IMG/VR virus record: IMGVR_UViG_3300032285_002993
Coordinates: 1 to 44,214 of that record
DNA from: a virus
Strand: one strand, 5' to 3'
DNA length: 44,214 nucleotides
Below, piece by piece: positions 1-44,214 of the stretch. Every line of letters begins with the position of its first letter. The stretch's first letter is position 1. The position numbers and the translations under genes are program-made. The notes under the pieces were generated by a model. The model saw only the letters and a program-made list of their open reading frames with translations, made no database searches and was not told the DNA's origin.

Positions 1-1606
1 CCCCACACACTGCGTCTGCCAAGTCCTTAGACTTTTTACGAGGGTGGTCAACTCTATCATTTTTCATAATTTTAAGTTCTGTAAGTTCTTCAAATAAAAG
101 TTCAATTGCGGGCATAACTAGTCTTTCTTCATAAACAAGCATTGCCATATCTTCATAGTGTTTCTTAGCAACAGAAACAGTATCAGTTCTCATTCCTACT
201 TGCTTTAATTCATTTTGAATATCGAATGATTGCCAACGGTCAAATGAAACCATTCCAATGTTAAAACCAAGCCTACGAAGATTTTGAATCCATTGCTTGA
301 CCTCTGAAAGGTTTACAGGTCCTTCTACTTTTGGTTCCCACCAAGCAACGGCATCAACTACTACAATAGGGGCAACCTGTTCATAGTTATTGATAACTTG
401 AATATTAACCCACTTATCAACATGTGCAATTGCGACAGCACACTTGTCATGTTTTTGTGCAAGGTCAGCATGAACATAATAAATCTTATCTGGATCTGGC
501 TTAAACGATTCATCAAACCTTCTAAAATTATCTATTGGATTTCTTGTTGACATACAAGATCTTACTTTCTCTACTTGCTTAAAAAATGCATCTGATGCAT
601 ATGTTGGAACGCAAGCAAATCTTTGCATTGCATCACCTAAGTCTGTTAGAAAAGCAATTTTAAAATCATCAATTTTTCTTGTTGGGTTAACATCCCATGT
701 GGGTCTTTTAAGAGCGTATACGCCTGGATACTTGTATGATTTAATGTGTTCTTCGGTCCATTCAATTTTTAACTGATTGCTTACATCATCTTCTGGAAGA
801 AGCGGATTAATTATAAATGTATGTTCTTTTTCAATTACATCTTTTTCAACTACAACATCGTCATATCTTTGTGAGATAAAGTCACCTTGAAAACGAGGAA
901 AAGAAAGCAAGACAACTTTACCAAGATCAGGGAAGCGAGAGTCTACAGAAGCACGGAAAGCCTTATAGATATTATCAGCAGTTTTGCCTTGATCATTTCC
1001 AGTGCCAATTTCTGTAGCAAAACCAGAAATCTCATCGAGAACTGCAAGTAAAAGATTCAAACCCTCATGAGATTCTCTTTCTGAGTGGCCAGAATATACA
1101 GTTACAGATTTTTCAAACTCTACAGAATCTGCCTTTGGATTATATTTTCCTGCAAACCAAGGTGATTTTTCAATCTTAGTTTTAAAACCTTTGAAGAAAA
1201 CATTTTTTGCTTGCTGAGCGTTAATAGCAACATTGATAAGGTCAATAGCATCTCCAGATGGTTTACCAAAATATCTAGCAGGATCTTTAAGGCATAATAG
1301 TTTATATACAATATATGCACATGCTACGGTTGATGTAAAGTCCTTACCGCTACCCTTGCCAAGTTGAAGAATGATTTCGTTTTTTGTATACTTATCGTAA
1401 TACTGTGATCCTTTTTCTTCTCCAAAAATTTGAATCAATTCTGGTTTGCGATATATTTGACTCATTGCTTCAACAATATCATATTGAATTGGAGATAGGC
1501 CAGGTTGATTTAGGTACTCTTCACCTTCAATAAATGTTTTAGCATCTACTGGCATTTCTGCAAATGGACTATCTTGCAGTGCCTCAAAAAAATCATCATA
1601 CGCCAT
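1..1606 (-). CDS. terL: Terminase large subunit (TerL), cut by the window edge
   Basis: This is the ATPase and nuclease motor that pumps phage DNA into the prohead and cuts it. From the ATG at 1606, 535 codons are open and run off the left edge of the window. The Walker A motif GKGSGKD is at residues 83-89 and Walker B is LLAVLDEIS with D191 and E192. The RNase H-like nuclease acidic residues appear in YYVHADLAQKHD (about residue 376), VSFDRWQS (about 454) and KKSKDLADAVCG at the end. The start overlaps the end of the small-subunit candidate by 11 bases. If the window ends are joined, the frame continues as G-L-K-T-D-L-stop, giving about 541 residues, a normal TerL length. The identification is firm; the circular join is inferred. 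Confidence 0.95.
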   Translation of the reverse strand, partial: MAYDDFFEALQDSPFAEMPVDAKTFIEGEEYLNQPGLSPIQYDIVEAMSQIYRKPELIQIFGEEKGSQYYDKYTKNEIILQLGKGSGKDFTSTVACAYIVYKLLCLKDPARYFGKPSGDAIDLINVAINAQQAKNVFFKGFKTKIEKSPWFAGKYNPKADSVEFEKSVTVYSGHSERESHEGLNLLLAVLDEISGFATEIGTGNDQGKTADNIYKAFRASVDSRFPDLGKVVLLSFPRFQGDFISQRYDDVVVEKDVIEKEHTFIINPLLPEDDVSNQLKIEWTEEHIKSYKYPGVYALKRPTWDVNPTRKIDDFKIAFLTDLGDAMQRFACVPTYASDAFFKQVEKVRSCMSTRNPIDNFRRFDESFKPDPDKIYYVHADLAQKHDKCAVAIAHVDKWVNIQVINNYEQVAPIVVVDAVAWWEPKVEGPVNLSEVKQWIQNLRRLGFNIGMVSFDRWQSFDIQNELKQVGMRTDTVSVAKKHYEDMAMLVYEERLVMPAIELLFEELTELKIMKNDRVDHPRKKSKDLADAVCG

Positions 1607-2129
1607 GGATTACCGTAATAACTTCATCTTTCTTTGCTACTGCTGAAAGTCGCTTCATGATCTCATCACGAATTTCTGGATATTCTGATGCAATATCTTT
1701 TAGTATATTCATCAACACTTCTTGTCGCTTTTCAATTTCCATCATTTCTTCAGCAAGTTCTTTGTTTTCAAGAAGTCCAGCCTTTTGCAACATATCAATA
1801 CGCTTAGATTCAATATCCATAACCAATTTAATTGCTTGTGTTTTTGCACTAAGGTTATTTGTCATTGATGCTTCATCAATAACTTCGTAAGATTTTGAAA
1901 TTAGTTTACTATAATGAGTATCTGCTGCTGCAAGTGCCTCTTTAGCACGAGCACGGATTGCATCATTTGCTGATGCCATAACTTTCCACTCATTGATTAA
2001 TTGAACAACACGAGTTCGTGGAATAGATAATTCTTTAGAAATTACTGTTGGATCACTGCCTTTAAGGTATTCTCCAACAACATGATTAACTTGATCTAAA
2101 TGTTTGACTAGATCTTCTTCAGTTGACAT
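1596..2129 (-). CDS. Probable terminase small subunit (TerS)
   Basis: The 177-residue protein is predicted to recognise the packaging site and deliver DNA to TerL. Its N-terminal part (about residues 15-55) looks like a helix-turn-helix: the stretch VISKELSIPRTRVVQLINEW fits helix-turn-recognition helix. The rest is long, charged and helical (about residues 60-165), as expected for the oligomerisation region of small terminase subunits. The position directly before TerL with an 11-base overlap is the strongest argument. A Shine-Dalgarno sequence GAGGGAAAGT precedes the ATG. I see no family-specific catalytic motif, so the assignment rests on context plus the HTH; another DNA-binding protein is possible. 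Confidence 0.72.
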   Translation of the reverse strand: MSTEEDLVKHLDQVNHVVGEYLKGSDPTVISKELSIPRTRVVQLINEWKVMASANDAIRARAKEALAAADTHYSKLISKSYEVIDEASMTNNLSAKTQAIKLVMDIESKRIDMLQKAGLLENKELAEEMMEIEKRQEVLMNILKDIASEYPEIRDEIMKRLSAVAKKDEVITVIHGV

Positions 2130-2361
2130 ACTTTCCCTCTAGTCTATTAATTTCATCTTTAATATAAAAAATTGCTTTTTCTAAATCTTGGATTGTTTTT
2201 GATTCGTCCTTTAGCCCTGCTCTCCAAAGATACTTAAATGCATTTCCAATATTAAAATTACGATGTCGTGTAATCTGAATACACTCTACGCCAGAAGGAT
2301 CGGTAGTGTAATGTGACGGATGATTTACTTGATCAACCGTAATATTTAAATTTTCACTCAT
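2119..2361 (-). CDS. DUF3310 small phage protein (SaV-like)
   Basis: An 80-residue protein with the characteristic DUF3310 pattern: VNHPSHYT near residue 13, GVECIQITRHR in the middle, then NIGNAFKYLWRAGLKD and an LEKAIFYIKDEI helix. The family is widespread in phages and often labelled nucleotide kinase-like on weak grounds; no Walker motif is visible here, so I assign no reaction. It overlaps the upstream membrane peptide by 8 bases and the downstream small-terminase candidate by 11, so it is translated as part of the leftward HTH-TerS-TerL operon. Confidence 0.85.
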   Translation of the reverse strand: MSENLNITVDQVNHPSHYTTDPSGVECIQITRHRNFNIGNAFKYLWRAGLKDESKTIQDLEKAIFYIKDEINRLEGKYVN

Positions 2362-2476
2362 CGTCTAAATCCCAATCAAAAATATTTGGCATGCTCTTCA
2401 TAATGTACATAAAGGCTGCTGTTGCAAGTGCAGTTAATATTGTAATTGCTACAATAACTTTTTTAACATTTTTCAT
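2354..2476 (-). CDS. 40-residue single-span membrane peptide
   Basis: The frame starts at an ATG that overlaps the stop of the HTH gene (ATGA) and ends overlapping the start of the DUF3310 gene. The product begins MKNVKK, continues with a hydrophobic helix (about residues 7-25: VIVAITILTALATAAFMYI), and ends in the acidic tail FDWDLDDE. Basic residues before and acidic residues after the helix predict an N-in, C-out orientation. The coupled overlaps on both sides support a real gene. Its role is unknown. A tiny one-helix protein could be holin-like, but no endolysin is adjacent, so I do not assign lysis. Confidence 0.6.
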   Translation of the reverse strand: MKNVKKVIVAITILTALATAAFMYIMKSMPNIFDWDLDDE

Positions 2477-2628
2477 CTCTTTGACTTCCTTAATCCAAAT
2501 TTAGCAAGATATACATATATGGTTTCCACCGTGCAACCACACTCCTTTGCAATATCTTCTGGAGTTTTTTTATCCATAAGGTAACGCTTACGCATAAAAG
2601 TTTCCGATGTATATAGTTTAGCAGCCAT
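2473..2628 (-). CDS. Small helix-turn-helix protein
   Basis: A 51-residue reading frame from the ATG at 2628, starting MAAKLYTSE. The core TPEDIAKECGCTVETIYVYL is a clear helix-turn-helix, followed by a basic tail KFGLRKSKR, so a DNA-binding role (local regulator or terminase accessory) is likely. An in-frame internal ATG at 2595 (MRKRYLMDKK) is preceded by GGAAAC and would give about 40 residues with the HTH intact. This matters because a promoter-like site (2615-2643) lies across the first codons: transcripts from it would miss the upstream ATG and use the internal one. The next gene overlaps it by 4 bases. Confidence 0.7.
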   Translation of the reverse strand: MAAKLYTSETFMRKRYLMDKKTPEDIAKECGCTVETIYVYLAKFGLRKSKR

Positions 2629-2643
2629 AGTGTTATTTGTCAA
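2615..2643 (-). promoter_or_regulatory. Sigma70-type promoter candidate, TTGACA-17-TAAACT
   Basis: Read on the minus strand, a perfect TTGACA (2638-2643) is followed after 17 bases by TAAACT (2615-2620), with TGC directly before the -10 box (extended -10). It sits at the RuvC/HTH gene junction and would transcribe the HTH, membrane peptide, DUF3310, TerS and TerL genes. The same hexamer pair with the same AAT after TTGACA recurs at 12826-12855. The predicted start point is inside the first codons of the HTH frame. Confidence 0.6.
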
Positions 2644-3223
2644 CCCCCATTGCCTTACCCCAGTTTTTTATAGCCCAATGCCCAATGCCACAAGCATCTG
2701 CAACATCATTATCAGTAATAGTTTTATCATACTGAATATTAATAAAATTTATAGTTCTTTGTTTGCGTAGTTCTCGCTCATAAGTTTTAAGCCAAGAATC
2801 AGACTTACCAGGATTTTGAGATTTAATATATAATTTTTCATCTTTAGAAATCTTTTTATTGCCAATAAAGTTCTGCCAAGTAATTGGTGCAACTTTGCCT
2901 ATAACTCTAATACCAGCCTGACCTGCTGCACCTAATAAAGCACCTTGAACTAAAGCAAGATCAGCAGCAGTCTTAGGACTATTCATAAATACTGTATGCT
3001 CAATTACAATAGCATCAACATTGACTATATGATCAAACAGACCTTTAGACTTTCTGCCAGCATCAATTACTTTTTCATAAATATCCTTGCCTTCAAACTT
3101 AATCTTACCTACTTCTTTTAAATGACCACCATGAAATGTAGCAAAAGCAAGATTGTTGGTGCTTGCATCTATAGCACAAATACGTTCTGGCATAATCTCT
3201 ACGCCCCACTTATTTTTTACCAT
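2633..3223 (-). CDS. RuvC-like Holliday junction resolvase
   Basis: A probable RNase H-fold resolvase that cuts branched DNA during recombination-dependent replication or before packaging. The visible acidic residues fit the RuvC pattern: ICAIDAST near the N-terminus, VIEHTVF mid-protein, and TDNDVADACGIGHWA near the C-terminus, with the helix AADLALVQGALLGAA between. Length (196 residues from the ATG at 3223) is close to RuvC. The start is uncertain: 3223 has AAAGG nine bases upstream, while the ATG at 3193 (MPERICAID) places the first Asp at the usual distance from the N-terminus. It overlaps the zinc-ribbon gene by 14 bases and follows a Cas4-like nuclease. Confidence 0.82.
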   Translation of the reverse strand: MVKNKWGVEIMPERICAIDASTNNLAFATFHGGHLKEVGKIKFEGKDIYEKVIDAGRKSKGLFDHIVNVDAIVIEHTVFMNSPKTAADLALVQGALLGAAGQAGIRVIGKVAPITWQNFIGNKKISKDEKLYIKSQNPGKSDSWLKTYERELRKQRTINFINIQYDKTITDNDVADACGIGHWAIKNWGKAMGVDK

Positions 3224-3494
3224 TTGCTATACCTTTAATTTGTTTTAATACTTTTGATACATCAACTGGATTGATGTTGCAGTCAGCACACAATGCATCG
3301 TCATTATAGATTGAAAGAGCATTATTGCAATTCTTACATCTACGATCTTTGCCTTTGCGTTTTTGTCTACGAGAATATACATACCTTTCGGCAATCTTCT
3401 CTTTAGTAGATGCATCTCTGCACTCTACTGAACAATATATCTGATAAGAGATACTTGTGCTGAACTGCTTATCACACCAACTACAATGCTTCAC
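3210..3494 (-). CDS. Small protein with two zinc-ribbon-like Cys clusters
   Basis: A 94-residue basic protein. It starts MKHCSWCDKQF and carries CSVEC at about residues 21-25, giving a first C-x2-C...C-x3-C set. A second set is CKNC (about 53-56) and CADC (about 69-72). A strongly basic segment (RRQKRKGKDRR) separates the clusters. Such proteins usually bind nucleic acid or partner proteins through structural zinc. It overlaps the Cas4-like gene upstream by 14 bases and the RuvC-like gene downstream by 14, so it probably works with these nucleases. No catalytic residues are visible; HNH-type activity is not supported. Confidence 0.75.
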   Translation of the reverse strand: MKHCSWCDKQFSTSISYQIYCSVECRDASTKEKIAERYVYSRRQKRKGKDRRCKNCNNALSIYNDDALCADCNINPVDVSKVLKQIKGIANGKK

Positions 3495-4269
3495 CTAACG
3501 GCTCCAAGGATTTTAATTTCATCTCCCCAGGACCAGCAGACTCGCATGCCTTTTTAATAGGACACGATTTGCATATTTTTGAGTTTGATCTATAGTTTTT
3601 TGTAGGGAGGGTTCTGTCGACCCAAGCCTTTCTAACTGACCTCATCCACTCAAAGGCATTGTCTACCCACTGGCGGTAATGATCGTTCACTTCTACTGGC
3701 AACAACAATAATTCATGGTTGTTCTTGTTTTCATAGATTAGTACTGCTTTTTTCTTTTTTAGAATTTTCATATAGATAAGCAATTGAATAAGGTGACCAG
3801 TTTTTGGTTTACCACTTGCTTTTCTATATTCAAAACCCTCATTCATCATTGTCTTAATTTCACCTAGAAGTTCTTCTCCTTGCCAATTAAGCATGACATC
3901 GCCATATCCAAAAATTGGTGGATCTGTATAGGTTATTTTAAATTCGTCTTCAATAAGAATCCCTGCATCTCTCATTGCAGTTTGAATTCTCCCATGAGAT
4001 AGTGTTCCTGCAGTCATATTTGCTGCACCGTAGGCATCCGCATTGTCCTCAAATGTCTGACCATCAAATGCTAGATACCAATATCTTGGACATTCTCCAT
4101 GACCATAAGCAATTGTTGAAGGAGCAAATGTTTTCTTTTGTGTATGCTTATCTACACGATTAATAATGTATCCATGTTCAATTGCTTTTGTAAGCCCCGC
4201 AACATCCATAGGGTGGATGGGCTTCTCTTCTGCCTTAATCATAACCGTACTTAATAAATTTTTTGTCAT
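3481..4269 (-). CDS. Cas4/RecB-like PD-(D/E)XK exonuclease
   Basis: A 262-residue nuclease candidate of the PD-(D/E)XK superfamily, likely processing DNA ends for recombination or replication. The core shows GYGDVMLNW (catalytic Asp) followed by LLGEIKTM (E-x-K) and then a QLLIYMKIL helix that fits the downstream Gln motif. One Cys in the N-terminal half (GECPRYWY) and three in the C-terminal CKSCPIKKAC match the four-Cys iron-sulfur cluster layout of Cas4. There are no other CRISPR genes nearby, and Cas4-like nucleases are common in phages as stand-alone genes. The ATG at 4269 has only weak ribosome-binding complementarity; a second ATG lies at 4242. Confidence 0.85.
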   Translation of the reverse strand: MTKNLLSTVMIKAEEKPIHPMDVAGLTKAIEHGYIINRVDKHTQKKTFAPSTIAYGHGECPRYWYLAFDGQTFEDNADAYGAANMTAGTLSHGRIQTAMRDAGILIEDEFKITYTDPPIFGYGDVMLNWQGEELLGEIKTMMNEGFEYRKASGKPKTGHLIQLLIYMKILKKKKAVLIYENKNNHELLLLPVEVNDHYRQWVDNAFEWMRSVRKAWVDRTLPTKNYRSNSKICKSCPIKKACESAGPGEMKLKSLEPLGEAL

Positions 4270-4294
4270 TTATAACTCGTTTCTATTCAGTCTA

Positions 4295-4303
4295 AGTATA
4301 GCA
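4295..4303 (-). promoter_or_regulatory. Extended -10 candidate TGCTATACT
   Basis: In the 38-base gap before the Cas4-like gene the minus strand reads TGC-TATACT, an extended -10 box 25 bases upstream of the ATG at 4269. No convincing -35 is seen. It could start a separate transcript for the Cas4, zinc-ribbon and RuvC genes. Confidence 0.4.
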
Positions 4304-4307
4304 GATC

Positions 4308-4610
4308 TTAGCGTGTTATGTATTTAAGTGCTGATACAAGATTGTTAATTGCTTCAGCAGCAGTGTAGTAAAGGTTCTTTTTGCCTCTATCTGACTTATC
4401 TACATTTGCCATCCAGGTTGCCCTAAGAGACATTTTGGCTGCAATCGCTTGAAGTCTTACAATTTCAACAGTAACAATGTTGATTGGAATATCTGGTTTA
4501 AGAATAATCTTTGCAATAAAAGTTAGTGCTTGTGTTAGTTCTTCATCATCCATATAGTCTGCAATTTCAGACAGACCATTTACCATATCTAGTGTTGTTT
4601 CATTTGTCAT
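4308..4610 (-). CDS. Unrecognised 100-residue helical protein
   Basis: I do not recognise this protein. It is predicted mostly helical and mildly acidic at the N-terminus (DMVNGLSEIADYMDDEELTQ), with a more basic second half (KSDRGKKNLYYTAAEAINNL). It has no Cys cluster, signal peptide or membrane segment. The ATG overlaps the stop of the last oxygenase paralogue (TAATG), and a 38-base gap with a promoter candidate separates it from the Cas4-like gene, so it ends the transcription block that starts with the oxygenase cassette. Confidence 0.8.
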   Translation of the reverse strand: MTNETTLDMVNGLSEIADYMDDEELTQALTFIAKIILKPDIPINIVTVEIVRLQAIAAKMSLRATWMANVDKSDRGKKNLYYTAAEAINNLVSALKYITR

Positions 4611-5137
4611 TAGTTTCTCTTTTCTATAAATTGAAAAAATATATTTTCTACATATTCTCCATTGTTAAAAATTTTTTCTGGTCTTCCATGTAATTGTTTG
4701 CTTCCTAAAAATGTTAATGCTTGATTATCTTTTAAATAAAAATCTTGATCCTCTACAGTAATTGCCCAATCAGTATTAGACTTATACTGATAGTCAACTG
4801 TATATTTTGTTAATGATCCTCCATCCTTATGCATATGCAATTTTGGAACCAATCCGTATTCATTTGTATATCTAATAATAATTATATCAAAAATTTGCAA
4901 ATTGTCAACTTTAAAAATATCTTCTGCAAATTTTTGAACTTTATATAAAAGATTATTAGGAAAGTTGCCAATAGCATAGTTAGACATTAATTTATCTTGA
5001 ATAACTCCATAATATCTTCCAAGATTTTTTTCAATTGAAAAAAGATTGCTTTTATGTACAACAGATTCTACATAAGTTTCAAGTTGTAATAATTCTTCTG
5101 GCGTATAAAAGTTATTAATTTTCTGGTTGGTCTTCAT
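4610..5137 (-). CDS. 2-oxoglutarate/Fe(II) oxygenase-like protein, copy 4
   Basis: The fourth member of a tandem family with a double-stranded beta-helix signature. The metal site is predicted from HMHKDG (H-x-D) about 100 residues in, followed by DYQYKSNTDWAITVED, LKDNQALTF and the distal HGRP, ending in ENIFFQF. The other three copies have HWR at the distal site; here Trp is replaced by Gly. The position where classical 2-oxoglutarate dioxygenases have Arg or Lys (about ten residues after the distal His) reads NGEYVEN, with no basic residue. I chose the ATG at 5137 (MKTNQKIN, 175 residues), nine bases after GGA; an upstream in-frame ATG at 5158 is possible. It overlaps copy 3 by 23 bases. 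Substrate unknown. Confidence 0.75.
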   Translation of the reverse strand: MKTNQKINNFYTPEELLQLETYVESVVHKSNLFSIEKNLGRYYGVIQDKLMSNYAIGNFPNNLLYKVQKFAEDIFKVDNLQIFDIIIIRYTNEYGLVPKLHMHKDGGSLTKYTVDYQYKSNTDWAITVEDQDFYLKDNQALTFLGSKQLHGRPEKIFNNGEYVENIFFQFIEKRN

Positions 5138-5870
5138 TATATTGTTTCCATGCAGCAATTGATCGTGGATGACTATTAACTTCTATTGCATGTTGTTTTC
5201 TTTTTTCAGGAAAATGTGCAGCATCTATAGGATTCATCTGACCTAAAAATCTATAACTATCTGTTGGACAATAATCAACGCTTAAGATTTCAAGATACTC
5301 CCCTGGTTTAAAGTTTCTTTTTGGTCTCCAGTGAACACTATTTACTGCAGAAAAAACAATTGTTTTTCCAACTGGTAATTCATATCTAATTCCATCAACA
5401 TATAAATCCCAATCTATATTTCCTCCAACATTTGTATTTAGCGTAACCAAATTTTCATCACCATCAATATGTGGGGGAAGCAATGGATTTGTATTTCCAT
5501 CTCCATACTTTAAGTTGTATTCAATATAGTTGTAATGGCATAAAGCAATTGGCTCTTGATATAAAGGCTTTGCAATTAAATCTAATTTTTCTTCAATACT
5601 TTTTGGCATTTCAAATTCAAGAAGCATTCTGGACATGTCTACCGCATGCTTTGGTCTAAATCTGGATCCAGGTTCATTATGGCCATCATCATGTTTTTCA
5701 TTTGGTCCATATAGAATTGGCTTTAATGATTTTCCCTGTTCCCAAATATTCCTAAGTTGTTTCATCTCTTCATCTGAATAAAGATTATCAATATAGAATG
5801 GTAACTCTTTATTATATTTTTCCATAGTTGTAAGCCAATTATGCATTTTACCAACTTGCATGTTATTCAT
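5115..5870 (-). CDS. 2-oxoglutarate/Fe(II) oxygenase-like protein, copy 3 (long form)
   Basis: The largest and most divergent paralogue, 251 residues from the ATG at 5870 (MNNMQVGKMH), which has GGGGGA seven bases upstream. The frame is open further upstream to 6104, but that part lies entirely inside copy 2 and is not conserved, so I reject it. The metal site is LPPHIDGD (H-x-D) and VHWRPKR (distal H-x-R), followed by PGEYLEILSVDY. An N-terminal extension (about residues 1-110) and a C-terminal tail after the fold (FPEKRKQHAIEVNSHPRS) are not present in the other copies. The expected basic co-substrate residue is again missing. It may hydroxylate a protein or nucleotide, or be a catalytically altered member. 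Confidence 0.75.
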   Translation of the reverse strand: MNNMQVGKMHNWLTTMEKYNKELPFYIDNLYSDEEMKQLRNIWEQGKSLKPILYGPNEKHDDGHNEPGSRFRPKHAVDMSRMLLEFEMPKSIEEKLDLIAKPLYQEPIALCHYNYIEYNLKYGDGNTNPLLPPHIDGDENLVTLNTNVGGNIDWDLYVDGIRYELPVGKTIVFSAVNSVHWRPKRNFKPGEYLEILSVDYCPTDSYRFLGQMNPIDAAHFPEKRKQHAIEVNSHPRSIAAWKQYNEDQPEN

Positions 5871-6468
5871 TTTTAAATCCCCCATTTTCAAAAAATATCT
5901 TTTGATATCTTTTTGCTTTAACATCCATAACTGTATTAAAATCATCACTCTTCTTGCCCATTGTTGGATCTGTAAAATGAAAGAATAACATTTCAACATA
6001 TTGATCATCTTCAAAATCTTTTGGGGTTCTCCAATGAATTTGATTAGTACCGCTAAATGTACAAGCATCATTATCTGAAAGCACCATGGCTTTATCTTCA
6101 ACAACGATTTTCCATTCAGTATTTGCTTTTAGTTGATAATCTAAGGTAAAACGCTCTTCCTTAAATGTTTCATCATAATGAGGAAATAGTGCTGGCTTAA
6201 AATGAAAATTACCACAATCGCTAGTGGTATTGTTATATCTTGCATGAACGTATTCAGTTAAAATTAAGTTTTTATTTTCACTTAGATCCCTAGCAATATT
6301 CTCAACCTTGTGAATAATGCTATTCGGCAGTTCGATATATGATTCGTGCATACAATGAACACGAACAAAGTTATTTCCGTGAGATTTTTTTACTGCTAAA
6401 TATATTTGATCAATTTCATCTTTAGAGAAAACTTCTTTAACTATTGTGTTTACAGACTTAATTGTCAT
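5863..6468 (-). CDS. 2-oxoglutarate/Fe(II) oxygenase-like protein, copy 2
   Basis: A 201-residue paralogue. Predicted ligands are FPHYDET (H-x-D) and IHWRTPK (distal H-x-R). Between them are the shared blocks LDYQLKANTEWKIVVED and LSDNDACTFSG, and the fold ends EMLFFHF. The ATG at 6468 follows GGAGAA at normal spacing and overlaps the stop of copy 1 by 11 bases. At its 3' end it overlaps copy 3 by 8 bases, so all copies are translationally coupled. The N-terminal third (VNTIVKEVFSKDEIDQIY) resembles the corresponding part of copy 1 and is probably a helical lid common to the short forms. The reaction is not known. Confidence 0.78.
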   Translation of the reverse strand: MTIKSVNTIVKEVFSKDEIDQIYLAVKKSHGNNFVRVHCMHESYIELPNSIIHKVENIARDLSENKNLILTEYVHARYNNTTSDCGNFHFKPALFPHYDETFKEERFTLDYQLKANTEWKIVVEDKAMVLSDNDACTFSGTNQIHWRTPKDFEDDQYVEMLFFHFTDPTMGKKSDDFNTVMDVKAKRYQKIFFENGGFKNE

Positions 6469-7084
6469 TTGATTCTCCTAACCTATTAACAAAATCTTGT
6501 AATTTATATTGTTTTTCTTTATCAATAACTTGTTCCAAATTGGGTGTATAAAAATCAAAAAAAATCATTTTAACAAAACTATCATTATTCCATTTTATAT
6601 TTGGTCTCCAATGGTACTGAGATAGCGGATAAAAAATTAATGCCTCATTATCTTTTAATTGATAAAGGCCTTCTTCTATTCCTATTGGCCACTCTATATT
6701 GGACTCTAATTGATAATCAATAATAATACCACTTTTTCCATTATCAATATGAACAGGTAATCTTGGTATACCGTTTTTAGCACTATACTCAACATATGTA
6801 ATATTGGTTATAGGATTAAAACTTTTATCCTGAGCATCATAAAGATCATAAAAAATTTTAGTAACTTTATTTGTTATGGTTTCAGGCAATTTTAAATCAT
6901 GCACATCTATTCTTCCTAGATATTCTTTTTTATCTTTTATAAAATTAGATGCTGGATTTGAATCATTTTCTCCGTCTGGGGATTCTTTTAAAACACGACT
7001 AGATAATTCTTTATTAATAATATTTTTAATATAATCAATTTCTACAGAAGAAAAAAGATTTTTAGTTATTTGTACATCATCCAT
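6458..7084 (-). CDS. 2-oxoglutarate/Fe(II) oxygenase-like protein, copy 1
   Basis: First gene of the oxygenase-like cassette, 208 residues from the ATG at 7084 (MDDVQITKNLFSS). The predicted metal ligands are LPVHIDNG (H-x-D) and YHWRPNI (distal H-x-R). The linking blocks are DYQLESNIEWPIGIEE and LKDNEALIF, and the fold ends KMIFFDF. The region is strikingly AT-rich: 6541-6600 has 11 G or C in 60 bases. No Shine-Dalgarno sequence precedes the ATG, but TATAAT ends seven bases before it, so a leaderless transcript is plausible. An in-frame ATG at 7102 also exists inside the end of the preceding gene. The nuclease candidate upstream ends at 7092. Confidence 0.75.
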   Translation of the reverse strand: MDDVQITKNLFSSVEIDYIKNIINKELSSRVLKESPDGENDSNPASNFIKDKKEYLGRIDVHDLKLPETITNKVTKIFYDLYDAQDKSFNPITNITYVEYSAKNGIPRLPVHIDNGKSGIIIDYQLESNIEWPIGIEEGLYQLKDNEALIFYPLSQYHWRPNIKWNNDSFVKMIFFDFYTPNLEQVIDKEKQYKLQDFVNRLGESNDN

Positions 7085-7090
7085 ATTTAT

Positions 7091-7096
7091 ATTATA
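7091..7096 (-). promoter_or_regulatory. -10 candidate TATAAT before oxygenase cassette
   Basis: The minus strand reads TATAAT six bases before the ATG at 7084, across the stop codon of the preceding nuclease gene. The spacing would place the transcription start at or next to the ATG. No clear -35 is seen, and AT-rich context makes chance matches likely. Confidence 0.3.
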
Positions 7097-7400
7097 CACC
7101 ATCTACAAATTGCTCTAATATTGACATCTCAATAAGTGCTAGTCTAACCTTTGTGTTTCCTTCTCCAAGCACTATAACAATTGCTGGATCTTTACCATTT
7201 TTAATTGCATCTGTTGTTGCCTTAGCCCAAACATCTTTATTAATTGTAAAAGATTTTCCTACTTCTTTGAAATCTATTACAAAATTATGCCAAGAGGCAT
7301 CTCCTTTTTGTGTATTTCTTCCAGAATTTTTATGCTGTTTTGCACCTATTCTTTTGCTTTCACTCTTCTCGCTCAAAGTCCTTCTTCTTTCTTCTGGCAA
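7092..7400 (-). CDS. Small PD-(D/E)XK nuclease or resolvase candidate
   Basis: About 94-102 residues. The sequence SGRNTQKGDASW, followed by VIDFKEVGKSF and then WAKATTDAIKNGKDPAIVIV, fits the compact PD-(D/E)XK arrangement of small Holliday-junction-resolvase-like enzymes: acidic Asp in KGD, then D-x-K in IDFK, then the helix and strand that complete the core. The start is uncertain. Only TTG codons are available (7400 or 7376), and both lie inside the end of the zinc-ribbon gene, giving an overlap of 17-41 bases. Its place after RecA and the zinc-ribbon protein supports a recombination role. Catalytic activity is inferred. Confidence 0.6.
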   Translation of the reverse strand: MPEERRRTLSEKSESKRIGAKQHKNSGRNTQKGDASWHNFVIDFKEVGKSFTINKDVWAKATTDAIKNGKDPAIVIVLGEGNTKVRLALIEMSILEQFVDGV

Positions 7401-7536
7401 AACTTACTTTGCTAAGATGCTTTTCTGGACACATCCAAGTAACTTCTTGTGTCTCTGGATAAAGTCTTAAGGTTCCTACTTCTACTTTGCATGTATGGCA
7501 TAAAAATTGTCCACGATAAACTGTGTAGTTAGCCAT
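7360..7536 (-). CDS. Small zinc-ribbon protein downstream of RecA
   Basis: A 58-residue protein from the ATG at 7536, which overlaps the RecA-like stop by 8 bases. It begins MANYTVYRGQFLCHTC with C13-x2-C16, and a second pair is provided by MCPEKH (Cys and His), so one zinc-binding knuckle is likely. The C-terminus is strongly charged (ARRKKKDFEREE). It resembles tiny conserved proteins seen beside recombination genes in other phages, of unknown function. The tight coupling to RecA and to the nuclease candidate suggests an accessory or DNA-binding role in recombination. Confidence 0.78.
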   Translation of the reverse strand: MANYTVYRGQFLCHTCKVEVGTLRLYPETQEVTWMCPEKHLSKVSFARRKKKDFEREE

Positions 7537-8539
7537 TTAATTTGTTCTTTAGTTCTTCTTGCAAACCAAGATCCTCTCTTACTCTGTTGATAAATCCATC
7601 TCTTCCCTGAACCTTAGTACCGTCTGGAAGAAGATACCAAGCACCAGTTCTTTCAACAAGGCCAACTGATTCTGCAGTATCAACCAAATCACCAATTTGA
7701 TCTAATCCTATATGATCTCCCCTAAAGTAAAAATCATATTCTCCTGATTGAAAACCTGGAGATGTCTTAGAAAATTGTAACTCCCACTTAATAGTTCTTC
7801 CAACTTTTTCTTCTATCAACTTATCTCCTACTTGAATCTTGCCCTTAATGGCCTGATTATCTGATTCAGATGAGAATAATTTAATAACGCAAGAAGAATA
7901 GAACTTAGTAGCCTGACCACCAGAAGGCTGCTGGCTAGTATACATAGCATTAATATTATTACGAGACTGAGAAATAAGCACAAGCAAAGTAGGCTTAACT
8001 TTATTATTAGCGTAATTAAGCATCTTCCATGCGTTGCTAAAGTCACGGGATTCTGCTCCAATCTGCTTTGTATTTTCCAAAGCCTTCATCTCATCAGTGT
8101 CCTTTTCAAAATAAATAGCAGGAAGCATTGATGTAATAGAGTCTACCACAATTAAATCAACTCCAGCATTCATAAGTCCAACGCCTACATCTACCATGTC
8201 ACTGATGGTTCTTGCTTGTGAATAAATTAGTTTTTCTGGATCTACCCCCAAAGTTCTTGCCCAGTCCTCTGAGTAAGACATTTCTGAGTCAATCCAAGCA
8301 CATACCTTGCCTTCTGCTTGAGCCATAGCAATCATTTGCAGGCACATAGAGGACTTAGCAGATGACTTGCTACCCCAGATAAGGACCTGTCGTCCGTATG
8401 GCAAACCACCGCCAAGTGCACGATTTAATCCAAAACTAGGAGTTGGTTGGTATTCAAAATTAACCCCTACACCACTACCCAAACGCTTTCTTAGTTTTGG
8501 ATCAAGTTGTGCTAAAACATCATCTACTGTAACAGTCAT
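7529..8539 (-). CDS. recA: RecA/UvsX-like recombinase
   Basis: ATP-dependent strand-exchange protein of 336 residues, expected to form filaments on ssDNA for recombination-dependent replication and repair. The P-loop is GSKSSAKSS at residues 56-64, an unusual version of the bacterial GPESSGKTT, with the Lys and Ser kept. Walker B is LIVVDSI with D133. The region QSRNNINAMYTSQQPSGGQA corresponds to the L1/L2 DNA-binding loops, followed by FYSSCVIKLF. A short C-terminal part (GFINRVREDLGL) completes the protein. The ATG at 8539 follows GGGGTAAG and overlaps the MazG-like stop by one base. It lies between polymerase and nuclease genes. Confidence 0.92.
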   Translation of the reverse strand: MTVTVDDVLAQLDPKLRKRLGSGVGVNFEYQPTPSFGLNRALGGGLPYGRQVLIWGSKSSAKSSMCLQMIAMAQAEGKVCAWIDSEMSYSEDWARTLGVDPEKLIYSQARTISDMVDVGVGLMNAGVDLIVVDSITSMLPAIYFEKDTDEMKALENTKQIGAESRDFSNAWKMLNYANNKVKPTLLVLISQSRNNINAMYTSQQPSGGQATKFYSSCVIKLFSSESDNQAIKGKIQVGDKLIEEKVGRTIKWELQFSKTSPGFQSGEYDFYFRGDHIGLDQIGDLVDTAESVGLVERTGAWYLLPDGTKVQGRDGFINRVREDLGLQEELKNKLNG

Positions 8540-8874
8540 TAAAATCTTACCCCATGCTTTTCTGGTCTAGTTTTATTAAATTCAACCTTTTCTCTTAATG
8601 CTTGGTCTAATGAAAGTCTTGTATATCCAGACTCAACAACACCAGCATAGAGATCAAGTGTTCTAATTAAAATATCTGCAAACTCTTTTGTAATCTCTTC
8701 TTCGCCTTTATCTTTTCTAATTGCTTCCATTACCTCTGTAACTTCTGAAACAATCATCATTAATTGCTTAGCAATAAAGATATCATCAACATCTTCAATT
8801 TCTGGCCAAAATCCTTTAACCACTGCTTGCTTATGCAACTCCATTGCTAAATTGTCAAAAATATTGTCATACAT
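8539..8874 (-). CDS. MazG-like nucleotide pyrophosphohydrolase
   Basis: A 111-residue all-alpha NTP pyrophosphohydrolase candidate, which would hydrolyse (d)NTPs or alarmone-type nucleotides to monophosphates. The metal-binding acidic pattern is visible: SEVTEVMEAIR (E-x3-E) followed by EEITKEFADILIRTLDL (E...E-F-A-D), the usual E-x-x-E then E-x-x-D layout. Length fits phage MazG-type proteins. The ATG at 8874 has GGAGGAT five bases upstream and overlaps the polymerase stop by 8 bases. In phages such enzymes are thought to adjust nucleotide pools or blunt host starvation signalling; which applies here is unknown. Confidence 0.85.
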   Translation of the reverse strand: MYDNIFDNLAMELHKQAVVKGFWPEIEDVDDIFIAKQLMMIVSEVTEVMEAIRKDKGEEEITKEFADILIRTLDLYAGVVESGYTRLSLDQALREKVEFNKTRPEKHGVRF

Positions 8875-11800
8875 TTATATCCTCCAATGTTACTGTCCCA
8901 TCTTTTGTTTTACCAAAACTAAATTTATAGGCCTTACCTTCTTCTAAGTGCATATATGCTTTTGCAAATGCTTGTGGAAATACTGTAACAGAATGTAAAT
9001 CTCTACTAGTATCTGCAAGAGTTAATGATCCCATCTTTTTGCCAGCCTTTGTAATTCTAGGTTTAAAGGATACCACAAACATTTCTTCATCTGTATATGG
9101 CAATTGCTTATAACTTAGAAACTTTACTAAAGCATTAGAAGAACCTTTAATCTCATCTGCAGGAACTGCTGACAAAATCCTATTATCATTTGCAAGAATT
9201 AAATATGTGCGTCCTGTTTCAATAGTTGTTTGTTCTTCATCAAAAATACCAACACTACCAGTTTTATCTAATATCTCTACACGACTCCAACCTTTCCCAC
9301 GCTTAATAGCCTTTACCATTCCCATCAAAATAAAAGATCCCTTTTCTTCAAATGAGTCTACATCTTGAATAAACGCATAATAATGTGACGGAATTGTGAT
9401 GTTAAATTCTGGAAGGTTTAAATATTCATAAATATTTGCTTTAATCTCAGAATCATTTCTTGGATTATCTGGGAATGTTGCTGCACCAATTGCACGAAGT
9501 GCTTGAAGTGCACGACTATTAACTCCATTACCCTTTGTAAAGGTAAACTCTTCTAGTTGTTTATAAGATGTAAATGGTCTTGCTGCAATATACTTTTCAG
9601 CAATGTTAGTTGAAATGTATTTAATTCCTGTAAGACCAAATCTAATACCTTTTCCTTCAATCTTAAAATCAAAATCAGAATCATTAATATGTGGAAGTTT
9701 TACTGGAATTCCAATTCTTTTTGCTTCAATAAGATAGTCAGTTCTATTATCTTTATCTTTTTCATTTTTTAACAAAGCAAACATAAACTCTAAAGGATAA
9801 TAATATTTTAACCATGCTGTCCAGTAAGAGAGTGTTGAGTATGCAACAGCGTGGGATTTATTGAAGGAATATCCTGCGTGTGCTTCAAAATCGTGCCATA
9901 GGTCACGAGCAGCGTTAGGAGCAATATAAGCAGAAGCCCCAGCAACAAACTGGTCTTTGAATTGATCAAACTCTTTAGCATCTTTTTTCTTTCCAATGAT
10001 CTTTCTAACTTTATCTGCTTCCGACATGGACATACCGCCAAGGTGTACGCATGCTTGCATAACTTGTTCTTGATAAAGAACACAGCCATAAGTATCCTCC
10101 GTAAATGGTTTCATAATTTGATGACTATAAGAAACATTTTGTTTTCCATGCTTACGCTCAATATAGTCTTTACCAATTGTATTCATAGCCCCTGGGCGAA
10201 CAAGAGCATTTGATGCAGCAAGTTCGTTAAAATTCTTAACACCCATTTTTACCAATAGATTTGTATATGGGGTTGCTTCACATTGAAAAACACCCTTTGT
10301 ATATCCGCTTGAAAGCATTTCATAAATCTTTGGATCTTCCATGTCTAATGAAAGCAAATCAATTTCTTTATAATGATTTTGCTTAATCATTGAAACAGCA
10401 TCCTGAATAACACTTAAAGTTTTTAATCCCAAAGCATCAATTTTAATCAAGCCAATTCTTTCTGCTTCTTCCATATCAATGCCAACAACTGGAATTCTTT
10501 CATCTGATCCAGTAGAAGATCTTGTTTCTAAAGGAGCATATCTAAAAATAGGATCTTTACTAGTAACTACACCAGCAGCGTGAACTCCAGTACCACGAAT
10601 TCTTCCACGAAGTTGTTCTCCATAAATTTCTACTTCTGGATATTTTTCTCTAAACTCTCTAGTTGTTTTTGATGTACAAAATTCATCCCAAGTGTCTACA
10701 AGTTTTAAAACTTTATTAACATCTGTTAGCGGGATATCAAGAACTCGTGCTACATCTCGAACAACACCCTTATCTTTAAATTCAAGAAAAGTAGCAATAG
10801 ATGCAACATGTCGATATTGTCTAACAAGATAATCTTTCACTTCATCTCTTCTAGAGTCTTGAATATCTGTATCAATATCAGGGAAGTCATTACGCTCTGG
10901 ATTAATAAAACGGAAGAAGAGCAAACCATGCTTAATTGGATCAATATCTGTAATGCCTAATGCATAGCAAACCAAAGATCCTGCAGCAGATCCACGACCA
11001 GGACCAACCATGATTCCTTCTTTTTTTGCCCAAGCAATCATACTTTGTACAACCAAGAAGTACGGAGCAAACTTTTTGTTTTTAATAATTTCAAGTTCTT
11101 CTTCAAGTCTATCTAAATACTCTTGCTTATCTGCTAGGTTTCTATTAGATAAACCCTCAAGAGAAATTGTTCTTAATTCTTTATCTGGACTTTTGTACTG
11201 AACTGGAAGAAGATTAAGTCCTTCTTGAATGTCATAGTCTTCTACTGTATCTGCAAGTAATAGGGTGTTTGAGTATATGTCAGGCCTATCAATACCCTGC
11301 TTTTCCATGGCTTCTTTAATTTCTTCATATGAAAGAAGGTGAATATCAAATTCGTTAAAAGTAATTTGTCGATCATGTCCATAAAGGTAATCTAGTCGCT
11401 CCATCATGTCTGTCTTTTTCTTAGACTTTTCATACGTAGCATCTTTTTCAACTTTGGCGTGAGTATTCATTAAGAGTTTAAACTCTTGAATTTCTCTTTG
11501 TGATTTATCTGAATGATGACAGTCTGGAGTAACAACTACACGAATTTTAAATTCGTCTGCAAGTTCAATTAAATACTTATTAATTTCTGCAGTGTTATGT
11601 GGCATTACCTCAATATAATAATCGTTACCAAAATTTTCTTTAAACCAAGCAATATGCTTTTTTGCAAGTGCAAATTCATTTTCTTCTAGGGCTTTTACAA
11701 TAACACTACTTGGGCAAGCAGAAGTAACAATAATGCCTTCACGATACTTCTTTAAGATTTCAAAATCAAAGCGAGGCTTTTTAAAATAACCATCTGTCCA

Positions 11801-12139
11801 AGCAATTTCGCTAATCTTATTTAAATTTTCCAAACCAATTTTATTCTTGGCTAGAAGGATAATGTGATTATAGACAAGATCTTGCTGACCTTCTCTTTCA
11901 GATTTATCTCTTTTATCGGATATGTCTGAACACATGTATCCTTCTAGACCTAGAATTGGCTTAATGCCCTTCGCTTTTGCAACTCTGTGCAGTTCACGAT
12001 GCCCAGATAATGTACCGTGATCTGTGATAGCCAATGCTGGCATACCCAGTTCAACTGCACGGTCTATGTATTCTTCTGGAGTAGCGACACCATCAAATAA
12101 TGAATAGTGTGTATGGACATGTAAGCCTACGTAGTTCAT
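8867..12139 (-). CDS. dnaE: DNA polymerase III alpha subunit (DnaE-type)
   Basis: The phage replicative polymerase, 1,090 residues from the ATG at 12139 (MNYVGLHVHTHYSL), one base after the SSB stop. An open frame extends to 12214 but overlaps the SSB gene and is not needed. The N-terminal PHP domain has HVHTHYSLFDG, ITDHGTLSG and VTPDCHHSD, so its metal site looks intact and may serve proofreading. The catalytic core shows GPGRGSAAGS (about residue 383), PDIDTDIQDSRRDEV with two catalytic Asp (about 420), and LIKIDALGL with the third. GVFQCE is near 616. A C-terminal OB-fold is suggested by ILMGMVKAIKRGKGW (about 936). No separate epsilon exonuclease is encoded. Confidence 0.95.
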   Translation of the reverse strand: MNYVGLHVHTHYSLFDGVATPEEYIDRAVELGMPALAITDHGTLSGHRELHRVAKAKGIKPILGLEGYMCSDISDKRDKSEREGQQDLVYNHIILLAKNKIGLENLNKISEIAWTDGYFKKPRFDFEILKKYREGIIVTSACPSSVIVKALEENEFALAKKHIAWFKENFGNDYYIEVMPHNTAEINKYLIELADEFKIRVVVTPDCHHSDKSQREIQEFKLLMNTHAKVEKDATYEKSKKKTDMMERLDYLYGHDRQITFNEFDIHLLSYEEIKEAMEKQGIDRPDIYSNTLLLADTVEDYDIQEGLNLLPVQYKSPDKELRTISLEGLSNRNLADKQEYLDRLEEELEIIKNKKFAPYFLVVQSMIAWAKKEGIMVGPGRGSAAGSLVCYALGITDIDPIKHGLLFFRFINPERNDFPDIDTDIQDSRRDEVKDYLVRQYRHVASIATFLEFKDKGVVRDVARVLDIPLTDVNKVLKLVDTWDEFCTSKTTREFREKYPEVEIYGEQLRGRIRGTGVHAAGVVTSKDPIFRYAPLETRSSTGSDERIPVVGIDMEEAERIGLIKIDALGLKTLSVIQDAVSMIKQNHYKEIDLLSLDMEDPKIYEMLSSGYTKGVFQCEATPYTNLLVKMGVKNFNELAASNALVRPGAMNTIGKDYIERKHGKQNVSYSHQIMKPFTEDTYGCVLYQEQVMQACVHLGGMSMSEADKVRKIIGKKKDAKEFDQFKDQFVAGASAYIAPNAARDLWHDFEAHAGYSFNKSHAVAYSTLSYWTAWLKYYYPLEFMFALLKNEKDKDNRTDYLIEAKRIGIPVKLPHINDSDFDFKIEGKGIRFGLTGIKYISTNIAEKYIAARPFTSYKQLEEFTFTKGNGVNSRALQALRAIGAATFPDNPRNDSEIKANIYEYLNLPEFNITIPSHYYAFIQDVDSFEEKGSFILMGMVKAIKRGKGWSRVEILDKTGSVGIFDEEQTTIETGRTYLILANDNRILSAVPADEIKGSSNALVKFLSYKQLPYTDEEMFVVSFKPRITKAGKKMGSLTLADTSRDLHSVTVFPQAFAKAYMHLEEGKAYKFSFGKTKDGTVTLEDINV

Positions 12140-12140
12140 A

Positions 12141-12797
12141 TTACCAGTCAGCGTTAGTTGACGAAGTAACGGAAGGGCTGTCAAAGCCCAAGTAGAACGC
12201 TTCTTGTTCTGCATATGGAATCTTCTTTAGTGCTGACTCCAATGGATAAGGCTCGATATCCTTCCAGTCGAAAGGCTCCTTATCTGGTGCAGATGGAATA
12301 AGTGTGTAATTAGTTTCAGTTCCCTGACCATTACGCTTCAACTTCCATACTACATTTGAGATGCTTCCTGTTTCCAGTGCATATTCACGAATTGTGTTGA
12401 ATGAAGATTGCTTGCTGATACCCATTGACCAAATTGCAACATATGGTGCTTCAATACCATCATCAACAAGAACATTACAATAAAAACGAAGTCGTGCTCT
12501 CCAGCCAGCCTTCGGATCCTTGCGATGCATTTCTTCTGCCCAATCACGGCCTTCTGTGTCCATTGTGTCTACAGCCTTACGCTTGTAGTCCTTTGGGTTT
12601 GTGTGTTCCTTAACAACAAGTGCTAGTCCACGACCTTCATTATAGTTTGCTGAATCTTCATCAAGTTCTTCAATAAAACGAATCTTGACTGATTGGCCAT
12701 CAGCAAGTTTTAGCCAACGAACCTTCGGTCCGCTTTCATCATACTTTGGCTTGTCGAGCAGGGCATTAATGTTTTTGAGTCCCTTTACTACGCTCAT
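12141..12797 (-). CDS. ssb: Single-stranded DNA-binding protein (phage type)
   Basis: A 218-residue protein likely to coat ssDNA at the replication fork. It opens with a basic stretch (MSVVKGLKNINALLDKPKY), followed by an OB-like beta region: VRWLKLADGQSVKIRFIEEL, then RLRFYCNVLV and APYVAIWSMGISKQ. Next come TIREYALETGSISNVVWKLK and a conserved-looking C-terminal part (EPFDWKDIEPYPLE, AFYLGF). It does not match the short bacterial SSB; it resembles gp32-type SSBs of other phages in position and layout. AAGGAG lies upstream of the ATG. GC content is high for this genome (31 of 60 bases at 12481-12540), consistent with strong expression. It is co-transcribed with the polymerase. Confidence 0.72.
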   Translation of the reverse strand: MSVVKGLKNINALLDKPKYDESGPKVRWLKLADGQSVKIRFIEELDEDSANYNEGRGLALVVKEHTNPKDYKRKAVDTMDTEGRDWAEEMHRKDPKAGWRARLRFYCNVLVDDGIEAPYVAIWSMGISKQSSFNTIREYALETGSISNVVWKLKRNGQGTETNYTLIPSAPDKEPFDWKDIEPYPLESALKKIPYAEQEAFYLGFDSPSVTSSTNADW

Positions 12798-12823
12798 ATA
12801 TTCTCCTTCTGTGTTGTGTTGTA

Positions 12824-13768
12824 TTAGTTTAGCATAGACAATATGGATTTGTCAAACTGGAACTCTAAGTTCTTAATAGCCTGATCATCCATATCGCCTA
12901 TGTCTTTGTATTCTTTATTTAGTTGTATAACGGAAACACGAGAGCCTAGTCTTTCAACTATTCTATCTTTCATATTTCCTCCTGCTTCATCATTATCTGC
13001 AATAACGATAATGTTATTGAAATACTTTTGAAGCAATTCTATTTGTATATTAGATACATTAGCACCCAATGTTGCTACCGCTGCAAATCCAACTTGATCT
13101 AAACGAATAGCGTCAAATGAAGATTCTACTACATATACTTTATCAGATTTCTTTACACGATGCAAATTAAAAAGAACTTTGCTTTTTGGCAAACCTGGAG
13201 TATTTTTAAATTCTTTTCCTTCAACAGATCTTCCTACAAACCCAACTGGCACACCTTCAGGACTATGTACTGGAATTGTAACCATATCTTGTTTTTCAGA
13301 ATAACCCAAAGAAAACTTTGTAACTGATTCGCTAGTTAAAAATCTGCTCTTAAAATATTGAACTGCTCTTGGGCTAACAAGTGCTTGATTATTTAATCTT
13401 TTAATAACTAACTCATCAAATGGCTTATAAATTTCTACCACAATAAGTTGTTTATTTATTTCTGTAGTTAAATCACCAACTTGTTCTTTTGTTTTAATAA
13501 ATCGAGCAGCCTCAAAATATGATCTACCAGATATGTGCATTACTAATTCTATTAAGTCAGCAGTTTTTTGACATGAAAAACAAAAAAATAAACCGTTTTC
13601 TTTATGAACTTCTCCCGCTGGAGTTCTATGGTTATTATGGAATGGGCAAAAAACTATATATTGAGAATCAACTTCATTTTGTACATCTAGGCCTGCTCCT
13701 GTAAGGACTCTCTTGATCTGCTCCTTTGAATATACACTGGCCTGTTTCCGTCTATCCCTAAAATCCAT
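12824..13768 (-). CDS. DnaG-type DNA primase
   Basis: Synthesises RNA primers for the phage fork. The 314 residues hold an N-terminal zinc finger with C41-P-F-H44 and C63-F-S-C66 (the CHC2-type layout) and a Toprim domain with VYVVESSFDAI (E215) and IVIADNDEAGG (D258 and D260). It is shorter than bacterial DnaG, and the C-terminal helicase-binding domain seems absent. The start ATG at 13768 (MDFRDRRKQAS) lies 82 bases inside the preceding gene. I keep it because no later ATG precedes the zinc finger and the segment before it (SKEQIKRVLTGAGL) is the usual DnaG-like N-terminal helix. Confidence 0.92.
   Translation of the reverse strand: MDFRDRRKQASVYSKEQIKRVLTGAGLDVQNEVDSQYIVFCPFHNNHRTPAGEVHKENGLFFCFSCQKTADLIELVMHISGRSYFEAARFIKTKEQVGDLTTEINKQLIVVEIYKPFDELVIKRLNNQALVSPRAVQYFKSRFLTSESVTKFSLGYSEKQDMVTIPVHSPEGVPVGFVGRSVEGKEFKNTPGLPKSKVLFNLHRVKKSDKVYVVESSFDAIRLDQVGFAAVATLGANVSNIQIELLQKYFNNIIVIADNDEAGGNMKDRIVERLGSRVSVIQLNKEYKDIGDMDDQAIKNLEFQFDKSILSMLN
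12826..12855 (-). promoter_or_regulatory. Sigma70-type promoter candidate, TTGACA-18-TAAACT
   Basis: On the minus strand a perfect TTGACA (12850-12855) is followed after 18 bases by TAAACT (12826-12831) with TGC before it. The site overlaps the last codons of the primase gene and leaves a leader of about 20-25 bases with AAGGAG before the SSB start. It would drive SSB, DNA polymerase and the genes after them. It matches the candidate at 2615-2643 in both hexamers. Confidence 0.65.
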
Positions 13769-14013
13769 TCGCTTTTCTTTCTCCCTACATATATACCGTA
13801 TACTGTTATCTCAAATTCAAAATATCTTTTTTGTTCATTATAGTCAATTGTAAAGTCTGGGTCAAGTTCAAATTTTGGAACATATCCAGACAACTTCATC
13901 TCCGATACTAATAGTCTAACATACTCCCCTTTGAGTCTGCCAATGGCAGAATCGTCCTGGATGATGCCAGAAAAATTAAATTTCTTAATCGGTTTGTGAT
14001 GAAATGATTCCAC
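13687..14013 (-). CDS. Conserved-looking small protein coupled to primase
   Basis: A 108-residue protein of unknown function, between the DnaB-like helicase and primase genes. It begins MESFHHKPIKKFNF (GTG start at 14013), has an acidic-basic middle (QDDSAIGRLKGEYVRLLV), a beta-rich second half (YFEFEITVYGIYVGRKKSEW) and ends in a basic Arg-Ser tail. There is no Cys cluster or ATPase motif. Its last 82 bases are shared with the primase start in another frame, a long overlap that suggests translational coupling and a helicase-primase partner role (inference). TATAAT lies five bases before the GTG, and no good Shine-Dalgarno is seen. Confidence 0.78.
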   Translation of the reverse strand: MESFHHKPIKKFNFSGIIQDDSAIGRLKGEYVRLLVSEMKLSGYVPKFELDPDFTIDYNEQKRYFEFEITVYGIYVGRKKSEWILGIDGNRPVYIQRSRSRESLQEQA

Positions 14014-14018
14014 ATCCT

Positions 14019-14024
14019 ATTATA
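14019..14024 (-). promoter_or_regulatory. -10 candidate TATAAT before primase block
   Basis: In the 12-base gap after the helicase stop the minus strand reads TATAAT five bases before the GTG at 14013. The position is compatible with a leaderless start; no -35 is recognised and the match could be chance. Confidence 0.3.
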
Positions 14025-14025
14025 A

Positions 14026-15246
14026 CTACTTATCTTCATAATCCTTATACCTGTAGTATCCTTTATCAAAGTCACATTGAACTAAAAAATCACCCATGAA
14101 TCCATTACGATTTTTTCTAAAAGCACATTCGATAATATCGCTATTAGTTGCACGACCTAATGCCAAGACCCAGTCAGCATCATATGCAATCTGACGAGAC
14201 CAAGCAGTTTGACCAAGTGTAGGAACACCGCTAAGATCATTAACATCATCAGGGGTTGCTGAAGAAATAGCAATGATAGGAACTTCTTCACCAATAGCCA
14301 TCAGTTTAAGTTCTCTTGAAAGGTTCTTCATTCGTACCGTTTCATTATCTGATTTTTGATTTGGACTCATCAACTGAAGGTAGTCTACAATTACAAAGTC
14401 TGGTTTATATTGATCAATCTTTCCACGAAGAACTGAAGGGTTAATCTCTCCACCACTGTCATTAGAGATAATGTGGAACTCTGGCTTTCCAGCAAGATTT
14501 TTTGAGTGCCAAGATTTGAGCATATCTAGTTCAATCTCACCATTTGAAATCTTTCTATGTGACCAAAGACCTTCTCCCATGATTGTAAAAACACGGTTTC
14601 TTACTTCTGTCTCTGACATTTCAAGAGAAATAATCATTGGAGACTTGCCCTGTCTCCAAGCCTGTACAGCAAAGTACAAAGCCATCCAAGACTTACCAAT
14701 ACCTGGATATGCTAGGAACACACCCAACTGCCCTGGCATAATTCCTGCAGGCAAATAGTTATCAAATCCTGGAAGATTAGTTTTAATTCCAGTATGCCCC
14801 AAAGCCTGTTGTGCTTTTACATTTTCAAAATAAGCAATTGCTGACTCTAAATCCGTTACATCAATATCACGAATAGCAGAAGTATTCTTTTTGAGTTCAG
14901 ATGTTTGTGTAATCAAATCATTAAGGGCAGTAACACCTTGATTGTTTTGAACATTTGTTGCAGCAGATCTAAGAATATCCTTTAGACTATCGTTTAGGTA
15001 TTCCCCCTGCAACTCTTCTAAATGATGTTTTGTTGCACCAACATTTTTAATTGGTTCAAAGTCTCTAAATTTTTCTGTGACTAATTCTGCTGGTGGAAGC
15101 GAAGAATTATTTTCAAAATAAAGTCTAATAAAATTCCAAATGTCTCCATGAGTTCTAAGTAGATTGTCGACATTTCCCTGAAGAAGAACATGGATTTGCT
15201 TATCCTCTAAAACTGCAGAAATAAGTTTTGCCTCTGTATTATTCAC
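14026..15246 (-). CDS. dnaB: DnaB-type replicative helicase
   Basis: Hexameric fork helicase of 406 residues. The RecA-fold motor has Walker A AYPGIGKSW at residues 179-187, the motif-1a stretch MIISLEMSETEV, Walker B FVIVDYLQLM with D288, and the later DnaB motif ELKLMAIGEEVPIIAIS. The N-terminal 130 residues are helical, matching the DnaB N-terminal domain. It starts at GTG 15246, seven bases after AAGGAG, and overlaps the upstream small gene by 8 bases. Its neighbours, primase and two small proteins, make this the core of the replisome. Confidence 0.93.
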   Translation of the reverse strand: MNNTEAKLISAVLEDKQIHVLLQGNVDNLLRTHGDIWNFIRLYFENNSSLPPAELVTEKFRDFEPIKNVGATKHHLEELQGEYLNDSLKDILRSAATNVQNNQGVTALNDLITQTSELKKNTSAIRDIDVTDLESAIAYFENVKAQQALGHTGIKTNLPGFDNYLPAGIMPGQLGVFLAYPGIGKSWMALYFAVQAWRQGKSPMIISLEMSETEVRNRVFTIMGEGLWSHRKISNGEIELDMLKSWHSKNLAGKPEFHIISNDSGGEINPSVLRGKIDQYKPDFVIVDYLQLMSPNQKSDNETVRMKNLSRELKLMAIGEEVPIIAISSATPDDVNDLSGVPTLGQTAWSRQIAYDADWVLALGRATNSDIIECAFRKNRNGFMGDFLVQCDFDKGYYRYKDYEDK

Positions 15247-15547
15247 TTAGCCACTCCTTTGCCATTCTGCGTCTTATTGCTCGTTCATCATCATCTTTAA
15301 GTTTATCTTTTTGTGCCTGTAAAATTTTTTCTGCATTGTATGCAAAGTAGTTCCAAGAAGGATTCTCTGCAACCTTGAAGTAATACTCAAGTATATCGTA
15401 GCATCCCGACATGCCATATGATTCAATTAAAGCATCTGATGCCCATTGCTCTACATTTAAATTTAGGGATGGCTTTGATTCGTACCTTGCGGTATGATAC
15501 TTGCTGTATCTTGAAAGCAAAGCCATTCGGTCTTTGCGTTCAGCCAT
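15239..15547 (-). CDS. Small helical protein upstream of helicase
   Basis: A 102-residue, mostly helical and charged protein that I cannot name. Visible features are an aromatic segment (YGMSGCYDILEYYFKVAENP), a Trp/Tyr-containing stretch (SWNYFAYNAEKIL) and a C-terminal charged helix (DDDERAIRRRMAKEW). It overlaps both the 68-residue gene before it (by one base) and the helicase after it (by 8). Position and size would suit a helicase loader, but there is no ATPase motif and I see nothing specific to known loaders, so that is a guess. Confidence 0.78.
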   Translation of the reverse strand: MAERKDRMALLSRYSKYHTARYESKPSLNLNVEQWASDALIESYGMSGCYDILEYYFKVAENPSWNYFAYNAEKILQAQKDKLKDDDERAIRRRMAKEWLSE

Positions 15548-15753
15548 TAGTTTTCTTGAGCCTCCGCTTGGGCTTCTACAATCTTAGCGGTTAGTTTGTC
15601 TTCAACAAACTTATAGACTCTCTCAAAAGCCTGATCTGTGTTTTCCCCATCACGCTTTGAATCTACCACTCCAAGATCAAGACGAAGTGATTGAAAATTT
15701 CCTAGATTTAGTGTATAGCCTAAAGTGACTGATACCTTTGTTTCTTCTGCCAT
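15547..15753 (-). CDS. 68-residue conserved-looking early protein
   Basis: Starts at the ATG at 15753 (MAEETKVSVTLGYTLN), two bases after a very strong ribosome-binding site GGAGGGG. A longer frame open to 15810 is rejected because it overlaps the regulator gene and lacks such a site. The protein has a beta-strand-rich first half (VSVTLGYTLNLGNFQSLRLD) and a C-terminal amphipathic helix (FERVYKFVEDKLTAKIVEA). The strong site suggests high expression. The function is unknown. Confidence 0.78.
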   Translation of the reverse strand: MAEETKVSVTLGYTLNLGNFQSLRLDLGVVDSKRDGENTDQAFERVYKFVEDKLTAKIVEAQAEAQEN

Positions 15754-15772
15754 TACCCCTCCAAGGGACTCG

Positions 15773-16315
15773 TTAAATAGATTCTTCCCAAATTGGAATA
15801 AATCTACCATCTTCTGTTCTCGTATATGTAAGTATACCTTCTCCCATCCGCCTTGTCAACTCAGCCTTAGTGGGAGTAATATCATTTGTTATTAAATTGT
15901 CTTTTCTTGGTCTTCCAATATGGTACGTAGCAAGTATATCACGAATCTCTTTTACTTGCGATTCTGAATAATAAGATCTAACCTGCCATCCTCTTGCCCC
16001 ACCCTTTTGAGATCCTGTGGGAAATGGAATTACTCCACGCTTCATTAATGATGGCATATATTTTTTATGTCTATTTACCAACTCTGCTGTTTCTCCAACA
16101 GTATATGCTTTTTCTCTTTTGTTTTTAAAATCACTAATTAAACAACTTTCAATTTGATCTTTTGTAATATTATAAACAGACATGATGCCATTAGATTTGT
16201 TATAATGATGAACCCTTACTAAATCTCCATTTAAAAACCAAACTTTTTTATTACCAGAAATTACGGGGGCTTTATTATAGCCTTCTTTTTCTATCGTGCC
16301 TTTTTTAACAGACAT
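15773..16315 (-). CDS. DNA-binding regulator candidate at the late/early junction
   Basis: A 180-residue basic protein, the first gene of the replication block. A MerR- or excisionase-like winged-helix is suggested in the middle: TVGETAELVNRHKKYMPSLM, then a basic loop (RGVIPFPTGSQKGGARG) and the wing-like WQVRSYYSESQVKEIRDIL. Flanking basic stretches (KKGTIEKEGYNKA, HIGRPRKDN) fit nucleic-acid binding. There is no integrase, so a recombination directionality role is unlikely, and transcriptional control of early genes is more likely. No Shine-Dalgarno precedes the ATG; TAAACT ends six bases before it, so its own mRNA may be leaderless. Confidence 0.65.
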   Translation of the reverse strand: MSVKKGTIEKEGYNKAPVISGNKKVWFLNGDLVRVHHYNKSNGIMSVYNITKDQIESCLISDFKNKREKAYTVGETAELVNRHKKYMPSLMKRGVIPFPTGSQKGGARGWQVRSYYSESQVKEIRDILATYHIGRPRKDNLITNDITPTKAELTRRMGEGILTYTRTEDGRFIPIWEESI

Positions 16316-16320
16316 TTTAT

Positions 16321-16326
16321 AGTTTA
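16321..16326 (-). promoter_or_regulatory. -10 candidate TAAACT before replication block
   Basis: The minus strand reads TAAACT five bases before the ATG at 16315, overlapping the stop codon of the last tail gene. A -35 could be TTATTG 17 bases upstream, a weak match. It uses the same -10 hexamer as the two TTGACA promoters. A start here would give a leaderless mRNA for the regulator and the replication genes. Confidence 0.4.
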
Positions 16327-16770
16327 GTTTGGAATACCAATTGCAATAATGTTAACGCCTACTGTAAGTGTTCCAGATTTGTTAAACTTTACAATTCCCT
16401 CAACTCTAGAAGTTGTTATTGATTTAAGAATAACTGTGACATCTTTACCAGCATCTGTTCCACCAACATTGATTGGGCTTGCTGTTACAATTGGAGCATA
16501 TTTAAATTCAGGTTTAAAATCATAAAAAAATGGTCTATCTTCAGTGGCAGTTACGTTAGTATTATTTACTACTTGATAATACCCTCCGACAAATCTAGAC
16601 TGAGAAGTTCTTAGACTTTGAGCACCCGTAATACCTGTTTCTACCGTCACATATTTATTTGTTGATGCAGATCCAACATCATCTGATAACGAGTTAATGG
16701 CATTTGCCAATTGATAAATATATGAAACATCTAAAGGTTGTCCCTTTTCTGGTGGTGATATCTTTGCCAT
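16324..16770 (-). CDS. Tail-tip or receptor-binding candidate (148 residues)
   Basis: The last gene of the tail module. It begins MAKISPPEKGQPLDVSYIYQ with a helix (LANAINSLSDDV), as in trimeric tail appendage proteins, then becomes beta-rich and ends in a repeated-strand segment (GTLTVGVNIIAIGIPN). No Cys and no enzymatic motif are present. Thr, Val and Asn richness is typical of fibre tips. A role in host surface contact is inferred from position after the hub protein and from composition only. No Shine-Dalgarno is present; TATAAT lies nine bases before the ATG. Confidence 0.7.
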   Translation of the reverse strand: MAKISPPEKGQPLDVSYIYQLANAINSLSDDVGSASTNKYVTVETGITGAQSLRTSQSRFVGGYYQVVNNTNVTATEDRPFFYDFKPEFKYAPIVTASPINVGGTDAGKDVTVILKSITTSRVEGIVKFNKSGTLTVGVNIIAIGIPN

Positions 16771-16779
16771 AGTTATTCT

Positions 16780-16788
16780 ATTATACCA
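16780..16788 (-). promoter_or_regulatory. Extended -10 candidate TGGTATAAT
   Basis: The minus strand reads TGG-TATAAT in the 18-base gap before the ATG at 16770, nine bases upstream of it. No -35 is apparent. The same TGG-TATA(A/C)T pattern occurs in the gaps before several virion genes. Confidence 0.45.
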
Positions 16789-17298
16789 TTAAAGGGCTGC
16801 TGCAGTTGTTTCAAACAGCGTAGCACTGGTAAACCTTTCTTTAGGATATGTTGGTGTTTGAACTGCAATTTGAACTGATGTTGGCGTAACACTAGAGGTT
16901 GTACCATTTTTATTATATGCAGTAATACTAGTTGGGATAATTCCTAAATATGAAGTATTTGAAATTGTATTAACATACTTCCATGGATATCTTTCTATTT
17001 GTGATTGTCCAGTGGCTGATGCCCCAATCCATCTAATATAAATATCAAAAGTAGAACCCTGTGTATTATCTACAGTCCAAACACAAGACACTGTTTTATT
17101 TGCTGAATTAACAATAGCCTGAGTGTGATCAATCGCAACTTGAGGATTAATATTAACAAAATAAAACGGTGACCAATGCGAATCTCTGTTTTGGTCAACT
17201 GATGCTATTTTAAATCTAACTGAATATGTACCATGCGACCCACTAAATTCTGGAAGATCTTTTTTTAATATTCTAATAGTTTTGATATTATCTGCCAT
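16789..17298 (-). CDS. Fibronectin-III-like tail protein (169 residues)
   Basis: Starts at the ATG at 17298 (MADNIKTIRILKKDLP), which has GGAAG eight bases upstream; a longer frame to 17328 only adds residues shared with the previous gene. The beta-rich sequence has spaced Trp and Tyr (HWSPFYFVNINPQ, FDIYIRWIGAS, RYPWKYV) and loops with Asp and Gly, resembling a fibronectin type III or other Ig-like sandwich. Such domains decorate phage tails and help weak surface binding. It follows the 423-residue tail protein by one base and is probably a tail-tip component. Confidence 0.7.
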   Translation of the reverse strand: MADNIKTIRILKKDLPEFSGSHGTYSVRFKIASVDQNRDSHWSPFYFVNINPQVAIDHTQAIVNSANKTVSCVWTVDNTQGSTFDIYIRWIGASATGQSQIERYPWKYVNTISNTSYLGIIPTSITAYNKNGTTSSVTPTSVQIAVQTPTYPKERFTSATLFETTAAAL

Positions 17299-17299
17299 A

Positions 17300-18571
17300 T
17301 TAAACTTCCATTGAAAATCTAAATTCAATATATCCAGTGGTATCTGATTTCTTTACAATGGTTGCTGCATCAGTATTTTTAATAACAGAGTAGCCAGTTA
17401 AACCATAAAGTGGGTTTACAGATCCAAGGTTATCTAATCTTAAAGCATCTATTGCTAAATAAAATTTATTCGATGGAACAAGTGTAGAAACATTGTTTAC
17501 AAGTTCTCGGTTATAAATTGAGGAATATACTTTAACAGTATTTACTGCGTTCCAAGTAAACCCAGAACTTCTGTATAGTTCTTGAAGTTGTTTAGTTGCA
17601 ACATAGTATCTATTATTTGCAAAATCGTAACTTCCTCCTTCAGAAATGTCTTTAATATCAAGTTCAAATCTTGCCCATTGTTTTTGACTGGTATCGGTTT
17701 CTAATGGAGACAAAATATTGCTATCAGTTGAAGCAAACTCAATAATGACTCTGGCTGCTTTAGGAAATTCTGTAGGAGTGTCATGAGTATTAACAATAGA
17801 AAAAGCAAACTTAATCTCGTCAGAAGTTGAGTTTCTACTTAAATCAATTGATGTTCCTGTAAGGTGAATGTGATCTGAATCACTAGTTGGCACAAGGTGG
17901 TTTTGAACAACATTAATTGTTGCACTATTTCCACGAATTAAAAGCATATCATCTTCATACCTAGATCTTTCATATCTTGCAGATCTATTAATACTGTTAA
18001 ACAAAGTATTGCTTGCGGTTGTTCTAAAAACTTCACAGTCAACTGGATTTGCAGAACCATTAATATTATAGGCACCAAGGATATTGTTTGTAGATGTATT
18101 TTCAGTAACTACCCCATTGACTGTTGTAATATTTGTGTCTAATGCACCAGGAATAACATTGATAGCAGAGGCAGTTTCTTGGTTATGATATTCCCAGTTT
18201 TCACCCTTATCAAAAGAATATAAAAGTTTACTGTCATATGAACCTGCTGCTGTATTAGATCCAGCCGAATAAACTCCGACTTCTGTAATTTCATATCTAG
18301 GTTCTGAATCAATTTCTGCTGTTAAAACAATTTTTGAAACTGGGCTTCCATCTACAACCTCAGTTACAAAACCTCTTGATGTAATTTGAAATCTTTGCAT
18401 TTCAAAATCTAATGATGTTTTTTCAGACATAATTGTTTTTTCTTCAGTTGTAAAAATATGGTCTGATGCTTTTGGAGTTGGTCCGCAGCCAATAGCAATA
18501 AAGGATGCATAGGCGGGTGCCTGTCCAATTAGATACTTTGCTAAGATGTTTTTTCCTGTATTAGTAATCAT
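17300..18571 (-). CDS. Tail fibre or minor tail protein (423 residues)
   Basis: The N-terminus (MITNTGKNILAKYLIGQAPA, then YASFIAIGCGPTP) resembles the virion-attachment start of tail-fibre proteins, which often read I-T-x-x-G-...-I-A-I-G. A beta-rich body follows, with YEITEVGVYS (about residues 93-102) typical of that N-terminal domain, then a long jelly-roll-like region with ARFELDIKDISEGGSYDF. AAGGAG lies upstream of the ATG. The downstream gene starts one base after its stop. Receptor binding is inferred; no enzymatic motif is visible. Confidence 0.75.
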   Translation of the reverse strand: MITNTGKNILAKYLIGQAPAYASFIAIGCGPTPKASDHIFTTEEKTIMSEKTSLDFEMQRFQITSRGFVTEVVDGSPVSKIVLTAEIDSEPRYEITEVGVYSAGSNTAAGSYDSKLLYSFDKGENWEYHNQETASAINVIPGALDTNITTVNGVVTENTSTNNILGAYNINGSANPVDCEVFRTTASNTLFNSINRSARYERSRYEDDMLLIRGNSATINVVQNHLVPTSDSDHIHLTGTSIDLSRNSTSDEIKFAFSIVNTHDTPTEFPKAARVIIEFASTDSNILSPLETDTSQKQWARFELDIKDISEGGSYDFANNRYYVATKQLQELYRSSGFTWNAVNTVKVYSSIYNRELVNNVSTLVPSNKFYLAIDALRLDNLGSVNPLYGLTGYSVIKNTDAATIVKKSDTTGYIEFRFSMEV

Positions 18572-18584
18572 AATTATTCACTCC

Positions 18585-19064
18585 TTATATTGTACCATTA
18601 AACCTAGATCCGCTTACCTGGACCTGAACTTTAACTTCTTCGTCTGATGATAGATTTAGTATGTTGATAAGTAAATCCCCAGTTTTTTCATCTAGGTAAA
18701 CTATCTGTCCATATGGTCCTAACCCAGCAGAAGGGGTTCTATCTTCAAGTTTAATCTGAAAACTATCAAAATATGAATTAGATGGGCTTTGTAAAGATAA
18801 AATGTTTTGTGGATTATATTGAGCATATACCCCGTTCATATTTTTAATTGGCTGATAAGATACATCTTGTCCATTAATAATATCATTTCTTGCAATGCTA
18901 ATAACTTCTTGTCCACCAATATCTTCAAAAATCATATCAGACATTGTTTCAATAGGAATTAGTTGATCTGCATAAAGTTTAAGATCATTTGTAGCAACTT
19001 TAATTGGATTTGGGGCTACAGTCGTTACTGTAGAATCTGGGATTGCTGGAGTTGCATCTACCAT
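18585..19064 (-). CDS. Minor tail protein candidate (159 residues)
   Basis: I do not recognise a family. It begins MVDATPAIPDSTVTTVAPNP, a low-complexity Pro/Thr lead, followed by alternating strands (GQEVISIARNDIINGQDVSY, then GPYGQIVYLDEKTGDLLIN) and ends with a short beta segment (VKVQVQVSGSRFNGTI). The ATG overlaps the stop of the large hub protein by one base. Position between hub and fibre candidates suggests a structural tail-tip part. Confidence 0.72.
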   Translation of the reverse strand: MVDATPAIPDSTVTTVAPNPIKVATNDLKLYADQLIPIETMSDMIFEDIGGQEVISIARNDIINGQDVSYQPIKNMNGVYAQYNPQNILSLQSPSNSYFDSFQIKLEDRTPSAGLGPYGQIVYLDEKTGDLLINILNLSSDEEVKVQVQVSGSRFNGTI

Positions 19065-22000
19065 TACACTACCTCGCTAACATAAATTGTCATATCTGGA
19101 CCAGCAACGCTGGATCCTTGTTCTATAGAATATACTATATAACGCTTTTGCTCAGTGCCCAAAACATCTACGCCATCTTGGTGATAATCAATTTTTACTA
19201 TATCGCCTAATTGAATTGTTGGTGTACTAAATATTTTAAGACCAATGGACTGTCTTGGCTTTAAAACTTTGTTGGTTACCCATTCCATTAAAGAGTTTGC
19301 ATCATCTTGCGTTTGAACATACGGAACATCTAAAGAAAATTCTTTCTTTCCATACTTTAATCTACTAACTTTTATATCGTCATATATTGCTGTATTTTTA
19401 AACGGAGAAGAAACTAATCTATCTCCTTCAAATTTTGGATTTGAAAAATCACTATTTTTTGAAAAGAAGTCATCAACTGTTAATTTATTTTGTGATTGTT
19501 GAGTAAATGTAACTCCTTGGATTCTTAAATAATTTCCAGTTGTCTCATCAAGGCTAAGTGCAGTATCTGTTGAGTTAAATACCATAAATTCTGCACCATA
19601 GGCTCCAGCCCTAAATCCAGATACGGTGTAGCCCTTTAGCGAGTTAAAAGTAGGAGACATTTTTGCGTAAAGTGCTGGATACGCTTTATCATATTTAATT
19701 TTAAAAATAGAGGCCTCACGCATAATTGTTCCAAATTCTTCAAAGAATAATTTATACGCTGGTGGTTGTGCTGGAGATATGCTAGACAAGTAGGTTCCTT
19801 GAATCATTCCACTCATAGCATATTTTCTAAAGGCATCATAAGAACTAATTTCAGATGTCTGATAAATTGATTGTGCTGGGGTATCTAAAGCGTATGAAGT
19901 ATTTTGGCTATAGTTATGAGTCAAAGCATATACATTTTCAAACATACACTTTGCTGATCCACGAACAAAAAGTCCCATATTGTTATATTCTGGCAATGGG
20001 TCTAGGTCATCTACTGTTGCAACCAAAGTCTCATTAATGTATAAAAAGAATCTTCTAGTATTGCCAACATTCATATATTCAACGGCAAGGTCATACACAG
20101 TTGGATTTTGTTCTGTTGTCATTCTGTACTGTCCAGTAAAGTTTCCATCATCTACAGTAATGTTAGTTAATCCTTGCCATAGCGGTACTGGTATTGCTTT
20201 TTTAGTTCCGTCCGTATCTGAGGCATCTTTTTTAATTTTATAAAATAAAACATTGTTTACATTATTATCTGTTTGGGTAATTGTGTTAGTTCCCAAAGCA
20301 ACAATCTCAAAATAATATCCAGCATTTGTTAATGGATTAAGAAGAACTCCTAATCCGCCAGAACCACCAGAAATTCCAATATTTTGATCTGGAGTAATTC
20401 CTGGAACAGTATAATAAATAACACCACCTTGTGGGCTTTGATCTTTTGTTGTTCCGTTTTCAATCTTTCCCACAATTCTCATTCGAGTTCCAAAATGCTT
20501 AAACTTATCAGATAGTGGTTTGTAAACATATGATATAAAGTTAATTGCATTTGTTCCAGTGTCAAATGATGGACCATTTACAACTAGTGCAGAAGATTGA
20601 ATTGTTCCAGATGTAACAGATTTCTTTGCAGTAATATCTGCCTCACGAATAAATGTTGAAGACATAAAGTTTTTAATAATACCATTACGTGTAGATTTTT
20701 GAGCAGTAACATTATCTACTCCAGCAGTTCCAATCACAGTACTGATTGGGGTTAATGTATTTTTAAATAAATAATCTGAATTCATATTGCATCCACGAAC
20801 ATTATCATTGTTTGACCAATAAGGATTTAGCCCAGCATAATGAGTTTGGATTGCTGTTCCAAACTGTGCTCTTCCATGTTTTTCTACTGCACCATTTTTT
20901 AATCTTGTTATTAGTTTTCCAGTCCCGTCATCAATGGTTTCATATTTTGGCTCACAGTAAATTCTTAGTTTTCCTGTAGGATAAATTTTTCCATTAAATG
21001 GAAGTGATGCAAAGTACTTTTGATAATCTTGTGTTGAAGAAATCCAAACATTGTTTGTTCCCTTTTCATATCCATCAGGGGCAGTTGATCCAGCAGGAAC
21101 AATCAGTGGACTCTTAAGATCTAAAACGCCATTAACTGATGGATACCAAATTGGCGTGGTAACGCTATACTCTGCAGCATCATATTTTATAATTTCTCCA
21201 TTAGAATAAAAATAGCCATTATTCCTAGATAGCCAATAAATTCCTTCACCGAAATCAATAATGTTGTTTGTAATTTTATGATTAACTACGGAAGGAACTT
21301 CATTAGATAGATCAGAGTTTAATGGAATAGCACTAAGCATATAGGTTGATTGGTTAGCAACTTGGCTATTAATAGATTTTGTATTTTCTGTTCCCGCAAC
21401 TTCCCAAAGCAAAACTGGCTTATAAATCCAAGTCTTTTCTTTATCAATGAGGCTGGCTTGACTAATTGAGCCATAAGTTCTTTGTACATATCTTGTATCA
21501 TAATTAATTACTCCGCCATTATAAACCTGTGTATCTTGAGATGCAATAGATAAAATATTTTTTGATTCAGACAAAGTAATAACTGCTGGTCTTTCAGATT
21601 CTGAAGCCATCATATAATCTCGTGTCATCATAACAAAATTATTATATTCATCAAAAAACATTGCTGTTTGAGTTGAAATAGCAATTTTTTGCAATACTTC
21701 TGCAATAGTAACATCTGGTTGAATAAAGAAATATGGAATAGTTAATTCTGGCTTGCTATCTATTCTTTTAAATACATAATTTGAAAAACCAATTGAGTCT
21801 AATAACAATGATACTGCAGAACTTAAAGATGCATCTTTAAATAATATTTGTGGGGCCGTCATTGATTCAAAATAAAAATAAAGGTCTCTCATATCAATAG
21901 ATACTTTACGACCTTCCATATCATACTTTGGAAATCCATCAGAGTACATTGTCTTGACAGGAATAAAATAGTTTGTTCCTTTGACATCAATGGTTGCATT

Positions 22001-23428
22001 ATAAAATTTAAACTGAATATGACTATTTAAATATGAAGAAATAATACTATCTTTATTATTTGCAGAAAAAGAATTATCATAGTCAAAGACCGTCATAGTT
22101 CCATTAGAAGCAAGAAGTTGTCCTACTGGCAATCCGCTTAAGCCAAGATCAGATGCATTCTTTTTTACTGAATAATTAACAACTTTGTCAGATATGTCAG
22201 CAGAAAGTCTTGGGGATATTTCAATTATTTCAAGTTGTGCATTTTCTTTATTCATTGTTTCTGCTACAACTCTAATGCCTTGAATATATTCAAACTCTCT
22301 ATACTTTTTAGATGAAGCAGATAGTCTAGCATATGACGATGGTGAAGTGAAATCAGTTACAAAATTTGTTTGGCTATTTACTTGTTCTTCTTGAAGAGAC
22401 CAACCATACGAAGGATAAAATTCTTCATAAAGTCCATTAGTCCAAATATAATACTTTCCGAGTTGGCCATCACTCTCAACCAAAAGGTATGCATAACCTT
22501 CTATTGCTTCAGATGGCAACTGAGTAATTGATCTAATAGTTTCAGCATGAATAAAGATATCTTGATACCTTGATGGTATCTTAAGTCCATATCCAATTTC
22601 AACATATCCATCTGACTTAATAACTGGTGTTCCATCTAGTCGAGTAGAATTTTTATCAAATTTAATAGCGTCTATCCAACTATTATTTAACATATATTGA
22701 ATTTTCCATTTAACTGGAATTGATTTATTAGAATCTCCAAATAATGGATCTGCTACAGTTTTATCAACAAGTTTAAACGGCCCAAGATTTTTATTACCTG
22801 CATGGGTTTGCATTTTGATTACAATTTTATTTGTTGGTATTGCTTCTTTATAAATAACATATGGGGCTGCATCATAAATTAAATAATCATTTGATGTAGA
22901 GTCTAGGAAAGATATGCCAAGTTCTTCAGTTTTTCCATTAATAGAATTCTTTTCTTTTCTATATGATGTCCAATACTTAAAGTTATCATCTTTGTCTGGC
23001 ATATAATATCTTGGTCTTTTTGCCATATCTTGATTGACATGATGTAAATATTGTCCTGGCATATATCTTGCTTTATTGATTCCAGATCTTGGTCTGAATG
23101 GCTTTAAACAGTCTTCCAAAGAATATAACAAACCAATTTTTTCATTTTGAACGGTAAGACTAAATGGTTGATCTAAGTCTGAATATCCACCATCAATAGT
23201 GATATCTGCTTCAGTTGCATTAGTGTAATAGTTGCCAGAATCATTTGGATCAAATGTATATGGGAGTTTTTGATATGGAGAGGTATTATCAGCACTTCTA
23301 TATCTGTAGTTTCCTACACTATCAATATTCCCTGGAATATTTAGGTTCCATTCAGCCGTAATAAAAGACTGTGTTTTTACAACAGATGAGTTTTCTAAAT
23401 GATTTTGAAGTGCTGAATTTTCAAACAT
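19064..23428 (-). CDS. Large tail hub protein with laminin-G-like region (Tal-like)
   Basis: A 1,454-residue tail-tip protein from the ATG at 23428 (MFENSALQNHLENS), after GGAAGAGG; an extension to 23461 is not needed. Residues about 450-610 contain strand-helix elements such as VTIAEVLQKIAISTQTAMFF and FVMMTRDYM, which fit baseplate hub/Tal-type folds. Residues about 980-1150 look like a concanavalin or laminin-G sandwich (RRFFLYINETLVATVDDL, NNMGLFVRGSAKCMFEN). The C-terminal part (STPTIQLGDIVKIDYHQDG) is another beta domain. It would form the central hub that closes the tube, with a lectin-like insert for surface sugars. No peptidase or lysozyme motif is apparent. Confidence 0.82.
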   Translation of the reverse strand: MFENSALQNHLENSSVVKTQSFITAEWNLNIPGNIDSVGNYRYRSADNTSPYQKLPYTFDPNDSGNYYTNATEADITIDGGYSDLDQPFSLTVQNEKIGLLYSLEDCLKPFRPRSGINKARYMPGQYLHHVNQDMAKRPRYYMPDKDDNFKYWTSYRKEKNSINGKTEELGISFLDSTSNDYLIYDAAPYVIYKEAIPTNKIVIKMQTHAGNKNLGPFKLVDKTVADPLFGDSNKSIPVKWKIQYMLNNSWIDAIKFDKNSTRLDGTPVIKSDGYVEIGYGLKIPSRYQDIFIHAETIRSITQLPSEAIEGYAYLLVESDGQLGKYYIWTNGLYEEFYPSYGWSLQEEQVNSQTNFVTDFTSPSSYARLSASSKKYREFEYIQGIRVVAETMNKENAQLEIIEISPRLSADISDKVVNYSVKKNASDLGLSGLPVGQLLASNGTMTVFDYDNSFSANNKDSIISSYLNSHIQFKFYNATIDVKGTNYFIPVKTMYSDGFPKYDMEGRKVSIDMRDLYFYFESMTAPQILFKDASLSSAVSLLLDSIGFSNYVFKRIDSKPELTIPYFFIQPDVTIAEVLQKIAISTQTAMFFDEYNNFVMMTRDYMMASESERPAVITLSESKNILSIASQDTQVYNGGVINYDTRYVQRTYGSISQASLIDKEKTWIYKPVLLWEVAGTENTKSINSQVANQSTYMLSAIPLNSDLSNEVPSVVNHKITNNIIDFGEGIYWLSRNNGYFYSNGEIIKYDAAEYSVTTPIWYPSVNGVLDLKSPLIVPAGSTAPDGYEKGTNNVWISSTQDYQKYFASLPFNGKIYPTGKLRIYCEPKYETIDDGTGKLITRLKNGAVEKHGRAQFGTAIQTHYAGLNPYWSNNDNVRGCNMNSDYLFKNTLTPISTVIGTAGVDNVTAQKSTRNGIIKNFMSSTFIREADITAKKSVTSGTIQSSALVVNGPSFDTGTNAINFISYVYKPLSDKFKHFGTRMRIVGKIENGTTKDQSPQGGVIYYTVPGITPDQNIGISGGSGGLGVLLNPLTNAGYYFEIVALGTNTITQTDNNVNNVLFYKIKKDASDTDGTKKAIPVPLWQGLTNITVDDGNFTGQYRMTTEQNPTVYDLAVEYMNVGNTRRFFLYINETLVATVDDLDPLPEYNNMGLFVRGSAKCMFENVYALTHNYSQNTSYALDTPAQSIYQTSEISSYDAFRKYAMSGMIQGTYLSSISPAQPPAYKLFFEEFGTIMREASIFKIKYDKAYPALYAKMSPTFNSLKGYTVSGFRAGAYGAEFMVFNSTDTALSLDETTGNYLRIQGVTFTQQSQNKLTVDDFFSKNSDFSNPKFEGDRLVSSPFKNTAIYDDIKVSRLKYGKKEFSLDVPYVQTQDDANSLMEWVTNKVLKPRQSIGLKIFSTPTIQLGDIVKIDYHQDGVDVLGTEQKRYIVYSIEQGSSVAGPDMTIYVSEVV

Positions 23429-24093
23429 TATGCCTCTTCCAGAGAAACACTCACTGTCCAAAAATCAAAATTATCTTTTCCTCTTTTGGAAATTGAATAT
23501 TTAAAATCAGCAAAATAAACTTCTACAATCTGATTATATTGATGTAAGTGTCCGTAAGGATTATCTGTATTTTTAAATTCTTTATATTTATCGTATGCCA
23601 AGTACATCCAAAAAGAACCTTGATGGCTTTCATACCAATCTAATAGTTCATTTCCACCAGCACCACCATCTACTGTGTACTCTCCAGCAGTTCCCTCTAA
23701 AGCAGATACACCAGATGAATTAAAATTGGGAGAACCTGAATGAGATCTAGATGGAAGGTTTGTCCACGTAATATCAAACTTTAATTTATCAGCAACATGG
23801 TATGAACGCATCCTACCATTAATCGTTCTTTCTCTTTTTTCAATACGCATTGGTGATACAGAAATATCACTTCTATTGTGATCTGAAAGTATGATGAAGG
23901 AATTCTGAAGGGTCGTATTGGTCTCTAGGCTTTGATCTGAGCCTATTTCAGTCCCTGCTGGTACAAAGATCTTGGGGGAGTTAGAATTGGCTGGATCTGA
24001 GTTAACTAGGGTTCCTGGATTATCAGCCCAAAGAGCAGCCTGTGGACGACCATACTTTTTTCTACCTGCCATATATGCTGCGGTATTTGCCAT
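23428..24093 (-). CDS. Distal-tail-like protein (221 residues)
   Basis: Located between the tape measure and the hub, the usual position of the distal tail (Dit) protein that connects tube and hub. It starts MANTAAYMAGRKKYGRPQA with a basic lead. The second half is beta-rich with aromatic residues (SFWMYLAYDKYKEF, VEVYFADFKYSISKRG) and ends DFWTVSVSLEEA, a strand pattern seen at the end of tail-tube-like folds. It overlaps the tape measure stop by one base and the hub start by one base. The identity is by position and fold pattern, not a clear motif. Confidence 0.7.
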   Translation of the reverse strand: MANTAAYMAGRKKYGRPQAALWADNPGTLVNSDPANSNSPKIFVPAGTEIGSDQSLETNTTLQNSFIILSDHNRSDISVSPMRIEKRERTINGRMRSYHVADKLKFDITWTNLPSRSHSGSPNFNSSGVSALEGTAGEYTVDGGAGGNELLDWYESHQGSFWMYLAYDKYKEFKNTDNPYGHLHQYNQIVEVYFADFKYSISKRGKDNFDFWTVSVSLEEA

Positions 24094-27000
24094 TATAGTC
24101 TGTTCCCCCTAATTCTTTGTGAATCAATTTGTTTAATTTGTGACATAATTGTTCGTGCAATTTCATCTGGATTTGCATCAGATTTAACATTTACATTCAA
24201 GTTATAATTATACACTGAGTCGCCAAGTTCTGCTCCAGAATTTATGGCTCTTAGTGTATCTACTCCATGAGTATTGACAGCATATTTGCTCATAATAAAT
24301 TCACCTGGTGTAAGCATTGCTGGAATTGTATCTGCTCCACGAGCATACCCACCTGCTGCAAAATATTGTGGAACTAATCCGCCAGTATTAAGGTAACCTA
24401 AAATTGCTTTTCTAGAAGATACCACTTCTTGTCCAGTTAGTTGAACGCCATTATTTGCAACGGTCAAAGCAGTAATGGCTTTTTGAGCAATTGCATCTGC
24501 AGCATTTGATCCAGCAAGTGTATCAATATTTTTAATTCCTGCAACTTGTTTTGCTGCTGCATCAATAATTGGTGATGCTGCATTACTAAAATCAACTGCA
24601 GATAAAGCAGTACCCTTTGTTCCACCTGTTGCCAAGTTGTTCATGGTAAGAAGTGCAGCATATTCTTTAGCCTTTGCAATAACAGCATCCATAGTTGATG
24701 AAACTGAACCCCAGCCACCATTAATTGCACCTACAGCATTTGCAGTAGCAGCCAATGATTTAGCCATTTCGCCCTTAAGCAGTTTATCTTGTGCATCTGC
24801 TGCAGCATATGCTGCTTCCCATTCTGATCTTGTTCTTCCTTGAACTGTTGCCTGCTTATCCATAGTGTCAAGAACAATTGCCAATTTATCTTGTTCTAGT
24901 TGATATGTAAGAATTTTATCATTAATAACTTTTAACGATTTTTCTTGTGTTAAAAGTTCACCATTTTGAATAGCAGCAATTGCATCTGTTTGTTTTTGAA
25001 TCGCATCTAAGGCTGTTTGCTTGGCTTGCTCAAGAGTATATACTTGATCTTGATATCCCAAAATTTCTTTTTCAAGTTTTGCTTGTTCTAATCCAAGATC
25101 ATAAATCTTTTGATTATTTTGATATTGTTTTTCTGCAATTTGATCTTTAGTAAGTCCACTTACCCCACCCTTAAGATTATTAATTTCATTTTCTCTAGCC
25201 TTAGCAATAGCATCTTGCATTGATTGTCCATATGCTGCTGCATTAGATCCACGCATTTCTTGAACAGCCTTGGCTGCTGCAGAAATATCACCTTGTGAAA
25301 GTGCATCTGCCAAACCAAGTTGTTGCTTTTGTTGATTAATAATTTGATCATTAATCTTTTGAACTTCATTTAGGGCTGTTACTTGGTCATCATATTTTTT
25401 GTTAATTGCTTCTGCAGAGTGATTCATTACATCTAGGTCATGCGATAATACAGATGATTCATCTTGCAAAGATTGTATTGGTCTAGTAAACTGCATTTCA
25501 ATATTACGTTGAATTGCTGCAATTTTTTTATTAAATGCGTCAATCGGTCTTGTATAATTTGTCTCTACATCTCTATTTGCCTTATCTACAGCATATTGAA
25601 GATCTTGAATACGTGATTGAGTTTGGTTAATTTGATCTTGAAGTACCTTGGCTCTTGCTCCTTCTTCATCAATCATTGTTGTTAATTGTGCAAAGTTATG
25701 ACCTTGTTCTCCAGCAATGAGGTGCTCATTAGCCTGCTTCTTTGAATCAAGAATATCCATAGCAGCCTTAGCAGCAGCCATAATATTAGAACCAGCAGAC
25801 ATTGGATCGTTAAGTTGTGCAGCAAGTTTTCTTAGTTCAGCCTGTTGCTTAAGTGCTGCATTAATTTTAATTTGAGCATCACTAATCTTATTATTAGCAA
25901 CAAGGTTAGCCATATTTTCATCAGCGATGGTTTGCTCAACTGTAACCATGTCCATACCCATTTTAAGAAGTCTGGCTCGTGCTGCTACCTTGTCTTTTTC
26001 AATTTGAATTTCTTTTTGTTGTGTATCGTTATACTCACCAGAAATAGCCTGCTCTAATCCCTTTTGAGTGTTATAACCTTTTTGTGTTAATACAAAGTCT
26101 CCAGCAGCATATTTTTGTGTAACTGTTTTACCAGTAGTTGGATCTTTATACTTAATGCTTCCCGCTTTTTTAGCAGTAGTTCCAAACTTAGAGAGTTGTG
26201 CTGGATCTAGTCCAGAAATAAAATCAATAAATTGTTGGTTTGAACCCAATGCTCGAAGTTGTTCATTAATACCCTTAAACTGATCAAGTACAGCCTTTGG
26301 ACCCTTAGATGCAAGAGCCTTTAACAACTCATTGTATCCTCCTTGGGCACTAATAGCATTATTTCTAAAATCTCTTAATCTTCTATTAATATCATCAAAA
26401 GTAGTATCTCTATTGCCAGTTCCTCCACCATTCTTTGAGTTTCCGTCTAAAGATGAAAGGGTTGGTTTATCACCAATATAAGTATGTGATCCTTCTGCTG
26501 CTGCGAGTTCTGCAACTCCTGCAGCACCACCCTTTACTAAAGATTGATAAACTGTGGTATATGTATTTGTATAGAGTTGATTATTTTTACCATTATTGGA
26601 TGCTTCATTTGCTTTCTTTTTTGCATAATCATCCATAAACTTAAGTCGTGCTGCTTCATCTTTAAATGTAGTTTCATATATTGTTTGATATTTAGACATT
26701 GCTTCTTTTTTAATTGCATCTGGAAGTTTATCCCATTCTTTCCATTGAGATGTTAAAGCATCCATTCCAGATGCTGTCATTCCAGGCATGTCTTTATGAT
26801 CTGATACAAATTTTGCAATTACTTCTTTTGTTATTGGTGTATCAATTTTTTCAATAGCATCCAAATCTTTAGCAAGTTTGTCAAGACCTTTTTGACCAAG
26901 AGTATCAACAGCAACCTGCATATTAATCTCATTACCATCTAATGCCTGCATTGATGCAAGTGCTTTAGAAAACTTATCAAAATCTGCTGGCTGTCTTTTT

Positions 27001-30000
27001 GAAACAGTAAGCATAATTTGTTGTGTTTGTGTTTTATTTTTGCCAACAGATAACATTCCTTGAAGATCAGCAATTTTAGCAGCACCGTGAGTTTTAACCC
27101 CAATATCTAAAACAGTATCCAGTGCTTTAAGATTTCCATCAAACATATCAAGCATTGCCTTTGCTTGCCCTGGATTGAGTTGGCCATTAGCCATCATGAG
27201 ATCCATTCTTACTTCAAATGCTTGACCTTCTTTAAATGTTTTGAAGCCTTGTTTTGTATGGTCATCAGAAACTTTTGCTGTTCTTGAAAGAACATCTTCA
27301 GACATTGTTTTATATTCTGTATTTGCATATTTATCTTTAACTTGACTCTTTAATGAATTAAAGTATGCATCTTCTTGTCCTGTTCCTCCAGGTTGAACAA
27401 CATTTTTAAAGTTGTTTAAAGATCGATCAACCTGTTGTCCAACTAGTTGATTCATTTTAATTTCATCTGCAGTTGCCTGTGTAATTAATGCAGATAGTTT
27501 TCCTTGAATCTCTAACTGCTTTTGCTTATTTGTTGTTGCTGCGAGTTCTGCTTCAAGTCCACGCTTTTGATCGTCATACATTTTTTGTACAGCCTCTGCC
27601 TGTGCTTGTGCAATTGCTACAGTATTTTGATCATATGCAGCAAGTTGTGCTGCTTCATTTCTTCCACTATTACCCTTAGCCTTAGCATCTGCCATTGATT
27701 GCATAACTACATTGCTTCTATTTGCAGACACATCAACAATATTCATTCTTGCTTTAATAGGATCCTTTAGAATGTCTTCTCCATTTGGCCCTACAAGCAT
27801 TCTTAATTGACCCTGAATATTTGCAGTATATGTTGCATTTCCTAATTTATTTCCAATTGCCTGAGCAATGCTATTTGCTTGCTCTGCAGTCATAACACCA
27901 TCTGAAATATAAGATGCTAATTCTAACGATACTGCCTTTGCTGCTTCTGGTGCACCAACTTTTTTCATATTGTCAATAAAAGATTGAGACATATTCTTGC
28001 CAGCATCATTGGTTAAGAAGTTATTTCCGTAAGATGTGCCTGCTCTATTTGTATCATTGTAGTCATTAAATAATCCAAGAGATCTATTCTTTTGTGCTAA
28101 TTGAGATGCTCCGACCTTGCCGTTGATTTCACCAATTTTTTGCATTTTATCTGTAGTTGCAGAAATTGACAAAACGTATTTTGCTTGGGCAGCATCCGAT
28201 GCTTTAAGGTGTCGATTCCACATATAGAGTCCCACTGCTGCTGCTCCAAGTGCTACAACAATTCCTTGAGGCCCTGTTAGTCCAGCAAGCATTGGAGCCA
28301 TTGATGCAACAGTTGATGCTGTTCCCAATGCTGCTGTTACTTGAGGAGGTGCCCCCATTGCTCCAGCAACCATTGTTGCAACACCAAGTGCTCCTGCTGC
28401 TTTACCAGAAAACTTACCAACCTTTTCTTTACGCATTCCACGCTTCATTTGGTCATATTGTTTTTTAGTATATGGAGTTCCAGTATCTGGATCAATAACC
28501 ACACCTTCTTTTTCGGTGTTAATATATTTAGATGCTTCTTTTAGTGCATCCTCTTTATTAAGTCTGGTGTCTTTTAGTCTTGCCTGCGTTTGTGTGTTAA
28601 CATCTTCAATTGCAGAAGTTTTTCCACCCTTAAGTTCTTGAAGTGCTATCTCCATTTTTTGTTTTGCAGCATTAAATAATTCTTCTTCTTTTATTGCAAG
28701 GGCATCAAAAGATGCATTCATCTGGTGCGTTATCTTTGCAAAAGGATCTTTCTTTGCTGCATCAGCAGCAGCCTTTGAAGCCTTTGTTGCCATTTCAGAA
28801 GCAGATGCTGCAGCCTTATCTGCTTTAGCCTTTTCATGACTAGCCTTTGCTGCTTGCTTGGCAGACTCTTCTGCAACTTTATTTGCTGCTGCATTATTTA
28901 ATGCTTCCTTTAGTCTGCTTGCTGGAATTGAAATAGATGCACTAAGACTGCTAGACTCAACACTTCCACTATTTGCCCCATAAAGTTTTCTATAATGTCT
29001 ATCAATACTCTTTTGAGTTTGACGCATGGCTGGGTCAGTTTTCATATCTTCATACTTAGCAAGATTTGATTTATCTATTCCTCCTGCTGCTGAGTCACCA
29101 AGTTTCTTGGCTTGCATTGATACTTGAGCCTGACCTTCTTTCATTCCAATCTCAAGACCAAGTGCTACATTTTTACCAGCCTTACGAGCCTTTCGAGATG
29201 GTGATCTTGCATCAATTCCTTCAGAAGAATTAATTCCATCAATTAAATCACTGCCAATTTTTTGTCCTACTACTCCAGATTTTCCTCTTGCCTCACTGTT
29301 TAATAGTTTTGCATTACTTGCTTCAGTCCCAATTGTTCCAGCACCCGCTGCTTTAAGATCTGCATTAATGCCAGGAAGGTCTGCATCTTTTACAGAAATT
29401 CTTACTGCTGTAATGCTTTGTTTTGCTTGTCTAATAACTTGCTGAAAATCTGGAATTAGTGAAGCAATATCTCCTCTAACTTCTTCCTCAAGTGATCTAA
29501 ATATATCATCTGTAAAAGGCTGACCTTGGTTTTTAACATCAGCATTCCATGATTGAACTTTCTTTAAAAGTGCATCATCATAAATTTTAATTTGTCCTTG
29601 AAGTTGATCAAAATTTGCACCAACTAAGTTTGTCATTGTTCGCCATTTTTCAGTTCCAGTTTTTGCAAAGTCTTGCTCAAACGCCTTGCCAACTGACATT
29701 CCGTGCTCTTTAACAAAACCAGACTGATCTTGTGATGCCATGCCTCTATTAATAAACTGTTTCATTGAGAATCCAAAGGCATCTGCAACTCTTAGATCTG
29801 GGGTTTGACGACCAGATTTTGCATAATATTGATTAATAATATCTAGTTGTTTTTGTGCCTTATCAACAAGTTGAATTCCTTGTGGATTACTTCCAGACAT
29901 TTTTTCTGTTTGTCCTACGTGACCAAAAGAAGCACCATATTTTTCATCATATTTTGGATAGTATGCACCCATACGACTATAACCCTTTTCAGGATCATAA

Positions 30001-32441
30001 CTTTTGCCAACTTCTTTAATTCCTGTTTGAGTAATTTTACCAAATTTTGCTTGAGTATCAGCAACAACTTTATCAAATTCTGAAGCAATGTTTTCTCTAA
30101 TTTTTTCTAATGCAGCCTTTGATGTGTCAGCAATATCCAAACCAACTCTTTTTGCATAAGCAATAAGTTCTCTATCGTCTAGTCCAGCAATTCGAGTTCT
30201 TTCTTTATTCAACCACGCTGGAGTTTCTGCTTTTAGATTTCCAGTTGAATACCCTGGAATTTGATCATTAATAATTGCTGCAAGTAGTCCTCTATGCTTA
30301 TTACTTTGTGTAACAGGAACAACTGTTTCTCCTGGAGAAAGCATTGCTGGAACAACATCCCCTGCTCCCTTTGGACCAGGAACTGAGTAAACACCATCCG
30401 CATATCCAGGAATCATGGCACCCCTTGCTCCTGGCTTTATATTAAATAGTCCTGGGCTGGACATTGCAAGTGCATTGGCTTGAGATGCTGCATTGCCATA
30501 CGCTGTTGCTAATTGATTAACAGATCCCGCTTCAACATTAAATGTAGAAATTAACTGTTTATGTGATTCATGAAGTGCATGAGATTGTGCTAACTGCTCT
30601 GTTTCTGCCTGTGTAAGATAATCAAATCCTCCACCAAGAACATTACTCTGTCCATTAAGTTTTGCCATTCCTCCACGAAGCATTGCAAAAAATTTAATAA
30701 TATTTGCAACACCATTAGCAACAAGACCAAATGTCATGAGAACAACTGGAGCAATTCCTCCAACAATACCAATAAACATTGTTACAAACTTTTTTGTTCC
30801 GTCGCTAAGGTTGTTAAATCTTTCAAGTATTTTAGAAACAAAATTAACAATTGGGGTTGCAGCCTTTAAAAATGCTTCTCCAAGTGGTACTAATTTTTGC
30901 TTAAGGTTTTCCATGCTTTTTGCAAACTTAGTACTTGTCATATTTTCAACCTTGCCAAGTTCTCGTTGTGACAAAATTGCAAGTTCAGCAGTTGATGCCC
31001 CAGCAAGTCCTAAAACCTTACTTGCCTGTGTTCCATCTTTTGCTATATTTTGCAAAAGTGTTGAAACACGAGCAAACTGGAACTTGCCAAACATTGTTTC
31101 AATTGCTCTTGCTCTATCAAGAGGAGCAATAGAATCTAATGCCTTTGCAATTCCATAAACAGTTCCCTTAAGGTTTCCAGCATTTGCATCTACAATTCCC
31201 TTAATACTAATTCCAAATCCAGCAAGCATATCAGATGCTTTTTTACTTGGATTAATCATAGAAGCAAGAGAAGATTTGAGTGCGTTAGCACCTTCAGATG
31301 CATTAATTCCACCTTCCTTCATTGCTGTTAGGAAGAATGCAAGATCCTCAACATTACCACCAAGTTGTTTAACTACTGGTGCTGCTTTTGGAATAGCAGT
31401 TGTCATATCTTCAATAGAAAGTACCGTTTGGTTTTCTACTGCGTTTAAGAAGTTAATCTTTTTTGCTAGTTGATCACTTGAAATACCAAATGCATTTTGC
31501 AATGAAATCGTTGTTTGTAAAGCGTCTTGTTGTGAAACTTGACCAAGTACTGCAAGTTTTGTTGCATTTGTTACTTGATCAATTAATGCCTGTCCTGAAA
31601 AACCTGCTGCTGCTGCATCCGCAGCCATATTAACTGTATCAACAACCTTTACGCCCCACTTTGTAAATTCAACACCAAGCCTTCTAATATCTGCAATTGC
31701 TTTATCTGTAGCCCCTTGACTTGTTGTCATGTCGCCATAAACTCTTGACAAACGAGTTATGGCTTGTTCCATTTCTGTAAATGTTTTAGATGCAGTAGAG
31801 CCAAGAATCGTTAGTGGGATAGTTAAACCAACCATCAACTGACGACCTGCCCACTGGGTATTTTTACCAAAGTTTAAGAGGTTTGTTGATCCTTGCTGGA
31901 TTAACTTATTAAAGAATTGTTGTCTTTGTGCATTCATCTGCATGCGTGTTGCATAATCAGAAAATTCACCATTGATTGTTTGAAGGTGCTTTGGTACTAC
32001 TTGAAGTACCTTGACAAACTCACCCTGTGCATTTTGCAGTTGAATGTATTGTGTTTGAAGAGCCTTGACTCTATCCTTGGCTGCTCTATTAAGGATGTCT
32101 TTTTCTTGAGCAAACATATTGCTAAAGACTTTAGAGTTTTGAGTTGCTGCTGCTGCTGTAAATCTAGCATACTCTCGCATGCTAAACTTATTCTTTTCAA
32201 GTGCATCAGTAAAAGCAGTTGTTCCTGTTGCAATTGTTTTTTGGCTTGCAACAAATTTACCTGTTGAATTGATAGCCTGCATCAATTGGGCATTCAAGCC
32301 CTTTTGTGCATTTGCAGCAGCAACATTGCCCTCTGTTAGGGACTGATTAAATTTGCTAAGACCAGCCTGAAGTTGCCTTAGTTGTGCAAGGGCATTAGCG
32401 GTGTCAAAATGTATTCCTACATTAGCATTAACATCTGACAC
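24093..32441 (-). CDS. Tape measure protein, 2,782 residues
   Basis: Sets tail length and is threaded through the tail tube. It starts with GTG at 32441, with AAGGGGTG about eleven bases upstream; the nearby ATG at 32448 is out of frame. After helical residues 1-190 comes a TP901-type core (about 200-520) with TFTEMEQAITRLSRVYGDM. Hydrophobic stretches lie near 550-600 and 1340-1410 (IVVALGAAAVGLYMWN). Residues about 1180-1232 are an Ala/Lys-rich coiled coil. The motif PAMLSPGE (about 697) is repeated as PAMLTPGE (about 2707). By the common 0.15 nm per residue rule, the tail would be roughly 420 nm, long for a siphovirus. No peptidoglycan hydrolase motif is evident. Confidence 0.95.
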   Translation of the reverse strand: MSDVNANVGIHFDTANALAQLRQLQAGLSKFNQSLTEGNVAAANAQKGLNAQLMQAINSTGKFVASQKTIATGTTAFTDALEKNKFSMREYARFTAAAATQNSKVFSNMFAQEKDILNRAAKDRVKALQTQYIQLQNAQGEFVKVLQVVPKHLQTINGEFSDYATRMQMNAQRQQFFNKLIQQGSTNLLNFGKNTQWAGRQLMVGLTIPLTILGSTASKTFTEMEQAITRLSRVYGDMTTSQGATDKAIADIRRLGVEFTKWGVKVVDTVNMAADAAAAGFSGQALIDQVTNATKLAVLGQVSQQDALQTTISLQNAFGISSDQLAKKINFLNAVENQTVLSIEDMTTAIPKAAPVVKQLGGNVEDLAFFLTAMKEGGINASEGANALKSSLASMINPSKKASDMLAGFGISIKGIVDANAGNLKGTVYGIAKALDSIAPLDRARAIETMFGKFQFARVSTLLQNIAKDGTQASKVLGLAGASTAELAILSQRELGKVENMTSTKFAKSMENLKQKLVPLGEAFLKAATPIVNFVSKILERFNNLSDGTKKFVTMFIGIVGGIAPVVLMTFGLVANGVANIIKFFAMLRGGMAKLNGQSNVLGGGFDYLTQAETEQLAQSHALHESHKQLISTFNVEAGSVNQLATAYGNAASQANALAMSSPGLFNIKPGARGAMIPGYADGVYSVPGPKGAGDVVPAMLSPGETVVPVTQSNKHRGLLAAIINDQIPGYSTGNLKAETPAWLNKERTRIAGLDDRELIAYAKRVGLDIADTSKAALEKIRENIASEFDKVVADTQAKFGKITQTGIKEVGKSYDPEKGYSRMGAYYPKYDEKYGASFGHVGQTEKMSGSNPQGIQLVDKAQKQLDIINQYYAKSGRQTPDLRVADAFGFSMKQFINRGMASQDQSGFVKEHGMSVGKAFEQDFAKTGTEKWRTMTNLVGANFDQLQGQIKIYDDALLKKVQSWNADVKNQGQPFTDDIFRSLEEEVRGDIASLIPDFQQVIRQAKQSITAVRISVKDADLPGINADLKAAGAGTIGTEASNAKLLNSEARGKSGVVGQKIGSDLIDGINSSEGIDARSPSRKARKAGKNVALGLEIGMKEGQAQVSMQAKKLGDSAAGGIDKSNLAKYEDMKTDPAMRQTQKSIDRHYRKLYGANSGSVESSSLSASISIPASRLKEALNNAAANKVAEESAKQAAKASHEKAKADKAAASASEMATKASKAAADAAKKDPFAKITHQMNASFDALAIKEEELFNAAKQKMEIALQELKGGKTSAIEDVNTQTQARLKDTRLNKEDALKEASKYINTEKEGVVIDPDTGTPYTKKQYDQMKRGMRKEKVGKFSGKAAGALGVATMVAGAMGAPPQVTAALGTASTVASMAPMLAGLTGPQGIVVALGAAAVGLYMWNRHLKASDAAQAKYVLSISATTDKMQKIGEINGKVGASQLAQKNRSLGLFNDYNDTNRAGTSYGNNFLTNDAGKNMSQSFIDNMKKVGAPEAAKAVSLELASYISDGVMTAEQANSIAQAIGNKLGNATYTANIQGQLRMLVGPNGEDILKDPIKARMNIVDVSANRSNVVMQSMADAKAKGNSGRNEAAQLAAYDQNTVAIAQAQAEAVQKMYDDQKRGLEAELAATTNKQKQLEIQGKLSALITQATADEIKMNQLVGQQVDRSLNNFKNVVQPGGTGQEDAYFNSLKSQVKDKYANTEYKTMSEDVLSRTAKVSDDHTKQGFKTFKEGQAFEVRMDLMMANGQLNPGQAKAMLDMFDGNLKALDTVLDIGVKTHGAAKIADLQGMLSVGKNKTQTQQIMLTVSKRQPADFDKFSKALASMQALDGNEINMQVAVDTLGQKGLDKLAKDLDAIEKIDTPITKEVIAKFVSDHKDMPGMTASGMDALTSQWKEWDKLPDAIKKEAMSKYQTIYETTFKDEAARLKFMDDYAKKKANEASNNGKNNQLYTNTYTTVYQSLVKGGAAGVAELAAAEGSHTYIGDKPTLSSLDGNSKNGGGTGNRDTTFDDINRRLRDFRNNAISAQGGYNELLKALASKGPKAVLDQFKGINEQLRALGSNQQFIDFISGLDPAQLSKFGTTAKKAGSIKYKDPTTGKTVTQKYAAGDFVLTQKGYNTQKGLEQAISGEYNDTQQKEIQIEKDKVAARARLLKMGMDMVTVEQTIADENMANLVANNKISDAQIKINAALKQQAELRKLAAQLNDPMSAGSNIMAAAKAAMDILDSKKQANEHLIAGEQGHNFAQLTTMIDEEGARAKVLQDQINQTQSRIQDLQYAVDKANRDVETNYTRPIDAFNKKIAAIQRNIEMQFTRPIQSLQDESSVLSHDLDVMNHSAEAINKKYDDQVTALNEVQKINDQIINQQKQQLGLADALSQGDISAAAKAVQEMRGSNAAAYGQSMQDAIAKARENEINNLKGGVSGLTKDQIAEKQYQNNQKIYDLGLEQAKLEKEILGYQDQVYTLEQAKQTALDAIQKQTDAIAAIQNGELLTQEKSLKVINDKILTYQLEQDKLAIVLDTMDKQATVQGRTRSEWEAAYAAADAQDKLLKGEMAKSLAATANAVGAINGGWGSVSSTMDAVIAKAKEYAALLTMNNLATGGTKGTALSAVDFSNAASPIIDAAAKQVAGIKNIDTLAGSNAADAIAQKAITALTVANNGVQLTGQEVVSSRKAILGYLNTGGLVPQYFAAGGYARGADTIPAMLTPGEFIMSKYAVNTHGVDTLRAINSGAELGDSVYNYNLNVNVKSDANPDEIARTIMSQIKQIDSQRIRGNRL

Positions 32442-32461
32442 TGCTCATAACACCCCTTATC

Positions 32462-32776
32462 TTAGTTATTTAAAAATACTGAAGCATCTGCAAGTTGGAT
32501 TCCTGACGCTGCGTCAATGATTGCATATACTGTTGGAAGATCGATACTATCTTCCAAAACTGTCTTATCTGCTGCAAGTTCTGGCTTATATTGCTTAAGT
32601 GCAATTTGTGCACATTCTACAAGAACATCCATTGACTTTGCGTTATCTTCTGCTACACCTTGAAGTTCTTGGAACTTTTCCATGAACGGTCTTAGTAGTG
32701 AGATTTTAAGTGGTTGTACTTCTACGGTTGATCCATCAAACAATGTAATTGTTTTCTTTGATGTTGATTCTGCCAT
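32462..32776 (-). CDS. Tail assembly chaperone, short paralogue
   Basis: A 104-residue protein from the ATG at 32776 (MAESTSKKTITLFDG), which follows GGAGGAAATA. Its sequence parallels the N-terminal half of the preceding chaperone: VQPLKISLLRPFMEKFQE versus ATPLKIKYLREFMVAFED, AQIALKQYKPE versus AAIAMKQYYPK, and LPTVYAIIDAASGI versus MPIIYEIINVAAGI. It corresponds to the gpG part of the lambda gpG/gpGT pair, lacking the T-like extension, and lies directly before the tape measure, as chaperones do. It probably arose by duplication and would coat the tape measure during tail assembly. Confidence 0.8.
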   Translation of the reverse strand: MAESTSKKTITLFDGSTVEVQPLKISLLRPFMEKFQELQGVAEDNAKSMDVLVECAQIALKQYKPELAADKTVLEDSIDLPTVYAIIDAASGIQLADASVFLNN

Positions 32777-32802
32777 TATTTCCTCCATTAGTTGGTTAGT
32801 TA

Positions 32803-32811
32803 ATTATACCA
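32803..32811 (-). promoter_or_regulatory. Extended -10 candidate TGGTATAAT
   Basis: The minus strand reads TGG-TATAAT in the 50-base gap between the two chaperone genes, with a leader of about 20 bases containing GGAGG before the ATG at 32776. It could make extra transcript for the short chaperone and tape measure. No -35 is evident. Confidence 0.5.
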
Positions 32812-32826
32812 TAGCACAAACGTATT

Positions 32827-33510
32827 TTATTCTACTTTTTCGTAGTCTAAGCCCATGCCAATTCCAAATCCAGCCTTCTCTGCATTAAAACCTTGATATG
32901 CCAAAATATCATCTGCATCTGTTGCTTGACCTTTACTAAAGACTCTTGCCTTTAATTCTTCCCATTCATTTTTCTTTCCTGTTTGTTCATCTAAATTAAC
33001 ACCTTGCATTGCTGCCAAAAACTTTTTCTCTTCATAATCTAATTCTCTTTTTACGCTAAGAGTTGCAAGTATCTCTGGCATTGACATAGATCTTTCCAGT
33101 TCTTCATAGTCTTTCCAAATCCCCAGCAAAAAAACCTCAGATTCAATTTTTGCTAAATCTAAATCATCCCAAGATGAACCACTTTCAACGGCTTGTTTTT
33201 TAACTGGTTCGTCAGATTCTTTATTAATTTTAATTCCAGCAGCCACATTAATAATCTCATAAATAATTGGCATGTTAAGTAGATCTTCTACTTCATCGAT
33301 TCTTTTAACTTTTGGATAATATTGTTTCATTGCAATGGCAGCACATTTAGCCAAACGAGTCATTGCTTCAATATCTCCACCGCCACCATTTTTAACATCT
33401 TCAAAAGCAACCATAAACTCTCTAAGATATTTTATTTTTAAGGGAGTGGCTTCTATTTGATCATTATTTAATAATGTTATATATGCAACATCATATACTT
33501 TAGTAGCCAT
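32827..33510 (-). CDS. Tail assembly chaperone, long form (GT-like in one frame)
   Basis: A 227-residue chaperone. Residues 1-95 are the gpG-like domain shared with the next gene; residues about 107-180 carry the T-like part (WDDLDLAKIESEVFLLGIW, then MSMPEILATLSVKRELDY). In many phages the T part is reached by a -1 ribosomal frameshift, but here both parts are in one open frame. A slippery heptamer (T TTT TTG) lies at codons 127-128, and a -1 slip would stop after seven or eight more codons, giving a short form. The ATG at 33510 has no Shine-Dalgarno, but TGG-TATACT ends seven bases upstream. A strong terminator lies just before it. Confidence 0.85.
   Translation of the reverse strand: MATKVYDVAYITLLNNDQIEATPLKIKYLREFMVAFEDVKNGGGGDIEAMTRLAKCAAIAMKQYYPKVKRIDEVEDLLNMPIIYEIINVAAGIKINKESDEPVKKQAVESGSSWDDLDLAKIESEVFLLGIWKDYEELERSMSMPEILATLSVKRELDYEEKKFLAAMQGVNLDEQTGKKNEWEELKARVFSKGQATDADDILAYQGFNAEKAGFGIGMGLDYEKVE
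33127..33133 (-). other. Slippery heptamer T TTT TTG in the long chaperone gene
   Basis: On the minus strand the in-frame codons GTT TTT TTG form a run of seven T plus G, which allows a tandem -1 re-pairing. A -1 slip continues as GCT GGG GAT TTG GAA AGA CTA and then TGA, producing about 135 residues instead of 227. Whether it is used is unknown; homopolymers in AT-rich genes also occur by chance. Confidence 0.4.
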
Positions 33511-33516
33511 TAATAT

Positions 33517-33525
33517 AGTATACCA
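33517..33525 (-). promoter_or_regulatory. Extended -10 candidate TGGTATACT after terminator
   Basis: TGG-TATACT lies directly behind the T-run of the terminator and six bases before the ATG at 33510, so the transcript would begin at or next to the start codon. It would re-initiate transcription for the chaperone and tape measure block. No -35 is apparent. Confidence 0.5.
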
Positions 33526-33557
33526 AAAAAAGAAATACCCCGCCGAAGCGAGGTATT
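33525..33557 (-). terminator. Rho-independent terminator with UUCG loop
   Basis: On the minus strand a ten-pair stem AATACCTCGC / GCGGGGTATT (one G-T wobble) closes a TTCG loop, and is followed by TTCTTTTTTT. C(UUCG)G is an exceptionally stable tetraloop. The hairpin lies 20 bases after the major tail protein stop and would separate that abundant transcript from the tail assembly genes. Confidence 0.9.
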
Positions 33558-33576
33558 CCTATATATTAAGTTGTTA

Positions 33577-34200
33577 TTAGACTGCTGGGATGGTGCGATC
33601 AACGATCTTACCATATGAAGCAGAGTCATTTGGAAGAAGACGGAATGAAACTGCGAACTCTGTCGCTGCATCACGCTTTGCTGCTACTGTAACATTCTCA
33701 ATTGAGAGTGCACGATATGCAACATAAATTCTTTCCAAACTAGAACCTACTGCACAGTCACCTGTACCTGGACCAACTGCAACCAAACCACGTTCAACAG
33801 GGCATTCGCCGATGTCTCCAGCAGAAAGATTAAGGGTTGGGTTAGATGCGACTGTTGCTAGATCTGCATCCTTGCCTGCAAGGGCAAAGAGAAGATTTTC
33901 AAGTGTTGACTCAACGAATGTTGTCTTAAGGTTAACTTTCATACCTTGCTTGAACAACTTCGCTACGTCAAGTACCTGGTCGACAGTTACTTCACCAAAT
34001 GTTGGCTGGAAGTCAAGTTCCAAACCATTGGTTGTATAACCGACATTGCGGAAATCAGAATCTGAAGTCAAAGAATCTTTAAAAGACTTTGCATTTTCAA
34101 ATGCTGGTAGATCTGCGTTTGTGAGTGTGCCACCTTCATATGTGAAGAGGGCTGCTGCACCAACGATAATGTTGGCGTTGCTACCACGGGTATATGCCAT
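33577..34200 (-). CDS. Major tail (tube) protein
   Basis: A 207-residue protein that would form the tail tube. It starts MAYTRGSNANIIVGAAALFT, followed by beta-rich segments (GLELDFQPTFGEVTVDQVLD, MKVNLKTTFVESTLENLLFA) with the helix typical of tube subunits, and a C-terminal strand region (TEFAVSFRLLPNDSASYGK). Its place just before the tail assembly chaperones and tape measure fits. It has its own ribosome-binding site (AGAGGTG), a promoter candidate and a hairpin upstream, and a strong terminator downstream, as expected for a highly expressed single gene. GC content is higher than in neighbouring genes in part (30 of 60 at 33781-33840). Confidence 0.85.
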   Translation of the reverse strand: MAYTRGSNANIIVGAAALFTYEGGTLTNADLPAFENAKSFKDSLTSDSDFRNVGYTTNGLELDFQPTFGEVTVDQVLDVAKLFKQGMKVNLKTTFVESTLENLLFALAGKDADLATVASNPTLNLSAGDIGECPVERGLVAVGPGTGDCAVGSSLERIYVAYRALSIENVTVAAKRDAATEFAVSFRLLPNDSASYGKIVDRTIPAV

Positions 34201-34234
34201 AATTTTTCACCTCTTTTTTCTGTATTGAAATAAG

Positions 34235-34265
34235 GGCTGTTTCCTCAAGTATAAGTATAACAGCC
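34235..34265 (-). terminator. Weak hairpin upstream of major tail gene
   Basis: The minus strand has AAAAA-GGCTGTT, a 17-base loop, AACAGCC and then CTTATTT. Seven perfect pairs but a long loop and a poor T-run make termination uncertain. The -10 candidates lie in the loop, so the hairpin could instead influence initiation or shield the leader. Confidence 0.35.
34248..34262 (-). promoter_or_regulatory. Tandem -10 boxes before major tail gene
   Basis: The minus strand reads TGT-TATACT-TATACT in the 75-base gap upstream of the major tail protein, with a leader of about 40 bases including AGAGGTG. The first box is an extended -10. No clear -35 is present. Confidence 0.45.
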
Positions 34266-34275
34266 TTTTTAATCA

Positions 34276-34809
34276 TTAGGACTGATGCCAATCGTAGTCA
34301 ATGATGATCTTGTTACCAGCGTAAGTTCTGGCTGTTCCAAAGTTGACGATATCACGGGTTTCTTGAAGTTGGTAAATTTTAAATCTATGAAAAAAAGGTC
34401 TTGGCAATATGACGCCATTATCATCTCTTAAGGGGTTATTAGAAGCCTGCTTTTGTTTAATCCACTGATTGACTTCCTCAGCAGACTCATCTTCTCTATC
34501 TAGTAAGTCTTGGACTATTTGCGTTGTTTCGATAAGTGCTACTGGATCCCCTGCCATTTTATAAAAATAGTATAGAAGTTGTTCTGACTTGACATGTGGG
34601 AAAGGCATTCTTCTCATCTTAAGCATTCGATCATAGACGGCAAATACTTCATCTTGAGCCTGTGGAAATGTTTCTGTTAAAGCAGTAATATCTGTAGGAG
34701 TTGTTGGGAAAAACCCCATCTGTCCAGTTTTAAAATGATTAGGAAGTTCACCAGGTATCTTTTCAGATAAATATGCATTAATAAATGTTGGTGGATGCTG
34801 CACTGCCAT
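34276..34809 (-). CDS. Tail completion or terminator candidate (177 residues)
   Basis: Placed between the connector genes and the major tail protein, where siphoviruses encode the tail terminator or completion protein. The first half is helical (PQAQDEVFAVYDRMLKMRR, EQLLYYFYKMAGD), then RPFFHRFKIYQLQETRDIVN leads to a C-terminal strand pair (TARTYAGNKIIIDYDWHQS), an alpha-beta layout similar to gpU-type terminators. The ATG overlaps the stop of the previous gene by one base. No catalytic motif is visible; assignment is by position and predicted fold. Confidence 0.65.
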   Translation of the reverse strand: MAVQHPPTFINAYLSEKIPGELPNHFKTGQMGFFPTTPTDITALTETFPQAQDEVFAVYDRMLKMRRMPFPHVKSEQLLYYFYKMAGDPVALIETTQIVQDLLDREDESAEEVNQWIKQKQASNNPLRDDNGVILPRPFFHRFKIYQLQETRDIVNFGTARTYAGNKIIIDYDWHQS

Positions 34810-35483
34810 TACTTAAGCCCCCTTGCTGATGCTACCCATTTAAATCCAGATTCTACGCCTTGTGATCTTCCGCTTTTAATACCTTTGGGCAAATCTTGTT
34901 TATATGTTTTAATTTCTTTAAAATATTTTTCTAAACCAGAGGTACGCAAAAATGATTGTTTAAAATAAGATCCAAAAAATGAATCTAATGCCTGAGTAAA
35001 TTGACCTGCGGTTTGACCTCCAGGATTTTCTACTACTACTGGATCTGGAGTAAATACTTCTTCGCCATTATCCATAAAATGCAAAACCTTAGAATTTCTT
35101 GGTTTAATAACTACTGCCATTCCACTTTCCATAACACTTGCTTTATTATAAAATGGTGTATTTGACCCATTTTGAATTGACTGTGATTGATTTAGTTGAC
35201 TTGTCAAACTAATGCCTTTTGTATTGATAGAATAGTTAATATCAAATAGTCTTGCGTCTGGGCTACCAGTACTATACCACTCATATACGTGATGAAGTGT
35301 TTGAGGACTAATACGGGCATTAGCATCAATATATTTGTAAACCATGTCAACAATCTCTGATCCAAGTACTTGATATAGTTCTTGTTTACCCATCTGAATA
35401 CCCTCTAAAAATCCTTCTGAGTAAGCAATTAGATTATCCATTTGCTTTTGAAATATTTTATTATCAAACCGTACAGCGATCAT
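34809..35483 (-). CDS. Tail/neck protein, HK97 gp10-like candidate
   Basis: A 224-residue protein starting MIAVRFDNKIFQKQMDNLIA with a helix-rich N-terminus, followed by YQVLGSEIVDMVYKYIDANA and then beta strands (ASVMESGMAVVIKPRNSK) and a basic C-terminus (KSGRSQGVESGFKWVASARG). This is the layout of HK97 gp10-type neck or tail-completion proteins. It overlaps the preceding stopper candidate by 4 bases. The assignment is tentative and mainly positional. Confidence 0.65.
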   Translation of the reverse strand: MIAVRFDNKIFQKQMDNLIAYSEGFLEGIQMGKQELYQVLGSEIVDMVYKYIDANARISPQTLHHVYEWYSTGSPDARLFDINYSINTKGISLTSQLNQSQSIQNGSNTPFYNKASVMESGMAVVIKPRNSKVLHFMDNGEEVFTPDPVVVENPGGQTAGQFTQALDSFFGSYFKQSFLRTSGLEKYFKEIKTYKQDLPKGIKSGRSQGVESGFKWVASARGLK

Positions 35484-35926
35484 ACATCAACTCCTTGGTT
35501 TTCAGATCTACGAATGACAAGTTTGTAGTGTTCTACACTTCCAAATAATCCAGTAAAAGGTTCTTGCGTTGCAACTTCAAAAATAGTAGACTTGCCAGCA
35601 CGGGGACCTGCAGTTTCTATGTAAAGTTCATTGCAATCTCTATCACGAATATTTGTAATAATTACGTTTGTAAGAGAGTTTCCAGATTCTAAATTTGATA
35701 TTCTAATATCAGTCTTGATCCTTCCAATCATGGTTGAATCTAATGTGATAGTTGGGTTAGGATTTACTTCTTCTTTTGCTTTCAGTCCCGCTGCAGAAAA
35801 ATGACAAGCAATTGTTTTGTTATGAATCCATTGTTTTTTAATATTTCCGTAAGCACCTTGTTCAACAATTGGATAATAAACATCCGCTTGCATTGGAAAT
35901 ACAAAATCTGGTTCTTCGCATATCAT
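35480..35926 (-). CDS. Head-tail stopper (head closure) candidate
   Basis: A 148-residue mostly beta protein starting MICEEPDFVFPMQADVYYPI. Strands alternate with loops through CHFSAAGLKAKEEVNPN, TKTDIRISNLE-like segments and a final strand pair (HYKLVIRRSENQGVDV), similar to small beta-barrel head-closure proteins such as HK97 gp7-type or SPP1 gp16. It is the second connector gene after the adaptor and overlaps both neighbours by 1-4 bases. It would plug the portal channel once packaging ends. Confidence 0.62.
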   Translation of the reverse strand: MICEEPDFVFPMQADVYYPIVEQGAYGNIKKQWIHNKTIACHFSAAGLKAKEEVNPNPTITLDSTMIGRIKTDIRISNLESGNSLTNVIITNIRDRDCNELYIETAGPRAGKSTIFEVATQEPFTGLFGSVEHYKLVIRRSENQGVDV

Positions 35927-36831
35927 TAAATCAACCCTGGTTTAATTAGATTGTTTGAGTATTTATCTAAGATTGTATCAACAACAAGGTTTCCAGTTCT
36001 TTGCAAAATACTTTTATCAAATTGAACTTTATACTGATCCGTATTGTAAGATGTTACATATCTCTTATAGTAATCTAACTTTCCACATTTAAAATCTTCA
36101 ATTAAAAGTTTTGTAGCAAGTTCTACATCTGCTGGAATTGCTTTATATCCACCATCTACAATAAATGTATAATCATATCCGTTTGGGAAAGCAACTGATT
36201 GGTATCCATAATATCCTAAATCCCCTCGTGCCACAGGAAGGTTTGGAGGAGTTTGCTCTGCTCTATCATATGGATCAATAATTACTCTTTGAATTGCAGA
36301 GTTATCCAAAGTGATTACATAATCATAAATATTTGTTTCTGGAGTATCTACATCATATACAAGAACATTGTTTTCATATACCTTTAAAATTCTATTTACA
36401 TATTTCCATACTGAAAAATAATCTGTTCCTTGTCCAGTAGTTTGAATAATCATTTTTCGATTATAAAATCCTTCTTGAATAACTGTATCAATCATAGATC
36501 GAGAAAGAAGTTCTAAATATTTATATTCTTGTATCTCACTGGCTGTTGTTGCTAAAGTGGAAGGATCCACATAGGGTCTTAAAATTGTTAAATTATCATC
36601 AACTTCAATTTCTCCGCTTAAAGTATAAACTCTAAAAAGAAATTCTCTATCAAAAAGAATTCTGCTTCTTGGCAATGTGTATTCAATTTTTGATTCAGCA
36701 GTTGATGTTACTGGAATTGTTTCGGTTGAGTGGTCCACCAAATCCTCTATATAAATAGTATAGTCTGTATTAGGTAATGAAACATCCCAATACGTCGTAA
36801 TAGGATAAGGTGGAACTCTCAATACTTCCAT
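35926..36831 (-). CDS. Head-tail adaptor candidate with N-terminal beta domain
   Basis: A 301-residue protein. The C-terminal third is a helical adaptor-like region: AIPADVELATKLLIEDFKCG, then KLDYYKRYVTSYN and NLVVDTILDKYSNN, matching the helix bundle of gp6-type connectors that dock on the portal. The first 120 residues form an additional beta-rich domain (YTIYIEDLVDHSTETIPVTS), longer than in the standard connector. It follows the capsid genes and starts four bases after the small capsid-associated gene. A structural role at the portal vertex is inferred from position and helices. Confidence 0.7.
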   Translation of the reverse strand: MEVLRVPPYPITTYWDVSLPNTDYTIYIEDLVDHSTETIPVTSTAESKIEYTLPRSRILFDREFLFRVYTLSGEIEVDDNLTILRPYVDPSTLATTASEIQEYKYLELLSRSMIDTVIQEGFYNRKMIIQTTGQGTDYFSVWKYVNRILKVYENNVLVYDVDTPETNIYDYVITLDNSAIQRVIIDPYDRAEQTPPNLPVARGDLGYYGYQSVAFPNGYDYTFIVDGGYKAIPADVELATKLLIEDFKCGKLDYYKRYVTSYNTDQYKVQFDKSILQRTGNLVVDTILDKYSNNLIKPGLI

Positions 36832-36834
36832 CTA

Positions 36835-37287
36835 TTACTTACCGAATTCTGCTGCAACTTCTTCTGGTGTTGCTAGACGAGTATGTGGACGGGTAAGCCA
36901 CTTTTCAGCAGCCTCCTTAGATACAATATTGTATCCACGGTATACCTTGCCAACACCTTCCCAAGTAACATTTTTAGATGAGTGAATTGCAACTGTTTCA
37001 TTAGTATCTTTCTTTGCTGCTGGAGCCTTTTCTCTTGGAGTAGGCTTTGGTGCAGTAGTTGTACCAATAGCACCGTTAGATACTGGACCTACGGCTTGTA
37101 CTTCTTGTGTTGATCTTGCCAAATTATATGTTCCAATTGCATCTGGTGTCTTTGGTGCTTCTTCAGCCTTTGGAGCCTCTTCAACCTTTGCTGGTTCTGG
37201 AGTTACTTCCTCTGCCTTTGGAGCCTCAACAATTTCTGCTGGTGCATCAATCTTGGTTTCTTCAACTGGATTATTTACATTTTCCAT
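36835..37287 (-). CDS. Ala/Pro/Glu-rich capsid-associated protein
   Basis: A 150-residue protein next to the major capsid gene. The N-terminal half is low complexity, with EAPKAEE-type repeats (about residues 22-46), probably an extended linker. The C-terminal part (about residues 105-150) is a compact domain: NVTWEGVGKVYRGYNIVSK followed by EAAEKWLTRPHTRLATPEEV. Such linker-plus-domain proteins can be capsid decorations or fibres. It has a strong GGAGG site before the ATG, its own promoter candidate, and a hairpin behind the capsid gene, so it may be expressed separately from the capsid protein. The function is not proven. Confidence 0.75.
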   Translation of the reverse strand: MENVNNPVEETKIDAPAEIVEAPKAEEVTPEPAKVEEAPKAEEAPKTPDAIGTYNLARSTQEVQAVGPVSNGAIGTTTAPKPTPREKAPAAKKDTNETVAIHSSKNVTWEGVGKVYRGYNIVSKEAAEKWLTRPHTRLATPEEVAAEFGK

Positions 37288-37303
37288 GATTACCTCCTAT
37301 AGT

Positions 37304-37312
37304 ATTATATCA
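37304..37312 (-). promoter_or_regulatory. Extended -10 candidate TGATATAAT after capsid gene
   Basis: TGA-TATAAT lies in the 89-base gap after the capsid gene, with a leader of about 16 bases that carries GGAGG. It follows the post-capsid hairpin and would restart transcription for the connector genes. A second TATAAT lies just upstream. No -35 is evident. Confidence 0.5.
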
Positions 37313-37323
37313 TTATAAGTTAT

Positions 37324-37357
37324 AAGGGGAGCAGGAGAATTAACTCCCACTCCCCCT
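37324..37357 (-). terminator. GC-rich hairpin after major capsid gene
   Basis: The minus strand has GGGGGAGTGGGAG, loop TTAATT, CTCCTGCTCCCC: a six-pair and a four-pair stem separated by a small internal mismatch, in an AT-rich gap 20 bases after the capsid stop. The following bases (TTATAACTTATAA) are a weak T-run, so it may be a partial terminator or an mRNA-stabilising 3' end. Confidence 0.55.
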
Positions 37358-37376
37358 AAATTTTACTGATTACAGA

Positions 37377-38534
37377 TTATGCGTCTGCAGCAGCATCTGC
37401 CCATGCAATGGCATCTTGTTCTTCCCATTGAATACCAAAGCGAACGAAGACTGTGTATTCTACAGTATCCTTCTTTGGCTTGTATTCACGGTTAACAGTG
37501 ATGTCACGCTGGAAGCCCCATACACGGTTCTGTGGGAATGTCAAGTCGACATATCCTGCAGGGTAGTAAGGAACTTCTTGCACATCGACACCGAGAACAC
37601 GAGTTGTACGTGCTCCACCAAATGTCTGTGCTGTACCATCAAGGTATGCTTGACGGTTTGCAGGGGTACCTGCTGGTGTACCAGCGAATGCTTCAGCAAT
37701 TGCGTCTGCAAGTGTACCGTTGTTCTTGATGATTCCTTGGAATGCATCTGTACCTGCGTAGAACTTAAGGTTAGACTTAAGTGCACGGTACTTACGAGGC
37801 ATTGCAAGAATAATCTTCTGCATTGCATCAGTTGTCCAGTTATTATTTGTAACTGTAACTACTGCTTCGTGTGCGTCTCCATCGTTCTTGACACGGTTTA
37901 CGAAACCGTTCATGATTCCGAGGAATACGCCATCATTTGAATCACCTGTACCGTTGATTGCAAGGTCTTCGATATCGTTACCGAAAGCGTTTGTCATCAA
38001 ACGAACTACGTGATCTTCAAGTGCTGCACCTTCGATGTTATCTTCTAGTGCTTCTGCAGTGACTTCCCAGTCAAGACGAATCTTCTTTGTAGTCAATTCA
38101 ACCTTTGAGAAAGTTGCTCCTGCGTTTGTGTAATCTCCGAGTGCTTGTGCTGCTGCACGGATAACACGCTCTCCGACGTTTACCTTTTCGAGTTCCATTG
38201 TATTGGCTCTCATAGTAACACGACGGCCATCTTGGGCGAGAATGGTTGCATCCCACACGTAGTCGATAAAACGACGTGCTTGCTCTGGGCGAAGGATACC
38301 TGATCCAGCCTCACCTGAAGGGTTTACTGCATTTGGGCCATCTGTTGTGCCCAAGTTTACTGCTGGGATATTTCCAAGTACGCCACCTGTATGGTAGTTT
38401 CCTGGGATATTTACGCCAGCAGATGAACCTGATGCGAACGCACCCTGACCTTGGTAAAGGCCTGGCTCAGTTCCACCAATGTGACCAGTACCTGTGGTAC
38501 CTGGTTGGTTCTTGATTATTTCTTGTTCCGACAT
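37377..38534 (-). CDS. Major capsid protein (HK97 fold)
   Basis: A 385-residue coat protein. The N-terminal 80 residues are Gly-rich and flexible (TGTGHIGGTEPGLYQGQGAF), followed by HK97-fold segments: LRPEQARRFIDYVWDATILA, AQALGDYTNAGATFSKVELT, then KKIRLDWEVTAEALEDNIEG with the spine helix (ALEDHVVRLMTNAFGNDIED). The C-terminal part with RVWGFQRDITVNREYKPKKD completes the axial and peripheral domains. There is no long delta domain, consistent with a scaffold fused to the protease instead. GC is far above the genome (31 and 30 of 60 bases at 37561-37620 and 37621-37680). GGAGG precedes the ATG. Confidence 0.95.
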   Translation of the reverse strand: MSEQEIIKNQPGTTGTGHIGGTEPGLYQGQGAFASGSSAGVNIPGNYHTGGVLGNIPAVNLGTTDGPNAVNPSGEAGSGILRPEQARRFIDYVWDATILAQDGRRVTMRANTMELEKVNVGERVIRAAAQALGDYTNAGATFSKVELTTKKIRLDWEVTAEALEDNIEGAALEDHVVRLMTNAFGNDIEDLAINGTGDSNDGVFLGIMNGFVNRVKNDGDAHEAVVTVTNNNWTTDAMQKIILAMPRKYRALKSNLKFYAGTDAFQGIIKNNGTLADAIAEAFAGTPAGTPANRQAYLDGTAQTFGGARTTRVLGVDVQEVPYYPAGYVDLTFPQNRVWGFQRDITVNREYKPKKDTVEYTVFVRFGIQWEEQDAIAWADAAADA

Positions 38535-38556
38535 ATTGTCACCTCCTAGTGATTTT

Positions 38557-39963
38557 CTAATTTAATAGATCGGCTGTTTTGAGGAAACGTCCGCCCCATA
38601 GGGATTTTTCAACCATTTCAGGTTGATCCTGAACAATCTCGCCGAGATCGCCAGACTTTCGGAAAGCAGTATCTGCTTCTACAGCATCTACACGCTTACC
38701 AAACTTATCAAATTCTTCTCTTGCTGATGCAATATCTTTTGCAACTGCTTCGAATGAATTTTTTGCTGTATCGACATCAACCTTTGAAGACTTAAGCATT
38801 TCTACTTCTGCCTGCAAAGACTTTACTGTTGATACTAGATCGCTAAAGGCTGATGTTAGAGTGTTCTTGATTTCTGCAAGTGACTCTACAATTACTTCAT
38901 CTGACTTAGGAGACATTGGCTTCTTGGCCTCTGCTTCTTCATCTGCTGGAGTTTCTGCAGCGGCTTCTGCAGCAGATTCTTCTTCATCTGCAACTGGCTT
39001 CATAGCCTTTTTTGCTTCTGCTTCTTCATCTGCTGGAGTTTCTTTTGCTGCTTCTGCAGCAGATTCTGCTTCATCTTTTACTGGGCTTTTCATGGCCTTA
39101 GATGCTTCATTTTCTGCTGACTCTGCCTCTGGAGCGACCTCTGACTTTGTTACTTCTGCAATTACTTCTGTTTCAAGAACTTCGGCAACTGTATTTGTCT
39201 TTTCTGTCATAGGATTTACATCCTTGTTAATCTTAGAAGTATTAATGCCTTTAGCACTATCAACTAAGAACTTTATCATATTTACCTTTTCATTATCCGT
39301 TTTTTCAACGAACCCTATGTTTTGCATGGCTTCTCCAGTAGTTGGGCTAACCTCTGATTCATTTTCTGAAACCATGACAAGGCCTGATTCCTTATCATAA
39401 AAAACATTCTCTAATACTGTTTCATCACCCTTGACAACTGAAACGCCATCAACCTTTTCTACTGAAACGATATTAGCAAATTGATTTGCTGGGGAATCTA
39501 CAAGACTCAACTCAACAAGATCATACTGCTTAATAATTCTAATTGTTTTATCTGACTTTTCATCATATCCATCGTCCCATTTATTCATTCGTCCACCAAT
39601 AGAAAAACCCTGAAGAGTTCCATCTAGAACCTTTTCCCAAGTATCTTGTGCACCTTTTGAAACATAGGCAGAAACATAAACACCGTTATAAAACTTTTTT
39701 GATTCTGGATCAAAGTATTTTTCAGCCTTGAAGTTAACCATCTTACCCACTGCAAGTGGTTGATGCATTTCACGGATGTTACCACGGAATCTTGCAAACG
39801 CATCCATTGATGCTTCTGCAGTTACGATATCATCTTGTTTATCAATATTATCTAATGATGCAAAACCAGAGACAATGCGTCTCTCTTTATCAACTTTGCT
39901 GAATGGCATGGAAAGGCGAAGGTTGTCACCCTCAGAATTCCAATGGGCTTTTGATATAGTCAT
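38557..39963 (-). CDS. Prohead protease fused to scaffold-like region
   Basis: A 468-residue protein from the ATG at 39963 (MTISKAHWNS); the upstream TTG at 39993 is less likely. Residues about 20-170 look like an S78-type prohead protease: IREMHQPLAVG with the catalytic His, LQGFSIGGR with the Ser, and LVELSLVDSPANQ. The remaining about 250 residues are acidic and repetitive, followed by a coiled coil (about residues 350-430: LVSTVKSLQAEVEMLKSS) and a C-terminal KSLWGGRFLK tail, as scaffolds have. One gene would therefore provide protease and scaffold. It lies between portal and capsid as expected. No Shine-Dalgarno is visible. Confidence 0.88.
   Translation of the reverse strand: MTISKAHWNSEGDNLRLSMPFSKVDKERRIVSGFASLDNIDKQDDIVTAEASMDAFARFRGNIREMHQPLAVGKMVNFKAEKYFDPESKKFYNGVYVSAYVSKGAQDTWEKVLDGTLQGFSIGGRMNKWDDGYDEKSDKTIRIIKQYDLVELSLVDSPANQFANIVSVEKVDGVSVVKGDETVLENVFYDKESGLVMVSENESEVSPTTGEAMQNIGFVEKTDNEKVNMIKFLVDSAKGINTSKINKDVNPMTEKTNTVAEVLETEVIAEVTKSEVAPEAESAENEASKAMKSPVKDEAESAAEAAKETPADEEAEAKKAMKPVADEEESAAEAAAETPADEEAEAKKPMSPKSDEVIVESLAEIKNTLTSAFSDLVSTVKSLQAEVEMLKSSKVDVDTAKNSFEAVAKDIASAREEFDKFGKRVDAVEADTAFRKSGDLGEIVQDQPEMVEKSLWGGRFLKTADLLN
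38918..39079 (-). repeat. Two tandem acidic repeats in scaffold region
   Basis: Two copies of an approximately 78-84-base unit encode ESAAEAAxETPADEEAEAKK followed by AMKP or PMSP. The copies differ in a few codons. The region is low complexity and could vary in copy number. Confidence 0.8.
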
Positions 39964-39966
39964 CGT

Positions 39967-39979
39967 ATTATATATTATA
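39967..39979 (-). promoter_or_regulatory. Double TATAAT before protease gene
   Basis: Two TATAAT boxes occupy the 40-base gap upstream of the protease ATG (39963), at three and ten bases before it. With no ribosome-binding site between them and the ATG, a leaderless transcript from the distal box is plausible. TTTGAA lies 16 bases upstream of the proximal box. Confidence 0.35.
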
Positions 39980-40003
39980 GAGCCTTTTTTCAAAGTATCT
40001 CAG

Positions 40004-41593
40004 TTATTGAGATGCTCTTCCCTCGCCCTTTGGATTTCTTCCACTAACTGTGGCTGGTCCATCGGACTGGTTGTTTACTCGTTCAGAATCTACGGCACGG
40101 TTTGTTGTTTGGTTGGCAACATCTTGTGGCTTCATCTGAAATGGCTCGTCTCCCCCTTCAATATGTGGAAGACCTAGGATAGTTCTTGCTTCATTTGGAA
40201 CCATAACCTGTGTCTTAATATATCTCTCAAGAATTTGAGATTGTGCAATCTCATCTGTAAGTGTAAGTTCATTAAACTTAAAATCCAGAATATCTGTTTT
40301 TTCATGAATGATCTTGTTGATCATTTTTTCAAGGTTTCTTTGTGCTGGTCTTGCAACTTGTTCTTTAAAGGTTCTATCTTGTGCAAGTGCTGCTGCAATA
40401 GCAGATGAATCAGATCCCCCAAGTTTTGAAAGTGGCACTTGATGTGCTACAAGAATATCATCACGATTTTGTTTGCGATACTCTTTAAATGAACCATCTT
40501 GAATTCCGTTTTCAATTGGCTCCATTTTAAAATCAACTTTATTGCTATCTGAATCTCCAGGAAGAGGGATGTAAAGTGTTCTGTGGTTTTGCCCCTTAAG
40601 TCCAGTTTGTAAGAATCTAAACATTTTATCTTCTGCTTCGGCAGATAGTTTTGCACCCTTTAATGTAACAACATATCTTGGTGTTGCTTTATTAGAAAAA
40701 TAATCAATATTATATTGTGAGGCCAATGCGTCACCATAAAGTGAGTTTATTGCAGATAAAATATCTGGAACTCCATAAAAAGTATTTAATGGTGAATATT
40801 CTGCAAAGTGAATAATCTCATTTGGTCTTGGATCTGTACCTAGCGGATTTGGATTCTTTGCTCCAAAATTACGGAAGTAAACAACTTTGTTTCCAATAAC
40901 TTGAACAAAGCCATCACGCAAACGACGAATACGCATTGTTGTAGATGGTATATGTCCAACATATCCAATCTCGCCACGTACAGTTCTTCCGATTTCCAAA
41001 TAACCATTTCCAGTTGCTTGCAAATCTGTAAAAACTTTTTCCATGGTTGTGGTAAATGCATCGTCACTATTTAGTGATTCAAGCCAATCACGCAATTCAA
41101 TTTTTGCTCTTTCAATTCTTTTACGTGCTCGTTCTGTTGCACCCGAATCAGTTGAAGATTCTAACTTAAGCATTGTTCTTGGAGAAACCTCAAAGTCATA
41201 TCCAAGTCCAACAATGTTTTCTACTTTTGCATCAATTGCTGCATGGTTAGCAAAAGAAGTGTCATAATAGTTAGCAAGTTCATACAAATTCCAAGGCGGG
41301 GTGATTACATCAAAAAGTCCATAACCATTTCTATAAATAAGTCCAGGGTTAATTTCTTTTGATCTGGCCCCATCAAGACCTGTGCTCTCTGCTCTTGAAC
41401 TATCAATATATTGTTGACTTGCATCAACCTTAACCATTCTACTTGTTCTACGCTTAAAGTTTGTATCTAGGCCATCAAGATTTTTTAATTCATCCCAAGT
41501 TTTATTGAATGGGTCTTGTGCTTTAAAAATATCATCTTGTTTAATTGGCTCATCCAAACTAATTCGAATGTTTTGAGATCTATCTTCAGACAT
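40004..41593 (-). CDS. Portal protein
   Basis: A 529-residue portal that forms the DNA entry ring at one capsid vertex. Typical segments are NHAAIDAKVENIVGLGYDFE in the wing, then FTDLQATGNGYLEIGR and EIIHFAEYSPLNTFYGVPDI, the central portal motif. Further on are VAHQVPLSKLGGSDSSA and a helical stem/crown (RPAQRNLEKMINKIIHE). The C-terminal 50 residues are Asn/Gln-rich and disordered (ANQTTNRAVDSERVNNQSDG). The ATG overlaps the previous gene's stop (TAATG). The order portal, protease, capsid is standard. It matches HK97-type portals best. Confidence 0.93.
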   Translation of the reverse strand: MSEDRSQNIRISLDEPIKQDDIFKAQDPFNKTWDELKNLDGLDTNFKRRTSRMVKVDASQQYIDSSRAESTGLDGARSKEINPGLIYRNGYGLFDVITPPWNLYELANYYDTSFANHAAIDAKVENIVGLGYDFEVSPRTMLKLESSTDSGATERARKRIERAKIELRDWLESLNSDDAFTTTMEKVFTDLQATGNGYLEIGRTVRGEIGYVGHIPSTTMRIRRLRDGFVQVIGNKVVYFRNFGAKNPNPLGTDPRPNEIIHFAEYSPLNTFYGVPDILSAINSLYGDALASQYNIDYFSNKATPRYVVTLKGAKLSAEAEDKMFRFLQTGLKGQNHRTLYIPLPGDSDSNKVDFKMEPIENGIQDGSFKEYRKQNRDDILVAHQVPLSKLGGSDSSAIAAALAQDRTFKEQVARPAQRNLEKMINKIIHEKTDILDFKFNELTLTDEIAQSQILERYIKTQVMVPNEARTILGLPHIEGGDEPFQMKPQDVANQTTNRAVDSERVNNQSDGPATVSGRNPKGEGRASQ

Positions 41594-41997
41594 TAGTCAT
41601 CACTTCCATATTTGTTGTAAGTATCTTGAGCAGCCTTCCAAGCACCCAAATCGTTCATAGAAGGAATAAGTCCTTCTGCCAATCTTTGCTTTTGTTCTGA
41701 ATATTCTTCTTCTGTAATTCTTGTCAAACCTGGAACAAAAATACAATCGCCTAAACCATCATCACCATAATATTTTGCAGCATCTCTGAGTTTAGCAATC
41801 TGAGCAATATCGCCCTTCATAGATTCAATATTCAGCACTGATCCTGTACCATCTGTAAACCATTTTCCATCAGCCTTTTTATAAACATAAAGGCCCCAAT
41901 CATAGTGCTTTTCGATAACCTTTACACGAGATTCTCCGACCTGCCCCTTCATTTTAGGCAAGTTTTTCTTTTTTTGTTTTGGATTTGGCATATTCAT
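41593..41997 (-). CDS. Small basic protein before portal
   Basis: About 134 residues from the ATG at 41997 (MNMPNPKQKKKNLPKMKG); ATGs at 42003 and 41991 are in frame too. The basic lead is followed by a compact alpha-beta body (HYDWGLYVYKKADGKWFTDG, IAQIAKLRDAAKYYGDDGLG) and an acidic C-terminus. I do not recognise the family. Lying directly before the portal and translationally coupled to it, it may be a packaging or virion accessory. TATACT lies seven bases before the 41997 ATG with no Shine-Dalgarno, supporting a leaderless start there. Confidence 0.72.
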   Translation of the reverse strand: MNMPNPKQKKKNLPKMKGQVGESRVKVIEKHYDWGLYVYKKADGKWFTDGTGSVLNIESMKGDIAQIAKLRDAAKYYGDDGLGDCIFVPGLTRITEEEYSEQKQRLAEGLIPSMNDLGAWKAAQDTYNKYGSDD

Positions 41998-42004
41998 AAC
42001 CATA

Positions 42005-42013
42005 AGTATACCA
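42005..42013 (-). promoter_or_regulatory. Extended -10 candidate TGGTATACT before portal block
   Basis: TGG-TATACT lies just behind the stop of the 724-residue gene and seven bases before the ATG at 41997. A weak -35 (AGTACA) is 17 bases upstream. It would start transcripts for the small basic protein, portal and protease. Confidence 0.5.
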
Positions 42014-42017
42014 TATA

Positions 42018-44192
42018 TCAGGATGTTTGTACTGGAGAACGCCAAGTTATGTCTGTAGAAATAGGGTAGTTGTAACCAGTCATAACCAAAGAAGTATCAT
42101 CATCTACAATAATCTTCTCAGTTCCCATATATGACCTATAAATTCCAGCCAGATCTGCTCCATATACACTTTGGGATGCAATAACCAAAACCCCATCCCA
42201 ACTATAAAACTTATCCCAGAATAGCCAGTCATAGGTTATATCTACACCGCTCTTTACTCTATACCAAGGGCGTTTTGTCTGTTTGTTAATTTGTGTTAAT
42301 TTGGTTGATTGATAATAAGAAATATTATTGAACGAAAGTGGTCCAGTTAAATTTAATCTTCCTGTATAGTTATCAAAGTTAATTAGGCTTGAAAAAGAGA
42401 TTCCAACAAATGCCCATTCTTTAACTGTGATAACAGGATCATTAACCATATTCCCGTTTAGATAAAATCCTATTCCGTTTTGTACTTGTCCAGTATCCTT
42501 ATCAATTGCATAAATTCTTGCTCGTTTTCCATTTTTTTGATTAGCAACCAAATAAAATTCTAAAGTTCTTGTTCCATTAATTATCTCAAATGCCTTGATT
42601 GGAGTATATGTAAAAAAATCTTCATCGTATTTTATACACATCTGCATTGCCATAATTTCATAATTATTGGCTTTATTTGTATTTATTGGAATTGAGATTC
42701 CTCTATCTTCATATGGCAAAAAGTCTCCACGAATTCTTATTCCAGAATTTTTTGTTAAATGTAAATAAGGCGTACTTCCTTTATAAATGCTAAATGGGTT
42801 GTGGCTTTTATAATCATAATATACCCCAGTCTTTTTATATGGGTACATGTCAATACCAAGTTTTGTTCCAATTGGATTAAAACTATTTTCATTAAATGCT
42901 TGTGACGCAATCTGTAATTGTTTAACTGCTAAAGGACTTGAAAAAATTCCATCAACATTTATATACATATGTACTACAAGTGATAATAAATTAAAATCAG
43001 TATCAGCAGGTGGATAGATAATCATATTATCAACAACTTCATATTTTGTTTTTAGCCAATTAGAGCCTGGAACAATAATTCCATTTTTGCCAGCCTTTTC
43101 AATTTGCGTATAAAATAAATCTTCATTATTAGAGCCTTCTGATATATATTGAAATGTTATGTATGATTTTAAAAATGATCCAGTAGTATCATAATTATAA
43201 GTTTTTGTTGTTTTATCTTTTAACTCTTGATAACTATTATATCCAGTATAAAGTTCATTGTCTAAGAAACTATATGGTTTCTGTGTTGGAGAACTATACA
43301 TAAGTTGTAGTTGCTCATAACTCCAAGTTGTTGGGGTTGAGATTGTTTCAGCAAATTTAGATGGTGCTGGATAGTTAATATTAAACTGTAACATATCAAG
43401 ATCATAGTAAGAGTTACCGTTTGATTGTTGAATATATTTTGCAAAATATGTAAGAGGGATATAATCTTCCCAATACCCCTGAATTGCAATATCTAAAATA
43501 AAATCACCTAAAACATTTTTAGCAATTAATGTATAACTTGCTGAGTGATTGACAAAGTAATCTGCTACATCTAATTGTGTTGTTTCAGTTTGTGGAAATG
43601 GTAATCCATTTTGATTAAAATAAAAAAACAAATTATTAAAATTTCTTGCGTTTGCAAAACCTATTCTATAAATATTTCCAGTAAAAGTATTTTGTAGTTT
43701 ATCATTACCTCCGACAAAAAGTGATAGGTTTGCTAAATTTCCTAAAAATCCAGATAAAGATCCAGAATAAAAAGTTTTAAATTTTTCCAAGTCCAGTCCT
43801 GCAATAAAACTATTTGAAACAGAAGCAATGTCTTCTGTATGTAAAATTTGTTCAACCAAGTTATTTGATATAGAATATATAATTTGATCAGCAACAATAT
43901 CTACAGATAAAAAATTGCCAGTTATATTATTTTTTAATCTAAATAGAGTTTGTTTGTCATTAGAAATATTTTTAATTTTAAAAACGCCATAAATACATTT
44001 AGTTTCATCCATTAGAACAGATGCATTTTGAAATAAAAGATATGCTTGTAAATTTGACCAATCATAGTCTTGATTTGATAAACCAAAAGTAATAAATTTA
44101 TTTGATTCATCTTGTGATGATGAATTAGATGTTAACCACTGTTGTTTAGAGCCTTTACTTAAAATAATTTCTGGCAAAGTATATTCTGGCAT
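42018..44192 (-). CDS. Large lectin-like virion protein between terminase and portal
   Basis: A 724-residue protein from the ATG at 44192 (MPEYTLPEII); a TTG at 44198 is also in frame. It is beta-rich throughout. Several stretches look like laminin-G/concanavalin sandwiches: LSLFVGGNDKLQNTFTGNIY followed by RIGFANARNFNNLFFYF (about residues 150-195), and in the second half TLEFYLVANQKNGKRARIYA with NGIGFYLNGNMVN and VKEWAFVGISF. Such domains bind sugars. It is probably a minor structural or host-surface-binding protein. Its position between TerL and portal, away from the tail-tip genes, is unusual. If the genome is circular, TerL ends three bases before its ATG. Confidence 0.65.
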   Translation of the reverse strand: MPEYTLPEIILSKGSKQQWLTSNSSSQDESNKFITFGLSNQDYDWSNLQAYLLFQNASVLMDETKCIYGVFKIKNISNDKQTLFRLKNNITGNFLSVDIVADQIIYSISNNLVEQILHTEDIASVSNSFIAGLDLEKFKTFYSGSLSGFLGNLANLSLFVGGNDKLQNTFTGNIYRIGFANARNFNNLFFYFNQNGLPFPQTETTQLDVADYFVNHSASYTLIAKNVLGDFILDIAIQGYWEDYIPLTYFAKYIQQSNGNSYYDLDMLQFNINYPAPSKFAETISTPTTWSYEQLQLMYSSPTQKPYSFLDNELYTGYNSYQELKDKTTKTYNYDTTGSFLKSYITFQYISEGSNNEDLFYTQIEKAGKNGIIVPGSNWLKTKYEVVDNMIIYPPADTDFNLLSLVVHMYINVDGIFSSPLAVKQLQIASQAFNENSFNPIGTKLGIDMYPYKKTGVYYDYKSHNPFSIYKGSTPYLHLTKNSGIRIRGDFLPYEDRGISIPINTNKANNYEIMAMQMCIKYDEDFFTYTPIKAFEIINGTRTLEFYLVANQKNGKRARIYAIDKDTGQVQNGIGFYLNGNMVNDPVITVKEWAFVGISFSSLINFDNYTGRLNLTGPLSFNNISYYQSTKLTQINKQTKRPWYRVKSGVDITYDWLFWDKFYSWDGVLVIASQSVYGADLAGIYRSYMGTEKIIVDDDTSLVMTGYNYPISTDITWRSPVQTS

Positions 44193-44214
44193 TGTCAAAG
44201 ATCCGTTTTTAACC

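What the first reader, a model, noticed from the sequence alone, without database searches (positions are those of the whole stretch)
4610..7084. Tandem cassette of four divergent 2-oxoglutarate/Fe(II)-oxygenase-like paralogues with an altered active site
Four consecutive, translationally overlapping genes share H-x-D, the block DYQ(L/Y)xxNxxW (not in copy 3), a D/GN-rich turn, a distal H-x-R and an EMxFFxF-like end. The H-x-D and distal His fit a cupin-type Fe(II) site. The Arg two residues after the distal His is invariant (HWRP, HWRT, HWRP, HGRP), while the usual Arg/Lys about ten residues after it is replaced by an aromatic/acidic GEYVE-type segment. This suggests an unusual co-substrate or lost 2-oxoglutarate binding. 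Four diverged copies suggest separate substrates or a hetero-oligomer. The cassette lies between recombination genes (RecA, nuclease candidate, Cas4, RuvC), so a DNA or nucleotide modification, or protection from host defence, is conceivable but unproven.
Basis: partly seen in the sequence, partly recalled or inferred. Interest (0 to 1): 0.78.

Follow-up and report, generated by a model that had tools for sequence, protein, structure and literature searches.

The report
Phage iron-oxygenase array mislabelled as ferrochelatase
Four neighbouring phage genes encode diverged copies of one iron-dependent oxygenase-type enzyme with a rearranged active site; relatives are widespread in lake and ocean phages, where databases and papers call them 'ferrochelatase', a label that structure prediction and profile searches contradict.

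Summary
Four tandem, overlapping minus-strand genes (4610-7102) are genuine paralogues with H-x-D, a distal H-(W/G)-R and no Arg/Lys in the last barrel strand. A 101-row family alignment from IMG/VR gives an AlphaFold2 model of copy 2 with pLDDT 95.3. Its nearest solved folds are Fe(II)/2-oxoglutarate oxygenases (6n1f, SnoN, PHD2, AlkB, OGFOD1). Tyr78, His97, Asp99, Trp119, His145 and Arg147 are invariant in all 101 rows. No position of the last strand carries Lys/Arg in more than 16, so the altered anchor is family-wide.

The array sits at a fixed locus (RecA, Holliday-junction resolvase, array, Cas4, RuvC) in 57 contigs, mostly probable actinobacterial phages. It holds 1 to 5 domains, and each window copy has its own orthologous clade.

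The family has no Pfam or NCBIfam entry; 86 of 101 rows match PHROG 2954, named 'ferrochelatase'. The cyanophage 'ferrochelatases' behind that name are homologous, predicted to share the oxygenase fold, and do not match the ferrochelatase profile. Published 'phage ferrochelatase' auxiliary genes are therefore probably oxygenases.

Substrates are unknown. A DNA cytosine or thymidine modification route gets no support: no C5-methylase or thymidylate-synthase gene was found in 20 related records.

The parts
6458..7102 (-). copy 1 (P0001, 214 aa; alternative start ATG 7084): HID, DYQLESNIEW, HWRP
   Evidence: orthologues L009 c1, L012 c1, L014 c2, L015 c1
5863..6468 (-). copy 2 (P0002, 201 aa): Y78, H97-Y-D99, W119, H145-W-R147; modelled at pLDDT 95.3
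   Evidence: PHROG 2954 E 7.9e-8
5115..5870 (-). copy 3 (P0003, 251 aa): HID, NTNVGGNIDW instead of DYQ, HWRP; alternative start ATG 5861
   Evidence: 77% identical to L011 c3
4610..5137 (-). copy 4 (P0004, 175 aa from ATG 5137): HKD, DYQYKSNTDW, HGRP
   Evidence: orthologues L011, L012, L064 c4 and L083
4308..4610 (-). conserved 100-aa gene downstream of the array, PHROG 9818, function unknown; present in 64 contigs of the set
7092..7400 (-). Holliday-junction-resolvase-like gene upstream of the array (PHROG 2002); usual left neighbour in related contigs
7529..8539 (-). RecA/UvsX-like recombinase
   Evidence: phrog_97, 1.5e-56
3481..4269 (-). Cas4-type exonuclease
   Evidence: phrog_1706 3.1e-45, phrog_1990 4.3e-13
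2633..3223 (-). RuvC-like resolvase
   Evidence: phrog_159, 5.1e-20

Best explanation
The cassette is an array of four diverged, probably active Fe(II)-dependent oxygenases of the double-stranded beta-helix fold, a phage subfamily here called HWR. Iron is held by H-x-D and the distal His. The co-substrate, most probably 2-oxoglutarate, is held by the invariant Arg two residues after the distal His instead of the usual Arg/Lys of strand VIII, with the invariant Tyr78 on the pocket wall much like PHD2 Tyr303. The array is expressed with the replication/recombination genes, and each copy hydroxylates its own target during infection. Protein side chains, nucleotides or small molecules are all possible, with protein hydroxylation slightly favoured. 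Shown here: homology, invariant residues, predicted fold, fixed locus, copy turnover, and that the 'ferrochelatase' name does not fit. Inferred: iron and 2OG dependence, the role of the Arg, the timing, and all substrates.
For: Copy 2 model pLDDT 95.3, pTM 0.90. Structural matches are Fe/2OG oxygenases: Foldseek E 5e-6 to 1e-5 for OGFOD1, AlkB-type and PHD2; VIA Z 16.1 over 157 residues (rmsd 2.8) for 6n1f, 15.7 SnoN, about 14 PHD2 and P4H. Y78, H97, D99, W119, H145 and R147 are 101/101. R147 is the only invariant basic residue and strand VIII has none. DSSP puts 145-147 in one strand, so R147 should face the same side as H145. Each window copy falls in its own orthologous clade. Purifying selection: dN well below dS in all usable pairs. 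Array of 1-5 domains at one fixed site.
Against: No biochemistry exists. The canonical strand VIII Arg/Lys is missing. No Pfam oxygenase model matches any of 101 members at E <= 0.01. No substrate evidence of any kind was obtained.
Confidence: 0.68

Rival explanations
1. They are ferrochelatase-type iron-insertion enzymes, as PHROG 2954 and many phage records say.
For: 86 of 101 members match phrog_2954; cyanophage relatives are annotated 'ferrochelatase'.
Against: No member matches Pfam ferrochelatase PF00762, tested at E 0.01 for A4 and 0.1 for the cyanophage set. S-SM1 (174 kb record), which carries two genes so named, has no PF00762 match while 8 control genomes do. S-SM1 061 is predicted as a beta barrel (pLDDT 92.2) whose best solved matches are 2OG oxygenases. 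In Sullivan 2010 the name is only 'Hyp. with ferrochetalase domain' (PMC3037559).
Confidence: 0.02
2. The fold is kept but 2OG is not used: a 2OG-independent iron oxygenase or one using another carboxylate or ketoacid held by Arg147.
For: Family-wide loss of strand VIII Arg/Lys with a new invariant Arg.
Against: An Arg at H+2 lies on the metal-facing side of the same strand and could hold the same carboxylate; nothing in the sequence points to another co-substrate.
Confidence: 0.15
3. Some or all copies are pseudo-enzymes kept as binding proteins.
For: Tandem expansions often include inactive copies; metal-ligand variations occur in potential pseudo-enzymes (PMC4543633).
Against: Metal ligands plus Y, W and R are unchanged in all 101 rows, including all four window copies.
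Confidence: 0.07
4. They act on nucleic acid or nucleotides: AlkB-like repair or base hydroxylation that protects phage DNA.
For: Location between RecA, resolvases and Cas4; AlkB-type folds among matches.
Against: AlkB's downstream 2OG arginines are absent; no C5-cytosine methylase and no thymidylate synthase/hydroxymethylase in 20 related records, all possibly fragments.
Confidence: 0.22
5. They hydroxylate phage virion proteins such as collagen-like tail fibres.
For: Collagen-like proteins of about 245 aa in 7 of 20 related records; in one a second array of three HWR genes begins 1.4 kb away.
Against: None in the window; the main array is not near them; other oxygenases are so common in these phages that the proximity is weak evidence.
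Confidence: 0.1

Closest known systems
PHROG 2954 / T4-GC 615 cyanophage and pelagiphage 'ferrochelatase' (e.g. S-SM1 SSM1_060, SSM1_061)
   Same: Homologous: hhalign 98.6%, E 5e-16 over 113 columns; same Y, H-x-D, W, H-W-R; same predicted fold; also often in tandem pairs
   Different: Only about 20-30% identical; marine set has further invariants (R79, C96, H157); the name 'ferrochelatase' is not supported
PHD2 / prolyl 4-hydroxylases
   Same: Fold, H-x-D...H, Tyr before the H-x-D like Tyr303
   Different: PHD2 binds 2OG by Arg383, nine residues after His374 (PMC8359944); HWR has Arg at +2 and nothing at that place
6n1f, B. pseudomallei 2OG-Fe(II) oxygenase
   Same: Top VIA match of both models (Z 16.1 and 14.0)
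   Different: 12% and 10% identity; function not characterised as far as the entry title tells
BesD/HalB halogenases and their hydroxylase relatives
   Same: Fold, Z about 13-14
   Different: HWR keeps Asp in H-x-D; the BesD-type halogenases lack that ligand (own knowledge); in BesD R218 and R77 are named as salt-bridging succinate C5 carboxylate and substrate (PMC13244439)
2OG-Fe(II) oxygenases PF13640/PF13759 of cyanophages
   Same: Often several per phage genome; S-SCSM1 has 24 (PMC9602691)
   Different: HWR is not matched by these profiles

Membership tests
Fe(II)/2OG oxygenase superfamily | double-stranded beta-helix core | tested here: met
   Predicted structure pLDDT 95.3 and PDB matches; prediction, not experiment
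Fe(II)/2OG oxygenase superfamily | H-x-(D/E)...H metal ligands | tested here: met
   101 of 101 rows
Fe(II)/2OG oxygenase superfamily | basic Lys/Arg for the 2OG C5 carboxylate (position varies between subfamilies) | tested here: inconclusive
   Strand VIII position not met (at most 16/101), but one invariant Arg at H+2 on the presumed metal-facing side; binding not shown
Fe(II)/2OG oxygenase superfamily | turnover of 2OG and O2 | not testable with these tools
   needs assay
Known Pfam oxygenase families (PF13640, PF13532, PF13759, PF05118, PF12851) | profile match of window family members at E <= 0.01 | tested here: not met
   cyanophage set only weak PF13532 0.029 and PF05118 0.066
Ferrochelatase (PF00762) | profile match | tested here: not met
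   with 8 control genomes positive
Ferrochelatase | alpha/beta ferrochelatase fold | tested here: not met
   both models are beta barrels resembling 2OG oxygenases; fold of ferrochelatase from own knowledge
PHROG 2954 | profile match | tested here: met
   86/101 window-family rows and 33/33 cyanophage rows
AlkB family | two downstream 2OG arginines after the distal His | tested here: not met
   no conserved Arg/Lys after R147; AlkB feature from own knowledge
TET/JBP DNA hydroxylases | accompanying C5-methylase or base-J type partner genes | tested here: inconclusive
   no PF00145 or PF00303 in 20 related records, but records may be fragments
2OG halogenases (BesD type) | Asp of H-x-D replaced | tested here: not met
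   Asp99 101/101

The most novel reading that the evidence does not exclude
HWR proteins are a phage-specific branch of the oxygenase fold that anchors its co-substrate from the distal-His strand itself (H-x-R), possibly with a co-substrate other than 2OG, and phages amplify and diversify it as a gene array in the recombination module to modify a set of host or phage targets.
Probability: 0.15. Interest if true: 0.8.

Novelty: new variant of a known kind. Interest (0 to 1): 0.56.

Why it matters
Phage 'ferrochelatase' has been read as an iron/haem auxiliary metabolic gene: pelagiphages (PMC9599517) and seasonal marine viruses (PMC11561400, which names PHROG 2954). If the family is an oxygenase, those conclusions about haem metabolism need revision, and the reported co-location with 2OG oxygenases becomes clusters of oxygenases. 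The H-x-R site is a clear, testable variation of co-substrate binding, and the 1-to-5-domain array gives a natural series for asking what phages do with so many oxygenases, which is an open question.

Tried and rejected
Single-protein scans of IMG/VR with copies 1 and 2 found only the identical 8.2-kb contig L001, and tblastn of copies 1, 3 and 4 against GenBank phages found nothing; the family opened only with the three-copy alignment. The six-sequence alignment A2 was too diverse to scan. Two scans of 84,980 prokaryote genomes found no relative, but the patterns used there were not the most conserved ones, so this is a weak negative. Profile searches of the PDB by sequence gave only sub-threshold P4H and NMAD-1 matches for the window family (E 0.02-0.3) and nothing relevant for the cyanophage set. 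Weak Pfam hits to MRS2-like and GerAC were discarded as below cut-off. No ferrochelatase chain appears among the listed PDB matches of either model. Collagen-fibre hydroxylation was followed and left as a weak lead: oxygenases lie within 7 kb of the collagen-like gene in 5 of 7 records (positions), which their density would largely give by chance. A published correction of the ferrochelatase label was not found, in a library without most subscription journals.

Full report
Observation. The four minus-strand genes lie at 6458-7102, 5863-6468, 5115-5870 and 4610-5137, overlapping at each junction. Copy 2 recovers the other three at E 4.6e-23, 3.4e-15 and 8.6e-13 in the window itself.

Family. 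Curated libraries know nothing of it: no Pfam or NCBIfam match above cut-off. An alignment of three window copies found 158 relatives in IMG/VR, of which 80 loci were kept. Iterated searches gave 174 domains in 167 ORFs on 80 contigs including the window, 101 of them under 90% identity. Six residues are unchanged in all 101: Tyr78, His97, Asp99, Trp119, His145 and Arg147 of copy 2. Arg147 is the only invariant basic residue. In strand VIII, residues 155-166, Lys+Arg never exceed 16 of 101.

Structure. With the 101-row alignment copy 2 folds to pLDDT 95.3, pTM 0.90. Solved matches are Fe(II)/2OG oxygenases: Foldseek OGFOD1, AlkB-type, PHD2; VIA Z 16.1 for 6n1f (157 residues, rmsd 2.8), 15.7 for SnoN, about 14 for PHD2 and a Pseudomonas P4H. 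Residues 145-147 form one strand, so Arg147 should face the metal side as His145 does (inference). In PHD2 the C5 carboxylate of 2OG is held by Arg383, nine residues after His374, and by Tyr329 (PMC8359944). The superfamily normally uses a Lys or Arg for this (PMC4543633).

The ferrochelatase name. 86 of 101 members match PHROG 2954, named 'ferrochelatase'. The cyanophage S-SM1 has two adjacent genes so annotated, next to further 2OG oxygenases. Tblastn of SSM1_061 finds 150 phage records; the annotated hits shown are mostly called ferrochelatase. Thirty-three viral-contig relatives of SSM1_061 share the invariant Tyr, H-x-D, Trp and H-W-R, and have no Lys/Arg at residues 149-159. Profile comparison with the window family gives 98.6%, E 5e-16. 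SSM1_061 is predicted as the same barrel (pLDDT 92.2) with 2OG oxygenases as best solved matches, and a predicted viral structure of the S-SM1 'ferrochelatase' (E3SI68) is itself a match of the copy 2 model at E 1.7e-7. None matches Pfam ferrochelatase, and the S-SM1 record has no PF00762 match while 8 control genomes do. The name was given in 2010 as 'Hyp. with ferrochetalase domain', T4-GC 615 (PMC3037559). Later surveys took it as a haem-related auxiliary gene (PMC9599517, PMC11561400).

Context and evolution. In 57 contigs holding both the RecA and Cas4 genes, the family has 1 to 5 domains, and in nearly all of those laid out it lies at one place in the order DnaE, MazG, RecA, Holliday-junction resolvase, array, PHROG 9818 gene, Cas4, zinc-ribbon gene, RuvC; in some contigs one family gene sits just left of the resolvase, and in L059 it sits right of RuvC. 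Seven ORFs carry two domains. Whole-record searches find up to 8 copies. Window copies 2, 3 and 4 group with the copies at the same place in related phages and copy 1 with first or second copies, so the duplications predate these phages. Pairwise dN is well below dS, with some array members diverging faster in protein than RecA, Cas4 or RuvC; dS is often saturated. WhiB genes in 9 of 20 related records suggest actinobacterial hosts.

What it does. The invariant metal site argues for active enzymes. Separate conserved clades argue that the copies are not redundant. The place among recombination genes fits early expression and would fit a nucleic-acid target, but no C5-methylase and no thymidylate synthase was found in 20 related records, and AlkB's downstream arginines are absent. 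Related records also hold up to seven PF13640 oxygenases, so oxygenase richness is a trait of these phages, as in S-SCSM1 with 24 (PMC9602691). I commit to Fe(II)/2OG-type hydroxylases with the Arg at H+2 as the co-substrate anchor, and leave the substrate open with a slight preference for proteins.

Noticed in passing
L145:3297-5440 (G014 89.3-91.4 kb); also G001 76.8-78.0 kb, G003 31.1-33.1 kb, G015 24.2-25.3 kb, G020 34.1-35.3 kb: A PF13640 2OG oxygenase lies directly beside or close to a carbamoyltransferase (PF02543/PF16861) in several related phages: a possible hydroxylate-then-carbamoylate pair, substrate unknown.
   Followed up: partly
L146:3226-3969 and 5341-7321: A collagen-like protein with 18 G-x-y repeats lies 1.4 kb from a second array of three HWR genes; collagen-like proteins occur in 7 of 20 related records.
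   Followed up: partly
L046:1943-2710: An APS-kinase-like domain fused to a cytidylyltransferase-like domain in a second phage lineage carrying an HWR gene.
   Followed up: no
L018:4314-5639, L020:1410-2678, L023:4704-6038, L041:4314-5642: Two HWR domains fused in one ORF, both with the full set of conserved residues.
   Followed up: partly
L006:1840-2541 (S-SM1 SSM1_058): A protein with 4Fe-4S ferredoxin-like cysteines sits inside the S-SM1 cluster of 2OG oxygenases and 'ferrochelatases'.
   Followed up: no
window 4308-4610: PHROG 9818 100-aa protein of unknown function is the usual right neighbour of the array, in 64 contigs of the set.
   Followed up: no
phrog_3531 (library entry, matched by the cyanophage relatives): A second PHROG (362 positions) is also named ferrochelatase and matches all 33 cyanophage HWR rows; probably the same mislabel.
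   Followed up: no
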